A stretch of DNA of 64,000 bases from assembly GCF_000725125.1 (NCBI RefSeq), contig NZ_JFCB01000026.1, positions 1 through 64,000 on the forward strand. The letters are read 5' to 3'. Source of the stretch: Streptomyces toyocaensis (GTDB lineage: Bacteria > Actinomycetota > Actinomycetes > Streptomycetales > Streptomycetaceae). The notes beneath the pieces were generated by a model. It ran no database searches and was not told where the DNA came from. It saw only the letters and a list, made by a program, of their open reading frames with translations. A program made the translations under genes and the position numbers. This document shows, piece after piece, positions 1 through 64,000 of the stretch (position 1 is the stretch's first letter; every line of letters starts with the position of its first letter).

Positions 1-250
1 TTTCCTCCGGGCGCTTCCCTTCGGTGTTTCCGACTCTATCAGATCCTTTCGGTCCTGATTCCCGGTCGGCGGGTTTTGCCGTCGAACCTTCGGCTTTCGC
101 CTGTCGGCCTTTCGACATTCACTACGTTAGCCGATTCCCCCGCTCGATTCATAATCGGGCTCCGCGGTTCTGAATTCAGACATGCGGACACGTCGAATTC
201 GACCCCGCTGAGGGGTGATCGTAGGTAGTGGGTTGGCCGCTTCCGGCTGC
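1..250 (-). promoter_or_regulatory. rRNA operon promoter and leader region (operon off left edge)
   Basis: Read on the minus strand, positions 40 down to 1 give a stretch (GAGTCGGAAACACCGAAGGG followed by AAGCGCCCGGAGGAAA) that I recognise as the conserved leader upstream of 16S rRNA in Streptomyces rrn operons. A TAGAGT hexamer, fitting a vegetative sigma -10 box, lies at 33-38 in minus orientation. Streptomyces rrn operons usually have several stacked promoters, so the rest of this gene-free interval probably holds others; I did not find convincing -35 boxes. The 16S gene itself is outside the window. Recognition is from memory, not an alignment. Confidence 0.7.
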
Positions 251-311
251 AGGCGATCGCCGTACCCGGTTCAAGCGGCTCGGGCCACATTACGCACCTT
301 CCATGGTCGAG

Positions 312-953
312 TCAACTCCGTCGGCGCCGCGGGACGTGGGCCCGGTACGGGCTCACCGTGGCGTCGTTGGCAACCCAGTAGCGCCATGGGTGCACGGCTC
401 CGTCACCGGAGACTCCGGTGCGCGGTCCGTTGCTCACCTGGTCGGAGGGGGCGGGGGTGCCGGTGAGGATGCGGAGCGGGGTGTCGCCGGCGGCACAGGC
501 GTCCGTGCCGTTGAGCGAGCGGTCGACACCGAGGGCCGTCGCCAGGCGGGCCGGGCCTTTGGCCAGTTCCTTGTCGCTGCGGGCCGAGAGGCGGCGGGTG
601 CGGGCCAGCTCGGCGCCCTCGGTGATCTCGCCGGCCCGGAGCAGTACGGCGCTCGCCCGGCCCTCGGGACCGCACACCAGGTTCATGCAGAACCACATGC
701 CGTAGGTGAAGTAGACGTACACGTGACCGGGCGCACCGAACATCACCTCGTTGCGGGCCGTGCGGCCGCGGTAGGCGTGGGAGCCCGGGTCGTTCGGTCC
801 GTCGTAGGCCTCGACCTCGGTGAGACGGAGGGCGATCGGACCGTCCGGGGTGCTGCGGACCAGGGTCCGGCCGAGGAGATCGGGTGCGACCTCGAGGACA
901 GGGCGGTCGAAGAACTTCCTGGGCAGGGGCGTACGGTCGGGGGTCGCGATCAT
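312..953 (-). CDS. DNA-3-methyladenine glycosylase (AAG/MPG family)
   Basis: Monofunctional base-excision repair glycosylase that removes alkylated or deaminated purines from DNA. The 213-residue product carries the AAG hallmarks in order: [16 protein letters not shown] near the N-terminus, the [20 protein letters not shown] block containing the catalytic Glu, then [16 protein letters not shown]. The ATG at 953 gives the usual family length; an in-frame GTG at 998 would add 15 residues and has no better ribosome site. It reads toward the rrn promoter region on the same strand with no gene between. Family assignment is firm; the exact substrate range is not readable from sequence. Confidence 0.93.
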
Positions 954-1111
954 GCCGTCCGAGGGTACTGGAGACGGGACGTGCCACGGGGTGGTCACCG
1001 GGCACCGCAGTCGTCAGGGTGACGGGGACGGAACCGGTCACGGCCGGATCGCGTTGATAGGGATCAGCGGTCCTTACGCAGAAGCGATGGCAGGACGACA
1101 GAGGGAGAGAC

Positions 1112-1894
1112 ATGGCGTTCAAGAAGCTGCTGGCGAGTCTGGGAGCCGGTGGGGCCTCGGTCGAGACGGAGCTGCACGAGGTCAACGTCGTACCGGGCGG
1201 GGTCGTCCAGGGCGAGGTGCGGATTCAGGGCGGGTCCGTGAATCAGCAGATCGAAGGGCTGTCGGTCGGGCTGCAGGCCAAGGTCGAGGTGGAGAGCGGC
1301 GACCAGGAGTACAAGCAGGACATCGAGTTCACGAAGTCGCGGCTGGGTGGCGCCTTCGAGCTCCAGGCGGGTGCGGTGCACGCGGTGCCGTTCGGCCTGG
1401 AGATCCCCTGGGAGACGCCGATCACGATGATCGACGGGCAGGCACTGCGCGGGATGAACATCGGTGTGACCACCGAGCTGGAGATCGCGCGTGCCGTGGA
1501 CTCGGGTGACCTGGACCCGATCAACGTGCACCCGCTGCCGGCGCAGAAGGCGATCCTGGACGCGTTCATCCAGTTGGGCTTCCGGTTCAAGAACGCCGAC
1601 ATGGAGCGCGGCCACATCCGGGGCACCCGGCAGAAGCTGCCCTTCTACCAGGAGATCGAGTTCTTCCCGCCGCAGCAGTACCGGGGTCTGCACCAGGTCG
1701 AGCTGAGCTTCGTGGCCGACGAGCAGGCCATGGACGTGGTGCTGGAGATGGACAAGAAGCCGGGTCTGTTCAGCGAGGGCAGTGACACCTTCCGGTCCTT
1801 CAAGGTCGGGCTGAACGACTACCAGGGGACCGACTGGACGGCGTACCTCAACCAGTGGCTGTCGGAAGTCGGCAGCAGGCGCAACTGGTTCTAG
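1112..1894 (+). CDS. spo0M: SpoOM/Spo0M family sporulation-control protein
   Basis: A 260-residue arrestin-fold protein of the SpoOM family, found in Bacillus and widely in actinobacteria; in Bacillus it influences the sporulation phosphorelay and cell division, and its Streptomyces role is unclear to me. The sequence begins MAFKKLLASLGAGGASVETELHE, followed by the beta-rich arrestin-like half (PGGVVQGEVRIQGGS, FGLEIPWETP) and a conserved C-terminal LGFRFKNADME block. The ATG at 1112 is preceded by a GGGAGAGAC purine tract. There is no signal peptide or membrane segment, so it should be cytosolic. The next gene follows 42 bases later on the same strand. Confidence 0.88.
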   Translation: MAFKKLLASLGAGGASVETELHEVNVVPGGVVQGEVRIQGGSVNQQIEGLSVGLQAKVEVESGDQEYKQDIEFTKSRLGGAFELQAGAVHAVPFGLEIPWETPITMIDGQALRGMNIGVTTELEIARAVDSGDLDPINVHPLPAQKAILDAFIQLGFRFKNADMERGHIRGTRQKLPFYQEIEFFPPQQYRGLHQVELSFVADEQAMDVVLEMDKKPGLFSEGSDTFRSFKVGLNDYQGTDWTAYLNQWLSEVGSRRNWF

Positions 1895-1936
1895 GCTCGG
1901 TTCGGACCGAACGCCGAACGATCAGGAGGTATCGAG

Positions 1937-2476
1937 GTGACCGAGCTCAAGCGGCGGCCGCTCCCCCACGACTTCCATCCGCCCGTGCCGTCGTTCACGG
2001 TGACGAGCGACGACGTGAAGGAAGGGGCCACGCTCAAGGACGCTCAGGTTCACGCGGCCGGGAACACCTCACCACAGCTGCGCTGGGAGGGCTTCCCGCC
2101 GGAGGCCAAGAGCTTCGCCGTGACCTGCTTCGACCCGGACGCCCCGACGGGGAGCGGGTTCTGGCACTGGGTGGTGTTCGACATCCCGGCGTCGGTGACC
2201 GACCTGCCGGCGGGTGCGGGCAGCGGCACGTTCGACGGGCTGCCGGAGGGCGCCGTGCAGGTGCGCAACGACTACGGCAGCAAGGACTTCGGCGGTGCCG
2301 CGCCGCCGCCCGGGGACGGGCCGCACCGGTACGTGTTCACGGTGTACGCGGTGGACCAGGAGAAGCTGGGTCCCGACGCGGACGCGTCTCCTGCCGCGGT
2401 GGGCTTCAACCTGCGCTTTCACACGATCGCCCGCGCCCACCTGATCGGTGAGTACGAGGTGCCCGCGGAGTCCTGA
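1937..2476 (+). CDS. YbhB/YbcL family PEBP-like protein
   Basis: Phosphatidylethanolamine-binding-protein fold, the bacterial Raf-kinase-inhibitor-like group; ligand and role in bacteria are not established. The 179 residues contain the family's ligand-pocket motifs: [31 protein letters not shown], then [13 protein letters not shown]. The GTG start at 1937 has a strong AGGAGG at 1923-1928. No signal peptide is seen, so it is cytosolic. It lies 42 bases downstream of the SpoOM gene and ends just before a strong terminator, so the two probably form one transcript. Confidence 0.9.
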
Positions 2477-2514
2477 ACCCGGTCCTGACGGCTCCGGCCG
2501 TTCACGGAACGTTT

Positions 2515-2558
2515 GCCCGCCCCTGGTCTTGGAATCGATCAGGGGCGGGCATTTTTGT
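2515..2558 (+). terminator. Intrinsic terminator after the PEBP gene
   Basis: An 11-base perfect inverted repeat, GCCCGCCCCTG (2515-2525) and CAGGGGCGGGC (2540-2550), with a 14-base loop is followed directly by ATTTTTGTT. This is a textbook rho-independent terminator, unusual in Streptomyces for its clear T tract. Confidence 0.9.
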
Positions 2559-2685
2559 TGCCGGAGGCCGCGGGAGTCCGCTCCCGGGGAGCAGCAGATA
2601 TTGCGTTGTCCATCTCGGCGTGCCCGGCCAGAGTTGATCCGAGCCCGCCGAGGGGTGGGCCGGTGCACACGGGAGGTGGGCTGGT

Positions 2686-3192
2686 ATGCGGGACACGCTG
2701 GTGCTGAACGCGAGCTTCGAGCCGTTGTCGACGGTGACGCTGAACCGAGCCGTCGTTCTGGTGCTTCAGGACAAGGCCGTCGTCGAGCAGGCCCACCCCG
2801 AGCTGCGGATGCGCGGTGCCGAGGTCGACATACCGGCGCCCCGCGTGATCAGGCTCTGCCACTATGTGAGGGTGCCGTTCCGAAGACAAGCGCCCTGGTC
2901 GAGGCGGGGTGTCCTGGTGCGGGACCGGCACCGGTGCGCGTACTGCGGGCGGCGGGCGACGACCGTGGACCACGTGGTACCGCGGTCGCACGGCGGTCAG
3001 GACACGTGGCTGAACACGGTGGCCTCGTGTGCGGAGGACAACCACCGGAAGGCGAACCGGACGCCCGAGCAGGCGGGGATGCCGCTGCTGCGTGAGCCGT
3101 TCGAGCCGACGCCGGCCGATGCGATGCTGCTGGCGCTGGGCGCCGAGGAGTTCGAGGCGCTGCCTGAGTGGTTGGCGCTGGACGCGGCGTGA
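2686..3192 (+). CDS. HNH endonuclease family protein
   Basis: A 168-residue HNH protein of the small actinobacterial type. The N-terminal half (TLVLNASFEPLS and following) is typical of this subgroup. The HNH core lies around residues 80-130: RHRCAYCGRRA with a CxxC zinc knuckle half, TVDHVVPRSHGG with the DH pair, LNTVASCAEDNHRKANRT with the final N and H. A second CxxC partner is not obvious, so the metal site may be single. A GGGAGGTGGGC tract precedes the ATG at 2686. Substrate is unknown; such genes stand alone on Streptomyces chromosomes and are not part of a visible restriction system here. Confidence 0.88.
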   Translation: MRDTLVLNASFEPLSTVTLNRAVVLVLQDKAVVEQAHPELRMRGAEVDIPAPRVIRLCHYVRVPFRRQAPWSRRGVLVRDRHRCAYCGRRATTVDHVVPRSHGGQDTWLNTVASCAEDNHRKANRTPEQAGMPLLREPFEPTPADAMLLALGAEEFEALPEWLALDAA

Positions 3193-3251
3193 ACGGCTTG
3201 GCCGTAGGGGCGTGGCTCGCTGCACGACTGCGGGTGCGTGGTGGCCTGTCG

Positions 3252-3289
3252 CGCGGTTCCCCGCGCCCCTGAGGGGTGCGGGGAGCGCG
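3252..3289. repeat. Streptomyces-type GC palindrome, likely bidirectional terminator
   Basis: An imperfect inverted repeat, CGCGGTTCCCCGCGCCCCT then GGGGTGCGGGGAGCGCG, sits between the convergent HNH and SPFH genes. A close relative of the left arm (GCGCAGTTCCCCGCGCCCCT) recurs near 20025-20045, so this is a dispersed element. Position and structure suggest a two-way terminator. Confidence 0.65.
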
Positions 3290-3301
3290 TGTTCGGGTGC
3301 T

Positions 3302-4249
3302 CTAGTCGATGGAGGGCTTCTCGCGGCGTTCCTGGGCGGGGACGTTGGCCGGGGCGGAGTTGCCGTTGCCGCCCATGCCGCCGAAGTTGCCCATCGCCCC
3401 GGACAGGCCCTTGAGGGCGTCGCCGATCTCGCTGGGGACGATCCAGAGTTTGTTGGCGTCGCCCTCCGCGATCTTCGGGAGCATCTGGAGGTACTGGTAG
3501 GAGAGCAGCTTCTGGTCCGGGTCCCCGGCGTGGATCGCCTCGAAGACCGTGCGGACGGCCTGGGCCTCGCCCTCGGCGCGCAGGGCCGCCGCCTTGGCCT
3601 CGCCCTCGGCGCGCAGGATCTGGGACTGCTTCTCACCCTCGGCGCGCAGGATCTCGGACTGCCGGACACCTTCGGCCTGGAGGATCGCGGCGCGCTTGTC
3701 GCGGTCGGCGCGCATCTGCTTCTCCATCGAGTCCTGGATGGAGGTGGGCGGTTCGATCGCCTTGAGCTCGACGCGGTTGACGCGGATGCCCCACTTGCCG
3801 GTGGCCTCGTCGAGGACGCCGCGCAGCGCCGCGTTGATCTCCTCGCGGGAGGTGAGGGTCCGCTCGAGGTCCATGCCGCCGATGATGTTGCGGAGTGTGG
3901 TGACGGTGAGCTGCTCGATCGCCTGGATGTAGCTGGCGACCTCGTAGGTGGCGGCCCGGGCGTCGGTCACCTGGTAGTAGATGACGGTGTCGATGTTGAC
4001 GACCAGGTTGTCCTGGGTGATCACCGGCTGGGGCGGGAACGGGACGACCTGTTCGCGCAGGTCGATGCGGTTGCGGATGGTGTCGATGAACGGGACCACG
4101 ATGTTGAGGCCCGCGTTGAGCGTCCGCGTGTACCGGCCGAAGCGCTCGACGATGGCGGCGCTGGCCTGTGGGATGACTTGGATCGTCTTGATCAGGGCGA
4201 TGAAGACCAACACCACCAGGATGATCAGGACGATGATGATCGGTTCCAT
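3302..4249 (-). CDS. SPFH/Band 7 (stomatin/prohibitin-like) membrane protein
   Basis: A 315-residue SPFH-domain scaffold of the slipin/QmcA type, associated with membrane microdomains. Residues 1-20 form an N-terminal membrane anchor; the Band 7 domain follows (IPQASAAIVERFGRYTRTL, GLNIVVPFIDTIR, DNLVVNIDTVIYYQVTD). Residues about 195-250 are a coiled-coil with repeating ILRAEGE/ALRAEGE units, and the tail (about 285-315) is Gly/Asn rich. The NfeD-like gene lies 148 bases upstream on the same strand, the usual SPFH partner. The two probably act as a pair in the membrane. Confidence 0.93.
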   Translation of the reverse strand: MEPIIIVLIILVVLVFIALIKTIQVIPQASAAIVERFGRYTRTLNAGLNIVVPFIDTIRNRIDLREQVVPFPPQPVITQDNLVVNIDTVIYYQVTDARAATYEVASYIQAIEQLTVTTLRNIIGGMDLERTLTSREEINAALRGVLDEATGKWGIRVNRVELKAIEPPTSIQDSMEKQMRADRDKRAAILQAEGVRQSEILRAEGEKQSQILRAEGEAKAAALRAEGEAQAVRTVFEAIHAGDPDQKLLSYQYLQMLPKIAEGDANKLWIVPSEIGDALKGLSGAMGNFGGMGGNGNSAPANVPAQERREKPSID

Positions 4250-4397
4250 CGTCGGTTCCCCGAACCCTTCTTAGCCTCGGCGCCTACGGCAGATCGTGTA
4301 CCTGTGGAAGATCTCGCAGTTGAAGATCTTGCCGGTCGAGTCTGTCAGACCATCGGTACAACTGGGGGCTTGTTCGCTCCAGTTGTGTCGTGGCGGG

Positions 4398-4829
4398 TCA
4401 CATGACGATCGCCGTGGCTCCCTCGATGTCCACGACGTCCACTTCCTGGCCTGCTTCATAGGCGCGGCCGGCGTCGAGGGCGCGTGCCGACCAGACCTCG
4501 CCGGCCAGCTTGATCCGGCCGCCCGAGCCGTCGACGCGCTCCAGCACCACGGCCTGTCTGCCCTTCAGGGCGTCGACTCCGGTGGCGAGTTGGGGCCGCT
4601 GGGCCCGGTGTCTGCTGGCGATGGGCCGTACGACCGCGATGAGCGCCGTCGAGACGACGGCGAAGACGGCGACCTGGGCGACCGCTCCGCCCCCGAAGAT
4701 GCCGGAGACCACTGCCGCGGCGACGGCGCCCACCGCGAGCATGCCGAGTTCGGGCATCGCGGTGATCACGAGGGCGATGCCGAGTGCCGCCGCGCCGATC
4801 AGCCACCACAGCCATGCGTCGATGTCCAC
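4398..4829 (-). CDS. NfeD-like membrane protein
   Basis: A short NfeD protein (143 residues from the GTG at 4829) with membrane segments in the N-terminal 75 residues (WLWWLIGAAALGIALVITA and two further hydrophobic stretches) and a C-terminal soluble OB-fold domain (GRQAVVLERVDGSGGRIKLAGEVWSAR), the part that contacts SPFH partners in characterised systems. An in-frame GTG at 4871 would add 14 residues lacking family similarity, so I prefer 4829. The serine-protease domain of long NfeD proteins is absent. It precedes the SPFH gene on the same strand. Confidence 0.88.
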   Translation of the reverse strand: MDIDAWLWWLIGAAALGIALVITAMPELGMLAVGAVAAAVVSGIFGGGAVAQVAVFAVVSTALIAVVRPIASRHRAQRPQLATGVDALKGRQAVVLERVDGSGGRIKLAGEVWSARALDAGRAYEAGQEVDVVDIEGATAIVM

Positions 4830-4923
4830 CTGCTCATGGTAGGACCGCGCACCCGGTCGCCGACAGGGCACCGACCGGTTTGAACGCGGCGCCCGGCTCA
4901 GGGTTTTGCCCCTCGGGGAGGGT

Positions 4924-5721
4924 TCAGGACATCGGGAGGCCCTGGGCTGTCCAGCGGTCGCCGACCTGTTCGACGACGAGCGGGAGGCCGAAGCAGAGGG
5001 AGAGGTTGCGGGAGGTGAGTTCCAGTTCGAGCGGACCGGCCGCGAGGACCTTGCCCTGGCGGATCATCAGGACGTGGGTGAAACCGGGTGCGATCTCCTC
5101 GACGTGGTGCGTGACCATGATCATGGAGGGGGCGATCGGGTCGCGGGCGAGCCGGCCGAGACGGCGTACGAGATCCTCCCGGCCGCCGAGGTCCAGTCCG
5201 GCGGCGGGCTCGTCGAGGAGCAGCAGCTCGGGGTCGGTCATCAGGGCGCGGGCGATGAGGGTGCGCTTGCGCTCGCCCTCGGAGAGGGTGCCGAACCTGC
5301 GTTCCAGGTACTCGGACATGCCGAGACGGTCGAGGAAGGCGCGGGCACGCTGCTCGTCGATGTCCTCGTACTCCTCCTGCCAGCCCGCGGTCATGCCGTA
5401 GGCGGCGGTGAGCACCGTCTGCAGGACGGTCTGCTTCTTGGGCAGCTTGTCGGCCATGGCGATCCCGGCCATGCCGATGCGGGGACGCAGCTCGAAGACG
5501 TCGGTGCCGGGGGTGCCGAGGGTCTCGCCGAGGATGGTGGCGGTGCCCTTGCTGGGGTAGAGGTAGCTGGAGGCAACGTTGAGGAGGGTGGTCTTGCCGG
5601 CGCCGTTCGGGCCGAGGATGACCCAGCGCTCGCCCTCCTTGACCGACCAGGAGACCTGGTCCACCAGAGCCCGGCCCTCACGGACCACGGATACGTCCTG
5701 AAGCTCCAGAACATCGCTCAT
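4924..5721 (-). CDS. Stand-alone ABC transporter ATP-binding protein
   Basis: A 265-residue single ABC domain with Walker A GPNGAGKTTLLN, signature LSEGERKRT, Walker B LLLLDEPAAGLD and switch histidine in VTHHVEE. The family resembles the ModF/YlmA-like ATPases that lack a dedicated permease, and none is nearby. The ATG at 5721 (MSDVLELQDVSVV) gives the standard N-terminus. The C-terminal 25 residues (LCFGLPLVVEQVGDRW) go slightly beyond the ABC domain. Transport substrate, or whether it transports at all, cannot be told. The upstream 162 bases are shared with the divergent gene at 5884. Confidence 0.88.
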   Translation of the reverse strand: MSDVLELQDVSVVREGRALVDQVSWSVKEGERWVILGPNGAGKTTLLNVASSYLYPSKGTATILGETLGTPGTDVFELRPRIGMAGIAMADKLPKKQTVLQTVLTAAYGMTAGWQEEYEDIDEQRARAFLDRLGMSEYLERRFGTLSEGERKRTLIARALMTDPELLLLDEPAAGLDLGGREDLVRRLGRLARDPIAPSMIMVTHHVEEIAPGFTHVLMIRQGKVLAAGPLELELTSRNLSLCFGLPLVVEQVGDRWTAQGLPMS

Positions 5722-5883
5722 GAGCGCGTTGTCTCCCCTTGCAGTGTGGCCGGTCTCGGCTGTCGCGTACGCCTGTGGGTCGGTCCGCCGCACCCGTGGG
5801 CGCAGCCCTCCATGAAATCTACGCCACTGGTCGGGCCGGGCATTCCATCGGTCCGGTTCTCGGGTGCTGTCTAGGCTGGGGGC

Positions 5884-6672
5884 ATGCTCTCGGAACCACG
5901 CTCTGGACGCCTCGCCGCTTGGGGCAATGCCCTTTTCGCCGGACTTGTCTCTCCGGATGAGGCCGTGCTCGCCGTCGTCGAGGAGGACGCGCTGCACCGC
6001 GTGGAGGGGCTGCCGGGCGAGTCCGCGCCCGTGGGGCTCACGCTGGCGCTGGGGCGGCTGCGGACGCTCGGGGTGGCCGGGCTGCGGGTGGCGCTGCCGG
6101 CGCCGGGGCATCCGCTGGGGCTGAGCGGGCCGCCGGAGTTCAACGCGCGGGCGCTGGAGGCGGAGGAGGCGGTGGTCTGCTCCGGGGCCGCGTGGGGGCT
6201 GGTGCCGGAGGTGTTCGGGGCCGGGCCCTCGGGTGATGTGCATGTCGAGGTGGTCTGGCACTGTCTGCCGGTGCGGGAGGCGCCGCCCGCGGACGTGCCC
6301 TCGCTGGGCGAGGCGGAGCGGGAGCTGGCGGAGGCGTTGCGGGAGGCGACCGAGGTGCTGACGCGGCTGGATGTGGCCGGGTCGGGGCCGGTGGCGGAGG
6401 CGGCGATCGACGCGTACCGGGCGCGGGCGCTGGCCTCGCGGGGGCGGCAGGTGCTGGCGCCGGGGTATCCGGCTCGGGCGGTGCGGGTGCTGGAGTTGGC
6501 GCAGCGGGTGGGGTCGTTGGTCTCGTTGGCGGGGGCGCAGGGGCACGGGGGTGCGGTGAGTGCGTCGGAGATGGGGGCGGCTGCTGCCGCGTTGCGGCCT
6601 GTCGAGCGGACGGCTCGGCGGGCGCAAGTGGCTGCGTACAACTCCGTTGTGGAGGAGCGGGGGGTGGGGTGA
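5884..6672 (+). CDS. Conserved actinobacterial protein of unknown function
   Basis: A 262-residue protein rich in Ala, Glu, Leu and Arg; I recognise no catalytic motif. It starts MLSEPRSGRLAAWGNALFAG and ends in a helical Ala/Arg-rich region. There is no signal peptide or membrane segment. The ATG at 5884 follows GGCTGGGGGC, a usable ribosome site, and TAGGCT about 10 bases upstream could be a -10 box, suggesting a very short leader. Homologues sit at this place in other Streptomyces as I remember, always as hypothetical proteins. It is followed by a long GC tandem-repeat tract. Confidence 0.7.
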   Translation: MLSEPRSGRLAAWGNALFAGLVSPDEAVLAVVEEDALHRVEGLPGESAPVGLTLALGRLRTLGVAGLRVALPAPGHPLGLSGPPEFNARALEAEEAVVCSGAAWGLVPEVFGAGPSGDVHVEVVWHCLPVREAPPADVPSLGEAERELAEALREATEVLTRLDVAGSGPVAEAAIDAYRARALASRGRQVLAPGYPARAVRVLELAQRVGSLVSLAGAQGHGGAVSASEMGAAAAALRPVERTARRAQVAAYNSVVEERGVG

Positions 6673-6847
6673 GGTGCCTTGGGGGGTGACCGGGGCGGTG
6701 GGGTGACCTGAGTCGGTGCGGGCCGGGGGGTGTTCGCGCAGCCCTGCGCCGGCGGGGTGCCGTCGCGCCCACCCGTGCCGCCCCAGCGGCACGACTGCCC
6801 GCGGGCACGCGAGGAGCGCGGGGGATGCCAGCAGCGCGGAGAACGCA

Positions 6848-7092
6848 GGAACGCGGAGACGCGGGGGATGCGCGGGACGCGGGAACGCGCGGGACGCGGC
6901 GGACGCGCGGGACGCGGCGGACGCGCGGGACGCGCGGGACGCGGCGGACGCGCGGGACGCGGCGGACGCGCAGGACGCGCGGGACGCGCAGGACGCGCGG
7001 GACGCGGCGGACGCGCAGGACGCGCGGGACGCGCAGGACGCGCGGGACGCGCAGGACGCGCGGGACGCGCGGGACGCAGAACGCGGCGGACG
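6848..7092. repeat. GC-rich tandem repeat tract (GGACGC modules)
   Basis: About two dozen near-contiguous copies of GGACGC separated by GC, GCG or GCA form modules of 9 and 15 bases, such as GGACGCGCGGGACGC and GGACGCGCAGGACGC. All three plus-strand frames stay open through it, giving low-complexity strings (RDAADAR, AGRGGR, RGTRRT), so no protein is called. The tract fills most of the 516-base gap 6673-7188 between the orphan gene and chpE; the flanks hold only GC-rich sequence with no site I can name. It is a plausible variable-number repeat and could block transcription or form slipped or G-rich structures. Confidence 0.85.
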
Positions 7093-7188
7093 CGGGACGC
7101 CGCGGACCGCGGGGGTAGGCGTGGGGGTGGTTTGGGGGGTGGGGGCCCCGGTGCCCGGGTGGGGCCGGGTGCCGGGGCTCGGGTGGTG

Positions 7189-7434
7189 TCAGTGGTTGAC
7201 GGCGGTGTTGCCGAAGGCCGGGTTCAGCAGGCCGATGACGTTGACGCTGTTGCCGGACACGTTGACCGGGACGTCGACCGGGACCTGGATGACGTTGCCG
7301 GAGACGACACCCGGCGAGCCCACGGCAGTGCCGTCGGCGTGGCTGCCGTCGGTGGCGGAGGCCACTGAGGTGCCGGCGGCGAGCAGACCGCCGGCCACCA
7401 TCGTCACGGCCACTGCCTTCTTCAGGTTCTTCAC
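7189..7434 (-). CDS. chpE: Short chaplin ChpE-type
   Basis: Secreted hydrophobic amyloid protein that lowers surface tension and coats aerial hyphae. The 81-residue precursor has a Sec signal peptide (VKNLKKAVAVTMVAGGLLAAG to about ASA at residue 27) and one chaplin domain (GSPGVVSGNVIQVPVDVPVN, GNSVNVIGLLNPAFGN). No cysteine is present in the mature part, whereas most short chaplins have a pair; this matches ChpE. The GTG start at 7434 has an excellent GAGGAGG eight bases upstream. It lies downstream of, and on the same strand as, a two-component system, with 158 bases between for its own promoter. Confidence 0.93.
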   Translation of the reverse strand: MKNLKKAVAVTMVAGGLLAAGTSVASATDGSHADGTAVGSPGVVSGNVIQVPVDVPVNVSGNSVNVIGLLNPAFGNTAVNH

Positions 7435-7592
7435 TTTCCGAGCCCTCCTCGCGGTGACTGCGGCAGGCGCCGCAGCGTGCACTGGAGAACGGCCGGCGTG
7501 ACCGATGGATACGGCCGTCCGGAGGACATTCCCACTACGGTATGAATCTCGGATCGGAAGGGAACCTTCCGCCCGGTCGGGGGCGTCCCGGG

Positions 7593-8234
7593 TCAGCCGC
7601 TGAGCCCGTGACGCACGGCCCACAGGGCGGCCTGGGTGCGGTCCGCCAGGTCGAGTTTCATCAGGATGTTCGAGACGTGGGTCTTCACGGTCTTCTCGGA
7701 GAGCACCAGGGCGCGGGCGATCTCCCGGTTGGCGCGGCCGTCCGCTATCAGACCGAGCACCTCGCGCTCCCGTTCGGTGAGGGAGCCGGCGCGCCCGTGC
7801 CCGGGGCTGCCCTCCTCCTGGGAGAGCAGCGCGCCGGCCACCTCCGCCTGGAGGAGCACGTGCCCGGCGTGCACGGAGCGGATGGCTCCGGCGAGCGCGT
7901 CGGGGTCGACGTCCTTGTACACGTAGCCGGCGGCGCCCGCCCGCAGGGCCGGGACCACTGTGCGCTGTTCGGTGAAGCTCGTGACGATCAGCACGCGCGC
8001 GGGGTGGTCGAGTGCACGGAGCCGGCGCAGCGCGTCGACGCCGTCCATGCCCGGCATCTTGACGTCCATGAGGATGACGTCGGGCGTCAACTCTCCCGCC
8101 AGGGCGACTCCTTCCGCGCCGTCCGCGGCCTCGCCGACGACCTCGATGTCGTCCTGCACCTCCAGGAAGGTGCGCAGGCCCCGGCGTACCACCTGGTGAT
8201 CGTCGACCAGCAGCACCTTGATCGGTTCAGCCAC
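7593..8234 (-). CDS. NarL/LuxR-family response regulator
   Basis: A 213-residue regulator: receiver domain at 1-120 with acidic pair DD11-12 and phospho-acceptor D57 (VILMDVKMPGMDG), then a LuxR-type HTH at about 145-210 (LTEREREVLGLIADGRANREIARAL, SEKTVKTHVSNIL). The GTG start at 8234 overlaps the end of the kinase gene by eight bases, so the pair is translationally coupled. It probably acts as a dimeric DNA-binding activator; targets are unknown. Being next to chpE makes that gene a candidate target, but this is only positional. Confidence 0.95.
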   Translation of the reverse strand: MAEPIKVLLVDDHQVVRRGLRTFLEVQDDIEVVGEAADGAEGVALAGELTPDVILMDVKMPGMDGVDALRRLRALDHPARVLIVTSFTEQRTVVPALRAGAAGYVYKDVDPDALAGAIRSVHAGHVLLQAEVAGALLSQEEGSPGHGRAGSLTEREREVLGLIADGRANREIARALVLSEKTVKTHVSNILMKLDLADRTQAALWAVRHGLSG

Positions 8235-9372
8235 CGGGGACCTCCATCTCGATCGTGGTGCCCTTCCCGGGCGCCGATTCCACGGTCAGCGTGCCGCCGA
8301 CCCCGCTTGCCCGGTCCCGCATGGAGACCAGGCCCAGATGGCGGCCGGCGCGGCGGACGACCCGCGGGTCGAACCCGCTGCCGTCGTCGCTGACCCGCAG
8401 GACCGCTCCGCCGCCACGGCGGTCCAGGGTGACGTCCACGTGGTCGCCGCCGGAGTGCCGCAGGGCGTTGTGCAGCGCCTCCTGGGCGACGCGCAGCACC
8501 GCCTCCTCCTGGGCGGCGGGCAGGGCGCGTACGCCGTGGCCCGCGAAGGTCACGCGCGCGGTGTGGGCCCGGTCAAGGACCTGCACCTGGTTGCGGAGGG
8601 TGGCGACCAGGCCGTCCTCGTCGAGGGCAGCGGGGCGCAGCTCGACGACGGCCGCGCGCAGTTCGTCGGCGGCCTCCGCGGCCAGGGCCGCCACCTGCTG
8701 GAGTTCACCCTTGGCGCGGGAGGGGTCGCGGTCCACCAGGCGGGCGGCGGCCTGGGCGGTGAGCCGCAGGGAGAACAGTTTCTGGCTGACGGCGTCGTGC
8801 AACTCGTGGGCGAGGCGCGAGCGTTCCTCGGCGATGGTCAGTTCACGGCTGCGTTCGTAGAGGCGGGCGTTGGTGAGGGCGATGGCGGCGTGCTGGGCGA
8901 AGATGCCCAGCAGCTCCTCGTCGTCCTCGGTGAAGCCGCAGGTGCCCTCCGGCCTGGGGCACCGCTTGTTGGCGAGGAACAGGGCGCCGATGACCTCGTC
9001 GCCGTCGCGGACGGGCAGTCCGAGGAAGTCGGCCAGTTCGGGGTGGGCGTGGGGCCAGCCCTCGAACCGGGGGTCGCGGCGTACGTCGGCGAGGCGCTGC
9101 GGCGTGGCCTCGTTCAGCATCGCGGCGAGGATGCCGTGCTGGCGCGGCAGCGGGCCGATGGCCTTCCACTGGTCGTCACTGACGCCGTCGACCACGAACT
9201 GGGCGAAGCCGCCGTGGTCGTCGGGGACGCCGAGCGCGGCGTACTGGGCGTCGAGGAGTTCGCGGGCCGAGGCGACGATCGTCTTGAGGACGTCGCGGAC
9301 CTCGAGATGCCTGCTCATGGCCAGCAACGCGGAACTCACCGCGGTGAGGCCGGACCGGGGACCGTGGCTCAT
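8227..9372 (-). CDS. GAF-domain sensor histidine kinase (HisKA_3)
   Basis: A 381-residue cytosolic kinase without membrane segments. A GAF domain spans about 25-175 (YAALGVPDDHGGFAQFVVDG, IGALFLANK), then the HisKA_3 box with the likely phospho-histidine at H192 in RLAHELHDAVSQKLFSL, then the HATPase domain (EALHNALRHSGG N-box, DDGSGFDP G1 box, GLVSMRDRA G2 box). Lack of a transmembrane sensor means it should read an internal signal through GAF; I cannot say whether it binds haem or a nucleotide. It is first gene of the pair, starting near a 245-base divergent promoter region shared with the SDR gene. Confidence 0.94.
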   Translation of the reverse strand: MSHGPRSGLTAVSSALLAMSRHLEVRDVLKTIVASARELLDAQYAALGVPDDHGGFAQFVVDGVSDDQWKAIGPLPRQHGILAAMLNEATPQRLADVRRDPRFEGWPHAHPELADFLGLPVRDGDEVIGALFLANKRCPRPEGTCGFTEDDEELLGIFAQHAAIALTNARLYERSRELTIAEERSRLAHELHDAVSQKLFSLRLTAQAAARLVDRDPSRAKGELQQVAALAAEAADELRAAVVELRPAALDEDGLVATLRNQVQVLDRAHTARVTFAGHGVRALPAAQEEAVLRVAQEALHNALRHSGGDHVDVTLDRRGGGAVLRVSDDGSGFDPRVVRRAGRHLGLVSMRDRASGVGGTLTVESAPGKGTTIEMEVPGG

Positions 9373-9617
9373 GTCCTCACGGTACCGGCGGGCCGTGACG
9401 GCACGGATCGGGCAGCCGTCGGCCGCCGGCCGGGGCGATGGTCCTAGGTCCGGGGTCCGGTGCGCGTGTGCGGTGGCGTAGGACCGGGGGCCCGGGGCCG
9501 GCGCCGTAGGCCGAACGGACCCGGGTGGCTGCGTCCCCGGCCCGAGGCGACGGCGGCCGGCTCGTCCCTACGGTGAGGCACGCCGATCACGTTACGACGA
9601 CGAGGGGACGGGTTGCC

Positions 9618-10316
9618 ATGCCGGTTGCGATCATCACGGGGGCTTCGAAGGGGCTCGGGGAGGCGCTGGCCCTGGCGCTGGCGGAGCGCGGCTGGGATCT
9701 GGTGCTGGACGCCCGGGGGGCGGTCCCCCTCGCGGAGGCGGCGGGGCTGGTGTCGGCGCACGGCACGCGCGTGACCGCGCTGCCCGGGGACGTCACGGAC
9801 GCCGGGCACCGCGCGGAGCTGGTGGCCGCGGCGTGGCGGCTGGGCGGGGTGGACCTGGTGGTGCACAACGCCAGCGCGCTGGGCGCCGAGCCGCTCGTGC
9901 GCCTGGAGGACCTGCCGCTGGAGGGGCTGCGGCGGGCGCTGGAGGTGAACGTGGTGGCGGCGCTGGGGCTGGTGCAGGAGGCGCTGCCGCTGCTGCGGGC
10001 CGCGCCGGCGGGCGCGGTGGTCGTGGTGAGCTCGGACGCCGCGGTGGAGGCGTACCCGACCTGGGGCGGGTACGGGGCGTCCAAGGCGGGCCTGGACCAG
10101 CTGGCGGCGGTGCTGGCGGCGGAGGAGCCGGGCCTGCGGGTGTGGGCGGTCGATCCCGGCGACATGGCGACGGACCTGTATGCGGCGGCCGTACCGGACG
10201 ACGACGGTCCGCGGCCCGAGCCGGCCGGGGTGGTGCCCGCCTTCCTGCGGCTGCTGGACGAGCGTCCGCCGAGCGGCCGCTACGGTGCTCCGGCACTGCT
10301 GGAGGAGCGGCGGTGA
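9618..10316 (+). CDS. SDR-family oxidoreductase
   Basis: A 232-residue classical short-chain dehydrogenase: nucleotide motif TGASKGLG, NNAG equivalent HNASALG, catalytic Ser in VVSSDAAV and YGASK. The ATG at 9618 follows GAGGGGACGG. Its stop overlaps the start of the QueA-like gene in GTGA (10313-10316), so the two are translationally coupled. Substrate is not predictable; the pairing with a QueA-like protein hints at a shared pathway, which is inference. Confidence 0.9.
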   Translation: MPVAIITGASKGLGEALALALAERGWDLVLDARGAVPLAEAAGLVSAHGTRVTALPGDVTDAGHRAELVAAAWRLGGVDLVVHNASALGAEPLVRLEDLPLEGLRRALEVNVVAALGLVQEALPLLRAAPAGAVVVVSSDAAVEAYPTWGGYGASKAGLDQLAAVLAAEEPGLRVWAVDPGDMATDLYAAAVPDDDGPRPEPAGVVPAFLRLLDERPPSGRYGAPALLEERR

Positions 10317-11356
10317 CGCTGACCGTCCGGGTGCCGGAGGAGCTGTCCGCACGGGTGCCGGCGGAGCGGCGCGGTCCGGGTCTCGACCGGGACTCGGTGC
10401 GGCTGCTGGTGTCGCGGGGGACGGAGGTGTCGCACCACGCCTTCGTGGAGCTGCCGCGGCTGCTGCGGCCGGGGGATCTGCTGGTGGTGAACACCTCCCC
10501 CACGCTGGCCGCGGCCGTCGACGGGTGGATCGGGCACGCGCGCGTGGTGGTGCACTTCTCCACGCGCGGTGACGACGGACGCTGGGCGGTCGAGCTGCGG
10601 GATCCCGACGGGCGCGGCACCACGCGTGCGCGCGCGGGGGCGCCCGCGGGTACTGAGGTGCGGCTGGCCGGTGGTACGCGGCTGGTGCTGGAGGAGCCGC
10701 TGGACGGGCGGGGCGAGCGGCTGTGGTGGGCGCGCGCGTCCCGGGACGTGGCCGCGGTGCTGCGGGAGCACGGACGGGCCATCCGGTACGCGTACACGGA
10801 ACGGGACCAGCCGTTGTCGGCCTACCAGACGGTGTTCGCGCTGCCGTCGCCGGACGGCGCGGGGAGTGCGGAGATGCCGAGTGCGGGGCGTCCGTTCACG
10901 GCGCGGATGGTGGCGGAGCTGGTGAGCCGCGGGGTGCAGTTCGCGCCGGTCACGCTGCACACCGGGGTGGCTTCGGCGGAGGCGCACGAGCCGCCGTATC
11001 CGGAGCGCTACGTGGTGCCGGAGCCGTCGGCGCGGCTGATCGGCGCGGCGCGGGCGGGGGGTGGCCGGGTGATCGCGGTGGGGACTACGGCCGTACGGGC
11101 CGTGGAGTCGGCGGCCGGGGCGGACGGGGTGGTACGGGGCCGGGCGGGATGGACCGACCTGGTGGTGACGCCGGAGCGGGGGGTGCGGGTGGTGGACGGG
11201 CTGCTGACCGGGCTGCACGAGCCGGAGGCCTCCCACCTGCTGATGCTGGAGGCGGTCGTGGGGCGGGCCGCGATAGACCGCGGGTACGAGGAGGCGCTGC
11301 GCGGGCGCTACCTGTGGCACGAGTTCGGGGATGTGCACCTGGTCCTTCCCCGGTGA
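10313..11356 (+). CDS. Divergent QueA-like S-adenosylmethionine:tRNA ribosyltransferase-isomerase
   Basis: A 347-residue member of the QueA family, which transfers and isomerises the ribosyl group of S-adenosylmethionine onto preQ1 in tRNA. Family blocks are recognisable: LLRPGDLLVVNTSPTLAA, SAYQTVFALP, and RVIAVGTTAVRAVES followed by TDLVVTPE and a GLLTGLHEPEASHLLML segment. The normally conserved PTAGLHFT motif reads PSAGRPFTARM here and the region before the GTT motif (EPPYPERYVV) is also altered. The GTG start overlaps the SDR stop and has GGAGGAG upstream. It may be a true QueA or an actinobacterial paralogue with another substrate; I lean to family only. Confidence 0.78.
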   Translation: MTLTVRVPEELSARVPAERRGPGLDRDSVRLLVSRGTEVSHHAFVELPRLLRPGDLLVVNTSPTLAAAVDGWIGHARVVVHFSTRGDDGRWAVELRDPDGRGTTRARAGAPAGTEVRLAGGTRLVLEEPLDGRGERLWWARASRDVAAVLREHGRAIRYAYTERDQPLSAYQTVFALPSPDGAGSAEMPSAGRPFTARMVAELVSRGVQFAPVTLHTGVASAEAHEPPYPERYVVPEPSARLIGAARAGGGRVIAVGTTAVRAVESAAGADGVVRGRAGWTDLVVTPERGVRVVDGLLTGLHEPEASHLLMLEAVVGRAAIDRGYEEALRGRYLWHEFGDVHLVLPR

Positions 11357-11561
11357 GGTGACCCGGGTCTCCTCACGCAGAGCATTGCTCACGCAACCAG
11401 CGGTGAGCCCGCCGCGCCCCCGGTGTGAGGCCGGGCATAGGGCGCACATCACGTACGAAGGGGATTAGGAGAGGCAAACCGTCCACATGAACGGTGCGTA
11501 CTGCCCTTTCCACCTCACTTCGCCCCTCCCCGGTCCACTACCCGGCTTCGTACGTCACACC

Positions 11562-11712
11562 TTTGCCCGGCCATTTTGCGGCCGCTAAGAATGGCTCCGT
11601 CGCTCAGCGCCGTGGGTTTCGAATCCTTCGAATCCGCGGCGTTCGTGCCGGAAGAACCAAGTCCCCACCGGACGTGAGCGACCTCCGCGCTATTCGAAGA
11701 GGTCCGTCCCAC
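11562..11712 (+). promoter_or_regulatory. Promoter and structured 5' leader of the transglycosylase gene
   Basis: A weak promoter (TTTGCC at 11562-11567, 18-base spacer, TAAGAA at 11586-11591) would start transcription near 11598. There GTCGCTCA (11599-11606) is perfectly complementary to TGAGCGAC (11675-11682). Inside that stem CGCCGTGG (11608-11615) pairs with CCGCGGCG (11634-11641), and the apical loop holds two TTCGAA palindromes (11618-11623, 11627-11632). A third TTCGAA (11693-11698) overlaps the ribosome site GAAGAGG and could pair with either loop copy, hiding it. This looks like a translational control leader; ligand and function are unknown. The remainder of the gap 11357-11561 shows nothing I can name. 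Confidence 0.5.
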
Positions 11713-12480
11713 ATGTCTCACATGTCCAAGAACTTCCTCACCCGTGGCCACAGTCGTGCCCTGACCCGGCACCACAAGCTCGCCGCCGCCGGAGTCGCCG
11801 CCCTCGGTGCCGCCGCCATCGGTCTCTCGGCCGTCCCGAGCGACGCGTCCACGACCACCACGACCGAGCCGGCCGCCGCGCCCACCGCGAAGGTCGCCTA
11901 CAGCACCGAGCAGATCGAGGGCGTCAAGGCCGACGTCACGGACCAGCTCGCCGGCGCCAGTCTGAAGGCCGAGCAGATCGCGGCGAGGAAGCAGGCCGCG
12001 GCCGAGGCCGCCGCCGAGAAGAGGGCCGCCGCTGCCGCCGCGAAGGCCGAGGCGGAGGCCAGGGCGGAGAAGGCCCGCCAGGCCGAGGAGGCCGCCAGCC
12101 GTGCCGCCGAGCGCGACGAGGTGAAGAAGGCCGCCCCCAAGTCCGCCCCCAGGTCCTACGGCAACAACCTGGACGGCTGGATCCGCGAGTCCCTGGCCAT
12201 TCTGAAGAAGCACGGCATCCCCGGCTCCTACGAGGGCATCCACCGCAACATCATGCGGGAGTCCTCCGGCAACCCGAAGGCGATCAACCTCTGGGACATC
12301 AACGCCCAGAACGGCATCCCGTCCAAGGGCCTGCTGCAGGTGATCCCGCCCACGTTCGAGGCGTACCACGTCCCGGGCACCCCGAAGAACATCTGGGACC
12401 CGGTGGCCAACATCACCGCCGCCTGCAACTACGCGGCGGACAAGTACGGCACCATGGACAACGTCGACAGCGCGTACTGA
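11713..12480 (+). CDS. Secreted lytic transglycosylase (SLT domain)
   Basis: A 255-residue exported peptidoglycan-cleaving enzyme. A twin-basic N-terminus and hydrophobic core (residues about 25-45, KLAAAGVAALGAAAIGLSAV) form a signal peptide, an Ala/Glu/Lys-rich coiled-coil covers about 90-145, and the C-terminal SLT fold starts near 150: RNIMRESSGNPKAIN contains the catalytic Glu, then SKGLLQVIPPTFEAYHVPG and the NITAACNYAADKYG end. The ATG at 11713 has GAAGAGG ten bases upstream; a second ATG nine bases later is less well placed. Such enzymes act in spore germination and wall growth in Streptomyces. Confidence 0.92.
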   Translation: MSHMSKNFLTRGHSRALTRHHKLAAAGVAALGAAAIGLSAVPSDASTTTTTEPAAAPTAKVAYSTEQIEGVKADVTDQLAGASLKAEQIAARKQAAAEAAAEKRAAAAAAKAEAEARAEKARQAEEAASRAAERDEVKKAAPKSAPRSYGNNLDGWIRESLAILKKHGIPGSYEGIHRNIMRESSGNPKAINLWDINAQNGIPSKGLLQVIPPTFEAYHVPGTPKNIWDPVANITAACNYAADKYGTMDNVDSAY

Positions 12481-12514
12481 GGTCGGCGCGGACCTCTTCA
12501 CGCGAACACAGACG

Positions 12515-12554
12515 CCGAAGGGCGGCACCCTCCTGACGGGGTGCCGCCCTTCGG
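12515..12554. terminator. Bidirectional terminator between convergent genes
   Basis: A perfect 16-base inverted repeat, CCGAAGGGCGGCACCC (12515-12530) and GGGTGCCGCCCTTCGG (12539-12554), with an eight-base loop lies midway between the convergent transglycosylase and FHA-ABC genes. There is no T tract, as usual in Streptomyces. Confidence 0.85.
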
Positions 12555-12571
12555 AGTGCGTACGGCGCGGG

Positions 12572-15097
12572 CTACTTGCGCATGACCTCGGGCTCGTGGC
12601 GGCGCAGGAAGCGGGCCACGAAGAAGCCGCAGACCACGCCGAGGACGAGCAGCGCGCCCATGTCCATCGCCCAGGCCCCGACCGTGTGCTCCCACAGCGG
12701 GTCGGTGTCACCGGCCGTCTCCGGCGGGCTGATCCTGTTGAAGTCCAGCGTGGCGCCCGACGCGGCGACCGCCCAGCGCGACGGCATCAGGAACGAGAAC
12801 TGGTTGACGCCGATCGAGCCGTGCAGCGCGAAGAGACAGCCGGTGAAGACGACCTGGATGATCGCGAACATCACCAGCAGCGGCATGGTCTTCTCGGCGG
12901 TCTTCACCAGCGAGGAGATGATCAGGCCGAACATCATCGAGGTGAAGCCGAGCGCCATGATCGGCACGGAGAGCTCCAGCATCGTGAAGCCGCCGAAGAC
13001 CAGGCCCTCCTCCGGGATCTCCCGGCTGGAGAAGCCGATCACGCCGACCAGCAGACCCTGAAGCACGGTGATCGCGCCGAGCACGAACACCTTGGACATC
13101 AGGTACGCCGAGCGGGACAGGCCGGTGGCGCGCTCCCGCTCGTAGATGACCCGTTCCTTGATCAGCTCACGCACGGAGTTCGCCGCGCCCGCGAAGCAGG
13201 CACCGACGGCCAGTATCAGCAGGACCGTGGTCGCCGTGCCGTTCGGGATGATCCGGCCGGTCTGCGGGTTGGGCGGGTTGGGCAGCAGGCCCTTGTCCGC
13301 GTCGATGAGCAGGCTGACCGCGCCGAGGACCGCCGGCAGGATCACCATCAGGGCGAGGAAGCCCTTGTCGGAGGCGATCACCGAGACGTAACGGCGCACC
13401 AGTGTGGTGAACTGCGACATCCAGCCCTGCGGCTTCGGCGGCTTCATCGCCTGCATCGCCGGGACCTGCACGGACTGCGGGGCGACCGCGTCGATGTCAG
13501 CGGCGTACATCTGGTAGTGCTGCGAGCCCTTCCAGCGCCCCGCCCAGTCGTAGTCGCGGTAGTTCTCGAAGGCGGAGAAGACGTCGGCCCAGGTGTCGTA
13601 GCCGAAGAAGTTCAGGGCCTCCTCGGGCGGGCCGAAGTAGGCGACCGAACCGCCCGGCGCCATCACCAGCAGCTTGTCGCAGATCGCCAGCTCCGCCACC
13701 GAGTGGGTGACGACGAGCACGGTACGGCCGTCGTCGGCCAGGCCGCGCAGCAGCTGCATGACGTCGCGGTCCATGCCCGGGTCGAGGCCGGAGGTCGGCT
13801 CGTCCAGGAAGATCAGCGACGGCTTGGTGAGCAGCTCCAGGGCCACGGAGACGCGCTTGCGCTGACCGCCGGACAGGGACGTGACCTTCTTGCCCTTGTG
13901 GATGTCCAGCTTGAGCTCGCGGAGCACCTCGTCGATGCGGGACTCGCGCTCGGCGGCCGTGGTGTCGGCGGGGAAGCGGAGCTTGGCCGCGTACGTGAGG
14001 GCCTTCTTGACGGTCAGCTCCTTGTGCAGGATGTCGTCCTGCGGGACCAGACCGATGCGCTGGCGCAGCTCGGCGAACTGCTTGTAGAGGTTGCGGTTGT
14101 CGTAGAGGACCTCGCCCTGGTTGGCGGGGCGGTAGCCGGTGAGCGCCTTGAGCAGGGTGGACTTGCCGGAACCGGACGGGCCGATGACCGCGATCAGCGA
14201 CTTCTCGGGCACGCCGAAGGAGACGTCCTTGAGGATCTGCTTGCCGCCGTCGACCGTGACGGTCAGGTGGCGGGCGGAGAAGGACACCTCACCGGTGTCG
14301 ACGAACTCCTCGAGCCGGTCGCCGACGATCCGGAACGTGGAGTGGCCGACGCCCACGATGTCGGTGGGGCCGAGCAGTTGCGAGCCGCCCTTGGCGATCG
14401 GCAGACCGTTGACGTACGTGCCGTTGTGCGAGCCGAGGTCGCGGATCTCCATGCGCCCGTCGGGCGTCGAGTGGAACTCGGCGTGGTTGCGGGAGACCTG
14501 GAGGTCGGAGACGACCAGGTCGTTCTCCAGCGCACGGCCGATGCGCATCACGCGGCCGAGGGAGAACTGGTGGAACGTGGTGGGGCTGCGATCGCCGTAG
14601 ACCGGCGGCGCCCCCGCGCCGCCGCCGGGCCCCTGCTGCTGCGGGATGTGCGCCGCGGGCTGCTGCGGTGCCGGCTGCTGCCAGCCGGGCTGCTGCTGTG
14701 GCGCCTGCTGGGCCCAGCCGGCGTTCGCGCCCTGGGCGGCGTACGGCTGCTGCCGCGGCTGGGCCTGCGGTGTGGCGGCCGCGGCGCCGGCGACGGCGCC
14801 GGACAGCGTCACGCGCGGCCCGTCGGTCGCGTTGCCCAGGTTCAGCACCGTGTCGGAGCCGAACTCCAGGTGGTGGATGCGTTGCCCCTGCACGAACGTG
14901 CCGTTGGTGCTGCCGTGGTCCTCGATGACCCAACTGCGCCCGTTGAAGCTGATCGTGGCGTGACGCCAGGAGACCCTGGCGTCGTCCAGTACGACGTCCC
15001 CCTGCGGATCGCGTCCGAGGGTGTAGGCCCTGGACGGATCGAGCGTCCAGGTCCGTCCGTTTGATTCCAGTACGAGTTCCGGCACTCCATGCCCCAC
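12572..15097 (-). CDS. FHA-ABC transporter fusion (Rv1747-like)
   Basis: An 841-residue half-transporter exporter. Two FHA phosphothreonine-binding domains come first (about 5-95 with VSWRHATI and GSTNGTFVQG; about 170-260 with VSRNHAEF and GSHNGTYVNG), separated by a Pro/Gln-rich linker (100-160). The ABC domain follows (GPSGSGKSTLLKAL, LSGGQRKRVSVALELL, LIFLDEPTSGLD), then an ABC-2 type membrane domain with six hydrophobic segments from about 575 on. The architecture equals M. tuberculosis Rv1747, whose FHA domains are docking sites for a Ser/Thr kinase; the same control is inferred here. The start codon is GTG. No kinase gene is adjacent. Confidence 0.93.
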   Translation of the reverse strand: MGHGVPELVLESNGRTWTLDPSRAYTLGRDPQGDVVLDDARVSWRHATISFNGRSWVIEDHGSTNGTFVQGQRIHHLEFGSDTVLNLGNATDGPRVTLSGAVAGAAAATPQAQPRQQPYAAQGANAGWAQQAPQQQPGWQQPAPQQPAAHIPQQQGPGGGAGAPPVYGDRSPTTFHQFSLGRVMRIGRALENDLVVSDLQVSRNHAEFHSTPDGRMEIRDLGSHNGTYVNGLPIAKGGSQLLGPTDIVGVGHSTFRIVGDRLEEFVDTGEVSFSARHLTVTVDGGKQILKDVSFGVPEKSLIAVIGPSGSGKSTLLKALTGYRPANQGEVLYDNRNLYKQFAELRQRIGLVPQDDILHKELTVKKALTYAAKLRFPADTTAAERESRIDEVLRELKLDIHKGKKVTSLSGGQRKRVSVALELLTKPSLIFLDEPTSGLDPGMDRDVMQLLRGLADDGRTVLVVTHSVAELAICDKLLVMAPGGSVAYFGPPEEALNFFGYDTWADVFSAFENYRDYDWAGRWKGSQHYQMYAADIDAVAPQSVQVPAMQAMKPPKPQGWMSQFTTLVRRYVSVIASDKGFLALMVILPAVLGAVSLLIDADKGLLPNPPNPQTGRIIPNGTATTVLLILAVGACFAGAANSVRELIKERVIYERERATGLSRSAYLMSKVFVLGAITVLQGLLVGVIGFSSREIPEEGLVFGGFTMLELSVPIMALGFTSMMFGLIISSLVKTAEKTMPLLVMFAIIQVVFTGCLFALHGSIGVNQFSFLMPSRWAVAASGATLDFNRISPPETAGDTDPLWEHTVGAWAMDMGALLVLGVVCGFFVARFLRRHEPEVMRK

Positions 15098-15283
15098 TGA
15101 GTTGTCCCCCGATTTTCCCCCATCGCAGGGAGTCTAGGGATGTCGAACATCGGGGGGAACTATTTCAGGCTCGGCCCTCTGACCGAAAGTCGGGCCTTGT
15201 CACGAGCGCGCGACAAGGCGTAGACGGTGTGCGTCGACGGGGTTGAAATCCGCCCGGCAGGTGGTAAACCACGCGAGGGGGAC

Positions 15284-17128
15284 ATGCGCGGCCTTCTCGC
15301 CGCGCCGCGGATCGGGGGGTCTGCCATGAGTGTTGCGACGGGCACCGGCGCCGAGGGGCCCGGCACGCGCGTGCCGTGGGTCGACGTGGTGATGTCGGCG
15401 GTCGCCGCGGTGAGCTGGTCGTTGATCGGGATGGCGGGGACAGCGGCGCTCGGGCTGCGCCTGCTGGAGGCGGACGCGGCCGGTTCGCTGGGTCCGATGA
15501 CGGCCGCGGTGGTGGCGTTGGGGGCCGGGGGTTCGGTCACGCCGTCCGGCGAGGTGTCCGCCTTCGGGCTGTCGGGCGCGGAGGCGGACACGGCCGTACG
15601 GGTCGCCCCCCTGGGCGTGAGCCTGGTGGGGGCGCTGCTGCTGGCGTACTTCTTCCTGCGGTCCCTGCGGGCGGCGGGAGTTGTGGTCTCCCCCGGTGAA
15701 CTCCTCGCCCGCGCGGGCGCGGTGGTGGCGTTGTTCGTGGCGATGGCGGGCGGACTGGTCTGGGCCGGGCACGACGTCGTCACCATCGACGGGGGCTCGC
15801 TGGGGCCGGCCGACCTGCCGGGCGGGGGCGGGCTTCCCGGACTGGGCGACGTCGGCGGGTTGCTGCCCGACCGGGTCGGTGACCTCGTCGGCGCCCGGGC
15901 CGCGGTCGGGTTCACCGTCGACACGGTGCCGACGCTGCTGGGCGGCCTCGGCTGGTCGGCCGGTGTGCTGCTCGTCGCGCTGCTGGCGTCCCGCCGGACG
16001 CCCCTGCCGCGCGGCTGGGGCGCCGTGCACCGTGTCGTGCGGCCGGCGGCCTCCGCCGTGGTCACGGTGCTGTTGACGGCGGTGGCGGCCGGCCTCGCGG
16101 CGGCGGGGTACGCGGCGGTCGGCGACGACCGGCCCCGGCGGATCGCGGGCGCGGCGCTGCTGGGGGCGCCGAACGGGGTGTGGCTCGGGCTGCCGACCGG
16201 TCTGTTCGTCCCCTGGGACGGGCGGGCGAGCGGGGCTCTGCTCGACGTACTGCCCCACCCGGTGGACGACCTGCTGCGGGTGGGGTCCGAGGAGCCCGTC
16301 ACGCTGGGACGGCTGGCCGGGCTCGACGGCCGGGTATGGCTGCTGGGGGTGGCCGCCGCGCTGACGATGGTGCTGGCCGGGGTGCTGACGGCGGTGCGGA
16401 CGCCGGTGGCCGCGGGGCGGCCGGGGGTGGCGGGCTTCGCCGGACGGTGTGCGCTGCGCGTGGGCGCCGTGACGGCGGTGACGCTGCCGCTGCTGGTCCG
16501 GCTGACGGAGGTGTCCGCGAACGCGTCGCTGTCCGTGCTGGGCTTCGACGCGTTCGACGCCGGGATCGAGCTGCGCGGGCATCCGGGCACGGCGCTGCTG
16601 CTGGGCGCGGTGTGGGGTGCGGGCGCGGGCGCGGCGGGGGCGCTGGCGGCATGGGCGAGCGGGGCGGCGGGGACCCGGGTGGCACGCCTGGCACGGGGTG
16701 ACGGGGAGGCCGGGGAGCCGGTACGCGGGACGAACGCCGTGGAGGGCGAGCGTGCGGAGTGGGACCCGGGGCGGCGGGAGGACGGGCGGGCGGGGCCGTA
16801 CGCGCCGAGAGCTCCCCACCGGCCGCCGGATCCGTACACCAACCCGTATCTGCGGGTGCCGCCCGGGTCGGTGAGGGGCCCGGAGGGTGCCCGGCCGCCG
16901 GGACCGGCACCTCCCGGTGGTGCCCGTGGGAACCTCGGGGACGTCTCCGGTGCGCCCACCGTGATCGGGCCCGTCGGGCCGCCCGGACGACGGCCGCGGC
17001 GCGGCCCCGGAGCACGGGGCGAGGACGGGCCGGCAGACGGAGGACGGCCGACGTTGTGGCCGGACGACGGACCCCCACCGCCACCGCCTCCCCCGCCGGC
17101 ACCGCGCAGGCCGGACGGCGGGCGCTGA
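15284..17128 (+). CDS. Streptophobe-family multispanning membrane protein
   Basis: A membrane protein of 614 residues from the ATG at 15284, which has a strong GAGGGGG ribosome site; an ATG at 15326 would give 600 residues. About ten hydrophobic helices alternate with charged loops up to residue about 460 (VVMSAVAAVSWSLIGMAGTA, VVALFVAMAGGLVWAG, LLLGAVWGAGAGAAGALAAW). The C-terminal 150 residues are a disordered Pro/Gly/Arg-rich tail ending in a polyproline run. I recall the name streptophobe for this Streptomyces-restricted family; no activity is known. It is divergent from the FHA-ABC gene, sharing a 186-base upstream region. Confidence 0.78.
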   Translation: MRGLLAAPRIGGSAMSVATGTGAEGPGTRVPWVDVVMSAVAAVSWSLIGMAGTAALGLRLLEADAAGSLGPMTAAVVALGAGGSVTPSGEVSAFGLSGAEADTAVRVAPLGVSLVGALLLAYFFLRSLRAAGVVVSPGELLARAGAVVALFVAMAGGLVWAGHDVVTIDGGSLGPADLPGGGGLPGLGDVGGLLPDRVGDLVGARAAVGFTVDTVPTLLGGLGWSAGVLLVALLASRRTPLPRGWGAVHRVVRPAASAVVTVLLTAVAAGLAAAGYAAVGDDRPRRIAGAALLGAPNGVWLGLPTGLFVPWDGRASGALLDVLPHPVDDLLRVGSEEPVTLGRLAGLDGRVWLLGVAAALTMVLAGVLTAVRTPVAAGRPGVAGFAGRCALRVGAVTAVTLPLLVRLTEVSANASLSVLGFDAFDAGIELRGHPGTALLLGAVWGAGAGAAGALAAWASGAAGTRVARLARGDGEAGEPVRGTNAVEGERAEWDPGRREDGRAGPYAPRAPHRPPDPYTNPYLRVPPGSVRGPEGARPPGPAPPGGARGNLGDVSGAPTVIGPVGPPGRRPRRGPGARGEDGPADGGRPTLWPDDGPPPPPPPPPAPRRPDGGR

Positions 17129-17134
17129 CCCGTG

Positions 17135-17184
17135 CCCGTGCGCGGCGCCGCGCACGGGGAGGGCGGCCGGAGCGGCCGCCCTCC
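17135..17184 (+). terminator. Double hairpin after the streptophobe gene
   Basis: Two abutting palindromes follow the stop codon: CCCGTGCGCGGC/GCCGCGCACGGG at 17135-17158, then GGAGGGCGGCCG and CGGCCGCCCTCC ending at 17184. They probably end transcription. The rest of the gap to serB (17185-17491) is GC-rich with no ORF I believe and no recognisable site beyond the serB ribosome region. Confidence 0.7.
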
Positions 17185-17491
17185 GGCCCGCGGACATGGA
17201 TACCGGGCGAACGGCGGACGGACAGTGCCGGACGGGTGGCCGGTGGAGGTGGCCGGTGGGCACCGGGCCGGCGGACGATGACGGAGTGGTGCGCCGACGG
17301 CCGCCCCCGCGGTGCGCACCGGTGGGTCGTGGCGGCGGGCCGGCGGACGGTCGGGAGGATGCGGGGACGGGGTGCTTCACGAGCGGCTCGCGAGGGCGCC
17401 GGCGGCCGGGACGCCGGGAGCCGTGGGCGCTGTCCGGCTGGCGGACCTCGGAGGCGGGGGGCACTGCGTGCCGGATACGGTGGGAGACACC

Positions 17492-18700
17492 ATGAGCGCA
17501 TCGCAGACCCCCGACGTTCCCACTCTCCTTGTCAAGATCTTCGGCAAGGACAGGCCGGGCATCACGGCCGGCCTCTTCGACACCCTCGCCGCCTACTCCG
17601 TCGACGTGGTCGACATCGAGCAGGTCGTCACTCGCGGCCGCATCGTGCTGTGCGCGCTCGTGAGCGAGCCGCCCGAGGGGCTGGAGGGGGACCTGCGGGC
17701 GACCGTCCACAGCTGGGCGGAGTCGATGAAGATGCAGGCGGAGATCATCTCGGGCAAGGGCGACAACCGTCCGCGCGGACTCGGCCGTTCCCTGGTGACC
17801 GTGCTGGGCCATCCGCTCACCTCGGAGGCGACGGCGGCGATAGCCGCCCGGATCACCAAGGCCGGCGGCAACATCGACCGCATCTTCCGGCTCGCCAAGT
17901 ACCCGGTGACGGCCGTGGAGTTCGCGGTGTCCGGCGTGGAGACGGAGCCGCTGCGGACCGCGCTGGTGACCGACGCGGCGCGCCTGGGCGTCGACATCGC
18001 CGTGGTCGGGGCGGGGCTGTACCGGCGGGCGCAGCGCCTGGTCGTCATGGACGTGGACTCCACGCTGATCCAGGACGAGGTCATCGAGCTCTTCGCCGCG
18101 CACGCCGGCTGCGAGGACAAGGTCGCCGAGGTGACGGCGGCCGCGATGCGCGGGGAGCTGGACTTCGAGCAGTCGTTGCACGCGCGCGTGGCGCTGCTCG
18201 AAGGGCTGGACGCCTCCGTGGTGGACAAGGTGCGCAGCGAGGTACGGCTGACGCCGGGCGCGCGCACCCTGATCCGTACGCTGAAGCGCCTCGGCTATCA
18301 GGTGGGTGTGGTCTCGGGCGGTTTCACCCAGGTCACCGATGATCTGAAGGAGCGGCTGGGGCTGGACTTCGCCCAGGCGAACACCCTGGAGATCGTCGAC
18401 GGCAGGCTGACCGGCCGGGTGACGGGCGAGATAGTGGACCGGGCGGGCAAGGCCCGGCTGCTGCGCCGGTTCGCGGCCGAGGCGGGGGTGCCGCTGTCGC
18501 AGACGGTGGCGATCGGTGACGGTGCGAACGACCTGGACATGCTGAACGCGGCGGGACTCGGTGTCGCCTTCAACGCCAAGCCGGTGGTGCGCGAGGCCGC
18601 GCACACGGCGGTGAACTTCCCCTTCCTGGACACCGTCCTCTATCTGCTGGGTGTCACGCGCGAGGAGGTCGAGGCGGCCGACACGCTCGCCGTCGACTGA
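17492..18700 (+). CDS. serB: Phosphoserine phosphatase SerB with ACT-type regulatory domains
   Basis: Last step of serine synthesis: hydrolysis of O-phospho-L-serine. The 402-residue protein has two N-terminal ACT-like domains (about 10-90, starting TLLVKIFGKDRPGITAGLFD, and about 100-175), then a HAD phosphatase domain: motif I VMDVDSTLIQDE with nucleophile Asp, motif II VVSGGFT, motif III Lys in AGKARLL and motif IV GDGANDLDML. ACT domains in this family bind serine for feedback control. The ATG at 17492 is preceded by GGGAGACACC. It appears to be monocistronic, ending before a GC hairpin. Confidence 0.96.
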   Translation: MSASQTPDVPTLLVKIFGKDRPGITAGLFDTLAAYSVDVVDIEQVVTRGRIVLCALVSEPPEGLEGDLRATVHSWAESMKMQAEIISGKGDNRPRGLGRSLVTVLGHPLTSEATAAIAARITKAGGNIDRIFRLAKYPVTAVEFAVSGVETEPLRTALVTDAARLGVDIAVVGAGLYRRAQRLVVMDVDSTLIQDEVIELFAAHAGCEDKVAEVTAAAMRGELDFEQSLHARVALLEGLDASVVDKVRSEVRLTPGARTLIRTLKRLGYQVGVVSGGFTQVTDDLKERLGLDFAQANTLEIVDGRLTGRVTGEIVDRAGKARLLRRFAAEAGVPLSQTVAIGDGANDLDMLNAAGLGVAFNAKPVVREAAHTAVNFPFLDTVLYLLGVTREEVEAADTLAVD

Positions 18701-18735
18701 GCCGCGGGACCGGTTCCGGTCAGGGGGCGTGCGCG

Positions 18736-18769
18736 GGCCCGGCACCGGCGTACGCCGGGGTGCCGGGCC
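18736..18769. terminator. Hairpin between serB and the phosphatase gene
   Basis: GGCCCGGCACC (18736-18746) and GGTGCCGGGCC (18759-18769) form a perfect 11-base stem between convergent genes, extended inside by CGGCG/CGCCG. A second GC palindrome (CCGGCCGGGTGG and CCACCCGGCCGG) follows at about 18774-18799. Both suit bidirectional termination. Confidence 0.75.
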
Positions 18770-18809
18770 TCCGCCGGCCGGGTGGGCCACCCGGCCGGGG
18801 CGCCCGGTG

Positions 18810-19328
18810 TCACTCGGACGGTGCCCAGTAGTCGGCCAGGGTGGCGACGCCGGGCTCGAGCGACTTCCAGGAGCCGGTGAAGGTCAGCACGGCGAACGCG
18901 GCGGCCGGGTAGCCGCGGCGGCTCATGCGCTCACGGGCATCGCCCTCGGCCGCGCCGGCCAAGATGTCGGCGAGTCCCTGGATGCCGGGGTTGTGGCCGA
19001 CCAGGAGGACGTTCTGCGCGTCGTCGGGGGTCTCGTTGAGCAGGGCGATCAGGTCGCCGGGCGAGGCCTCGTAGATCCGCTCCTCGTAGACGGTCCTCGG
19101 TCGCCGCGGGAACTCGTGGACCGCGAGCTTCCAGGTCTCGCGGGTCCGGACCGAGGTGGAGCACAGGGCCAGGTCGAAGGCGATTCCGGTATCGGCGAGC
19201 TTGCGCCCGGCCACCGCGGCGTCCGTACGGCCCCGCTCGGCGAGCGGGCGCTCATGGTCGGACACCGGGGGCCAGTCGGCTTTCGCATGCCGGAAAAGGA
19301 CAATCCTGCGGGGTTCTGCGACGCTCAT
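18810..19328 (-). CDS. SixA-like histidine phosphatase
   Basis: A 172-residue member of the histidine phosphatase (phosphoglycerate-mutase-like) superfamily. The catalytic motif RHAKADW at residues 13-19 has the RHAK form seen in SixA, which dephosphorylates phosphohistidine in HPt proteins; the second histidine is in LLVGHNPGIQGL. No signal peptide is visible. The in vivo substrate in Streptomyces is unknown; no HPt protein is nearby. The start at 19328 is an ATG (MSVAEPRRIVLFRHA). Confidence 0.9.
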   Translation of the reverse strand: MSVAEPRRIVLFRHAKADWPPVSDHERPLAERGRTDAAVAGRKLADTGIAFDLALCSTSVRTRETWKLAVHEFPRRPRTVYEERIYEASPGDLIALLNETPDDAQNVLLVGHNPGIQGLADILAGAAEGDARERMSRRGYPAAAFAVLTFTGSWKSLEPGVATLADYWAPSE

Positions 19329-19391
19329 GCACCCCAGCTTCGCATGAAACAGGCCACGGGGCGCAGGGAGTTGACCGGCGGTTCCGGGGTC

Positions 19392-19598
19392 TCAGCGGCC
19401 CATGAGCTGCTGCGCGCGCTCGACGAGGTGGGCGATCCCGGGCTCTCCGGCCGCCGCGTGGGCGTCGGAGGGGTTGAGGACGAGGGTCAGCAGGGCCACG
19501 AAGGCAAGCGTGGGAAGAGCCACGGCCCACCACGGCAGCCGGGTGTCGGCGCCGCCCCGGGGGGCCGGACGGGGCCGGGTGTGCGTGTGCGCCGGCAT
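19392..19598 (-). CDS. Small single-span membrane protein
   Basis: A 68-residue protein with basic N-terminus, one hydrophobic helix (LPWWAVALPTLAFVALLTLVL) and a short C-terminal tail (EPGIAHLVERAQQLMGR). The ATG at 19598 is preceded by GCGGAGG, which supports it. I do not recognise a family. The helix followed by an AHAAAG stretch could instead be a signal peptide with cleavage, giving a secreted peptide of about 20 residues. It is followed by the SixA-like gene on the same strand. Confidence 0.6.
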   Translation of the reverse strand: MPAHTHTRPRPAPRGGADTRLPWWAVALPTLAFVALLTLVLNPSDAHAAAGEPGIAHLVERAQQLMGR

Positions 19599-19774
19599 GG
19601 GGGCCTCCGCTCTTCGTGGGGTCCGTGGTCCGCCCGTCGCGGCCACATCTCGAAGGTACGGACCGGCCGGGCCTCAACCCATCCGGTGATCCACCCACTT
19701 GACCCTGAGCCTGGCCCCCTAGGGGATGGGGGTGCCAGCACCACCATGGGCGCGGGGCGGGGCGGCGGAGGCCG

Positions 19775-19891
19775 TCACGGCGCGAGGATGGTGGCGATCA
19801 CGCCGATGACGATGAAGATGGCGAAGAACGCGCCGAAGACGAGCAGCATCTTCTTCTGGCCGTTCTGCGGGTTCGGGTCGAGGACTGGCAT
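19775..19891 (-). CDS. 38-residue transporter-associated membrane peptide (SGM_5486 family)
   Basis: Translating the minus strand from the ATG at 19891 gives a 38-residue protein: a hydrophilic start MPVLDPNPQNGQKKM, then one hydrophobic helix ending IGVIATILAP. I recognise it as the small SGM_5486-type peptide that accompanies a CynX/NimT-like MFS transporter in Streptomyces, and that transporter lies upstream on the same strand (20070-21389). It is easy to miss because of its size. A direct role with the transporter is inferred from conserved neighbourhood. Confidence 0.82.
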   Translation of the reverse strand: MPVLDPNPQNGQKKMLLVFGAFFAIFIVIGVIATILAP

Positions 19892-19984
19892 ACGGCAAGT
19901 TTCGCACCTGTCGCGCCTGCGGCGGGCCTCGGGGGGGACCCGGGAGGCGGTGGGGCGGCCGTTCCTCGCCCCCTCCGCCCCTTC

Positions 19985-20055
19985 CCTTCCCGTCCCTGGG
20001 GGCTCTGCCCCCGGACCCCCGTTCGCGCAGTTCCCCGCGCCCCTGGGGGGGCAGG
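19985..20055. repeat. Dispersed Streptomyces extragenic repeat
   Basis: The stretch contains GGGGGCTCTGCCCCCGGACC-like palindromic sequence followed by GCGCAGTTCCCCGCGCCCCTGG, a version of the element at 3252-3289. It lies between the MFS stop and the downstream 38-residue peptide gene. This element is scattered through Streptomyces genomes; here it may attenuate read-through between the two genes. Confidence 0.65.
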
Positions 20056-20069
20056 GGTGACCGGGGTGG

Positions 20070-21389
20070 TCACCGGGCTGTTGCCTCGTCCTCCACCGTG
20101 CGGTCGCGGCCGGCCAGGACGCCCACGGCCATCTGCGGGATCATCAGGCCGGCCATCAGGGCGATCGGCAGCCCCCAGCCGCCGCTGTGCTGGTAGAGGA
20201 CGCCCACCAGGAGCGGTCCGGGGATGGAGATCAGGTAGCCGGTGCTCTGCGCGAAGGCCGACAGCTGGGCCACGCCCGCGCTGGTCCTGGCCCGCATGCC
20301 GACCATGGTGAGCGCCAGGGGGAAGGCGCAGTTGGCGACGCCCAGCAGCACGGCCCACGCCCAGGCGCCGGCGGCCGGTGCGAGGTACAGACCCGCGTAT
20401 CCGACGAGGCCGCTGACACCCAGCGCGAGCACGATGGGGCCCTGGTGGGGCAGCCGGGTGGCGAGGCGGGGTATGACGAAGGCGAGCGGTACGCCCATCA
20501 CCATGGTGACGGCGAGGAGCAGCCCGGCCGTGCCCGCGGGGACACCCGCGTCCCGGAAGATCTGCGCCATCCACCCCATGGTGATGTAGGCGGCGGTCGC
20601 CTGGAGGCCGAAGAAGACGGCCAGCGCCCACGCGGTACGGCTGCGGGTGATGCGCAGCGGGGGCTTCCCGGGCCCGGCCGGGGCCCGTACGGACCCGTCC
20701 CCGTCCCGCGCGGCCGCGCTCTCGGCCGGCGCCCCCCGCCGCTCCCGTACGAAGGGGATCCACGGCAGGACGGCGGCGGCCGCCAGGGCCGCCCACAGGG
20801 CCAGGCCGGACTGCCAGTTCCCGCCCAGCGCGTCGGTCAGCGGCACGGTGACCGCCGCCGCCGTGGCGGTGCCCATGGCGAGGGCCATGGAGTACAGGCC
20901 GGTCATGGAACCGACCCGGTCGGGGAACCAGCGCTTGACGATGACCGGCATCAGGACGTTGCTGACGGCGATGCCCATCAGGGCGAGGGCGGTGGTGGCC
21001 AGGAAGGCCGCCGTGCCGCCGGCGTAGGGGCGTATCAGCAGGCCCGTGCCGATGGCGACCATGCCGGCGCACACCACGGCCCCGGCCCCGAAGCGCCGGG
21101 CCAGGCGGGGGGCGGTGACACCGAAGACGGCGAAGCACAGCGGGGGTACGGAGGTGAGCAGTCCTGCGACGCTCCCGCTCATGCCGAGTCCGTCGCGGAC
21201 CTCCTCGAGCAGGGCGCCCAGGCTGGTGATGGCGGGGCGGAGGTTCAGTGCGGCCAGCACGATGCCGACGACGAGCAGCCGCGTCCGCCAGGCGGACGCG
21301 GTGTAACCGCCGGTGGCGTTCCGGTGTCCGGGCGCGGCCGGCGTGCGGGCGGTCGTGGACGTGAGCGTCCGGGTTTCCTCGCGAGCCAT
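20070..21389 (-). CDS. CynX/NimT-family MFS transporter
   Basis: A 439-residue major facilitator with twelve predicted helices (for example LLVVGIVLAALNLRPAITSL at the start and PIALMAGLMIPQMAVGVLAG at the end). The N-terminal NLRPAITSLG motif is characteristic of the cyanate/nitroimidazole-type branch. Substrate cannot be assigned. Start: ATG codons at 21389, 21398 and 21401 compete; 21389 (MAREETRTL) is chosen. It is divergent from a GntR regulator, and a perfect palindrome lies 15 bases upstream, so repression by that regulator is likely. Confidence 0.87.
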   Translation of the reverse strand: MAREETRTLTSTTARTPAAPGHRNATGGYTASAWRTRLLVVGIVLAALNLRPAITSLGALLEEVRDGLGMSGSVAGLLTSVPPLCFAVFGVTAPRLARRFGAGAVVCAGMVAIGTGLLIRPYAGGTAAFLATTALALMGIAVSNVLMPVIVKRWFPDRVGSMTGLYSMALAMGTATAAAVTVPLTDALGGNWQSGLALWAALAAAAVLPWIPFVRERRGAPAESAAARDGDGSVRAPAGPGKPPLRITRSRTAWALAVFFGLQATAAYITMGWMAQIFRDAGVPAGTAGLLLAVTMVMGVPLAFVIPRLATRLPHQGPIVLALGVSGLVGYAGLYLAPAAGAWAWAVLLGVANCAFPLALTMVGMRARTSAGVAQLSAFAQSTGYLISIPGPLLVGVLYQHSGGWGLPIALMAGLMIPQMAVGVLAGRDRTVEDEATAR

Positions 21390-21403
21390 GAAACCCATCA
21401 TAG

Positions 21404-21418
21404 AATCATAGGATGATT
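21404..21418. promoter_or_regulatory. Candidate GntR operator
   Basis: AATCAT-AGG-ATGATT is a perfect 6-3-6 inverted repeat in the intergenic region between the divergent MFS and GntR genes. In this GC-rich genome an AT-rich palindrome at this place stands out. It overlaps possible -10 hexamers on both strands (TATGAT on minus, TAGGAT/TAGAAT on plus), so binding would shut both promoters. Confidence 0.7.
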
Positions 21419-21471
21419 GGTTGTCCATGCCGAGGACGCCGTGCGGCGCCCCTGTCGTGCGAAGGTGTGTC

Positions 21472-22164
21472 ATGCCTCTGAGTCATCCGCGCCGCTCGGC
21501 GCTCTCCGAGCAGGTCATCGCCGCCCTGCGGGCGCAGATCACCTCGGGCGAGTGGCCGGTCGGCGCGCGCATCCCCACCGAGCCCGAGCTGGTCGAGCAG
21601 CTCGGGGTGGCCCGCAACACGGTCCGTGAGGCCGTCCGCGCGCTGGCGCACAACGGGCTGCTGGACATCCGCCAGGGTTCGGGCACGTACGTGGTCGCCA
21701 CGAGCGAGCTGGCCGGCGTGATGCACCGCCGCTTCGCCGGCGCCGACCCCCGGCACGTCGCCGAGCTGCGTGCGGCCCTGGAGTCGGCCGCGGCGCGGCT
21801 GGCCGCCGAGCGCCGTACGGACAAGGACCTCAAGCAGCTGGACGCGCTGCTGCTGCGCCGGGAGGATGCCTGGGAGTCGGGCGAGGCGGAGGCGTTCGTG
21901 GCAGCGGACGCGACGTTCCACCTGGCCGTGGTCGCCGCCTCGCACAACGACGTGATGACCGCGCTGTACGCGGATCTGAGCGAGGTGCTGCGGGACTGGC
22001 TGCGCGACGACGTGGGCGGGGACATGTCCCCCGAGACGCACATGGACCACGGGCGGCTGGTGGACGCGATCCGCGCGGGTGACACGGCGACGGCGGCCGA
22101 GGAGGCCGCCGCCTACCCGTTCGCCTGCCGTCCGGGGCGGTTCGGTCCGCCCTCCGGTGGCTGA
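21472..22164 (+). CDS. FadR-type GntR transcriptional regulator
   Basis: A 230-residue repressor: winged HTH at about 8-75 (LSEQVIAALRAQITSGEWPVGARIP, ELVEQLGVARNTVREAVRAL, DIRQGSGTYVV) followed by an all-helical FCD effector domain whose His/Asp residues (TFHLAVVAASHND, HGRLVDAI) can bind a metal-held ligand. The ATG at 21472 has GAAGGTG upstream; an in-frame start at 21421 would add residues without similarity. It is divergent from the MFS transporter and probably controls it together with itself through the palindrome at 21404-21418. Confidence 0.92.
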   Translation: MPLSHPRRSALSEQVIAALRAQITSGEWPVGARIPTEPELVEQLGVARNTVREAVRALAHNGLLDIRQGSGTYVVATSELAGVMHRRFAGADPRHVAELRAALESAAARLAAERRTDKDLKQLDALLLRREDAWESGEAEAFVAADATFHLAVVAASHNDVMTALYADLSEVLRDWLRDDVGGDMSPETHMDHGRLVDAIRAGDTATAAEEAAAYPFACRPGRFGPPSGG

Positions 22165-22223
22165 CCCGCGCATGGGCCGACGTCACTCCGGCGGCGTCCG
22201 GCCGGCTTCACGGGCGTGCCGAA

Positions 22224-22251
22224 GGGCCCGCGCCTCCTGGGACGCGGGCCC
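22224..22251. terminator. Terminator between gntR and fabI
   Basis: GGGCCCGCG (22224-22232) and CGCGGGCCC (22243-22251) form a perfect nine-base stem with a ten-base loop between two convergent genes; bidirectional termination is likely. Confidence 0.8.
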
Positions 22252-22266
22252 TCGTGAGGCGTCCGG

Positions 22267-23034
22267 TCAGGCGCCGATGGCGTGCAGGCCGCCGTCCACG
22301 TGGACGATCTCGCCCGTGGTCTTCGGAAACCAGTCGCTCAGCAGGGCGACGACACCCCGGCCGGCCGGCTCGGGGTCCTTGAGGTCCCACTCCAGGGGCG
22401 CGCGGCTGTCCCACACGGAGGCCAGCTCGCTGAAGCCCGGGATGGACTTGGCGGCCATCGAGCCGATCGGGCCCGCGGAGATGAGGTTGCAGCGGATGTT
22501 CTGCTTGCCCAGGTCACGGGCCATGTAACGGCTGGTGGCCTCCAGGGCGGCCTTGGCCGGGCCCATCCAGTCGTACTGCGGCCAGGCGTACTGCGCGTCG
22601 AACGTGAGGCCGACGACCGAGCCGCCGTTCTGCATGAGCGGCAGGCAGGCCATGGTCAGCGACTTCAGGGAGAACGCCGAGACGTGCATGGCCGTGGCGA
22701 CCGACTCGAACGGTGTGTTGAGGAAGTTGCCGCCGAGCGCGTCCTGCGGCGCGAAGCCGATGGAGTGCACCACGCCGTCGAGGCCGCCGAGCTCCTCGCC
22801 GACCACGTCGGCCAGGCGGCCCAGGTGCTCCGCGTTGGTGACGTCGAGCTCGATGACCTTGGCGGGCTTGGGGAGCTTCCGGGCGATGCGCTCGGTCAGG
22901 GTGGGCCGCGGGAACGCGGTCAGGATGATCTCGGCGCCCTGCTCCTGGGCCAGCTTGGCCGTGTGGAAGGCGATGGAGGACTCCATCAGCACACCGGTGA
23001 TCAGGACGCGCTTGCCCTCGAGAATTCCGCTCAT
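22267..23034 (-). CDS. fabI: Enoyl-ACP reductase FabI (InhA-like)
   Basis: NADH-dependent reduction of trans-2-enoyl-ACP in type II fatty-acid synthesis. The 255-residue protein has the FabI/InhA features: GVLMESSIAFHTAKLAQEQGA at the nucleotide site, LDVTNAEH, HSIGFAPQ, and the Y-x6-K catalytic spacing in YDWMGPAKAALEA. The chain ends with the usual VDGGLHAIGA. It starts six bases after the fabG stop on the same strand, so the two are co-transcribed, probably coupled. It is the expected target of InhA/FabI-type inhibitors. Confidence 0.97.
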   Translation of the reverse strand: MSGILEGKRVLITGVLMESSIAFHTAKLAQEQGAEIILTAFPRPTLTERIARKLPKPAKVIELDVTNAEHLGRLADVVGEELGGLDGVVHSIGFAPQDALGGNFLNTPFESVATAMHVSAFSLKSLTMACLPLMQNGGSVVGLTFDAQYAWPQYDWMGPAKAALEATSRYMARDLGKQNIRCNLISAGPIGSMAAKSIPGFSELASVWDSRAPLEWDLKDPEPAGRGVVALLSDWFPKTTGEIVHVDGGLHAIGA

Positions 23035-23040
23035 GGTGTT

Positions 23041-23745
23041 TCAGTGACCCATTCCCAGTCCGCCGTCAACGGGGATGACGGCTCCAGTGATGTACGAGGC
23101 GTCGTCCGAGGCGAGGAACCGCACGGCCGCCGCCACCTCCTCCGGCTGCGCGTACCGGCCCAGCGGAACCTGCGACACGATGTTCGACCGCTGGTCGTCG
23201 GTGAGCGCCTTGGTCATGTCGGTGTCGACGAAGCCGGGCGCGACGACGTTGAAGGTGATGTTGCGCGAGCCCAGCTCACGGGCGAGGGAGCGCGCGAAGC
23301 CGACCAGGCCGGCCTTGGAGGCGGCGTAGTTGGCCTGCCCCGCGGAGCCGAGCAGCCCGACGACCGACGAGATCAGCACGACGCGGCCCTTCTTGGCGCG
23401 CAGCATGCCGCGGTTGGCGCGCTTGACGACCCGGAAGGTGCCGGTGAGGTTGGTGTCGACGACCGAGGTGAAGTCCTCCTCGGACATGCGCATCAGGAGC
23501 TGGTCCTTGGTGACGCCGGCGTTGGCCACGAGCACCTCGACGGTGCCGTGGGCCTCCTCGATCTCCTTGTAGGCCTGCTCCACCTGTTCGGGGTCGGTGA
23601 TGTCGCACCGGACGGCGAGGAACCCCTCCGGCGGCTCCCCCGAGCGGTACGTGACGGCGACCTTGTCGCCGGCGTCGGCGAACGCGCGGGCGATGGCGAG
23701 GCCGATGCCCCGGTTGCCTCCGGTGACGAGAACCGAGCGGCTCAA
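23041..23745 (-). CDS. fabG: 3-oxoacyl-ACP reductase FabG
   Basis: NADPH-dependent reduction of 3-oxoacyl-ACP. The 234-residue SDR has TGGNRGIG, NAGVTKDQLLMRM, catalytic Ser in ISSVVGLLGS and YAASK, and the C-terminal GLGMGH typical of FabG. The start codon at 23745 is TTG (codons TTG AGC CGC), supported by AAAGGGTGA seven bases upstream and by family length. It heads the fabG-fabI operon. The 292 bases upstream are shared with divergent tldD and must hold both promoters; I see no clear operator in them. Confidence 0.96.
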   Translation of the reverse strand: MSRSVLVTGGNRGIGLAIARAFADAGDKVAVTYRSGEPPEGFLAVRCDITDPEQVEQAYKEIEEAHGTVEVLVANAGVTKDQLLMRMSEEDFTSVVDTNLTGTFRVVKRANRGMLRAKKGRVVLISSVVGLLGSAGQANYAASKAGLVGFARSLARELGSRNITFNVVAPGFVDTDMTKALTDDQRSNIVSQVPLGRYAQPEEVAAAVRFLASDDASYITGAVIPVDGGLGMGH

Positions 23746-24037
23746 CGGATCACCCTTTCGATAGCGGTCTGGTCCACCCGCCCGGGCACCCTCACGACAG
23801 GCGGCTTCCCCGAAAACCTATCGGTCCGGGTGCGCCGCGGGACATTGGGGCACCGACAGTGGCCGACGGGCGTCGCTGTCGGGTCCCTACAGAAAGCGCC
23901 GGGCGCCCGGCGGAAACATGTGGTCCGGCACCGGCCGACGCGACATGATGCGCAGCGACCGCCTCGCGGATCCCGAGAACCGGACACTCCAACCGAACGT
24001 TGTACCGAACATCGAAAGCCGACAGGAAGAGACGTAG

Positions 24038-25561
24038 GTGCCTCATAGCATTGACGAAGCCTTCACCGCCCTGCCCCTGCGCCCCCTCGCCGACGCCGCG
24101 CTCGCGCGGGCGCGGGCGCTCGGGGCGGAGCACGCGGACTTCCGCCTGGAGCGGGTGCGCAGCGCCTCCTGGCGGTTCCGGGACGCCAAGCCCGCCGGGT
24201 CGTCCGACACCACCGACCTCGGCTACGCGGTGCGCGTGGTGCACGGAGGGACCTGGGGGTTCGCGTCCGGGGTGGACCTGACCCTCGACGCCGCCGCCAG
24301 GGTCGCCTCGCAGGCGGTGGCGATGGCGAAGCTGTCCGCGCAGGTGATCCGGGCGGCGGGGTCGGACGAGAGGGTGGAGCTGGCCGACGAGCCGGTGCAC
24401 TCCGAGAAGACCTGGGTGTCCTCGTACGAGATCGATCCCTTCACCGTGCCCGCCGAGGAGAAGGCCGGGCTGCTGGCCGAGTGGAGCGCGCGGCTGCTTG
24501 CGGCGAACGGGGTGGACCACGTCGACGCCTCGCTGCTCACCGTGCACGAGAACAAGTTCTACGCCGACACCGCCGGGACCGTGACGACGCAGCAGCGGGT
24601 CCGGCTGCACCCGGCGTTCACGGCGGTGTCCGTGGACGACTCCAGCGGCGAGTTCGACTCCATGCGCACGATCGCGCCGCCCGTGGGCCGTGGCTGGGAG
24701 TACCTGCGGGGTACCGGCTGGGACTGGGACGGGGAGCTGGCGCGGATCCCCGAGCTGCTCGCCGAGAAGATGCGGGCGCCGAGCGTCGAGGCGGGGCTGT
24801 ACGACCTGGTGGTGGACCCGTCCAACCTGTGGCTGACCATCCACGAGTCCATCGGGCACGCCACCGAGCTGGACCGCGCCCTCGGCTACGAGGCGGCCTA
24901 CGCCGGCACCTCGTTCGCCACCTTCGACCTGCTCGGCAAGCTGAGGTACGGCTCCGAGCTGATGAACGTCACCGGTGACCGCACCGCCGAGCACGGGCTG
25001 GCCACCGTCGGCTACGACGACGAGGGCGTCGAGGCGCAGTCCTGGGACCTGGTGAAGGACGGCACGCTGGTCGGCTACCAGCTCGACCGGCGGATCGCGA
25101 GGCTGACCGGTTTCGAGCGGTCGAACGGGTGCGCGTTCGCGGACTCACCCGGCCATGTCCCGGTGCAGCGCATGGCCAACGTGTCGCTGCGGCCGGACCC
25201 GGCCGGGATGTCGACGGAGGACCTGATCGGGGGCGTCGACCGGGGCATCTACGTGGTCGGTGACCGGTCGTGGTCGATCGACATGCAGCGGTACAACTTC
25301 CAGTTCACCGGGCAGCGCTTCTACCGGATCGAGAACGGGCGGCTGGCGGGGCAGCTGCGCGACGTCGCGTACCAGGCCACGACGACCGACTTCTGGGGTT
25401 CCATGGCCGCCGTCGGCGGTCCGCAGACGTACGTCCTTGGCGGTGCCTTCAACTGCGGCAAGGCCCAGCCGGGGCAGGTCGCGGCGGTCTCGCACGGCTG
25501 CCCTTCCGCCCTCTTCAAGGGAGTCAACATCCTCAACACCACGCAGGAGGCCGGGCGATGA
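24038..25561 (+). CDS. tldD: Metalloprotease subunit TldD
   Basis: TldD and TldE form a heterodimeric zinc protease that degrades unfolded peptides and processes some RiPP precursors in other bacteria. This 507-residue subunit has the zinc motif HESIGHATELDR near residue 269, with the third ligand Cys in FNCGKAQPGQ, then SHGCPSALF and the conserved C-terminus [10 protein letters not shown]. The GTG at 24038 is supported by AGGAAGAGACG. Its stop overlaps an ATG (ATGA at 25558-25561), but that ATG opens a short repeat-encoded peptide, not tldE; see the repeat entry. Confidence 0.94.
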   Translation: MPHSIDEAFTALPLRPLADAALARARALGAEHADFRLERVRSASWRFRDAKPAGSSDTTDLGYAVRVVHGGTWGFASGVDLTLDAAARVASQAVAMAKLSAQVIRAAGSDERVELADEPVHSEKTWVSSYEIDPFTVPAEEKAGLLAEWSARLLAANGVDHVDASLLTVHENKFYADTAGTVTTQQRVRLHPAFTAVSVDDSSGEFDSMRTIAPPVGRGWEYLRGTGWDWDGELARIPELLAEKMRAPSVEAGLYDLVVDPSNLWLTIHESIGHATELDRALGYEAAYAGTSFATFDLLGKLRYGSELMNVTGDRTAEHGLATVGYDDEGVEAQSWDLVKDGTLVGYQLDRRIARLTGFERSNGCAFADSPGHVPVQRMANVSLRPDPAGMSTEDLIGGVDRGIYVVGDRSWSIDMQRYNFQFTGQRFYRIENGRLAGQLRDVAYQATTTDFWGSMAAVGGPQTYVLGGAFNCGKAQPGQVAAVSHGCPSALFKGVNILNTTQEAGR

Positions 25562-25817
25562 ACGTCAGCACCGAGGCCGGCCGGGGGTCCGGGGGTTGCC
25601 CCCCGGGACAGCACAGTCTCAACACCACGCAGGAGGCCGGGCGATGAACGTCAGCACCGAGTCCGGCCGGGGTCCGGGGTTGCCCCCCGGGACAGCACAG
25701 TCTCAACACCACGCAGGAGGCCGGGCGATGAACGTCAGCACCGAGTCCGGCCGGGGGTCCGGGGGTTGCCCCCCGGGACAGCACAGTCTCAACACCACGC
25801 AGGAGGCCGGGCGATGA
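25532..25817 (+). repeat. Tandem triplication of the tldD-tldE junction
   Basis: Three direct repeats of 86, 84 and 86 bases separate tldD from tldE. Each copies the last codons of tldD (encoding LNTTQEAGR), the GGAGG ribosome site, the ATGA overlap and about 50 bases holding a GTCCGGGGG/CCCCCCGGGAC hairpin. ATGs lie at 25558, 25644, 25728 and 25814 (the last is tldE). The first and third copies encode a 29-residue peptide ending LNTTQEAGR whose stop overlaps the next ATG; the two-base-shorter second copy reads through into the third, giving 57 residues. Coupled translation from tldD to tldE is therefore preserved step by step, while hairpins are added between the genes. Confidence 0.92.
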
Positions 25818-27208
25818 ACGCGCGTTCCAGCAAGCCGCACGAGATCGTCGAGCGCGCTCTCGCACTGTCCCGGGCCGACGGCTGTGTCGTGATCGCCGAC
25901 GAGGAGTCCACCGCCAATCTGCGCTGGGCCGGCAACGCGCTCACCACGAACGGTGTCACGCGCGGGCGCACGCTCACCGTGATCGCCACGGTGGACGGCG
26001 CTCAGGGCACGGCCTCCGGGGTGGTGTCCCGGTCCGCGGTGACGGTCGACGAACTGGAACCCCTGGTGCGGGCGGCCGAGGCCGCGGCGCGGGGAGCGGG
26101 TCCGGCGGAGGACGCGCAGCCGCTGGTCACGGGGGTGGAGCCGTCCGCCGACTTCACCGAGGCGCCCGCGGAGACCTCCTCCGCCGTGTTCGCCGACTTC
26201 GCACCGGCGCTGGGCGAGGCGTTCGCCCGCGCACGGGCCGGCGGGCGGGAGCTGTACGGCTTCGCCAACCACGAGCTGGTCTCCAGCTATCTCGGCACGT
26301 CGGCGGGGCTGCGGCTGCGGCACGACCAGCCGAACGGCACGCTGGAGCTGAACGCCAAGTCGCCCGACCGGACGCGGTCGGCCTGGGCGGGGCGGTCCAC
26401 GCGGGACTTCAAGGACGTCGACCCGGCGGAGCTCGACGCCGAGCTGGCCGTACGGCTGGGCTGGGCCGAGCGGCGTCTGGAGCTGCCCGCGGGCCGGTAC
26501 GAGACGCTGCTGCCGCCGACCGCGGTGGCGGATCTGCTGATCTACCAGCTGTGGTCGGCCTCCGGGCGGGACGCGGCCGAGGGGCGCACCGTGTTCTCCA
26601 GGCCGGGCGGCGGCACGCGGGTCGGCGAGAAGCTGGCCGACCTGCCGCTGACCCTGCGCAGCGATCCGGACGAGCCGGGTCTGGAGTCGGCACCGTTCGT
26701 GATCGCGCACTCCTCCGGCGGCGACCAGTCGGTCTTCGACAACGGGCTGCCGCTGAACGCCACCGAGTGGATCCGCGCGGGTGAGCTGGCGCACCTGACC
26801 ACCAGCCGGCACGGCGCCGGCCTCACCGGACTGCCCGTGGCCCCCGGGATCGACAACCTGATCCTGGACGGGGGCGAGGGCCGCTCGCTTCAGGAGATGG
26901 TCGCGGCCACCGAGCGGGGGCTGCTGCTGACCTGCCTGTGGTACATCCGCGAGGTCGACCCGGCGACGCTGCTGCTCACGGGGCTGACCCGGGACGGCGT
27001 CTACCTCGTCGAGAACGGCGAGGTCACCGGGGAGGTCAACAACTTCCGGTTCAACGAGTCGCCGGTGGACCTCCTCGGGCGGGCCACCGAGGCGGGGCGT
27101 ACGGAGAAGACCCTGCCCAGGGAGTGGGGCGACTGGTTCACCAGGGCGGCGATGCCCGCGCTGCGCATCCCCGATTTCAACATGAGCTCGGTCAGCCAGG
27201 GCGTATAA
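25814..27208 (+). CDS. tldE: TldD-related metalloprotease partner TldE/PmbA
   Basis: Non-zinc partner of TldD in the TldD/TldE protease. The 464-residue protein lacks HExxxH, as expected, and shows the PmbA-type pattern: an N-terminal half ([20 protein letters not shown]), [20 protein letters not shown] in the middle and the conserved C-terminal block [26 protein letters not shown]. The ATG at 25814 ([16 protein letters not shown]) lies immediately after the third junction repeat and overlaps its stop in ATGA. Longer in-frame extensions through the repeats are rejected as repeat-derived. Confidence 0.93.
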
Positions 27209-27274
27209 CCTCGTAGGCGTTCGCTCCCGGCCCTCACCCGGCCGGCCGAAGATCATCAAGGAGACACGAGAACC

Positions 27275-28543
27275 GTGACGGACATCGTCGACGAGCTGAA
27301 GTGGCGTGGCGTGATCGCCCTGTCCACTGACGAGGACGCATTGCGCAAGGCGCTCGCGGACGGTCCCGTCACGTTCTATTGCGGTTTCGACCCGACCGCG
27401 GCCAGCCTGCACGTCGGCCACCTGGTGCAGGTCCTCACCATGCGCCGCCTCCAGCAGGCGGGCCTCCGCCCGCTGGCGCTGGTGGGTGGCGCGACGGGTC
27501 AGATCGGCGACCCGCGCCCGACGGCCGAGCGCACGCTGAACGACCCGGAGACGGTCGCGAACTGGGTGGCCCGGCTGCGCGCGCAGATCGAGCCCTTCCT
27601 GTCCTTCGAGGGCGACAACGCCGCGACGATGGTGAACAACCTCGACTGGACCGCCGGCATGTCGGCCATCGAGTTCCTGCGGGACATCGGCAAGCACTTC
27701 CGCGTCAACAAGATGCTGACGAAGGACTCGGTCGCGCGGCGCCTGGAGTCCGCCGAGGGCATCAGCTACACGGAGTTCAGCTACCAGCTGCTGCAGGGCA
27801 TGGACTTCCTGGAGCTGTACCGGCGCCACGGCTGCACGCTCCAGCAGGGCGGCAGCGACCAGTGGGGCAACCTCACGGCGGGCCTTGATCTGATTCACCG
27901 GCTCGAGCCGCACGCCGGCGTGCACGCGCTGGCGACCCCGCTGATGACCAAGGCGGACGGCACCAAGTTCGGCAAGACCGAGGGCGGCGCCGTCTGGCTC
28001 GACCCGGAGATGACGACGCCGTACGCGTTCTACCAGTTCTGGCTGAACGCGGACGACCGTGACATCTCGTCGTACATGCGGATCCTGTCCTTCAGGTCCC
28101 GCGAGGAGCTGGAGGAGCTGGAGAGGCAGACGCAGGAGCGTCCGCAGGCCCGGGCGGCGCAGCGGGCGCTGGCGGAGGAGCTGACGACGCTGGTGCACGG
28201 CGCCGGCCAGACGGCCGCCGTGATCGCCGCGTCGAGGGCCCTGTTCGGCCAGGGGGAGCTGGCGGAGCTGGACGACCGCACGCTGGCGGCCGCGCTGTCC
28301 GAGGTCCCGCACGTCAAGGTGGCCGAGCTCGGTCCGGTGGTCGACCTCTTCGCCGAGGTCGGCCTGGTGGCGAGCAAGTCGGCCGCGCGGCGCACGGTGA
28401 AGGAGGGCGGCGCCTACGTGAACAACGTCAAGGTCACCGCCGAGGACGCCGTCCCGGCCAAGGAGGACCTGCTGCACGGGCGGTGGCTCGTGCTGCGCCG
28501 GGGCAAGAAGAACCTGGCGGCGGTGGAGGTCACGGCCGGCTGA
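27275..28543 (+). CDS. tyrS: Tyrosyl-tRNA synthetase
   Basis: Class I synthetase charging tRNA-Tyr. The 422-residue TyrRS carries the HIGH motif as HVGH at 46-49 ([12 protein letters not shown]), the tyrosine-pocket GGSDQWGN and the KMSKS loop in the short TyrRS form KFGKT near residue 230. A C-terminal S4 RNA-binding domain (about 355-420) ends the chain. The GTG at 27275 has AAGGAGAC upstream. It follows tldE by 66 bases on the same strand. No T-box leader is visible there. Confidence 0.97.
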
Positions 28544-28545
28544 GC

Positions 28546-28600
28546 CGACGGCTTCGTCCAGGGGCGGTCTCCGGCGGGCGCGCCGGGGGCCGTCCCTTCG
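28546..28600. terminator. Compound hairpin after tyrS
   Basis: Nested inverted repeats CCGACG..CGTCGG, GGGGCGG..CCGTCCC and CTCCGGCG..CGCCGGGG lie between tyrS and the convergent small membrane gene, suiting bidirectional termination. Confidence 0.7.
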
Positions 28601-28605
28601 TCGGG

Positions 28606-28890
28606 TCAGGCCCGCTGTCCCTCGGTCTTCCGCCGCTTCATGGAGGTGTACAGCGCGTCCACGAGGAAGACGATGACGATCGCCGCACCCAGCTGGAAGG
28701 CGTGCCGGCCCCAGTCGAAGCCGGGGGTCTCCTCGATCCCGAGACCCCCCGCCATCGCGTTGCCGATGACGGCGCCGATCATGCCGCAGATGGTGGCCAG
28801 CCACAGCGGGATGTGCTGCTTTCCGGGGATCACCAGCTTGGCGATCAGGCCGAGCACGAATCCCACGATGATCGCCCACAACCAGCCCAT
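28606..28890 (-). CDS. GlsB/YeaQ/YmgE-family small membrane protein
   Basis: A 94-residue stress-associated membrane protein of the transglycosylase-associated family. It begins MGWLWAIIVGFVLGLIAKLV, then has the family's GxxxG-rich helix (ICGMIGAVIGNAMAGGLG) and a third hydrophobic stretch (AAIVIVFLVDALY). The ATG at 28890 is preceded by GGAGGAGG. The name transglycosylase-associated is historical; no enzymatic role is known. Monocistronic by position. Confidence 0.9.
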   Translation of the reverse strand: MGWLWAIIVGFVLGLIAKLVIPGKQHIPLWLATICGMIGAVIGNAMAGGLGIEETPGFDWGRHAFQLGAAIVIVFLVDALYTSMKRRKTEGQRA

Positions 28891-29132
28891 GGATGCCTCC
28901 TCCAACGACGTGACGCGAGCATTACGGCCAGTGTCGGGTGAGATCCTCAGCGCCGCATGTCGGCACGGCCCGCACGCTACGGCGCAGGCCGTGCGGCCGG
29001 GACGGGGCCGACCCGGGCTCGTGACCCGCGCGGGGGCGGCGTACCGTGGACCTGTCCGGGCCCGGGGTCCCCGACCGGGTCGCGGGACGGTCAGCGGGCG
29101 GAGAGTCCGATGCGGTCGGGTGGTGGAATGTG

Positions 29133-29528
29133 ATGCGGAAGCACCAGGACAGTGGTGGCGGCCAGGTTTTCCGGATCACCGGTGCCCGGGCGGGCCTCCA
29201 GGAGGACGTACGGGGGCGGCAGCGCCGTTATGTGATCTCGATGACCGTCCGCACGATCTCGGTCATCCTCGCGGTGACGCTGTGGAACGTGGAACAGCAT
29301 GTCGCGATCGTGGCGCTGGTGCTCGGGGCGGTCCTGCCGTACGTCGCGGTGGTGATCGCCAACGCCGGGCGGGAGAACGCGCCGTCGCTGCCCTCGACCT
29401 TCGTGACGACGACGAAGCCGATGATCGCACCACCGCGGACGCAGGACGGTTCCGCGGAAGCCGATGCGGAGGACGCGCCGTCGGAGCACGTGCCGAGCGC
29501 ACGAACGGAGCGGCCCGAGCGGCCGTGA
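29133..29528 (+). CDS. DUF3099 membrane protein
   Basis: A 131-residue actinobacterial DUF3099 protein with two membrane helices (YVISMTVRTISVILAVTLW and VAIVALVLGAVLPYVAVVIAN) preceded by VFRITGARAGLQEDVRGRQRRY, the DUF3099 core, and followed by an acidic disordered tail. The ATG at 29133 is preferred because it starts the conserved region; earlier in-frame starts add unrelated sequence. Function unknown. Confidence 0.85.
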   Translation: MRKHQDSGGGQVFRITGARAGLQEDVRGRQRRYVISMTVRTISVILAVTLWNVEQHVAIVALVLGAVLPYVAVVIANAGRENAPSLPSTFVTTTKPMIAPPRTQDGSAEADAEDAPSEHVPSARTERPERP

Positions 29529-29644
29529 AGATCGGGGCGTGAGGGGGAAACGGCGTCAAGCGGAAGACACTTATCCGCCAAGCTCAAGAAAACCTCAGAT
29601 CAATCATGTGCTTCCGGTGCCGGGGGCGGGGCGCCCGTGACATA

Positions 29645-29728
29645 CTTCGTACGCGCTCCGCATCCCCCGTCGGAGCGACGGACCGACGCCGGGCAGCTCC
29701 CCCCGTGGCTGCTCGGCGTCGCCTTTTC
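29645..29728 (+). ncRNA. Candidate small RNA or attenuated leader ending in a terminator
   Basis: Two stacked hairpins lie in the 245-base gap before the next gene: GCTCCG..CGGAGC near 29655-29676, then GACGCCGGGCAGC (29685-29697) with GCTGCTCGGCGTC (29708-29720) followed by GCCTTTT. CATACT at about 29641-29646 could be a -10 box but lacks a good -35. The terminator is strong, yet no believable protein gene precedes it closely, so a short RNA is possible. It could equally be the terminator of the DUF3099 gene. Confidence 0.35.
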
Positions 29729-29773
29729 CCCGGCCCCTCGTACTGCGCCGATCGGGTTAGGGTCGGCGGTGTG

Positions 29774-29998
29774 ATGACGCCCGGTCCCGAGACCCCGATC
29801 TGTTCCGCCAAGGGCTGCCGTGCCGCTGCCGCCTGGGTGCTGGCGTGGAACAACCCGAAGCTGCACACGCCCGACCGCCGCAAGACGTGGCTCGCCTGCG
29901 AGGAACACCGCGAGCACCTGTCGCAGTTCCTGGGCGTGCGGGGGTTCCTGAAGGACGTCGTCCCGTTCGCGGAGTGGGAGGCCCCCGAAGGGGGCTAG
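29774..29998 (+). CDS. Small Cys/His protein of unknown function
   Basis: A 74-residue protein with a possible metal site: CSAKGC near residue 10 and ACEEHREH near residue 45. The middle contains AWVLAWNNPKLHT. The ATG at 29774 follows a GTG (29771); TAGGGT about ten bases upstream suggests a leaderless or nearly leaderless message. Conserved in Streptomyces next to moaA as I remember. Function is unknown; a zinc-binding role is inferred from the residues only. Confidence 0.72.
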   Translation: MTPGPETPICSAKGCRAAAAWVLAWNNPKLHTPDRRKTWLACEEHREHLSQFLGVRGFLKDVVPFAEWEAPEGG

Positions 29999-30018
29999 TC
30001 CCCCCTCGTCCGGTCCGC

Positions 30019-31008
30019 TCAGCCGCCGATGGCCGACATGGGGCGGTCCGGCTGGACGAAGGACGGGTCGTCCAGGCCCGCGCCCGCCTTCTTGCCCCAC
30101 ATGGCGCGTTTCCAGATGCGGGCGATCTCCTCGTCCGGGGCGCCGGAGCGCAGGGCGGCGCGCAGGTCCGTCTCCTCGGTGGCGAACAGGCACGTGCGTA
30201 CCTGTCCGTCGGCGGTGAGGCGGGTGCGGTCGCAGGCGGCGCAGAAGGGGCGGGTGACGGAGGCGATCACACCGACCCGGTGCGGGCCGCCGTCGACCAG
30301 CCAGCGCTCGGCCGGTGCGGAGCCGCGCGCCTCGTCGCCCTCGGGGGTCAGTTCGAAGCGGGTGCGCAGGGAGGCCAGGATGTCCCCTGCGGTGATCATG
30401 CCGTCGCGCTTCCAGCCGTGCTGGGCGTCCAGGGGCATCTGCTCGATGAAACGCAGCTCGTAGTCGTGCTCCACGGCCCAGGCGAGGAGGTCGGGGGCCT
30501 CGTCGTCGTTGAGCCCCGGCATCAGGACGGTGTTGACCTTCACCGGGGTCAGGCCGGCCTCGCGGGCCGCGTGGAGGCCGTCGATGACGTCCCGGTGGCG
30601 GTCGCGGCGGGTGAGGGTCTTGAAGACGTCGGGACGCAGCGTGTCCAGGGAGACGTTGACCCGGTCCAGGCCGGCCGCCTTCAGGGCGGCCGCGGTGCGC
30701 CGCAGGCCGATGCCGTTGGTGGTGAGGGACGTCTGCGGGCGGGGTTCCAGCGCGGCGACCCGCTCGACGATGCCGACGAGCCCTGGGCGGAGCAGGGGCT
30801 CGCCGCCGGTGAAGCGGACCTCCTCGATGCCGAGGGAGGTGACGGCGATGGCGACGAGGCGGACGATCTCGTCGTCGGTCAGCAGGTCCGGTTTGGCCAG
30901 CCACTGCAGCCCCTCCTCGGGCATGCAGTACGTGCAGCGCAGATTGCACCGGTCGGTCAGCGAGACCCTCAGGTCGGTGGCCACTCGGCCGTAGGTGTCG
31001 ATGAGCAC
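30019..31008 (-). CDS. moaA: GTP 3',8-cyclase MoaA
   Basis: Radical SAM enzyme for the first step of molybdenum cofactor synthesis. The 329-residue protein has the N-terminal cluster motif in DRCNLRCTYCMPE, GGEPLLRPG for SAM binding, the second iron-sulfur cluster cysteines in FCAACDRTRLTADGQVRTCLF, and the C-terminal GG pair needed for activity. The start is GTG at 31008 (codons GTG CTC ATC GAC). It is not clustered with other moa genes in this window. Confidence 0.97.
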   Translation of the reverse strand: MLIDTYGRVATDLRVSLTDRCNLRCTYCMPEEGLQWLAKPDLLTDDEIVRLVAIAVTSLGIEEVRFTGGEPLLRPGLVGIVERVAALEPRPQTSLTTNGIGLRRTAAALKAAGLDRVNVSLDTLRPDVFKTLTRRDRHRDVIDGLHAAREAGLTPVKVNTVLMPGLNDDEAPDLLAWAVEHDYELRFIEQMPLDAQHGWKRDGMITAGDILASLRTRFELTPEGDEARGSAPAERWLVDGGPHRVGVIASVTRPFCAACDRTRLTADGQVRTCLFATEETDLRAALRSGAPDEEIARIWKRAMWGKKAGAGLDDPSFVQPDRPMSAIGG

Positions 31009-31105
31009 GTGGGCCCCCTCCCTCGACGCGGATCACTTCTCTTCCCGTACCCGCGAGCCTACGTGACACCACCGACAACCCACATCGACCCGATGGGACG
31101 AGATG

Positions 31106-31160
31106 CCGGAGGGCCGCGTCGCACGGACCTACGGGGGGTCCCGGCGACGCGGCCGTCCGG
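31106..31160 (-). terminator. Terminator downstream of the symporter gene
   Basis: CCGGAGGGCCGCGTCGC (31106-31122) and GCGACGCGGCCGTCCGG (31144-31160) form a 17-base stem with one mismatch just after the minus-strand symporter stop at 31170. Confidence 0.78.
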
Positions 31161-31169
31161 AGGGGTGGA

Positions 31170-32798
31170 TCAGTGGGCGCCGGTGCCGGTCAGCGACCGG
31201 ACCTCCAGCTCCGCGTACTTCTTGGCGTCCGGCTCCTCCTTGGACAGGACGGTGCCGAGCCAGCCCATCAGGAAGCCGAACGGGATCGAGATGATGCCGG
31301 GGTTCTTCAGCGGGAACCAGGCGAAGTCGACGTCCGGGAACATCGCCTTGGGATCGCCGGAGACCACGGGCGAGAAGAGCACCAGGCCGACGGCCACGAT
31401 GAGACCGCCGTAGATCGACCACAGGGCGCCCTGGGTGGTGAACCGCTTCCAGAACAGGCTGTAGAGGATGGTCGGCAGGTTCGCCGAGGCGGCGACCGCG
31501 AAGGCCAGCGCGACCAGGCCGGCCACGTTCAGGTCACGGGCGAGGGCGCCGAGCGCGATGGAGACCACACCGATGAGGACGGTCGCCCAGCGGGCCGCCC
31601 GCATCTCCTCCTTCTCCGTGGCCTTCCCCTTGCGGATGACGTTGGCGTAGATGTCGTGCGCGAAGGAGGACGACGACGCGAGGGTGAGGCCGGCGACCAC
31701 GGCGAGGATGGTCGCGAAGGCGACCGCCGAGATGGTGGCGAGCAGGATCGCGCCCCAGGCCGAGTCGACGCCGCCGAGGTGCAGGGCGAGCAGCGGGGCG
31801 GCCGTGTTCCCGGACGGGTTGGACGCGATGATCTCCTCCTGGGAGATCAGCGCGGCGGCGCCGAAACCGAGGGCGATGGTCATCAGGTAGAAACCGCCGA
31901 TGATGCCGATGGCCCAGTTCACGGACTTACGGGCGGCCTTGGCGTTGGGCACCGTGTAGAAGCGGATCAGGATGTGCGGCAGACCGGCGGTGCCGAGCAC
32001 CAGGGCGATGCCGAGGGAGATGAAGTCCAGCTTGGTGGTGCCGTCGGCGCCGTACTGCAGGCCGGGCTCGAGGAAGGCCTCGCCCTTGCCGCTGTTCTCG
32101 GCGGCGCTGCCCAGCAGGTCCGAGATGTTGAAGTTGAACTTCAGCAGCACCAGGAAGGTGATGAGGATCGTGCCGCCGATGAGCAGCACGGCCTTGACCA
32201 TCTGGACCCAGGTGGTGCCCTTCATACCGCCGATGGAGACGTACACGATCATCAGGACACCGACGAGCGCGACGATGAGGATCTTGCCGGCGTCGGAGGT
32301 GATGCCGAGCAGCAGCGAGACGAGGACGCCCGCGCCCGCCATCTGGGCCAGCAGGTAGAAGATCGACACGACGATGGTGGAGGTGCCGGCCGCGGTGCGC
32401 ACGGGGCGCTGGCGCATGCGGTAGGCCAGGACGTCGCCCATCGTGTAGCGGCCGGAGTTGCGCAGGGGCTCGGCGACCAGGAGGAGGGCGACCAGCCAGG
32501 CGACCAGGAAGCCGATGGAGTAGAGGAAGCCGTCGTAGCCGAAGAGGGCGATGGCGCCCGCGATGCCGAGGAAGGACGCGGCCGACATGTAGTCGCCGGA
32601 GACCGCGAGTCCGTTCTGGAAGGCGCTGAACTGGCGTCCGCCGGCGTAGAAGTCGGCGGCGTCCTTGGTCTGCCGGCCCGCCCAGATGGTGATGCCGAGG
32701 GTGGCGAGGACGAACAGCGCGAACAGCGCGATGATCAGCGTGCGGTGTTCGCTCGCCTCGTTCGCGGCGAGGGTGACGTGGGTGATCGAGGGGCTCAT
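31170..32798 (-). CDS. Cation/acetate symporter (ActP-like, SSS family)
   Basis: A 542-residue sodium:solute symporter with about thirteen helices. The ActP-like signature ADFYAGGRQFSAFQNGLAVSGDYMSAASFLG is at about 50-80, with GTTWVQMVKA and FVLGTAGLPHILIRFYTV-type blocks after it. Acetate or other short monocarboxylates are the expected substrates. The ATG at 32798 overlaps the DUF485 stop in ATGA (32795-32798), the standard pairing for this family (YjcH-ActP in E. coli). Confidence 0.93.
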   Translation of the reverse strand: MSPSITHVTLAANEASEHRTLIIALFALFVLATLGITIWAGRQTKDAADFYAGGRQFSAFQNGLAVSGDYMSAASFLGIAGAIALFGYDGFLYSIGFLVAWLVALLLVAEPLRNSGRYTMGDVLAYRMRQRPVRTAAGTSTIVVSIFYLLAQMAGAGVLVSLLLGITSDAGKILIVALVGVLMIVYVSIGGMKGTTWVQMVKAVLLIGGTILITFLVLLKFNFNISDLLGSAAENSGKGEAFLEPGLQYGADGTTKLDFISLGIALVLGTAGLPHILIRFYTVPNAKAARKSVNWAIGIIGGFYLMTIALGFGAAALISQEEIIASNPSGNTAAPLLALHLGGVDSAWGAILLATISAVAFATILAVVAGLTLASSSSFAHDIYANVIRKGKATEKEEMRAARWATVLIGVVSIALGALARDLNVAGLVALAFAVAASANLPTILYSLFWKRFTTQGALWSIYGGLIVAVGLVLFSPVVSGDPKAMFPDVDFAWFPLKNPGIISIPFGFLMGWLGTVLSKEEPDAKKYAELEVRSLTGTGAH

Positions 32799-33151
32799 GC
32801 GCCACCCTCCATACGGGACTTGATGGCCTCGGCCTTGGGGTCGAGCTTGGCGGCGGCGTGCCGGGAGTACCACCAGGCGATGAGGAACGTGGTGATGAAC
32901 TGGAGGACGCCGAAGACGAAGGCGACGTTGATGTTGCCGAACAGCTTGGTGCCCATGAAGCCGCCCGCGTAGTTCGAGAGCAGGACGTACAGCAGGTACC
33001 AGATGATGAAGGCGACGGTCAGTGGGAAGGCGAAGGAGCGGTAGGAGCGGCGCAGTTCACCGAACTCAGCGCTCTCCTGCACCTCGGTGAACTCCTCGGG
33101 GGTGGGGAGTTTGTGTTGTTCTGTCGAGGGGGGCGGTGCTTCGGCGGCCAC
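32795..33151 (-). CDS. DUF485 membrane protein (YjcH-like)
   Basis: A 118-residue DUF485 protein with two helices (FPLTVAFIIWYLLYVLLSNYA and FVFGVLQFITTFLIAWWYS) after a Pro/Glu-rich start. The GTG at 33151 has GAGGAG seven bases upstream; longer frames upstream lack support. It is the first gene of the pair and overlaps the symporter start, suggesting that it assembles with the symporter. The 266 bases upstream are shared with the divergent subtilase. Confidence 0.9.
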   Translation of the reverse strand: MAAEAPPPSTEQHKLPTPEEFTEVQESAEFGELRRSYRSFAFPLTVAFIIWYLLYVLLSNYAGGFMGTKLFGNINVAFVFGVLQFITTFLIAWWYSRHAAAKLDPKAEAIKSRMEGGA

Positions 33152-33417
33152 GGGGTCTCCTCGCGGTGCGATCGGGGTCGGGCGGGGACGAAAGGCGAGT
33201 GTCCTCGCGCTTCCTGCCCAAGGGCACGGCGCCACGCGAGGACCGGTTCAACCGCCGGCGGTTCTTTTCCCGGGCCGTTTTCCGAAGTCGTTGCCGCAAA
33301 TGATTGCTGGCCAGCGAGCGCGCGGGATAGCTTCGCCCTGCACCACCCCGTCATGTACCTGCCCGGGCGCCACCTGTGTCTCGGGCCGGTTCCGTTTCCG
33401 GATGATGTGGAGACCCC

Positions 33418-34947
33418 ATGGCTCATCTGCGTTCCAGACGCCGGCTCGCCCTCGCCGTACCCGTCGCTCTGTCCCTGACCGCCTCGCTCGGCTTCCTGCC
33501 TGCAGCGGCCTCGGCGGCCCCCCAGACGGTGTCGGCCGAGCAGGCGGCGGACGCGCCCACGCTGGCGTACGTCGTCAACACCGACGTGGACCGCCGCACG
33601 ATCGCCTCGGTGAAGCGGGCGATCGCCGCGGCCGGCGGGACCGTCGTGGTCTCGTACGACACGATCGGTGTGATCGTCGTCCACTCGGCGAACCCCGGCT
33701 TCGGCGCGGAGATCCGCGAGGCGCGCGGCGTCGTGTCGGCCGGCGCCACCCGCACCGCGCCGCTGACGCCTGCGGGGACGACGGACGAGGGCGCCGCCGA
33801 CTACGTGACGGCCGCCGAGGCCGCGCGGACGGAGGCCGTCTCCGCGCAGACCCCCGGCAGCGAGCCGCTCGAGGCCGACCAGTGGGACCTGCGGGCCATA
33901 GGCGCGGACGAGGCCGCGAAGATCAACCCGGGCAGCGACAAGGTGACGGTCGCCGTGATCGACACCGGCGTCGACGACACCCACCCGGACCTCGCCCCGA
34001 ACTTCTCCGCGTCCCAGTCGGCCAACTGCGTCGGCGGCAAGGCGGACACCAGTGAGGGCGCGTGGCGGCCGTACACCGACGAGGACTACCACGGCACCCA
34101 TGTGGCCGGTGAGATCGCCGCGGCCCGCAACGGCATCGGCGTCGCCGGTGTCGCGCCCGGCGTGAAGGTGTCCGGCATCAAGGTCAGCGACCCGGACAAC
34201 GGCCTGTTCTACCCGGAGAACGTCGTCTGCGCGTTCGTGTTCGCCGCCGACCACGGCGTGGAGATCACGAACAACAGCTACTACGTGGACCCGTGGCTGT
34301 ACAACTGCATGGACGACCCGGACCAGAAGGCGATCGTCGACGCGGTCAACCGGGCCCAGCTCTACGCGCAGCGCAAGGGCACCCTGCACCTCGCCTCGGC
34401 CGGCAACTCCAATCACGACCTGGCCTCGGACGCCATCGTCGACGACTCCAGCCCCGACGACTCCACGCCGGTGACGCGGACCATCGACCCGCACGAGTGC
34501 TTCGACGTGCCGACCCAGCTGCCGGGCATCGTCACGGTGAGCGCGACGGGTGTGAACAACCTCAAGTCGTACTACTCCACGTACGGCAAGGGCGTCGTCG
34601 ACGTCGCGGCGCCGGGCGGCGACCGCAAGTACCAGATTCCGGACACCCCGTCGCAGAACGGCCGCATCCTGTCCACCATGCCGAACGGCGAGTACGGCTT
34701 CCTGCAGGGCACCTCGATGGCCTCGCCGCACGCCGCCGGTGTCGCCGCGCTGCTGAAGTCCAAGCACCCGTGGGCCTCCCCCGCGGTGCTGCAGACGCTG
34801 CTCAAGGCGCAGGCGAACAACCCGGGCTGCCCGGAGTCCTACGACCAGGACGGTGACGGCACGCAGGACGCGACATGCGAGGGCGGCGACCGGGTCAACG
34901 GTTTCTACGGCTTCGGCATCGTCGACGCGCTGCGCGCCGTCAAGTGA
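33418..34947 (+). CDS. Secreted subtilisin-like serine protease (S8), copy 1
   Basis: A 509-residue secreted protease. Signal peptide with Arg-rich start and cleavage after ASA near residue 37; an I9-like prodomain follows (about 45-140). Catalytic triad: Asp in AVIDTGVDDTHPD near 181, His in YHGTHVAG near 225, Ser in GTSMASPHAAG near 433. A TVVSYDTIGVIVVHS prodomain block is shared with the next gene. The ATG at 33418 begins MAHLRSRRRLALA. Adjacent copy 2 is clearly homologous throughout, so this is a tandem duplication. Confidence 0.94.
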   Translation: MAHLRSRRRLALAVPVALSLTASLGFLPAAASAAPQTVSAEQAADAPTLAYVVNTDVDRRTIASVKRAIAAAGGTVVVSYDTIGVIVVHSANPGFGAEIREARGVVSAGATRTAPLTPAGTTDEGAADYVTAAEAARTEAVSAQTPGSEPLEADQWDLRAIGADEAAKINPGSDKVTVAVIDTGVDDTHPDLAPNFSASQSANCVGGKADTSEGAWRPYTDEDYHGTHVAGEIAAARNGIGVAGVAPGVKVSGIKVSDPDNGLFYPENVVCAFVFAADHGVEITNNSYYVDPWLYNCMDDPDQKAIVDAVNRAQLYAQRKGTLHLASAGNSNHDLASDAIVDDSSPDDSTPVTRTIDPHECFDVPTQLPGIVTVSATGVNNLKSYYSTYGKGVVDVAAPGGDRKYQIPDTPSQNGRILSTMPNGEYGFLQGTSMASPHAAGVAALLKSKHPWASPAVLQTLLKAQANNPGCPESYDQDGDGTQDATCEGGDRVNGFYGFGIVDALRAVK

Positions 34948-35006
34948 GCCCGTGGTCCCGTGCTCCGCGCACGTCCGCCCGCACCCGTGAACGAACTGGA
35001 GACTTC

Positions 35007-36542
35007 ATGACAGCGCCTCACCCGCGCCACCGCCGCGCGCTCGTCGTCCCGGCCGGGATGGCCATGGCGACCGCACTCGCGTTCCTGCCCAACACCGCGG
35101 CCACCGCGGCCCCGGCCGACGACCGGCCGGCCGCGGCCGCCGCCGCCGACGGGACCCCGCTCAGCTATGTGGTCAACGTCCGGGGCGGGCACGGCGCGCC
35201 GGGGCACGTGAAGAAGGCGATCGCCGAGGCCGGCGGCACGATCGTGACCTCGTACGACAAGATCGGCGTCATCGTCGTCCACTCCTCGAACCCCGACTTC
35301 GCGACGACCGTCCGGGAGGCGCGCGGCGTGCAGTCGGCCGGTGCCACCCGCCACGCGCCGCTGCCGTCGGCGGCCACCACGGACATGGGCACCCCGAAGG
35401 TGCTCAGCGCCTCCGATGTCGCCGAGGCGAAGGCCGAGGCCGCCGCGGGCCAGGACCCGCTCCAGGGGCTCCAGTGGGACCTGCCCGCCATCAAGGCGGA
35501 CAAGGCGCACGAGAAGTCGCTGGGCAGCTCGAAGGTCACCGTCGCCGTCATCGACACCGGCGTCGACGACACCCACCCGGACATCGCGCCCAACTTCGAC
35601 CGGGAGGCCTCGGTCAACTGCGTGGCGGGCAAGCCGGACACGAGCGACGGCGCCTGGCGGCCGGGCGCGCAGGAGAGCCCGCACGGCACGCACGTCGCCG
35701 GTGAGATCGCCGCCGCCAAGAACGGCGTCGGCATGACCGGTGTCGCGCCCGGCGTGAAGGTCTCGGGCATCAAGGTGTCCAACCCGGACGGCTACTTCTA
35801 CACCGAAGCCGTGGTGTGCGGCTTCATGTGGGCGGCCGAGCACGGGGTCGAGGTCACCAACAACAGCTATTACACCGACCCGTGGTACTTCAACTGCAAG
35901 AACGACCCGGACCAGAAGGCGCTCCTCGAGGCCGTCACCCGGGCCTCGCGGTACGCGGAGCGCAAGGGCGCGGTCAATGTGGCCGCGGCCGGCAACGAGA
36001 ACTACGACCTCGCGGCCGACGAGATCACCGACCCGGTCTCCCCGAACGACGGCACGCCCTCGGAGCGGGTGATCGACCCGTCCGAGTGCCTCGACATCCC
36101 GACGCAGCTGCCGGGCGTGGTGACGGTCGCGGCGACCGGCGCCAAGGGGCTGAAGTCGTCCTTCTCCAACTACGGCCGGGGCGTCGTCGACATCGCCGCG
36201 CCCGGCGGCGACTCGACGAGGTACCAGACGCCGGCCCCGCCCGCCACCAGCGGTCTGATCCTGGGCACGCTGCCCGGTGGCAAGTGGGGCTACATGGCGG
36301 GTACGTCGATGGCCTCCCCGCACGTCGCGGGTGTCGCCGCGCTGATCAAGTCGACGCACCCGTACGCGCCGCCGGCGCTGGTGAAGGCGCTGCTGTACGC
36401 GCAGGCCGACGCGACCGCGTGCACGGACCCGTACGACATCGACGGCGACGGCAAGGTCGACGCGGTGTGCGAGGGCCCGAAGAACCGCAACGGCTTCTAC
36501 GGCTGGGGCACCGCCGACGCGCTGGACGCGGTGACGCGGTGA
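35007..36542 (+). CDS. Secreted subtilisin-like serine protease (S8), copy 2
   Basis: A 511-residue paralogue of the preceding gene with the same order: signal peptide (ALVVPAGMAMATALAFLPNTAATAA), prodomain (TIVTSYDKIGVIVVHSSNPD), Asp in AVIDTGVDDTHPD, His in PHGTHVAGE, Ser in GTSMASPHVAG. The region next to the catalytic His (QESPHGTH against EDYHGTH) and the signal peptides differ most. The ATG at 35007 has ACTGGAGAC upstream; only 59 bases separate the two genes, so they may be co-transcribed. A strong terminator follows. Confidence 0.94.
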   Translation: MTAPHPRHRRALVVPAGMAMATALAFLPNTAATAAPADDRPAAAAAADGTPLSYVVNVRGGHGAPGHVKKAIAEAGGTIVTSYDKIGVIVVHSSNPDFATTVREARGVQSAGATRHAPLPSAATTDMGTPKVLSASDVAEAKAEAAAGQDPLQGLQWDLPAIKADKAHEKSLGSSKVTVAVIDTGVDDTHPDIAPNFDREASVNCVAGKPDTSDGAWRPGAQESPHGTHVAGEIAAAKNGVGMTGVAPGVKVSGIKVSNPDGYFYTEAVVCGFMWAAEHGVEVTNNSYYTDPWYFNCKNDPDQKALLEAVTRASRYAERKGAVNVAAAGNENYDLAADEITDPVSPNDGTPSERVIDPSECLDIPTQLPGVVTVAATGAKGLKSSFSNYGRGVVDIAAPGGDSTRYQTPAPPATSGLILGTLPGGKWGYMAGTSMASPHVAGVAALIKSTHPYAPPALVKALLYAQADATACTDPYDIDGDGKVDAVCEGPKNRNGFYGWGTADALDAVTR

Positions 36543-36565
36543 CGCGGTGACGTCGCGTCAGTCGT

Positions 36566-36609
36566 GACGGCGGAAGGGCCGGGCGGACACGCCCGGCCCT
36601 TCCGCCGTC
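36566..36609 (+). terminator. Terminator after the subtilase pair
   Basis: GACGGCGGAAGGGCCGGGC (from 36566) and GCCCGGCCCTTCCGCCGTC (to 36609) make a stem of about 19 perfect base pairs with a very short loop right after the second protease gene. Confidence 0.88.
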
Positions 36610-36662
36610 CGGGGCCCGCCCCGAACGTGGGGGAGGACCCAGCCGTACCGCATAGTGGGACC

Positions 36663-38039
36663 ATGACCGACACCGCCTCCGTCTGGTCCGCCCTGGGCGG
36701 CGACCCCGCGCTCCTGACGCGCCTGACGACCGTGGAACGGCCCGGTGTCCTGGGCGCCCGGCTGCCGGTGCGGGAGGCGGCGCGCGCCTGTGTGGGCGCG
36801 TGCGCGCTGGCCGCGGCCGAGCTGGGAGCGCGGCGGACGGTCGGCGGCGGGGTGCCGTCGGTGCGCGTGGACGACGGGGCGGTGGCGACGGCGTTCACCA
36901 GCGAGCGGCACCTGCGGATCGACGGGCGGACGCCGGAGACCTTCGCCCCGCTGTCGCGGTTCTGGCGCACGGCCGACGGGTGGGTGCGCACGCACGCCAA
37001 CTATCCGCACCACCGGGCCCGGCTGCTGGCCGCGCTGGGTGTGGCGGAGGACCCGGACGCGGTGGCGGCGGCCCTCGCGGAACGCTCCGCGGCCGGGATC
37101 GAGGAGACGGTGTCAGCGGCGGGGGGCCTCGCCGTCGCCCTGCGCACGCCCGGAGAGTGGGCGGCACACGATCAGGGTGTGGCGGTGCGGGCCCGCCCCC
37201 TGGTGGAGCGCGCACGGCTGGACCCGGCTCCCGCGCGGGTGCTCACCCGGGTGGGCCGCGATCCCCTGCTGCCCGCGGCCGGACTGCGGGTGCTGGACCT
37301 CACCCGGGTCATCGCGGGACCGGTCGCCACCCGCACGCTCGCGCTGCTGGGCGCCGACGTGCTGCGCGTGGACTCCCCCGGGCTGCCCGAAATCCCCGAC
37401 CAGCACGCCGACACGGGGTTCGGGAAGCGGTCGGCGCTGCTGGACCTGGGCGCGGACCGGGAGACCCTGGAGGAACTGCTCGCGTCGGCGGACGTGGTGG
37501 TCACCGGCTACCGTCCGGGCGCCCTGGACCGCTTCGGGCTGACCCCGGGGGCGCTGGCCGCGCGGCGGCCCGGTGTCGTGGTGGCCGAGTTGTCGGCGTG
37601 GGGGGCGTACGGGCCCTGGGGCGGCCGGCGCGGATTCGACAGCCTGGTCCAGGTGGCCACGGGGATCGCCGCGTTCGAGGGGACCCAGGGGAAGCCGGGC
37701 GCGCTGCCGGCGCAGGCGCTCGACCACGGCACGGGCTATCTGCTGGCGGCCGGGGTGCTGCGGGCGCTGACCGACCAGACGGACGAGGGCGGGAGCAGGC
37801 TCGTCCGGGTGGCGCTGGCGCGCACGGCGGGGTGGCTGCTGGAGGGGGCGGGGCGCGAGGACGCCGTGGGTGGGGGGAGGGCCGGGGACGACCTGGCGCC
37901 CGGGCCGTGGCTCGCGGAGACGGACGGCCCACTGGGCAGGCTGCGCCACGCGCTGCCGCCGGTGACGTTCGCCGGCGGCCCGTCCGACTGGGCGCGTCCG
38001 CCGGGAGGTTGGGGCACGGATCCGGCACGGTGGCGATGA
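36663..38039 (+). CDS. CaiB/BaiF family III CoA-transferase
   Basis: A 458-residue class III CoA-transferase. The catalytic half shows the family pattern GLRVLDLTRVIAGPVATRTLALLGADVLRVDSP (about 207-240), TGFGKRSALLDL and GRRGFDSLVQVATGIA, where the Asp is the acyl-bearing nucleophile. The N-terminal 200 residues and a short C-terminal domain complete the interlocked fold. The ATG at 36663 starts MTDTASVWSAL. The CoA acceptor and donor are unknown; no catabolic genes are adjacent. Confidence 0.9.
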   Translation: MTDTASVWSALGGDPALLTRLTTVERPGVLGARLPVREAARACVGACALAAAELGARRTVGGGVPSVRVDDGAVATAFTSERHLRIDGRTPETFAPLSRFWRTADGWVRTHANYPHHRARLLAALGVAEDPDAVAAALAERSAAGIEETVSAAGGLAVALRTPGEWAAHDQGVAVRARPLVERARLDPAPARVLTRVGRDPLLPAAGLRVLDLTRVIAGPVATRTLALLGADVLRVDSPGLPEIPDQHADTGFGKRSALLDLGADRETLEELLASADVVVTGYRPGALDRFGLTPGALAARRPGVVVAELSAWGAYGPWGGRRGFDSLVQVATGIAAFEGTQGKPGALPAQALDHGTGYLLAAGVLRALTDQTDEGGSRLVRVALARTAGWLLEGAGREDAVGGGRAGDDLAPGPWLAETDGPLGRLRHALPPVTFAGGPSDWARPPGGWGTDPARWR

Positions 38040-38123
38040 CGGACCGGGGCGCACGACGGAGCGCGACGGTTGCGTAGCGGTCCCCACTTGCCCCGAACTG
38101 TGTGATCTTGTGAAGATCCTGGG

Positions 38124-39131
38124 GTGACTCTGACGAAACCCAGGTCCGGGGCGACCGGTGCGCACAGGGGCGCCCGGCGTCCCGGCACCGGGCGGGCCGT
38201 AGCCGTCCTCGTGCTGGTCGCGCTGGGCGCGCTGATACCGCTCCTCGGCCCGTCCCCCGCGCTGCACGGCACGGGAGAGGCCGACGCGCCAGGCACCGGG
38301 GGCATAGCCCTGCTGCGCACGGTGCTGTTCGCGGCGCTGTCCGTGCCCGTCGGCGAGCTGTTCGTACGGTGGCTGGCCCGCTCCGTGCCCGGCGCTCCGG
38401 CCGCGCTGCCCCGCAGTTGGTCCACGGGCGCGAACTCCGCCGGATGCGTGGCCGCCCTGGGACTGGCCTCCGTCGTGGCCACAGGCAACTTGGTGCCCGG
38501 CGGCCTCGCCGACATCGACGTCGGCGGCCTCTACGACTCCCGGGACGGAAAGCTCGCCCTCCTGGAGGTCAACGGCTTCGTCGCGGCGGCCCTGTGCGCC
38601 GCGTCCGGACGGCCCGGTACACAGGTGTGGCCGCTGGCCGCGATCGTCGTCGCGGAGGCGCTGCGCGCCCATCCCGCCACCGAGTACGGCCCGATGACCG
38701 GTTCCGGGCTGACGCTGGTGCATCTGACCTGCGCGTCGCTCTGGGTGGGCGGTCTGCTGTACGTGCTGCGCACGCTGGGGCTGTGGCGGAAGGGGGAGGC
38801 GGGCGTCGCGCTGCTGGGGCGCTACGCGCGGGTGGCGGCCGTGCTGCTCGCCGCCATCACCGCGACGGGGGTGTGCAGTTCGCTGCGCCGGATGCCGTCG
38901 GAGACGATCCTGGAGCAGCTGACGGACACGGCGTACGGGCGGGTCCTGCTCGCCAAGGTGGTCCTGATGGCCGGTGTCGCCGCCCTCGCCCTGTGGGCCC
39001 GGATCCGGCTGGCCCGCGCGGCCGACCCGCTGAGCGCGAGTTCGCCCGCGCGGGCGGAGGTGTACGTACTGGCCCTGGTGGTGGCGGTGTCGGGACTGCT
39101 GACGGCGCTGCCTGTGCCGATCCGCTGGTGA
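38124..39131 (+). CDS. CopD-family membrane protein
   Basis: A 335-residue integral membrane protein of the CopD type, associated with copper handling. About eight hydrophobic helices are visible. CopD features include the histidine in LTLVHLTCASLWVGGLLYVL and the ATGVCSSLRRM stretch. Start codon GTG at 38124. No CopC domain and no copper-chaperone gene is adjacent, so copper import is inferred from family only. The charged, Gly-rich first 25 residues are cytosolic. Confidence 0.85.
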   Translation: MTLTKPRSGATGAHRGARRPGTGRAVAVLVLVALGALIPLLGPSPALHGTGEADAPGTGGIALLRTVLFAALSVPVGELFVRWLARSVPGAPAALPRSWSTGANSAGCVAALGLASVVATGNLVPGGLADIDVGGLYDSRDGKLALLEVNGFVAAALCAASGRPGTQVWPLAAIVVAEALRAHPATEYGPMTGSGLTLVHLTCASLWVGGLLYVLRTLGLWRKGEAGVALLGRYARVAAVLLAAITATGVCSSLRRMPSETILEQLTDTAYGRVLLAKVVLMAGVAALALWARIRLARAADPLSASSPARAEVYVLALVVAVSGLLTALPVPIRW

Positions 39132-39249
39132 CCGGGGCCGGTGACCCGCTTCCGGGTCCCGTCCGGACATGTCCGGAATCCGAACGGGAGCCGCTCGTGG
39201 GGCACCTGACGGACAGGAGTGTCAGTCGCGGCCCGTATCCTCGTGAACC

Positions 39250-40233
39250 ATGCTCGAAGACCTCACCGCCGCAGCCTCCTCCCCCACCGCGTGGCCGGCC
39301 GCGTATCCCCGGGGATACGCGGTCGTCGACGTGGAGACCACGGGGCTGGCCCGGGACGACCGCATCATCTCCGCGGCCGTCTACCGGCTGGACGCGCGCG
39401 GCGAGGTCGAGGACCACTGGTACACGGTGGTCAACCCGGAGCGGGACCCGGGCCCGGTGTGGATCCACGGCCTGACGAGTGACGTGCTCGAAGGGGCGCC
39501 CCTCTTCCGGGACATCGCCGCGGAGTTCGCGACCCGGCTGGAGGGCCGGGTGCTCGTCGCGCACAACGCCGTCTTCGACTGGCAGATGATCGCCCGGGAG
39601 TACGCCCGCGCGCGCGGCGAGGCGCCGGTGAGGCAGCGACTGTGCACCATCGCCCTCTCGAAGGAACTGGGGCTCCCGCTGCCCAACCACAAGCTGGAGT
39701 CGCTCGCCGCGCACTTCGGGGTCGTGCAGCAGCGGGCGCACCACGCGCTGGACGACGCGCGGGTACTGGCGGAGGCGTTCCGCCCCAGCCTGCGGGCCGC
39801 GGCGGCCGGCGGCGTGCGGCTGCCCCTGCACGAGTGCCTGCCGCTCACCGAGTGGACCGAACGGCCCCGCATCGGGCAGCAGGCGGGCCCCGGGGGCTAC
39901 CGGCCCGCCAGTTGGCGCCCCTCCCGCAAGCGGCCCGCGTGCCCCTACCCCAACCCCGGGCGGTACGAACCGGGCAAGCGGCTCAGACAGGGCATGCGTG
40001 TGGCGTTCTCCGGGGACACCTCCGTGGAGCGGGACCTGCTGGAGGACCGTGCGACCGAGGCCGGGTTGCACGTCGCCGGCAGTCTGTCCCGGCTCACGAG
40101 CCTCCTCGTCACCAACGACCCGGACTCGGGCACATCGAAGGTGGTCAAGGCCCGGCAGTACGGCACGCCGGTCGTCGACGAGGCGGCGTTCGGCCAGTTG
40201 CTGGCGGACGTCGAACCCGCGTCGGAGGGATGA
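39250..40233 (+). CDS. DEDDh exonuclease with C-terminal BRCT domain
   Basis: A 327-residue protein pairing a DnaQ-like 3'-5' exonuclease with a BRCT domain. Exo I motif VVDVETTGL (D27, E29), Exo II HNAVFDWQM (Asp near 110), Exo III HHALDDARVLAE (His near 161 and Asp near 166) make a DEDDh active site. After a linker (about 200-240, including KRPACPYPNPGRYEPGK) a BRCT-like domain follows (GMRVAFSGDTSVERDLLEDRA, SLLVTNDPDSGTSKVVKARQ). The layout suggests a DNA repair or proofreading accessory factor recruited by a phospho-protein or DNA end. Confidence 0.9.
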   Translation: MLEDLTAAASSPTAWPAAYPRGYAVVDVETTGLARDDRIISAAVYRLDARGEVEDHWYTVVNPERDPGPVWIHGLTSDVLEGAPLFRDIAAEFATRLEGRVLVAHNAVFDWQMIAREYARARGEAPVRQRLCTIALSKELGLPLPNHKLESLAAHFGVVQQRAHHALDDARVLAEAFRPSLRAAAAGGVRLPLHECLPLTEWTERPRIGQQAGPGGYRPASWRPSRKRPACPYPNPGRYEPGKRLRQGMRVAFSGDTSVERDLLEDRATEAGLHVAGSLSRLTSLLVTNDPDSGTSKVVKARQYGTPVVDEAAFGQLLADVEPASEG

Positions 40234-40239
40234 GCGGGG

Positions 40240-40390
40240 TAAGGGTCCCACCAGCGTTCGCCCCGGCAGACCGGCCACGCGGTCCGCTCCGCCTCGGCCC
40301 GTTCGGCGTCGGTGACCGGGCTGTCCAGCCACCGGTAGCAGGGCAGCCCTCCTGAGGACCTCGTTCTCCTGCTCCAGCAGCCGGACCGGC
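40240..40390 (-). pseudogene. Relic of an IS3-family transposase (orfA and orfB fragments)
   Basis: Reading the minus strand from about 40390, one frame gives PVRLLEQENEVLRRAA, the leucine-zipper end of IS3-type OrfA. After a frame change the next bases give CYRWLDSPVTDAERAEAERTAW and then VCRGERWWDPY, which match the OrfB N-terminus of Streptomyces IS3 elements (YRWL..PVTDAEL...ERTAWR.C...GWW) with an internal deletion. Neither frame is open long enough to be functional. It lies right behind the exonuclease stop. No terminal inverted repeats or target duplication are recognised. Confidence 0.75.
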
Positions 40391-40571
40391 GTACGGGTCC
40401 CGCCGGCTCATCCTCCTCAGGGAGCACACGATGTGGCAGCGGGCGTGGAAGCGGTCCCGTCCACTCCCTCATGACGAATGCGCCGGGAGTTGGCCGTAAT
40501 CACCGCAGGGCGGTGCGAGACGGCGCAAGGGTGCGGTCCTGGCCCGTGCCCTCCTGGTGACCCGAGAGAAA

Positions 40572-40597
40572 CTGCCCCTTCGGCGGGGAAGGGGCAG
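40572..40597 (-). terminator. Terminator of the zinc-ribbon gene
   Basis: CTGCCCCTTC (40572-40581) and GAAGGGGCAG (40588-40597) form a perfect ten-base stem with a six-base loop, four bases beyond the minus-strand gene stop; on that strand it is followed by TTTC. Confidence 0.85.
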
Positions 40598-40601
40598 CTT
40601 T

Positions 40602-40850
40602 CTATGTCGGTGATCCGACCTTGTCGACAATGCCCGCCCTGCCCTCGGCACGGGCGCAGTGGGCGCCACAGAACCAGTGACCGTCTGCCTCGACACCCTG
40701 GCCGATGATCTGCACCCGGCAGTGCTCACAGATCGGGGCCATACGGTGAATCGCACACGCGAACGAATCGAAGACGTGGCGAGCACCGTCCCGGGTCTCC
40801 ACGGTGAACGCCAGCGCGTAGTCGTTTCCGCACACTTCACAACGTGCCAT
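40602..40850 (-). CDS. Small protein with multiple CxxC/CxxxH zinc-binding pairs
   Basis: An 82-residue protein with four metal-ligand pairs: CEVCGNDY at the start, FACAIHRM, CEHCRVQIIGQGVE, and WFCGAHCAR. The arrangement suggests two treble-clef or LIM-like zinc sites. The ATG at 40850 begins MARCEVCGNDYAL; an ATG nine bases earlier (40859) is possible, and neither has a clear ribosome site. I do not know a function; similar small proteins in Streptomyces are annotated as metallothionein-like or hypothetical. Confidence 0.8.
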   Translation of the reverse strand: MARCEVCGNDYALAFTVETRDGARHVFDSFACAIHRMAPICEHCRVQIIGQGVEADGHWFCGAHCARAEGRAGIVDKVGSPT

Positions 40851-40978
40851 AAGCAGCATGGTCAGCCGCCGGGAAGGCACTCGCAAGCTGACACACGGGA
40901 TCAGGGCGTCGAGGCTGCGCCCGCGCGGAGGGAAAGGCGGGCGTCCTCGACCGGGCGTGAAAGGACGTACCCGCCTGA

Positions 40979-41809
40979 ATGCACCCCGCGACCGAGTTGT
41001 ACGGTCGTGTGGTGCACCGCTTTCTGTTGTCCCGCCAATGGGTGATCATCACACTGGTGGCCCTGATCCTCGTCCCCACGATGATCTGGCTGGGCACCTG
41101 GCAGATGGACCGCTACGGGGAACGCTCCGCCCGTAACCGGCTCGTGGCCGACGCGCTGGCCGCCGATCCGGTGCCGGTGGAGCGGCTGGCCGCGCCGGGA
41201 GATGCGGTGACCCGCGCCGAGCGGTACCGCACCGTGACCGCCGAGGGCCGCTTCGACACGGACGACGAGGTCGTCGTCCGCCGCCGCACCAACGCCGACG
41301 ACAAGGTCGGCTTCCACGTCCTCACCCCCTTCGTCCTGGACGACGGCGGGGTGCTGCTCGTCAACCGCGGCTGGATCCCCGCGGACGGGCCGAGCCAGAC
41401 CACGTTCCCCGAGGTCCCCGCACCGCCGCGCGGCGAGATCACGATCAGGGGCCGGCTCATGCCCGACGAGACGACCGAGGCGAGCGGCATCAAGAACCTC
41501 GAGGGTCTGCCCGAACGGCAGATCATGCTGATCAACAGCGAGCAGGAGGCGCGGCGCCTCGGCGCCCGCGTCCTCGGTGGCTATGTGGCGCAGACGGCCC
41601 CCGAGCCCAAGGGCGGCACACCCGAGCCGCTGGGGAACCCCGGCAAGGAGAACGCGGCGCTGAACTACGCGTACGCCGTCCAGTGGTGGCTGTTCGCGGC
41701 GGCCGTGCCGGTCGGCTGGTTCGTCCTGGTCCGCCGGGAGGCCCGGGAGCGTGCGCGCGCGGCGGACGGCGGGACGGTCGCCGAGGAGAGCGAACCGGCG
41801 GCGGTCTAG
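40979..41809 (+). CDS. SURF1-family cytochrome oxidase assembly protein
   Basis: A 276-residue SURF1 protein required for cytochrome c oxidase maturation, likely at the haem-a step. Topology is typical: an N-terminal helix (VIITLVALILVPTMIWLGTW at about 22-41), a large extracytoplasmic domain with YRTVTAEGRFD and VLLVNRGWIPADG, and a C-terminal helix (about 240-257) after NYAYAVQWW. ATG at 40979 or GTG at 41012 (VHRFLLSRQW) could start it; the latter is closer to the usual family N-terminus. No oxidase genes are in the window. Confidence 0.93.
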   Translation: MHPATELYGRVVHRFLLSRQWVIITLVALILVPTMIWLGTWQMDRYGERSARNRLVADALAADPVPVERLAAPGDAVTRAERYRTVTAEGRFDTDDEVVVRRRTNADDKVGFHVLTPFVLDDGGVLLVNRGWIPADGPSQTTFPEVPAPPRGEITIRGRLMPDETTEASGIKNLEGLPERQIMLINSEQEARRLGARVLGGYVAQTAPEPKGGTPEPLGNPGKENAALNYAYAVQWWLFAAAVPVGWFVLVRREARERARAADGGTVAEESEPAAV

Positions 41810-42029
41810 GGCCGCGCCCCGGCCGGGTACACGCGCCGTGGCCGGGACTGTCCGCAGCGTGCTGTGACCTGCGCCGCTCTCCCGTGGCGCGGCGTTCTGT
41901 GCGAGAGTGGCGCACCGGTCGGACGGGTTGCGCCGCGTCCCGGAACGGACGTCCCACCGGGTCTGTCATCCGGACGGGCCGTCCGCGCAACTCTCCCCCG
42001 AGGGCACAGCACACCAAGGACGGTGATTC

Positions 42030-43592
42030 ATGGCCGACGGCGCCATGACCGCGACGTTCCTCGCCGTGATCGGCGGGGCGTCGCTGCTCGCCGTCACCGC
42101 GCGACGGCTCCGGCCGAGCGGCAGACTGCCCTCGTTGGAGGGCTGGGCGCTCGCCGACCGGAGCCTCGGGGCCGGCTGGACCTGGCTGCTGCTCGGCGGG
42201 ACGATCTACACGGCGTACACGTTCACCGCCGTCCCGGGCCTGGCGTACGGCAACGGCGCGCCCGCCTTCTTCGCCGTGCCGTACACAGTGATCGTCTGCC
42301 CGCTCGCGTTCGTGCTGCTCAGCCGGTTGTGGAGCGTGGCCCGACGGCACGGCTACATCACCGCCGCCGACTTCGTGCGCGGCCGGTACGGCTCGCCGTC
42401 GCTGGCGCTGGTCGTCGCGCTGACCGGCATCCTGGCGACGATGCCGTACCTGGCGCTCCAGTTGCTCGGCATCCGCGCGGTGCTCACCGCGGGCGGACTG
42501 TATCCGAGCGGTGCCACCGGGGACCTGGTGATGGTGGCCGTGTTCGCGGGGCTGGCCGTCGCCACCTACCGGCACGGGCTGCGGGCGCCCACCGTGATCT
42601 CCGCGCTGAAGGCGGTGGCGGTGTTCGTCTCGCTCACCGCCGTGTGCTGGCTGGTCCTGCGGCGCTTCGGCGGGTTCGGCGCGGTCTTCGACGGGGCGGC
42701 GCGCGCCCTCGGCGGCACGGACGCCGCCCACTCCCCGCTGCTGCTCACGCCGGAGCAGCAGCCCGCCTACGCCACCCTCGCGCTCGGCTCCGCCCTGGCC
42801 CTGCTGATGTACCCGCACGTGCTCACCGCCGGGTTCGCCGCCGACGGGCCGCGCACCCTGCGCAAGGTGTCGGCGGGGCTGCCCGCCTGGACCGCGCTGC
42901 TCGCCCTGTTCGGGTTCCTCGGCATCGCGGCCCTGGCCGCCGGGGTGCGGGCCCCCGAGGGCGGCGCCGAGGCGGCGGTGCCGATGCTGGTCGACCGGCT
43001 GATGCCGGGGCCGCTGGCCGGGCTCGTGTTCGGCGCGATCGTCGTGGGCGCGCTGGTTCCGGCGGCCGTGATGTCGATCGCAGCGGCGACCAGCTTCGTA
43101 CGGAACGTGTACGTCGAGTACGTCCATCCGACGGCCACACCGAAACGGCAGGTACGGGTCGCCAAGGCGGTGTCGCTGACGGCCAAGGTCGGGGCAGTGG
43201 CGTTCGTGTTCGGGCTGCGCGACCAGGACGCGATCAACCTCCAGTTGCTCGGCGGGGTGTGGATCCTGCAGATCTTCCCGGCGGTCGCGGTCGGGCTGTA
43301 CACGCGGTGGCTGCATCCGCGGGCGCTCCTCGCCGGGTGGGCCGCGGGCATGGCCGCCGGAACCTGCCTGGTGGTGCGGGAGGGATTCTCCTCGATCGTG
43401 CCGCTCGGCACCGGCACAGGACCGGTGGAGATCTACGCCGGGGTCGCCGCCCTGCTGCTGAATCTGACCGTCGCGGTGGCCGGCACCGTGGCCCTCGCAC
43501 GCCTCGGCGTCCCGCGCGGCGCCGACGCCACCGACCTGCCGTCCCGCCTGACGGCCGGGCGACGTCCGGAGACGGGAGCGAACAACACGTGA
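42030..43592 (+). CDS. Sodium:solute symporter (MctP-like)
   Basis: A 520-residue SSS-family permease with about thirteen helices. It starts MADGAMTATFLAVIGGASLLA and contains WALADRSLGAGWTWLLLGGTIYTAYTF and MPYLALQLLGIRAVL, closest in feel to monocarboxylate uptake permeases. The small DUF3311 partner that often goes with MctP is absent. Its stop overlaps the sigma-factor start in GTGA (43589-43592), so an SSS transporter and a sigma factor are translationally linked. Substrate is not assigned. Confidence 0.88.
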   Translation: MADGAMTATFLAVIGGASLLAVTARRLRPSGRLPSLEGWALADRSLGAGWTWLLLGGTIYTAYTFTAVPGLAYGNGAPAFFAVPYTVIVCPLAFVLLSRLWSVARRHGYITAADFVRGRYGSPSLALVVALTGILATMPYLALQLLGIRAVLTAGGLYPSGATGDLVMVAVFAGLAVATYRHGLRAPTVISALKAVAVFVSLTAVCWLVLRRFGGFGAVFDGAARALGGTDAAHSPLLLTPEQQPAYATLALGSALALLMYPHVLTAGFAADGPRTLRKVSAGLPAWTALLALFGFLGIAALAAGVRAPEGGAEAAVPMLVDRLMPGPLAGLVFGAIVVGALVPAAVMSIAAATSFVRNVYVEYVHPTATPKRQVRVAKAVSLTAKVGAVAFVFGLRDQDAINLQLLGGVWILQIFPAVAVGLYTRWLHPRALLAGWAAGMAAGTCLVVREGFSSIVPLGTGTGPVEIYAGVAALLLNLTVAVAGTVALARLGVPRGADATDLPSRLTAGRRPETGANNT

Positions 43593-44194
43593 GACGCAGA
43601 CAACAGCACCGGACCACCCTGCCGCTCGCCCCGGCGCCGCCCCCGGCCGCGGCCGTGGCCGGACCGCCGGTCCCCGCCGTCACCGACGCGGCCGACCTGG
43701 AGCGGGAGGCCGGCGTCGCCCGCCTCTTCGAGCTGCACTACTCCTCGATGCTGCGGCTCGCCGTGCTGCTCGGCGCCGACGACCCGGAGAACGTGGTGGC
43801 CGAGGCGTACTACCAGATCTACCGCAAGTGGCGGCGGCTGAAGGACGTGGCGGCGGCGGAGGCGTATCTGCGCTCCACCGTCTGCAATCTGACCCGGATG
43901 CGGATACGCCACCTCCAGGTCGCCCGCCGGCACGAGGAGCATCCGCGGGGCCCGTCCGACGAGACCGTGGCCTCGGCGGAGAACACCGCGCTGCTCCACG
44001 ACGACCAGCGGGTGCTGATCGACGCGCTCCAGCACCTGCCGGCCCGGCAGCGCGAGGCGCTGGTGCTGCGGCACTGGCTCGGACTGAAGGAGAGTGAGAT
44101 AGCCGCCGCGATGGGGATATCCCGTGGTTCCGTCAAGACGCACACCTCGCGCGGCATCGCCGCGCTGACCCAGGCGATGGAGACCCGGCGATGA
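43589..44194 (+). CDS. ECF-type RNA polymerase sigma factor
   Basis: A 201-residue group 4 sigma factor of the SigE/SigL-like actinobacterial type. After a Pro/Ala-rich 40-residue N-terminus come region 2 (LFELHYSSMLRLAVLLGADDPENVVAEAYYQIYRKW) and region 4 (LPARQREALVLRHWLGLKESEIAAAMGISRGSVKTHTSRGI). The GTG start overlaps the symporter stop and its own stop overlaps the next gene in ATGA. The overlapping downstream gene is the natural candidate for its membrane anti-sigma factor. Confidence 0.92.
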   Translation: MRRRQQHRTTLPLAPAPPPAAAVAGPPVPAVTDAADLEREAGVARLFELHYSSMLRLAVLLGADDPENVVAEAYYQIYRKWRRLKDVAAAEAYLRSTVCNLTRMRIRHLQVARRHEEHPRGPSDETVASAENTALLHDDQRVLIDALQHLPARQREALVLRHWLGLKESEIAAAMGISRGSVKTHTSRGIAALTQAMETRR

Positions 44195-44556
44195 GGCATC
44201 ACGATACGACTCCGTCGCGTGGCACCGACCCGGACCGCACGGACCACGACCGGGCCGAGCCGTCCCGTCCGCCGGGTGCGGAACGCACCGAACGGGAGCT
44301 GCGCGACGCCCTGCGGGCGCTGGCCGGCGGGGTGCTGCCGGACCCCGACGCCTACCGCACGGCGCGCGGTGAGTGGCTGCGCCGGGAACGCCGGCGGCGG
44401 CTCGTCCTCACCGTGCTCGTCGCCGTCGTCTTCGCGCTGGCCACGCTGATCGGCCTGTGGGTCCTCAACCAGGCTCCCTCGGACCCCGGTGTCATCTTCT
44501 CCGGCGACGGTGCCGCGGCGGCCGACGGTCCGTCATCCCCGCGGCCGGGGCCCTGA
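44191..44556 (+). CDS. Small membrane protein, possible anti-sigma factor
   Basis: A 121-residue protein with a long hydrophilic cytoplasmic part (ERELRDALRALAGGVLPDPDAYRTARGEW), a basic stop RRERRRR, one helix (LVLTVLVAVVFALATLIGLWVL) and a short extracytoplasmic tail. It overlaps the sigma gene by four bases. This size and topology fit an anti-sigma factor, but there is no zinc HxxxCxxC motif, so the role is inferred from position. Confidence 0.65.
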   Translation: MRHHDTTPSRGTDPDRTDHDRAEPSRPPGAERTERELRDALRALAGGVLPDPDAYRTARGEWLRRERRRRLVLTVLVAVVFALATLIGLWVLNQAPSDPGVIFSGDGAAAADGPSSPRPGP

Positions 44557-44589
44557 TTGCGGCCCCCTTCGGCCGGGAACCCGCACTCC

Positions 44590-46371
44590 GTGCACCGTAT
44601 CGAGGACTACGCGCTCATCGGCGACGAACAGACCGCTGCCCTGGTGGGCGCGGACGGCTCGGTCGACTGGCTCTGCCTGCCCCGCTTCGACTCGGCGGCC
44701 TGCTTCGCCCGGCTGCTCGGGGACGAGGACAACGGGCACTGGCGGATCGCACCGGCCGGTGCGGACCGGTGCACCCGGCGCTCCTACCGCGAGGACACCC
44801 TCGTCCTGGACACCGAGTGGGAGACCCCGCAGGGGGCGGTGCTGGTCACCGACCTGATGCCGCAGCGCCACGAAGCACCCGACCTGGTGCGGATCGTGCA
44901 GGGCGTACGGGGTGAGGTGACCGTCCGCAGCACGCTCCGGCTGCGTTTCGACTACGGCTCGGTGGTGCCCTGGGTGCGCAGGGAGGACGGGCACCGGGTG
45001 GCGGTGGCCGGACCGGACTCGGCGTGGCTGCGGAGCGTGCCGGAGGTGCCCACCTGGGGCGAGGACCGTTCCACCGTCTCGGAGTTCACGGTGAAGGAGG
45101 GCGAGCGGGTCGCGTTCGTGCTCACCTGGCACCCCTCCCACGAGCCGCGCCCCGCACTGGTCGACCCGTACTCCTCGCTGCGGCAGAGCGTGGAGGACTG
45201 GCGCGCCTGGGCGGCGCACTGCTGTTACGACGGCCCGTACCGGGACGCGGTCGTCCGGTCGCTGATCACGCTCAAGGCGCTCACCTACCGCCCGACGGGC
45301 GGCATCGTCGCCGCGCCCACCACGTCGCTGCCGGAGGAGCCGGGCGGGGTGCGCAACTGGGACTACCGGTTCTGCTGGCTGCGCGACTCGACGCTGACCC
45401 TGAAGGCGCTGCTGGCCGCCGGGTACCAGGGCGAGGCGGAGGCCTGGCGCAACTGGCTGCTCCGCGCGGTGGCCGGCGACCCGGCGGACCTCCAGATCAT
45501 GTACGGGCTCGCGGGCGAGCGGCGCCTGCCGGAGTTCGAGGTGCCGTGGCTGTCGGGCTTCGGCGGCGCCACGCCGGTCCGGGTGGGCAACGACGCGGTC
45601 AACCAGCTCCAGCTGGACGTGTACGGAGAGGTCGTGGACTCCCTCACCCTGGCCCGGCGCTCGGGGCTGTCCGCGCAACCGGACGTGTGGGCGCTGCAGT
45701 CGGTGCTGCTGGAGTTCCTGCGCACGGCCTGGCGGCAGCCGGACGAAGGACTGTGGGAGGTGCGCAGCCGCCGCCGGCACTTCGTGCACTCCAAGGTCAT
45801 GGTGTGGGTGGCCGCCGACCGCGCGGTGCGCGCCATGGAGGACGACCCGGACCTCGAGGGGGACCTGGACGGCTGGCGGGAGCTACGGGACGAGGTGCAC
45901 CGGGAGGTGTGCGCCAAGGGGTACGACCCCGAGCGGAACACCTTCACGCAGTCCTACGGCTCGCGCGAACTCGACGCCGCGCTGCTGCTGATCCCCCGGG
46001 TGGGGTTCCTGCCGCCCGACGACCCCCGGGTGCTCGGCACCATCGAGGCGGTCCGCGCGGAACTGGGGCAGGACGGGCTGGTGCGCCGCTACACCCCGGA
46101 CGCCGGTCCCGTCGACGGGCTGCCGGGACAGGAGGGCACGTTCCTGGTGTGCTCCTTCTGGCTGGCGGACGCCCTGCACATGACCGGGCGGACGAAGGAG
46201 GCACGCGCACTGTTCGAACGGCTGCTGGGGCTCGCCAACGACGTGGGTCTGCTGGCGGAGGAGTACGACCCGGTCGGCGGCCGGCTGCTGGGCAACTTCC
46301 CGCAGGCGTTCAGCCACATCGGCCTGGTGAACACCGCCCTCGCCCTGTTCACGGACGAGGGGGCAGGATAG
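44590..46371 (+). CDS. Glycoside hydrolase family 15 protein
   Basis: A GH15 (glucoamylase/trehalase type) enzyme of 593 residues from the GTG at 44590 (VHRIEDYALIGDEQTAALVG). The N-terminal beta domain with GSVDWLCLPRFDSAACFARLLG is followed by the (alpha/alpha)6 barrel containing NWDYRFCWLRDSTLTLKALL and, toward the end, EEYDPVGGRLLGNFPQAFSHIGLVN. There is no signal peptide, so it is intracellular; actinobacterial members often hydrolyse trehalose. A TTG at 44557 directly after the previous stop is a less likely start. It continues the overlapping gene run. Confidence 0.9.
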   Translation: MHRIEDYALIGDEQTAALVGADGSVDWLCLPRFDSAACFARLLGDEDNGHWRIAPAGADRCTRRSYREDTLVLDTEWETPQGAVLVTDLMPQRHEAPDLVRIVQGVRGEVTVRSTLRLRFDYGSVVPWVRREDGHRVAVAGPDSAWLRSVPEVPTWGEDRSTVSEFTVKEGERVAFVLTWHPSHEPRPALVDPYSSLRQSVEDWRAWAAHCCYDGPYRDAVVRSLITLKALTYRPTGGIVAAPTTSLPEEPGGVRNWDYRFCWLRDSTLTLKALLAAGYQGEAEAWRNWLLRAVAGDPADLQIMYGLAGERRLPEFEVPWLSGFGGATPVRVGNDAVNQLQLDVYGEVVDSLTLARRSGLSAQPDVWALQSVLLEFLRTAWRQPDEGLWEVRSRRRHFVHSKVMVWVAADRAVRAMEDDPDLEGDLDGWRELRDEVHREVCAKGYDPERNTFTQSYGSRELDAALLLIPRVGFLPPDDPRVLGTIEAVRAELGQDGLVRRYTPDAGPVDGLPGQEGTFLVCSFWLADALHMTGRTKEARALFERLLGLANDVGLLAEEYDPVGGRLLGNFPQAFSHIGLVNTALALFTDEGAG

Positions 46372-46375
46372 GGAC

Positions 46376-47131
46376 ATGGATCTTGGACTGAAGGACCGGG
46401 TGTACGTCGTCACCGGGGCGACCCGCGGGCTGGGCCACGCCTGCGCGCGGGAGCTCGTCACCGACGGCGCGAAGGTGGTCGTCACGGGGCGGGAGGAGGA
46501 GTCCGTCGCTCGGGCGGCGTCCGCGCTGGGGCCGCACGCGGCCGGGGTGGCCGTCGACAACGCCGACCCTCAGGCGCCGGCGCTGCTGATCGCGACCGCG
46601 CGGGAGCGGTTCGGGCGCTTCGACGGCGTCCTCGTCAGCGTCGGCGGGCCACCGCCGGGCTTCGTCGCCGACACCACCGACGAGCAGTGGCAGTCGGCGT
46701 TCGAGACGGTGTTCCTGGGCGCCGTGCGGATGGCCCGGGCGGCCGCGGCCGAGCTGGGCGAAGGGGGTGTCATCGGATTCGTGCTGTCGGGGTCGGTGCA
46801 CGAGCCGATCCCCGGACTGACCATTTCCAACGGGCTGCGGCCCGGGCTGGCCGGGTTCGCCAAGTCGCTGGCGGACGAGCTGGGGCCGCGCGGGGTGCGG
46901 GTGGTGGGGCTGCTGCCGGGGCGTGTCGACACGGACCGGGTGCGGCAACTGGACGCGATGTCCGCGGACCCCGAGGCCACACGGCAGGCCGCGGAGTCAC
47001 GTATTCCGCTGCGGCGGTACGGGACGCCGGAGGAGTTCGGGCGGACGGCGGCGTTCCTGCTGTCGCCAGCGGCGTCCTACGTGACCGGCGTGATGCTGCC
47101 GGTGGACGGCGGTTTCCGGCACGGGTTCTGA
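46376..47131 (+). CDS. SDR-family protein lacking the YxxxK motif
   Basis: A 251-residue short-chain dehydrogenase fold: TGATRGLGHACARELV nucleotide motif and the C-terminal VTGVMLPVDGGFRHGF. Where the catalytic YxxxK should stand (after the Ser in VLSGSVHEPIPG) the chain reads LTISNGLRPGLAGFAKSLADELG, with no Tyr/Lys pair at the right spacing. This motif is shared by a known atypical SDR group, so it may be an NAD(P)-binding non-classical reductase. It starts four bases after the GH15 stop. Convergent with AmaP. Confidence 0.85.
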   Translation: MDLGLKDRVYVVTGATRGLGHACARELVTDGAKVVVTGREEESVARAASALGPHAAGVAVDNADPQAPALLIATARERFGRFDGVLVSVGGPPPGFVADTTDEQWQSAFETVFLGAVRMARAAAAELGEGGVIGFVLSGSVHEPIPGLTISNGLRPGLAGFAKSLADELGPRGVRVVGLLPGRVDTDRVRQLDAMSADPEATRQAAESRIPLRRYGTPEEFGRTAAFLLSPAASYVTGVMLPVDGGFRHGF

Positions 47132-47139
47132 TCAACGGG

Positions 47140-47718
47140 TCAGCCGACGCGTTGCGGGCCGTGTTTCACCGCGCGCAGGCGGGCCTCGGTCGGGAGGGCG
47201 GTCAGGCCCGCCGAGTCGCGGGCGTGGGTCAGGGCGCCCGTGGCGAGGGTGTGCAGGGCGGTGCCCGGGTCCACATGGGGTTCCAGGGTGAGGCGTACCC
47301 GGGTTCTCGGGCTGCTGCGGCGGCCGGTGAGCAGGACGCGGGCCTGCGCGACGCCGTCCAGCCGGTCCGCCTCCTCGGCGAGGACGTGCTCCAGGGCCCG
47401 GCCCCGGAGTGCGGCGCCCTCCCCGTCGCCCGTGTCGACCAGGATCTCGGTCAGGCGCCGCCGGCGCAGGACCGCGACCAGCCACCACAAGCAGAGCAGG
47501 ACCACGACCGCGAGCGCGGCGATGACGACCGGCCACCACCAGCCCTCGTCCCGCCACCGGGTCCGCTCGGCCTCGCTCAGCAGGACGTCGTGCCGCCCGT
47601 GGTGCAGCCACCAGGAGGGCGCCGGCGCGCCCAGCCCGATCGCCAGCACGGACCCGCCGAGACCGATCAGCACCAGGCCCGCGATCGCGAGCAGTACGCG
47701 GTTGACACCTCTGAGCAC
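47140..47718 (-). CDS. amaP: AmaP-like envelope stress anchor protein
   Basis: A 192-residue protein with two N-terminal membrane helices (VLLAIAGLVLIGLGGSVLAIGL and WPVVIAALAVVVLLCLWWLVAVL) around an extracytoplasmic loop, and a C-terminal cytoplasmic domain with an Asp23-like fold pattern (RVRLTLEPHVDPGTALHTL). In Gram-positives AmaP anchors Asp23/Gls24 proteins to the membrane. GTG start at 47718, two bases after the upstream gene stop. It is last in a five-gene minus-strand operon. Confidence 0.88.
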   Translation of the reverse strand: MLRGVNRVLLAIAGLVLIGLGGSVLAIGLGAPAPSWWLHHGRHDVLLSEAERTRWRDEGWWWPVVIAALAVVVLLCLWWLVAVLRRRRLTEILVDTGDGEGAALRGRALEHVLAEEADRLDGVAQARVLLTGRRSSPRTRVRLTLEPHVDPGTALHTLATGALTHARDSAGLTALPTEARLRAVKHGPQRVG

Positions 47719-47720
47719 CG

Positions 47721-48350
47721 CTACCGTCCCTTCTTGCCGGGTCGCCGCACGCGCAGCGACAGCCTGGGCGGCCGGGCCAGGCCCAGTCCCTCGACCGCGT
47801 CCTCGAGCACCGCGGTCATGTCCGCCCGCACATCGCCCAGTTCGCGGAAGTGCGACTCCGCGCGGACATCGGCGCGGGCGCGCCCCACCCTGACCCGCAC
47901 CGACTGGACGCCGGCCACCTCCACGGCCCGGTCCCGCAGCACCGTCGCGGCGGCGTCGCGGTCCAGTCCCGCGCGTACGTCGGGATGGGAGCGGCGCATC
48001 GGGAGCAGGGAACGCAGGCCGGGCGTCACCGCGAGCAGGAACAGCCAGAGTCCGAGCGCGGCGGCGACGGCGGCGCCGGTGAGCACCCAGACGTCGTCCA
48101 GGGGCCGTTCGGCGAGTTGCCGGGCCAGCTCCCGGCGCCAGCTCATCCCGGCACGGCCGGCGCGCACCGCGACGATGTCGTACAGGAACGCGCCCGCGAT
48201 CACCAGGGTCACCAGCGCGAGCACGCCGGCGGGGACCCGTCGGGCCGACCAGAAGCGCCGCTGCCCGCCGTCGCTCCCGCCGTCCCCGCCGGCTCCGTCA
48301 CCGGCGGGCGGGGGACTCTTCTCCAGGACCGTGCCCCGGAGTTCGCTCAT
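47721..48350 (-). CDS. DUF6286-type membrane protein of the Asp23/AmaP operon
   Basis: A 209-residue protein with a Gly/Pro-rich start, two membrane helices (VPAGVLALVTLVIAGAFLYDIVAV and VLTGAAVAAALGLWLFLLAV) and a C-terminal domain (AVEVAGVQSVRVRVGRARADVRAES) that again looks like an Asp23-type module. The ATG at 48350 overlaps the preceding Asp23 gene's stop in ATGA. It resembles AmaP in layout; a common origin is inferred. Confidence 0.82.
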   Translation of the reverse strand: MSELRGTVLEKSPPPAGDGAGGDGGSDGGQRRFWSARRVPAGVLALVTLVIAGAFLYDIVAVRAGRAGMSWRRELARQLAERPLDDVWVLTGAAVAAALGLWLFLLAVTPGLRSLLPMRRSHPDVRAGLDRDAAATVLRDRAVEVAGVQSVRVRVGRARADVRAESHFRELGDVRADMTAVLEDAVEGLGLARPPRLSLRVRRPGKKGR

Positions 48351-48730
48351 CGCGTCCTCCCGGGGCCCGCGCCGGGCGCGGCCGCCAGGTGCAGCCGCTC
48401 CACCTGGACGACGACCTCCGGCACGGCCATGCCCGCCAGGGAGCGCACCCGGTCGACCACCCGGCGCCGCACCTGTGCGCACCGGCCGCCGATGTCGCCC
48501 GGGTAGACCAGTTCGACGTGCACGCGCACCCGGGCGGTGTCGTGGTGCACGGCCACGCTCGCGTGCGGTGGTGCGGCGCCGGGCGGCAGGACGCCGACCG
48601 CCTCACGGGCGGCCTGCGAGGCGATCTTCGCGACCACCCGGTCGGCGATCCTGGTCGCCCCGCGCTCGCCCGGCGCGACGGCGGCGGGGCTCCCGCCGAG
48701 TCCGACGGTTCCCGTGCTCACGGTCGTCAC
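48347..48730 (-). CDS. Asp23/Gls24 family protein (copy 2)
   Basis: A 127-residue Asp23/Gls24 protein: RIADRVVAKIASQAAREAVGVL, SVAVHHDTARVRVHVELVYPGDIG and VRSLAGMAVPEVVVQVERLHLA follow the family's helix-strand pattern. The GTG start at 48730 overlaps the upstream gene's stop in GTGA and its own stop overlaps the DUF6286 start. These proteins coat the inner membrane through AmaP under envelope or alkaline stress. Confidence 0.9.
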   Translation of the reverse strand: MTTVSTGTVGLGGSPAAVAPGERGATRIADRVVAKIASQAAREAVGVLPPGAAPPHASVAVHHDTARVRVHVELVYPGDIGGRCAQVRRRVVDRVRSLAGMAVPEVVVQVERLHLAAAPGAGPGRTR

Positions 48731-48912
48731 CGCCGCCGCTCGCCGCGGGAGCGGAAGAAGTCGCCGGGTTCCAGGTCCCCCTCGAGGAACCGCCCGACGA
48801 CGAAACCGACCGCTCCCAGGGCCGCCACCAGCAGGAAGGCCCCGAATCCGCCGAAGTATCCGGCGAAGCCCAGCGCCATGCCGGCGATCATGCCGACCAC
48901 TGCTGTGTTCAT
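48727..48912 (-). CDS. Small two-helix membrane protein of the Asp23 operon
   Basis: A 61-residue protein with two closely spaced hydrophobic stretches (VVGMIAGMALGFAGYFGGFGAFLLVAALGAVGFVVG, split by Gly-rich turns) and a charged tail (EPGDFFRSRGERRR). It begins MNTAVVGM. It lies between the two Asp23 genes with a four-base overlap to the second, as is usual for DUF2273-like small membrane proteins of these operons. Confidence 0.83.
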   Translation of the reverse strand: MNTAVVGMIAGMALGFAGYFGGFGAFLLVAALGAVGFVVGRFLEGDLEPGDFFRSRGERRR

Positions 48913-48937
48913 GGTGCGCTCCTCCGCTCACCCGGCC

Positions 48938-49429
48938 TCACTGGAGGCGGCTCTCCGGTTCCTCGTCCTCCTCGTCGGGGAGCTTCACGTCGCTCACCGC
49001 GATGTTGACCTCGACCACTTCCAGGCCGGTCATCCGCTCGACCGCGGCGATGACGTTCTCCCGGACGTCCCTGGCGACGTCGGCGATGGACACGCCGTAG
49101 TCGACGACGATCTCCAGGTCGAGCGCGGTCTGCACCTCGCCGACCTCGGCCTTCACGCCGCGCGTCACCGACTTGGAGCCGCCCGGCACGCGGTCGCGTA
49201 CGGCTCCGAAGGTCCGCGACAGCCCGCTGCCCATCGCGTGGACACCGAACACGTCCCGGGCGGCCATTCCGGCGATCTTCTCCACCACGCCGTCGGCGAT
49301 GGTGGTGCGGCCGCGGGTGGCGGGGTCACCGCCGCCGCGCCGGGTCCCCTGACCCTTGCGCGCGCTCTCCACGGGGTTCTTCTCGGCGTCGGGGGCCCGT
49401 ACCGGGCCTCCCTCGGTCCTGTCGGTCAT
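48938..49429 (-). CDS. Asp23/Gls24 envelope stress protein (copy 1)
   Basis: A 163-residue Asp23/Gls24 protein and first gene of the operon. After a disordered charged start (about 1-40) come TTIADGVVEKIAGMAARDVFGVHAMG, ALDLEIVVDYGVSIADVARDVRENVIAAVERMTGLEVVEVNIAVSDVKLP and an acidic tail. The ATG at 49429 begins MTDRTEGGPVR. An 86-base region divides it from the divergent gene at 49516, so both promoters are compressed there. Confidence 0.94.
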   Translation of the reverse strand: MTDRTEGGPVRAPDAEKNPVESARKGQGTRRGGGDPATRGRTTIADGVVEKIAGMAARDVFGVHAMGSGLSRTFGAVRDRVPGGSKSVTRGVKAEVGEVQTALDLEIVVDYGVSIADVARDVRENVIAAVERMTGLEVVEVNIAVSDVKLPDEEDEEPESRLQ

Positions 49430-49515
49430 CGCCGTACGTCCCTTCGGTCGTCCTCCTTCGACAACCGTAAGCACGGTTGCCCGGCACCGCGCCAGGAATA
49501 CGGCAGGCTGGGGGA

Positions 49516-50241
49516 GTGACGGCGGACCGATGGACGCAAGCGGTACGGCAACAGGTGGGGCTCGGCAGGATCGTGCCCCTGGGAGGACCGCGCGACGGCG
49601 CGTGGATCGCGGAGCGGGCGGCGGCGGTGCTGCTGCGGCGCGCGGCGGCGCGGGCCGCGCCCGGCGTGCGCTTGGACGGCCTGCGGATCGGGCGCGCACA
49701 CGGCCCGCGGGAGGAGGTGGGCGAGCCGGTCGTACCGGCCCCGCCGAGCGCGTTGCCGCCGGGCCCGCTGCGGCTGGCCGCGGAGTTCGCGGCCACGGCG
49801 TCCCGGCCCCTGCCGGTCACGGCGTCGCTGCTGCGGACGGCGCTGGCCGAGGCGGCGGTGGAACGGATCGGGCTGGCCGTCACCCAGGTGGACCTGCGGG
49901 TGACGGAGTTGCTGGACACGGAGCCGTCGGCGCAGCCCGAGGCGCCGGTTCGGGAACCCGCCTCCGAGCCGCCGGGGCCCGGCGGCTCGGAGGCCGGACG
50001 GATCGCGGCAGCCGCGCTCGCCGTCCCGGGGGTGACCCGGCTGACGGGGACGCCGGGGCGCCCCGTCAGCCTGTCCGAGCACCCGGGCGGGGCGGCCCTG
50101 CCCCACCGTCACGCGCGCGTGGACCTCGCCGTCCGGTCGGATCACCACCCCCTGGAGGTGGCCCGGGCGGTCCGCACGGCCGTGGGGGCGTCACTGCCGG
50201 ACCGGCCGACGGTCGCCGTCCTGGTGACGGCACTCGACTGA
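49516..50241 (+). CDS. Divergent Asp23-like protein of unknown function
   Basis: A 241-residue Ala/Arg-rich cytosolic protein. The C-terminal third (RIAAAALAVPGVTRLTGTPG, RVDLAVRSDHHPLEVARAVRTAV, VAVLVTALD) and the middle (VTASLLRTALAEAAVERIGLAV, VDLRVTELLD) resemble Asp23/Gls24 strands and helices without strong identity, suggesting two degenerate Asp23-like modules. I believe homologues are sometimes annotated with an unrelated viral P10 name. The GTG at 49516 follows GGGGGAG closely. Divergent orientation to the Asp23 operon supports a link. Confidence 0.7.
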   Translation: MTADRWTQAVRQQVGLGRIVPLGGPRDGAWIAERAAAVLLRRAAARAAPGVRLDGLRIGRAHGPREEVGEPVVPAPPSALPPGPLRLAAEFAATASRPLPVTASLLRTALAEAAVERIGLAVTQVDLRVTELLDTEPSAQPEAPVREPASEPPGPGGSEAGRIAAAALAVPGVTRLTGTPGRPVSLSEHPGGAALPHRHARVDLAVRSDHHPLEVARAVRTAVGASLPDRPTVAVLVTALD

Positions 50242-50609
50242 CCGGCCGCGCACCGGCACGGGCGAGCGGTGCCGCCCGCCCCACGCGTGAGGGGCCGGGC
50301 GCCCCGTTCATCCAGGCGGGCCACGCCGTACCGTCCCGGCGTCGCCGTGGCCCGGCACGGCCGGACATCGGGCAGCGTCACTCCTGCTGCCGGGCTCCGG
50401 CCGCCCCCGGACGCCAGGACCCACCACCGGCGAACTCCTGGCACCCACCGGACACCAAGACCCGCCACCACCGAGATCCCAAGACCCCGCCGGGACGCCG
50501 GAACCCGCCACCACCGAGGTGCCAGGCGCCCGCCCGGACGCGGGGACCGCCGGTGGCGGGCAACGGGCAGCGCCGCTCCGAGGTGCCGGGACCGGGCGTC
50601 GTCCGTCCG
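50242..50609. other. Gene-free interval with a weak direct repeat
   Basis: No believable coding frame is seen. Around 50460-50525 the block ACCCGCCACCACCGAG occurs twice (near 50459 and 50504) among related GACACCAAGACCC and GACGCCGGAACCC segments, a degenerate repeat of about 45 bases. It separates the Asp23-like gene from the convergent enoyl-CoA hydratase and may just be decayed spacer. Confidence 0.5.
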
Positions 50610-51413
50610 CTATTCGCCGAGACCGGCCAGGTCGCGCAGGCGGCGGGCCTGGGCCGCGCGTTCCGCCGCGCGCTGCTCCTCGTAGCCGCGGTCCCGGGCG
50701 CCGCGCAGGAGCGCCTTGGTCTCGATCACGGCGTTCCGGGGGGCGGCCAGCAGCGCCGCGGCGAGGTCCTGGACGGTCGCGTCCAGGTCGGCGGCGGGCA
50801 CGGCGAGGTTGGCCAGGCCGGTGTTCACGGACTCCTCGGCCGTGACGAAGCGCCCGGTGGCGCAGATCTCCAGCGCGCGGGCGTAGCCGACGAGGCTCAC
50901 CAGGGGGTGCGTGCCGGTCAGGTCGGGGACGAGACCGAGGCTGGTCTCGCGCATGGCGAACTGCACATCGTCCGCGACGACGCGCAGGTCACAGGCGAGG
51001 GCCAGCTGGAATCCGGCTCCGATGGCGTGTCCCTGCACAGCGGCGACGGACACGATGTCGCTGCGCCGCCACCAGGTGAAAGCCTCCTGGTAGACGGCGA
51101 TGGTGGCGTCCAGCTCGGCGTCGTCAGCGCGCGCGAGGTCGATGAACGACGGCTCGCCCTCGATCCCCTCGGGCGTGAGCATCTGCCGGTCGAGGCCGGC
51201 GGAGAAGGACTTGCCCTCCCCGCGCAGCACCACGACCCGGACCGAGCCGGGCAGCAGCCGGCCGGCCTCGGTCAGCGCCCGCCACAGAGCGGGGCTCTGC
51301 GCGTTGCGCTTGGCGGGGTTGGTCAGCGTCACCGTGGCGATCGCGTCGTCGACGGTGAGCCGTACGCCGTCCTTGTCGAGTACCGGACCGAGGTCCTGGG
51401 CGGACGAAGCCAT
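50610..51413 (-). CDS. Enoyl-CoA hydratase/isomerase family protein
   Basis: A 267-residue crotonase. The oxyanion-hole blocks are RGEGKSFSAGLDRQML and QGHAIGAGFQLALACDLRV; a candidate acid is in ETSLGLVPDLTGTHPL, where one of the two classical Glu residues appears replaced, common in paralogues. The ATG at 51413 gives the standard length. It stands alone; substrate is unknown. Confidence 0.9.
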   Translation of the reverse strand: MASSAQDLGPVLDKDGVRLTVDDAIATVTLTNPAKRNAQSPALWRALTEAGRLLPGSVRVVVLRGEGKSFSAGLDRQMLTPEGIEGEPSFIDLARADDAELDATIAVYQEAFTWWRRSDIVSVAAVQGHAIGAGFQLALACDLRVVADDVQFAMRETSLGLVPDLTGTHPLVSLVGYARALEICATGRFVTAEESVNTGLANLAVPAADLDATVQDLAAALLAAPRNAVIETKALLRGARDRGYEEQRAAERAAQARRLRDLAGLGE

Positions 51414-51518
51414 GGGGCGCCTCCGATGGGTGCGGTCATCTAAGTGACTGCACAGTAACCACCCGGCCGGCCGGTTGCCCGCCCGGGTGGTCACCATCGG
51501 GTTCCCGTGGCGCCGGGG

Positions 51519-51740
51519 TCAGGCCGAAGGGGCCTTTTTGCCCCGTGTCGCCCCGCCACGCCCTCGGAGCGTGACACCCGATTCGCTGAGCATGCGGTGC
51601 ACGAAGCCATACGAGCGGCCGGTCTCCTCGGCCAACGCCCGGATGCTCGCACCGGCGTCGTACTTCTTCTTCAGGTCTGCCGCGAGCTTGTCGCGCGCGG
51701 CGCCGGTCACCCGGCTGCCCTTCTTCAGAGTCTCGGCCAC
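51519..51740 (-). CDS. Small helix-turn-helix DNA-binding protein
   Basis: A 73-residue basic protein: KLAADLKKKYDAGASIRALAEETGRSYGFVHRMLSESGVTLRGRGG is a resolvase/transposase-like HTH with recognition helix SYGFVHRML, and the ends are Lys/Arg rich. The GTG at 51740 has GAGGAGG upstream; an ATG at 51785 would add 15 residues. I recall this family as a conserved small Streptomyces DNA-binding protein that may coat or mark AT-poor DNA; its targets are unknown. Confidence 0.85.
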   Translation of the reverse strand: MAETLKKGSRVTGAARDKLAADLKKKYDAGASIRALAEETGRSYGFVHRMLSESGVTLRGRGGATRGKKAPSA

Positions 51741-52102
51741 CCGTGCCTCCTCATGGGAAGTGCGCTCTGGTCTCCTCATGATCACCCCTCCCGGCCCTCA
51801 TGGCCACCCATTCGGCAAGGTCGATGAGACAAGATGGTGACGACGGGAGCGCGTCCGCACATACGGAATGAATGATTCCGGCGGGTGCCGCCGATACCTC
51901 CAATCGGGTTCTTCCGCGAAGTTCCAGGTCAGGCGGGGGCGGTCGCCGAGCTCCGGCCGTCAGGGGGCACGGCCACCGATTCGGTGGAGGACACACCTCG
52001 GGGTGAGGAGATCTCACACGAATGATGGATCACCGGTGGGCCGAATGATCCATACGCAGTGGATCACGCGTTCGGTCAACCGCGGCTGACCGCCGCCCCG
52101 GC
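51741..52102. other. Gene-free interval with GAATGAT/GGATCAC repeats
   Basis: The 362 bases between the HTH gene start and the ABC-F stop hold no believable gene. At about 52018-52072 the words GAATGAT (twice) and GGATCAC (twice) alternate, with ATGATCCAT complementary to ATGGATCA, so direct and inverted repeats overlap. Some of it must be promoter for the small HTH gene, which is transcribed away on the minus strand; an autoregulatory site is possible but not shown. Confidence 0.4.
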
Positions 52103-53701
<1,599 letters not shown>

Positions 53702-53758
53702 GGACAGACTCCAGGGCGGTGTGGGGTGGCGGTGGGCGGCTGAGGACGTTCCCGCCGT

Positions 53759-53791
53759 CTAATGCGCGAGGAGAATGGCCATGGGAGCCAT
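53759..53791 (-). promoter_or_regulatory. Candidate leader peptide of the ABC-F gene
   Basis: On the minus strand an ATG at 53791 (or a second at 53782) opens a short ORF, MAPMAILLAH or MAILLAH, ending at TAG 53759. TAGAAT at plus 53790-53795 is placed as a -10 box right in front, which would make the message nearly leaderless from the second ATG. Such ORFs ahead of ABC-F genes often sense stalled ribosomes. There is no clear -35 box. The intervening 57 bases are GC-rich and could fold. Confidence 0.45.
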
Positions 53792-53913
53792 TCTAACGGG
53801 GCGGTGCAAGCGCTTTTCCGCGCGCGGACGTCCCGGGGGGTGTCGGTCCCCGGTGTCAGACTGGGCGGCGGGGGGACATTCCGGTGCACGCGAGACACAG
53901 GGAAGTGATCGCC

Positions 53914-54327
53914 ATGGCAGGCACGGGCAATGGGCGTCCCAGCGTCGTTCCGACGCTGTTGTACGGGGACGCCAAGGCGGCGATCCGGCAGCTCACGGAG
54001 GCCTTCGGCTTCACGGAGCTGTCGGTGTACGAGGGCGAGGACGGCACGGTGATGCACGCGGAGCTGGCGCACGGCAACGGCGTGGTGATGCTGGGCTCGA
54101 CGGGCGGCGGCGGCGTGTTCGACACGGCGATGAAGGGCGCGGGTCCGGCCGGGGTGTACCTCGTCGTGGACGACGTCGACGCACACCACCGGCGCGCGGT
54201 GGAGCAGGGCGCGGAGATCCTCATGCCCCCGACGGACCAGGACTACGGTTCCCGGGACTACATGGCCCGGGACCTCGAGGGCAACGTCTGGAGCTTCGGC
54301 ACGTACGCCCCGGAGACCGGGGCCTGA
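53914..54327 (+). CDS. VOC superfamily (glyoxalase-like) protein
   Basis: A 137-residue vicinal-oxygen-chelate protein: VVPTLLYGDAKAAIRQLTEAFGF starts a beta-alpha-beta-beta-beta unit, and the second unit ends DYMARDLEGNVWSFGTY, the usual metal Glu position being in that block. One His in MHAELAHGNG could complete a metal site. ATG at 53914 follows AGGGAAG. Members range from antibiotic-binding proteins to isomerases; function not assigned. Confidence 0.9.
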   Translation: MAGTGNGRPSVVPTLLYGDAKAAIRQLTEAFGFTELSVYEGEDGTVMHAELAHGNGVVMLGSTGGGGVFDTAMKGAGPAGVYLVVDDVDAHHRRAVEQGAEILMPPTDQDYGSRDYMARDLEGNVWSFGTYAPETGA

Positions 54328-54343
54328 GTGCCCCGGGCCGGTG

Positions 54344-55654
54344 TCAGCCGCCGGTGTGGACCTGGAAGGCGGCCCGGCGGACCGCCTTGGCCAGGGCCGG
54401 GTCGGGGTGCGCGGCGGCGAGGGCGACCAGGACCTGCACGGTCCGCGGGTGGCCGACGGCGCGCACCTCGCTGAGCAGCGCGGGCACGGTCGGCTGCACC
54501 GCCGACTCCAGGTGCCTCACGAGCAGCGGGGCCTCGCCGTGGTCGGCGACGGCGGCGGCGGTGTCCACCCAGAGCCAGGTGGCCTCCTCGCGGGTGAGGA
54601 CCTCGTGGGCGTCCTCGGGGTCGGCACCGTCGTGCTCGGCGAGCCACAGCAGGGCGTACGGCCGCAGCGCCGGCTCGTCGAGCACGGTACGGACCTCGGG
54701 CTCCGCGGGGGCGCCGACCACCCTCAGCGCCTCGAAGGCGAGGCCGCGCAGCAGGGCGTCCTCGCCCCGGGCGGCGTCGATCAGCTCGGTGACCGCGCTG
54801 CCCACAGGCCGGGCGGCGAGCCAGGCGCGGTATTCGGCGCGGGCCGCGTTGGGGCGGAGCCGGGCGCAGCCGCGCAGCATGTCCTCGGCGCCCTGTTCGA
54901 TGTTCCCGGCGGGGCTCTGCGCGGCGACGCAGATCTGCTCCAGCTTGACCCACACCGCCCAGCTGCCCAGCGGAGTGAGCGTGGCCTGCCCGTCGCCGTA
55001 GGTGAGGGCACCGACGGAGGCGAGGGCGCGCAGCGCCCAGTCGAGCAGCGGCTCGAGCGGGGCGTCGGCGGCGGCCGGTCCGGCGAGCGCGGGACGGGGC
55101 CGCTGGAGTCCGGCGCCGGTGCCGGGCCGGTCCTCGAAGGCAGCTGACACCTCGTCGGCCCCCGGCGCGTAGTCGACCTCGCAGCGCTCCGTGCGCAGCT
55201 CGATGACGCGCTGCTGCAGGAGGTCGAGCAGCTGCGGCACGGGGACGGGGCCGGCGGACAACTGGAGGAAGGAGAGCACCTGCGGCATGGCCGTGACGAC
55301 CTCGGCGACGGCGGCGGGCTCGTACTCCTCGGGCTCCGGGTGGGCGAGCGACCAGGCGTCGCAGAGGGCGACCCAGCCGCGCAGGACGGCGCCGTCGTCG
55401 CGGTCCCAGGCGCGCAGCCGCCAGCCGGGGCGGGCGGTGTCGCCGTGCACCTCGACGAGGCCGGCCAGGCGGGCGGTGTCCCAGTCGGCGCGGACCTGAG
55501 CGGGGGTCAGGCCCAGGGCCCGGGCCGCGCGTTCGGCGGACGCGTCGGAGAGGGTGGCCTTGCCGTCGGCTGTGGCGCCGTCCCGGCCGGGGCCGAGGGC
55601 GGAGTCGGCCCAGCGGGCGACGCGGGCCGCCGCGGCCAGACAGGAGCGCGCCAT
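54344..55654 (-). CDS. Conserved helical-repeat protein of unknown function
   Basis: A 436-residue Ala/Leu/Glu-rich protein. The N-terminal third has an HTH-like segment (SDASAERAARALGLTPAQVRADWDTARLAGLVEVHG), and the C-terminal half looks like HEAT-type repeats (LRGLAFEALRVVGAPAEPEVRTVL, VPALLSEVRAVGHPRTVQVLVALAAAH). The ATG at 55654 has GGAG upstream but the frame stays open further, so the N-terminus is uncertain. The 296 bases before it (55655-55950) show no other gene. Function unknown. Confidence 0.68.
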   Translation of the reverse strand: MARSCLAAAARVARWADSALGPGRDGATADGKATLSDASAERAARALGLTPAQVRADWDTARLAGLVEVHGDTARPGWRLRAWDRDDGAVLRGWVALCDAWSLAHPEPEEYEPAAVAEVVTAMPQVLSFLQLSAGPVPVPQLLDLLQQRVIELRTERCEVDYAPGADEVSAAFEDRPGTGAGLQRPRPALAGPAAADAPLEPLLDWALRALASVGALTYGDGQATLTPLGSWAVWVKLEQICVAAQSPAGNIEQGAEDMLRGCARLRPNAARAEYRAWLAARPVGSAVTELIDAARGEDALLRGLAFEALRVVGAPAEPEVRTVLDEPALRPYALLWLAEHDGADPEDAHEVLTREEATWLWVDTAAAVADHGEAPLLVRHLESAVQPTVPALLSEVRAVGHPRTVQVLVALAAAHPDPALAKAVRRAAFQVHTGG

Positions 55655-55950
55655 TCCGGCCAGCTCCGCCGGTGCGGGGGTGCCCTCCGGGGCCGGGGCG
55701 CGGGGCGGCGCGGGCGCCGCTGGTTGATCGCTGTGGGGGCGGCGGCCAGGGGTCGGGGGCGGACGAGTCGAAGCCTGGAGTCGCGCGGGATACGGGACGT
55801 CACGGATGCAGTCTCGCGGTTGACGGTCCGAAAACCCAAACGGAATGCCGGCGGGGGCCAGGGAACGCCCCGAAGACCGCGCCCGGATACGGAAGAAGGG
55901 AGCAAAACAGGCCACTGGAGGGGCTTTAAACGGAATCCTCGGGACCCGCT

Positions 55951-57093
55951 TCACATCAGGGGGGTGAGGAAGCGCCGCAGGGTCTCCTCGTACGCCTGCG
56001 GGTCCGCGTTCCACATGGCGGCGTGCGGAGCGCCCCTGACGGTGTGAAGGGTGATGGTGTTGGGGTGGGCGGCGGCGAGGCGGCGGGAGAACCGCCAGGG
56101 GGCCACCGTGTCGTCGGGACCGTGGAAGATCTGCGTGGGGACGGCGATGCGGTCCAGGTGGACGGCGCCGGGCCTGCGGTCCCCGTACAGTCCCGTGCGG
56201 CCCTGTGCGGCGCGGACGGCGAGGGGCAGCAGGGCGCCCGGGGTGCGGTGGGCGGCGGCGAGGGCGCGCAGGGTCGCCTCCCAGTTGAGCACCGGGGAGT
56301 CGAGGACGAGTCCGGCGACGCGTGCGCGTACGTCGGACCGGGCGGCGGCGCGCAGCGCCATGGTCGCGCCGCTGGACCAGCCGTACAGGACGACCTGCCG
56401 GGCGCCGGAGTCCACCGCGTGCCGGAGCACCGCGTCGAGATCGCGCCACTCGGTCTCGCCGAGGTGGTGGAGGCGGTCCGGGGAACTCGGCGCGCCCGGG
56501 TCGCCCCGGTGGGCGGGGGCGAGCACCGGGAAGCGGTGGCGGTGCAGGAACTCCATGACGTTCATGGTGTGTTCCCGGGTGGTGCCGAGTCCGTGGACGG
56601 CGATCACCCAGGTGTCCCGGTCGCCCGGCACGTGCCAGACGGGCAGCGGGCCGAGGTCGCCGGGTACGTCCAGACCGGTGAAGTCCAGACCGAGGGCGGT
56701 GCCGGGGTCGCCGGCGTGCACGGCCGGGGTGAACCAGGCCCGGTCGCCGGGTTCGAGGGTGCCGTACGTGACGCGTTCCAGCCGGCGTACGACCGTGTCG
56801 ACGGGGGACGCGGTGCCGGACAGCACGGGCCCGACGACCGCGTGGAAGCCGTCACCGGCGAGACCGTGGCGGCCGGGCCGCAGCGCGGCGAGGTGCCGGG
56901 TGAGGGTGATCTGTCCGGCGGCCGTGGCGTGGACGGTGAGCACGGGTTCGGTCGGCAGGGGCCCGCCCGGCGGGATCCTGAGGGCGGCATCGCTGGCGAA
57001 CCGGCCGGCGGCGACCGCGGCGGCGCCGGCCCCTATCACGGCGGTGACGGCAGCGGCCGTCGCTCTGACAGTGCGCACGCTCTCCAGTGTCAT
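55951..57093 (-). CDS. Alpha/beta hydrolase with N-terminal membrane anchor
   Basis: A 380-residue serine hydrolase. An Ala-rich N-terminal helix (ATAAAVTAVIGAGAAAVAAG) acts as anchor or signal. The nucleophile elbow is YGWSSGATMAL near residue 240, the acid is in FHGPDDTVAP and the His in RGAPHAAMW. It is typical of dienelactone-hydrolase-like lipases/esterases; substrate unknown. The ATG at 57093 overlaps none; the aldolase gene ends 35 bases upstream on the same strand. Confidence 0.87.
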   Translation of the reverse strand: MTLESVRTVRATAAAVTAVIGAGAAAVAAGRFASDAALRIPPGGPLPTEPVLTVHATAAGQITLTRHLAALRPGRHGLAGDGFHAVVGPVLSGTASPVDTVVRRLERVTYGTLEPGDRAWFTPAVHAGDPGTALGLDFTGLDVPGDLGPLPVWHVPGDRDTWVIAVHGLGTTREHTMNVMEFLHRHRFPVLAPAHRGDPGAPSSPDRLHHLGETEWRDLDAVLRHAVDSGARQVVLYGWSSGATMALRAAARSDVRARVAGLVLDSPVLNWEATLRALAAAHRTPGALLPLAVRAAQGRTGLYGDRRPGAVHLDRIAVPTQIFHGPDDTVAPWRFSRRLAAAHPNTITLHTVRGAPHAAMWNADPQAYEETLRRFLTPLM

Positions 57094-57128
57094 GTCGAAC
57101 CGTGTACCCGGCCAGCGGACGGATGCGC

Positions 57129-57860
57129 TCAGCCCGGCTGCCCGTACCCCCGCAGGCGTTCGCCCACCTCCTCCACCTGCTCCGGGGTCAGCAGATGCGG
57201 GGACAGGCCGGGGACCGACGACGCGGTCAGCCAGACGCGGCACATCCACTCCAGCTGGGCGGTGCGGTCGTAGGCCCGGGCGAGGGTCGTTCCGTGGGTG
57301 ACCGTGCCGTGGTTCCGCAGCAGGCACCCGGTGCGATCGTCGAGGGCCTCGAGCATGTTCGCGGCCAGTTCGTCGGTGCCGTACGTGGCGTAGCGGGCGA
57401 CCCGGACGGGGCCGCCCAGCGCCGCGGCCATGTAGTGGATCAGCGGCAGTTCGTCGACGAGCGTGGAGACGGCCGTGGCGTGCACGGCGTGCGTGTGCAC
57501 GACGGCACGCGCGCCGGTGGTGCGGTACACCGCGAGGTGCATGGGCAGCTCACTGGTCGGGACCAGCGTGCCGAGCACCTGCCGGCCGTCGAGGCCGACG
57601 CCCGTCACGTCGTCCGGCCCCAGCCGGTCGTACGGCACTCCCGACGGGGTGACCAGGATCGTCCCGCCGACCCGCACCGAGACGTTGCCCGAGGTCCCGA
57701 CCACGAGCCCGTCGGCCACGCTCCGGCGCGCGGTCCGCACCAGCTCCGCCCAGGCGCGTGCCTCCCCCTCGGTGGCGCCCCCGGCGCGTGGGTCCCCGCC
57801 GCCCCGGGCGCCGCCCCCGGCGCCGTCCGCTCCCCGACCGTCCCATCGCTGCTCAGCCAT
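57129..57860 (-). CDS. Class II aldolase/adducin family protein
   Basis: A 243-residue zinc-dependent aldolase-fold protein of the fuculose-phosphate aldolase group. A Gly-rich start (about 1-35) precedes GLVVGTSGNVSVRVGGTILVTPSGVPY, the zinc ligands HTHAVHATAVS and the third in LLRNHGTVTHG; MHLAVYRTTGARAV lies before them. ATG at 57860. Sugar phosphate substrate not assigned. It shares a 228-base divergent region with pit, which holds the PHO-box-like repeats. Confidence 0.9.
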   Translation of the reverse strand: MAEQRWDGRGADGAGGGARGGGDPRAGGATEGEARAWAELVRTARRSVADGLVVGTSGNVSVRVGGTILVTPSGVPYDRLGPDDVTGVGLDGRQVLGTLVPTSELPMHLAVYRTTGARAVVHTHAVHATAVSTLVDELPLIHYMAAALGGPVRVARYATYGTDELAANMLEALDDRTGCLLRNHGTVTHGTTLARAYDRTAQLEWMCRVWLTASSVPGLSPHLLTPEQVEEVGERLRGYGQPG

Positions 57861-58019
57861 GCCGTGATCGTGCCAGGCGGGCCACCGGCCGGAGGCGGAA
57901 CCCCCGTGACCGACGTCTCCTCGACGGGGCCGCCCCGGTGTGCGGAGCCCGTACGGCGGCGGTCCCGCCATCCGGCGGAGCGCCCACCCCCTCTTACGGT
58001 CACCACGATGCCCATTCCA

Positions 58020-58060
58020 GTTCATCTTCCGTTCACCCTGGTTACCTACGTTCGACCAGC
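58020..58060 (+). promoter_or_regulatory. PHO-box-like repeats upstream of the phosphate transporter
   Basis: Direct repeats at 11-base spacing, GTTCATCTTCC (58020-58030) and GTTCACCCTGG (58031-58041), followed by degenerate GTTACCTACG (58041-58050) and GTTCGACCAGC (58050-58060), match the Streptomyces PHO-box pattern (GTTCACC in 11-base units) bound by PhoP. They lie 29-69 bases before the pit start, so PhoP would act at the promoter. Confidence 0.75.
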
Positions 58061-58088
58061 CAATGACCTCGAACGATTGCCTGGGTAA

Positions 58089-59333
58089 ATGGAAAGCTTC
58101 TCGCTGATCCTCGCGATTGTGGTGGTAACCGCACTCGCGTTCGATTTCACGAACGGTTTCCACGACACCGCGAACGCGATGGCAACGACCATTTCGACCG
58201 GTGCGCTCAAGCCCAAGGTCGCGGTGGCCATGTCCGCCGTGCTGAACCTTGTCGGCGCATTCCTCTCGGTGGAGGTCGCCAACACGATCTCCAAGGGCCT
58301 CGTCGACGAGGCCGGCATCCGTCCCGAGGTCATCTTCGCCGCGTTGGTCGGCGCGATCCTCTGGAATCTCCTGACCTGGCTGGTCGGTCTGCCGTCCAGT
58401 TCCTCGCACGCCCTCATGGGCGGTCTGATCGGCGCGACCGTCGCCTCCGCCGGCTTCGGCGCGGTGCACGGCGACGTGCTCGTCACCAAGGTGCTGATCC
58501 CCGCGATCGCCGCCCCGCTGGTGGCCGGCCTCGCCGCGATGCTGGCGACCCGGCTCACCTACCGCATGGGCAGGAACGCCGACGGCAAGGCCTCCGAGAA
58601 GGGCTACCGCGCCGGGCAGATCGCCTCCGCCGGTCTGGTCTCCCTGGCCCACGGGACCAACGACGCCCAGAAGACGATGGGCATCATCACCCTGGCCCTG
58701 GTGGCCGGCGGCACCCTCGCCCCCGACTCGGACCCGCCGATGTGGGTCATCCTCTCGGCGGGCGTCGCCATCGCGCTCGGCACCTACCTCGGCGGCTGGC
58801 GCATCATCCGCACCATGGGCAAGGGCCTGACCGACCTCCAGCCGCAGCAGGGCTTCGCCGCCCAGACCAGCGCCGCGACGGTCATCCTGGCCTCCTCCCA
58901 CCTCGGCTTCTCCCTCTCCACCACGCACTCCGTCTCCGGCTCCGTGATGGGCGCGGGCCTGGGCCGCAAGGGCGGAGTCGTCCGCTGGTCGACCGCCACC
59001 CGGATGTTCGTCGCCTGGGGTCTGACGCTGCCGGCGGCGGCCCTCGTCGCGGCGCTCGCCGAGTGGGTCTGCGGCTTCGGCGACTGGGGCACCGCCGTCG
59101 TGGCCGTCTTCCTGGTCGCCTCCAGCGCGGCCATCTGGAAGATCTCCCGGCGCGAGGTCATCGACCACACCAACGTCAACGACCACGAGGGCCCGGACGC
59201 GGAGCCGTCCGGCGTGGTGACGCAGGCGATGGCCGCGGTGACCCCGCCCCCGGCGGGCACCGTGACCGAGGAATTCGCGGCCACGATCCCCGCCCCCAAC
59301 GACCCGGCGTCCCCGGCCAGGACCACCGTCTGA
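58089..59333 (+). CDS. pit: PiT-family low-affinity inorganic phosphate transporter
   Basis: A 414-residue secondary phosphate transporter. The two inverted PiT signatures are present: DFTNGFHDTANAMATTIS near the N-terminus and SLAHGTNDAQKTMGI near residue 185. About ten helices alternate; the C-terminal 60 residues are hydrophilic (INDHEG-like, EEFAATIPAPNDP). The ATG at 58089 has no good ribosome site (CCTGGGTAA), so translation may be weak or leaderless. PHO-like boxes lie upstream. Confidence 0.95.
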   Translation: MESFSLILAIVVVTALAFDFTNGFHDTANAMATTISTGALKPKVAVAMSAVLNLVGAFLSVEVANTISKGLVDEAGIRPEVIFAALVGAILWNLLTWLVGLPSSSSHALMGGLIGATVASAGFGAVHGDVLVTKVLIPAIAAPLVAGLAAMLATRLTYRMGRNADGKASEKGYRAGQIASAGLVSLAHGTNDAQKTMGIITLALVAGGTLAPDSDPPMWVILSAGVAIALGTYLGGWRIIRTMGKGLTDLQPQQGFAAQTSAATVILASSHLGFSLSTTHSVSGSVMGAGLGRKGGVVRWSTATRMFVAWGLTLPAAALVAALAEWVCGFGDWGTAVVAVFLVASSAAIWKISRREVIDHTNVNDHEGPDAEPSGVVTQAMAAVTPPPAGTVTEEFAATIPAPNDPASPARTTV

Positions 59334-59367
59334 CAGCGACGACCCGGAACGAAGGAAGAAGAGCACC

Positions 59368-59589
59368 ATGAAGATCGACTGGGCGGCCCTCGGTTCCGTC
59401 TTCGGCGTCAGCCTCGTGGTCACCGTGGCCCTGGTGGCCCTGTTCACCCTCGGCATCACCGGCCTGTCCCGCCGCGAGCGGGCCGCCGCCCAGGGCCAGT
59501 CCGCGGCCCTGGCGGTCACCGGTGCCTACGCCTGCTTCGCGGCGTGCGCGGCGGCGGTGGGCTACGGGATCTACCTGATCATGGCCTGA
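59368..59589 (+). CDS. Small two-helix membrane protein next to pit
   Basis: A 73-residue protein with two helices (SVFGVSLVVTVALVALFTLGITGL and YACFAACAAAVGYGIYLIM) and a short basic loop. It lies 34 bases after pit with GAAGGAAGA before its ATG, so the pair is co-transcribed. Its role with the transporter is inferred from position; no family name is known to me. Confidence 0.85.
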   Translation: MKIDWAALGSVFGVSLVVTVALVALFTLGITGLSRRERAAAQGQSAALAVTGAYACFAACAAAVGYGIYLIMA

Positions 59590-59606
59590 TCGCACATCGT
59601 CTCCGT

Positions 59607-59644
59607 CCGGCGGGCGGTGCGGGAGCTCCCGCACCGCCCGCCGG
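59607..59644 (+). terminator. Terminator after the pit operon
   Basis: CCGGCGGGCGGTGCGGGAG (59607-59625) and CTCCCGCACCGCCCGCCGG (59626-59644) form a perfect 38-base palindrome just beyond the small membrane gene. Confidence 0.88.
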
Positions 59645-59689
59645 CGTGTGCGTCTGCGCCCGCGCGTTCACCCACCGGCGCCCCTCTGT

Positions 59690-59885
59690 GGGCCTCAGCA
59701 CACTTCAGCCTCGCAGGTCAACGGCAAGTTGACGGCCCTTCGGGGGCCGTGGTGGACTGCCTCCGCCACTACGGCGGCAGGAGAGGAAGCCGGTGCGATT
59801 CCGGCGCGGTCCCGCCACTGTCACCGGGGAGAACACCCCGGGAGCCAGGAACTCTCACCGCCGGTCTCGTCGAACCAGGGCGTGG
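59690..59885 (+). promoter_or_regulatory. Cobalamin (B12) riboswitch
   Basis: The element contains the conserved core GAGAGGAAGCCGGTGCGATT followed by CCGGCGCGGTCCCGCCACTG and the B12 box GCCAGGAACTC at 59843-59853, the standard order of adenosylcobalamin riboswitches. It lies in the 406-base gap upstream of cobD on the same strand, so it should repress the cobD-cobQ-cobN operon when cobalamin is plentiful. Boundaries are approximate. Confidence 0.95.
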
Positions 59886-59995
59886 ACACCCTGAGTGAGG
59901 ACATATCGCCATGCGCGGCTGCCTGCCGAGGTCGACCAGCGACACCCCACCCCGCTCCGGGGCCGTTCCCCGCGGATCCGTCACCGGCTGAACCC

Positions 59996-60937
59996 ATGGG
60001 TGCCGATCGCGTGTTCGCGTACGGCGCCGCCGCCGGCCTCCTCGGCGACCTGCTCCTCGGCGATCCCCGCCGCGGTCATCCGGTCGCCGCCTTCGGACGG
60101 GCCGCGGCTGCCGTGGAACGAGTCCTGTGGCGGGACGACCGGGGCCGGGGCGCCGTGCACACCGCCGTGTGCGTCGGCGGGACCGTCGCCCTCGGCGGTC
60201 TCGCCGCCCGGTGCGTACGCTCCTCCCCCGCCGCCTCCACCGCGCTGACCGCCGCGGCCACCTGGGCCGTCGTCGGCGGCACCTCGCTGGCCCGTGAGGC
60301 ACGCGCCGTCGGGCGGGCGCTGGAGGCCGGGGACGTGGAGGCCGCCCGGGCCCGGCTGCCCCACCTGTGCGGCCGGGACCCGCAGGCGCTGGACGCGGAC
60401 GGCATCGCCCGCGCGGTGGTCGAGTCGGTCGCCGAGAACACCTCCGACGCCGTGGTCGGCGCCCTGGTGTGGGGCGCCGTCGCCGGAGTGCCGGGACTGC
60501 TCGGCTTCCGGGCCGTCAACACCCTGGACGCCATGGTCGGCCACAAGTCCCCCCGCTACCGCCGGTACGGCTGGGCCTCGGCCCGCCTGGACGACGTCGC
60601 CGGCTGGCCGGGAGCGCGGCTGACCGCCGTACTCGCCGCGCTCTGCGGGCCGGACCCGCGCGGTGCCCTGCGGTCGTGGCGCGCGGACGCGGCGAAGCAT
60701 CCGAGCCCCAACGCCGGCCCCGTGGAGGCGTCCTTCGCGGGCGCGCTCGGCGTGCGGCTCGGCGGGACCCTCTCCTACGGCGGGCGGGTCGAGCACCGGC
60801 CCGTCCTGGGCGGCGGCGGACGTGCCGTCGCCGTGTCCGACATCGACCGGGCGGTACGGCTCTCGCGGCGGGTCGGCTGGCTCGCGCTCGGGGCCGGCGT
60901 CCTCGCGCGGAGCGTCATGAAGGGACGCGGAGCATGA
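59996..60937 (+). CDS. cobD: Cobalamin biosynthesis membrane protein CobD/CbiB
   Basis: Adds the aminopropanol arm to cobyric acid giving cobinamide. The 313-residue membrane protein starts [30 protein letters not shown], with [19 protein letters not shown] and [30 protein letters not shown], the conserved CbiB core, and [18 protein letters not shown] later. The start ATG has no clear ribosome site. Its stop overlaps cobQ in ATGA. It is the first gene after the cobalamin riboswitch. Confidence 0.95.
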
Positions 60938-62445
60938 GCGGTGGAGGGCTGCTGGTCGCCGGGACCACCTCGGACGCCGGCAAGAGCGTGGTGACCGCCG
61001 GGATCTGCCGGTGGCTGGTGCGCCAGGGCGTCAAGGTCGCGCCGTTCAAGGCGCAGAACATGTCGCTGAACTCGTTCGTGACGCGGGAGGGCGCCGAGAT
61101 CGGGCGGGCGCAGGCCATGCAGGCCCAGGCCTGCCGGGTCGAACCGACGGCGCTGATGAACCCGGTGCTGCTCAAGCCGGGCGGCGAGCGGTCCAGCCAG
61201 GTGGTGCTGCTGGGCAAGCCGGTCGGCGAGATGAGCGCACGCGGCTACCACGGCGGGCGGCAGCAGCGGCTGCTGGGCACGGTGCTGGACTGCCTGGAAC
61301 GGTTGCGGGGCACGTATGACGCGGTGATCTGCGAGGGGGCCGGCAGCCCGGCCGAGATCAATCTGCGGCGCACCGACATCGTGAACATGGGGATCGCCCG
61401 GAACGCCGGGCTGCCGGTCCTCGTGGTCGGCGACATCGACCGGGGTGGCGTCTTCGCGTCCTTCTTCGGCACCGTCGCGCTGCTCTCCCCCGAGGACCAG
61501 GAACGGGTCGCCGGGTTCCTCGTGAACAAGTTCCGGGGCGACGTGTCGCTGCTGGAGCCGGGCCTCGACATGCTGCACGGCCTGACCGGGCGGCGGACCT
61601 ACGGCGTGCTGCCGTTCCGCCACGGGCTCGGCATCGACGAGGAGGACGGACTCAGGGTGTCGCTGCGCGGCACCGTACGGGAGTCCGCGGTGGCCGCGCC
61701 GGTCGGTGAGGACGTGCTGCGGGTCGCCGTGTGCGCGGTGCCGCTGATGTCCAACTTCACCGACGTGGACGCCCTCGCCGCCGAACCCGGTGTCGTGGTG
61801 CGGTTCGTGGACCGGCCCGAGGAGCTGGCCGACGCCGACCTCGTCGTGGTGCCGGGCACGCGCGGGACCGTGCGCGCCCTGGAGTGGCTGCGGGAGCGCG
61901 GGCTGGCGGACGCGCTGAGGCGCCGGGCGGCCGAGGGGCGGCCCGTGCTCGGCATCTGCGGGGGCTACCAGATCCTCGGCGAGCACATCGAGGACGACGT
62001 GGAGAGCCGCCGGGGTCACGTGGACGGCCTCGGGGTGCTGCCCGTGCGGGTGCGGTTCGCACGGGAGAAGACCCTCACGCGTCCGTCGGGCGAAGCCCTC
62101 GGGGAGGCCGTCGAGGGGTACGAGATCCATCACGGGGTCGCCGAAGTCCTCGGTGGTGACCCCTTCCTGGACGGCTGCCGGGTCGGGCAGACCTGGGGGA
62201 CGCACTGGCACGGCTCGCTGGAGTCGGACGGTTTCCGGCGCGCCTTCCTGCGCGAGGTGGCCGCCGCCGCGGGCCGCCGCTTCGTCCCTGCCCCCGGCAC
62301 CTCGTTCGCCGCGCTGCGCGAGGAGCAGCTCGACCGGCTCGGCGATCTGATCGAACAGCACGCGGACACGGACGCGCTGTGGCGGCTCATCGAGTCCGGC
62401 GCGCCGCAAGGACTGCCCTTCATCCCACCGGGAGCGCCCGCATGA
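60934..62445 (+). CDS. cobQ: Cobyric acid synthase CobQ
   Basis: ATP- and glutamine-dependent amidation of four carboxylates of adenosylcobyrinic acid a,c-diamide. The 503-residue protein has the P-loop [13 protein letters not shown] and the conserved [24 protein letters not shown] and [11 protein letters not shown] blocks, then a C-terminal glutamine amidotransferase domain with nucleophile Cys in [11 protein letters not shown] and the WGTHWHG histidine. It overlaps both neighbours by four bases, so the operon is translationally coupled throughout. Confidence 0.97.
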
Positions 62446-64000
62446 GCACTGTGTTGTTGTTGTCGACCGCCGACACGGACCTGCTGGCGGCCCGCGCCTC
62501 CGGTGCCGCCTACCGGATCGGCAACCCGACCCGCGTGGACGTGGCGGAGGAACTGCCCGCGCTGCTCGACGGCGCGGACCTCGCCGTCGTACGACTGCTG
62601 GGCGGCAGGCGCGCCTGGGAGGACGGACTCGCGGCGCTGAAGGCACGCGGGATCCCGGCCGTGCTGCTCGGCGGGGAGGCCGTGCCCGACGCCGAGCTGA
62701 TGGCCGAGTCGACGGTGCCCGCCGGGGTGGTGGCCCAGGCGCTGCGGTACCTCGTGGAGGGCGGCCCGGAGAACCTGACCGAGCTGGCCCGGTTCCTGTC
62801 GGACACCGTGCTGCTGACCGGCGAGGGTTTCGAGGAGCCCCGGAAGATGCCGGAGTACGGCGTCCACGGCGCGCGTGCCCTGGAACACGGCCGCCCGACG
62901 GTCGGCGTGCTCTTCTACCGGGCGCACGAACTGAGCGGCAACACCGCCTTCGTGGACACGCTGTGCGACGCGATCGAGGCACGGGGCGCCAACGCCCTGC
63001 CCGTCTACTGCGGTTCGCTGCGCGGCGCCGACGCGGGCCTGTACGAGCTGCTGGCCAAGGCCGACACCCTCGTCGCGACCGTGCTCGCGGCCGGCGGCAC
63101 GCACGCCTCGCAGGCGTCGGCGGGCGGGGACGAGGAGGCGTGGGACGTCGGGGTGCTGGCCGACCTGGACGTGCCGGTGCTGCAGGGACTCTGCCTGACC
63201 TCCTCACGCGCCGCCTGGGAGGAGTCCGACGCCGCGCTGTCCCCCATGGACGCGGCGATGCAGGTCGCCATCCCGGAGTTCGACGGCCGGCTGATCACGG
63301 TGCCCTTCTCCTTCAAGGAGCAGGGCCCGGACGACGTCCCGGTGTACGTCGCCGACCCGGAGCGGGCGGCGCGGGTGGCCGGGATCGCCGTACGGCACGC
63401 CCGGCTCGGGCACAGGCCGAACGCCGAGAAGAAGCTCGCGCTGGTCTTCACCGCGTACCCGACGAAGCACTCGCGGGTCGGCAACGCGGTCGGCCTGGAC
63501 ACCCCGGCGTCCGCGGTGCGGGTGCTGGACGCACTGCGGGACGCCGGGTACTCCCTGACCGAATACCCCGGCGACGGCGACGCGCTGATCCACCGGCTCA
63601 TCGAGGCCGGCGGGCACGACGTCGAGTGGCTGACCGAGGAGCAGCTGGCCGCCGCGCCCGCGCGGGTGCCGCTGGCGGACTACCGGGCCTGGTTCGAGAA
63701 GCTGGACCCGGGGCTGCGGGAGGGGATGCGTGAGGCGTGGGGCGAGCCGCCGGGGTCGCTGTACGTCGACGGGGACGACATCGTGCTGGCGTCCCTGCGG
63801 TTCGGCAACGTCGTCGTCATGATCCAGCCGCCGCGCGGCTTCGGGGAGAACCCGATCGCGATCTACCACGACCCCGACATGCCGCCGTCGCACCACTACA
63901 TGGCGGCCTACCGGTGGCTGGAGAACAGTTTCGGCGCCGACGCGATCGTGCACATGGGCAAGCACGGCACGATGGAGTGGCTGCCGGGCAAGGGCCTGGG
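62442..64000 (+). CDS. cobN: Cobaltochelatase subunit CobN (5' part)
   Basis: Large subunit of the ATP-dependent aerobic cobaltochelatase that inserts cobalt into hydrogenobyrinic acid a,c-diamide. The visible 519 codons cover the N-terminal part: [61 protein letters not shown] and [21 protein letters not shown], ending near [16 protein letters not shown], all in the family's order. The gene runs off the right edge; full-length proteins are about 1,200 residues. ATG at 62442 overlaps the cobQ stop. Confidence 0.96.

Follow-up and report, generated by a model that had tools for sequence, protein, structure and literature searches.

The RpuS/RpuR system controls the operon of the pyruvate symporter MctP, and a DUF3311 gene is described as being among the genes it controls (PMC9100948). 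In E. coli, the BtsS/BtsR-BtsT and CstA systems resemble the locus described here in that a CstA-family pyruvate transporter has a control system of its own. Control there is by the two-component system BtsSR, or by CRP and Fis in the case of CstA, and no ECF sigma factor is named in the parts of these accounts drawn on here (PMC7730263, PMC10653868). In the literature searched we found no published link of an ECF factor to the control of MctP or CstA; the ECF classification (Casas-Pastor et al. 2021) may list such a context. Nor did the same literature yield a description of how such actinomycetes control the uptake of pyruvate or other monocarboxylates. For many ECF factors of actinobacteria, no signal is known.

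A conserved three-gene module

The window analysed here is a stretch of 64,000 nucleotides from Streptomyces toyocaensis. A preliminary description had proposed that five genes in this window form one operon:

42030-43592, + strand: SSS/SLC5 symporter, MctP-like (monocarboxylate permease), with a match to the SSF domain
43589-44194, + strand: ECF sigma factor of SigE-like actinobacterial type, GTG start, with a match to TIGR02937
44191-44556, + strand: one-span membrane protein of 121 residues directly after the sigma factor, proposed anti-sigma factor
44590 (GTG; or TTG at 44557) to 46371: GH15 enzyme, Glyco_hydro_15 with a trehalase-like N-terminus
46376-47131: SDR, with a match to the SDR family, after a 4-base gap behind GH15

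The coordinates, the two 4-base overlaps and the two short gaps reported in that description were all correct. The symporter/sigma junction is GTGA and the sigma/small-protein junction is ATGA. When a script was used to choose the in-frame start nearest the upstream stop, the start codon fell exactly at the 4-base overlap in 65 of 73 measurable loci for the first junction and in 76/78 for the second. With the 4-base start kept so often, both overlaps exceed chance.

When 396 genomes of the phylum were searched with a profile of the small protein, four strong matches were followed by a tail of short, weak ones, which were excluded from use. At the family level, 28 of 150 genomes were matched, at 30 places including the window. 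We examined 16 of these places, together with the paralogue of the sigma factor in its own genome, and the module was present in 14 of the 16 (L033-L046); the weak matches L047 and L048 were without it. Taken over all loci, the symporter, the ECF sigma factor and the one-span protein are kept together across five actinomycete families, and the small protein lies directly behind the sigma factor in 78 of 80 related loci. In Sinosporangium (L124) the symporter and the small protein are both reduced to remnants, as judged by eye, while the sigma and cstA frames are intact, and in L127 the sigma factor is found alone. The small-protein partner is therefore not always needed.

The GH15 and SDR genes behave differently, and the five-gene operon was rejected because they do not travel with the module. 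They are part of a SURF1-GH15-SDR-AmaP neighbourhood, which exists without the module in 9 of the 10 same-genus genomes checked; in these nine, GH15 and SDR directly adjoin SURF1. Neither gene was found near the module, within the flanks examined, in 14 non-Streptomyces loci. Genome comparison thus indicates that GH15 and SDR are bystanders, and that the functional unit comprises three genes (42030-44556) and not five. What stands of the original proposal is the conserved, tightly overlapped group of symporter, sigma factor and one-span protein.

The sigma factor, the symporter and the small protein

Profile matches place the sigma factor among the ECF factors. It scores 63.6 bits against the general ECF model TIGR02937 (cut-off 42.9, residues 44-197) and 60.9 bits against region 4 (Sigma70_r4_2, cut-off 25.7); the Pfam region 2 model was not among its matches. 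Against the SigE-family model TIGR02983 it reaches 126.5 bits, below the cut-off of 141.55.

The symporter is a protein of 520 amino acids with an SSF domain only (PF00474, 50.7 bits against a cut-off of 22.8). Pfam finds no fused STAC or kinase domains, and it is therefore not a sensor kinase of the SLC5/STAC type. It scores 500 bits against the MctP model NF046076, below the cut-off of 625. The same genome encodes a second MctP-like protein, which is 46% identical to the symporter and whose gene follows a DUF3311 gene. The substrate is probably a monocarboxylate, most likely pyruvate. This assignment rests on the relatives and on the MctP-like character of the symporter, since no CstA was found in the window's genome and the symporter lies below the MctP cut-off.

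The small protein of the window matches no family above cut-off. Among 46 members of its family, 36 match DUF3040, a family of unknown function, but weakly (best E 6.1e-5), and the only match to an anti-sigma family is to CnrY, in one of the 46 at E 0.084. The preliminary description had noted that the zinc anti-sigma motif is missing, and this holds for the family: HxxxCxxC (ZAS) occurs in none of the 46 members, and just three contain any cysteine. The structure model (pTM 0.34) has a helix at 30-47 and a long helix at 52-93 that includes the membrane span. A structure search of the PDB with this model gave no matches. A profile search of the PDB gave four weak ones (best E 0.018), which were taken as chance. 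The best conserved parts are the juxtamembrane segment and the membrane span, with mean entropies of 0.95 and 0.96 bits, compared to 1.22 for the cytoplasmic helix, 1.64 for residues 94-103 and 2.64 for the outer tails. Behind the span the window's protein has a tail of just 28 residues, which is too short to hold a usual sensor domain.

From its gene position and predicted helices, we infer that the small protein is a candidate membrane anti-sigma factor. In S. venezuelae, a one-span protein of 102 residues encoded next to an ECF gene has been suggested to be an anti-sigma factor of unknown family (PMC11256431). The small protein of the module might instead belong to the symporter, as a subunit for its regulation or assembly, with the sigma factor governed by its own level through autoregulation. 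The joint decay of small protein and symporter in L124, where the sigma factor is retained, would suit such a role, as would the lack of any convincing anti-sigma family match or fold match. However, the small protein follows the sigma factor and not the symporter, with the overlap kept at nearly all loci (76/78), and its basic cytoplasmic part before the span is conserved and would be suited to holding a sigma factor. In addition, the usual small partner of the symporter's family is DUF3311, as described in PMC9100948 and as seen here in gene neighbourhoods. We consider a symporter subunit unlikely.

A shared promoter motif and the divergent cstA operon

A divergent cstA gene (pyruvate/H+ symporter family) faces the symporter gene in 58 of 74 loci, and is mostly accompanied by DUF3311 and ybdD. 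In the three relatives tested, CstA scores 849-874 bits against PF02554 and 850-862 bits against the equivalog model NF011590, the latter below its cut-off of 1188. Both divergent promoters share the motif GT[AC][AC][AT]CC-N13-NNGCAAC. Of the 74 loci, 60 carry a copy with the 13-base spacer on the symporter side and 59 carry one on the divergent side; no copies with spacers of 6-12 or 14-20 were found at these promoters. The 14 loci in which the symporter-side pattern is missing include close relatives of the window (L051, L093 and L103) and all three Pseudonocardia. The copies in the window are as follows:

41965-41991, + strand: predicted sigma-dependent promoter GTCATCC-N13-GCGCAAC, a conserved bipartite motif with the fixed 13-base spacer, 38 bases upstream of the symporter start
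41894-41919, - strand: possible decayed remnant of the divergent (cstA-side) promoter, identified by eye from its resemblance to the GTGCAAGAGTTGC end of the relatives' copy

The window contains no intact copy on the divergent side. This goes together with the loss of cstA and DUF3311 from the locus, where the symporter-side motif has been kept. Across the loci, the cstA-side motif is present in 58/58 with a divergent cstA, in 0/13 without cstA and in one of three in which cstA has moved; in that one (L104), DUF3311 still faces the motif. The moved cstA genes have a copy of the motif ahead of them in all three cases.

The tree of these loci has 71 of 81 possible rows (80 loci and the window). 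It omits L050, L106, L109, L110, L124 and L127, which have no usable symporter, L052, which is too near a contig end, and L081, L087 and L105, which have N runs or a truncated symporter. The cstA state changes five times on the best tree, and three of these changes are forced by supported branches. The presence of cstA and of the divergent motif was compared by an independent-pairs test, which gave three supported pairs, of which two agree and one shows no difference. We claim no significance for the association, because the loci are related and there are just three supported pairs and five changes.

The strict pattern was searched for in 10 module-bearing genomes, giving 25 hits compared to 7 for a backward control. 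Twelve of the 25 are at the module or its moved cstA, and cover all 10 genomes. Of the 13 elsewhere, 12 are in codon-biased frames and one is in a frame that looks like a GntR-like regulator; the codon-bias test is not sharp, as three of the 12 hits at the module (L193, L198 and L211) are flagged by it too. The window's genome has seven exact hits, six of them in coding frames, and of the seven only the copy at 41965-41991 lies clear of codon-biased frames. The assessment was limited to exact hits, because allowing one mismatch gave 84 hits in this genome compared to 52 for the backward control. The predicted regulon is thus very small. L112 has a further copy of the motif (8040, + strand) upstream of a SARP-like frame, and L084 has one at 7954 (- strand). 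A standard scan of the region for sigma-70 promoters and terminators found nothing, and is uninformative for ECF promoters.

The promoter evidence links the sigma factor to the transporters. Alternatively, the motif could serve as operator for a transcription factor encoded elsewhere in the genome. The two copies form a wide inverted arrangement that a dimeric regulator could use, and the promoter is a prediction from sequence. On the other hand, the 38 bases to the start codon, the two-part shape and the single fixed spacer all fit promoters, as do the copy pointing into each operon and the copy ahead of every moved cstA (3/3). No other regulator gene was seen between the two operons in loci with called frames. 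We regard an operator as very unlikely.

Proposed signalling and comparison with known systems

The observations described above (gene order, overlaps, promoter code, the tracking of cstA by this code, and the narrow predicted regulon) are probably best read as an autoregulated ECF factor dedicated to the uptake of monocarboxylate, probably pyruvate, with the small protein as its membrane anti-sigma factor and the symporter as the likely source of the signal. The sigma factor would recognise GT[AC][AC][AT]CC-N13-NNGCAAC and so transcribe its own operon, and in most relatives also the divergent cstA operon, usually DUF3311-cstA-ybdD. In the window the sole target found would be the unit's own promoter. 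The small protein would act as a minimal membrane-anchored anti-sigma factor, whose basic helical N-terminus holds the sigma factor at the membrane. The symporter may contact the membrane helix of the anti-sigma factor, such that substrate binding or flux releases the sigma factor and uptake capacity rises.

The preliminary description had suggested that the transporter might sense its solute and pass the signal on to the sigma factor. We likewise hypothesise that the symporter is itself the sensor, and the joint decay in L124, with sigma and cstA intact, makes this a better hypothesis than the letters alone allowed. The proposal in full is that an ECF sigma factor has as its receptor a nutrient symporter of the cytoplasmic membrane, whose transport cycle is read through the membrane helix of a minimal anti-sigma protein, and that release of the sigma factor induces the symporter and a second pyruvate transporter. 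We put this forward tentatively, as a possibility somewhat short of probable. It is also quite conceivable, though we would not call it probable, that this is an ordinary sigma/anti-sigma pair answering an envelope or metabolic signal, with the symporter as a regulated product and not the sensor. The promoter evidence fits such a pair equally well, ECF factors are commonly encoded in autoregulated operons together with one of their targets, and the contact between symporter and anti-sigma factor is hypothetical. Against it are the 4-base coupling of symporter to sigma in 65 of the 73 measurable loci, the loss of symporter and small protein together in L124 while sigma and cstA remain, the span of the small protein, which is as conserved as its juxtamembrane part, and the 28-residue tail, too short for a usual sensor domain.

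With the symporter as candidate sensor, a single operon holds an ECF factor, for which a promoter code and a very small regulon are predicted, together with a possible source of its signal. It also offers natural deletions, cstA having been lost in the window's clade and the symporter and small protein having decayed in Sinosporangium.

Several described systems share features with this one. In Arcobacter butzleri a sodium:solute symporter is the most strongly up-regulated product of ECF sigma 2; the regulon there is broad, with 35 genes up, and the part of that account used here contains neither a symporter-sigma-small-protein operon nor CstA (PMC3445524). The kinases of SLC5/STAC type, such as RpuS/RpuR and CrbS/CbrA, similarly tie an SSS/SLC5 domain to a regulator (PMC9100948, PMC7918813). 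In these, however, SLC5 is fused to a kinase that acts via a response regulator, whereas in the window the symporter is free-standing, and its gene overlaps that of an ECF sigma factor, which in turn overlaps the gene of a small membrane protein. In the CnrY/CnrX/CnrH system, the anti-sigma factor CnrY wraps two helices around its ECF factor, and a separate sensor does the switching; the small protein with its predicted helices may have a comparable part. The sensor there, CnrX, is a cobalt- or nickel-binding protein and no transporter (PMC4598750). CnrY has no convincing sequence relation to the small protein.

In FecA-FecR-FecI surface signalling, the signal runs from a transporter via a one-span membrane protein to an ECF sigma factor, which then switches on transport genes; a comparable route is proposed here. 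The transporter in that case, FecA, is a TonB-dependent receptor of the outer membrane and carries a signalling domain in the periplasm (PMC9249621), whereas the candidate sensor in the window is a cytoplasmic-membrane symporter and the tail of the small protein behind its span is short. No TonB-dependent receptor of FecI/FecR type with a signalling domain was found by Pfam among the seven proteins of the window tested. If the symporter is indeed the receptor, a sigma factor would take transport itself as its input, and the module would be a Gram-positive relay of transporter, anti-sigma and sigma factor that works without an outer-membrane receptor, a kinase or a separate sensor domain.

The three-gene module and its neighbours

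The preliminary description proposed an operon of five genes at 42030-47131, and the coordinates of all five were confirmed. The genes lie in a genome of 7.3 Mb, taken as Streptomyces from the window's closest neighbours in a tree of the loci, and are as follows.

42030-43592: SSS symporter, an SSF protein closest to MctP, scoring under the MctP model cut-off
43589-44194: ECF sigma factor, with a GTGA overlap with the symporter gene
44191-44556: small one-span protein, with an ATGA overlap with the sigma factor gene
44590 (GTG) or 44557 (TTG) to 46371: GH15
46376-47131: SDR

The sigma factor scores above the general ECF model cut-off and below that of the SigE family, while no family model matches the small protein above cut-off. 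In the SDR (46376-47131), inspection by eye indicates that a TGATRGLG-like cofactor motif is kept and that YxxxK, the usual SDR catalytic motif, is apparently missing.

When the small protein was used as query for a family search, 28 of 150 genomes had matches, in 30 places, 16 of which were fetched. Symporter, sigma factor and small protein occur in the same order in 14 of the 16, and GH15 and SDR are adjacent in just two of these 14, so that the proposed five-gene unit is not borne out. Genome contigs were also scanned with an alignment of the sigma factor, and the best 80 of 271 relatives were kept. These 80 come from Streptomyces, Actinomadura, Nonomuraea, Rhizohabitans, Microtetraspora, Acrocarpospora, Sinosporangium, Phytohabitans, Dactylosporangium and Pseudonocardia, spanning five families, which we take to represent four orders. 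Among them, the small protein is directly behind the sigma factor in 78 loci, and 74 have a same-strand symporter upstream. The remaining six comprise two loci that start at the sigma factor (L050, L106), two with symporter pieces only (L109, L110), one with symporter remnants (L124) and one with no symporter (L127). With a script that chose the in-frame start closest to the upstream stop, the start codon fell exactly at the four-base overlap in 65 of 73 measurable loci for symporter and sigma factor, and in 76 of 78 for sigma factor and small protein. L127 (6968-7540) is a second sigma factor copy in Dactylosporangium sucinum, located behind other genes, with no symporter, small protein or cstA.

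The module is patchy within the genus, because in a draw of 150 same-genus genomes the sigma factor match exceeds 270 bits in 28, is 211 bits in one more, and then falls to 154 bits. Ten same-genus genomes were chosen in which the family search had found no small protein: SURF1, GH15, SDR and AmaP are direct neighbours in nine, and the tenth has GH15 alone. Of the 80 loci, 34 have GH15 within the fetched flanks. None of these is among the 16 loci from outside Streptomyces, where the module is present in 14. GH15 and SDR, which stand without the module in nine same-genus genomes and are absent from the fetched flanks of the module-bearing loci outside Streptomyces, adjoin the module and do not belong to it. 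In one of the nine genomes, which has no intact module, 38 residues between SURF1 and GH15 match the small protein (L220, 3436-3323). This match is probably the leftover of a lost module, so that at least one absence looks like loss.

In two genomes, a second SURF1 homologue has another ECF sigma factor (~40% identical) at a distance of 1.1-1.3 kb, at the following positions (sigma factor, then SURF1 homologue).

L049, the window's own genome: 8259-8807 and 10836-10075
L047, another genome: 5190-5594 and 6716-7468

The divergent cstA operon and the predicted promoter motif

The window and 73 relatives, 74 loci in total, had enough upstream DNA. In 58 of these, cstA lies upstream of the symporter and is divergent from it, with DUF3311 between the two in 48 and ybdD behind cstA in 51; the members tested have the domains PF02554 (cstA), PF11755 (DUF3311) and PF04328 (ybdD). 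E. coli CstA is described as a specific H+-driven pyruvate transporter (PMC7730263), and a DUF3311 gene of Sinorhizobium fredii as controlled together with mctP (PMC9100948). In the window's own genome, a DUF3311 gene directly precedes a second MctP-like gene. CstA was found in that genome neither by protein search nor by family search, the latter being positive in 7 of 14 control genomes, and in the tree the window falls within a supported set of nine rows, none of which has cstA at the locus.

The window contains the motif GTCATCC-N13-GCGCAAC at 41965-41991, ahead of the symporter, and a second, oppositely oriented copy is present in most relatives. The pattern GT[AC][AC][AT]CC-Nx-NNGCAAC was searched with x from 6 to 20, and near the symporter of the 74 loci it matched at x = 13 only. 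Matches pointing into the symporter operon occur in 60 of 74 loci, and those pointing into the divergent operon in 59; since the pattern was widened after inspection of the same loci, the spacer control and the link to cstA outweigh these raw counts. The two boxes are 16 bases apart if counted from AAC of the first to GCAAC of the second, or 17 if counted to CAAC, a spacing that we take to be ECF-like.

Every one of the 58 loci in which cstA is divergent has the divergent copy, and the 13 loci lacking cstA all lack it. In L100, L101 and L104, cstA has moved to the other side of the locus; a copy is ahead of it in all three cases, and L104 also keeps the divergent copy, there facing DUF3311; L038, outside the 74 loci, likewise has a copy ahead of a moved cstA. 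The loci are related and the tree has just five changes of cstA state, a number too small for testing, so no statistical significance is claimed for the link. In L101 (10671-11660) and L100 (10763-11752), a P-loop ATPase with the motif GKGGVGKT, by eye ArsA/Get3-like, follows the downstream-moved cstA. The symporter-side pattern has no match in 14 of 74 loci, including all three Pseudonocardia, and weaker matches exist in some of these (e.g., L096, L097). The 14 include L051, L093 and L103, from the window's own clade, as if self-control fades once cstA is lost.

Elsewhere in approximately 1 Mb there are five matches: the three ahead of the moved cstA genes, one in L112 and one in L084. L112, from a Streptomyces genome with the module and no cstA at the locus, has a full motif at 8040 (+) ahead of a frame that by eye is a SARP-like regulator. 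A stricter pattern gave 25 matches in ten module-bearing genomes, compared to 7 for a backward control. Twelve are at the module or a moved cstA, with at least one in each genome. Of the 13 elsewhere, 12 are in codon-biased frames (a blunt test, since 3 of the 12 module matches are flagged as well), and the remaining one (L213) is inside a frame reading as a GntR-like regulator. No second recurrent promoter was found in the ten genomes with this pattern, and the predicted regulon looks confined to the symporter and cstA operons.

The small protein and the proposed mechanism

The modelled small protein has a helix at 30-47 and a long helix at 52-93 that passes through the membrane, and an arginine run precedes the span. 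Its best conserved parts are the juxtamembrane stretch and the span, suggesting a partner inside the membrane. It has no zinc motif and no convincing match to anti-sigma families; a weak match to DUF3040 occurs in 36 of 46 family members, and a structure search found no relative in the PDB.

L124 and L127 have a sigma factor without an intact small protein. In L124, from Sinosporangium, symporter and small protein are by eye both remnants, while the sigma factor and cstA frames are open; the cstA-side motif copy is intact, and on the sigma side there is the near match GTCGACC-N13-GCGCAAC.

No regulator gene other than the sigma factor was seen between or within the symporter and cstA operons, making autoregulation together with control of cstA the simplest reading. 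The sigma factor would transcribe its own symporter operon and the cstA operon, and the small protein would act as an anti-sigma factor informed by the symporter, which we hypothesize to be the sensor. This role for the small protein is favored because L124 is a natural example of joint loss of symporter and small protein. Counting against the overall reading are the 14 loci with no symporter-side match, the absence of a convincing anti-sigma family match or a PDB relative for the small protein, and the sigma factors of L124 and L127, which have no intact small protein beside them.

Among the literature matches listed (on ECF factors, symporters, CstA, MctP and pyruvate), there was no description of an operon of symporter, sigma factor and small protein, nor of control of cstA by an ECF factor. 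The available text of a review of non-canonical ECF factors places ABC transporters near group ECF257 and names no symporter (PMC8999054). In Arcobacter butzleri, an SSS gene is under strong induction by an ECF factor (PMC3445524), and CnrY uses two helices to wrap around its sigma factor (PMC4598750). Some sensor kinases contain SLC5 domains, and one such kinase controls mctP on pyruvate (PMC9100948; PMC7918813). The proposed mechanism resembles the FecA-FecR-FecI system, in that ECF control would be informed by a transporter, although FecA-type receptors are described as outer-membrane proteins (PMC9249621).
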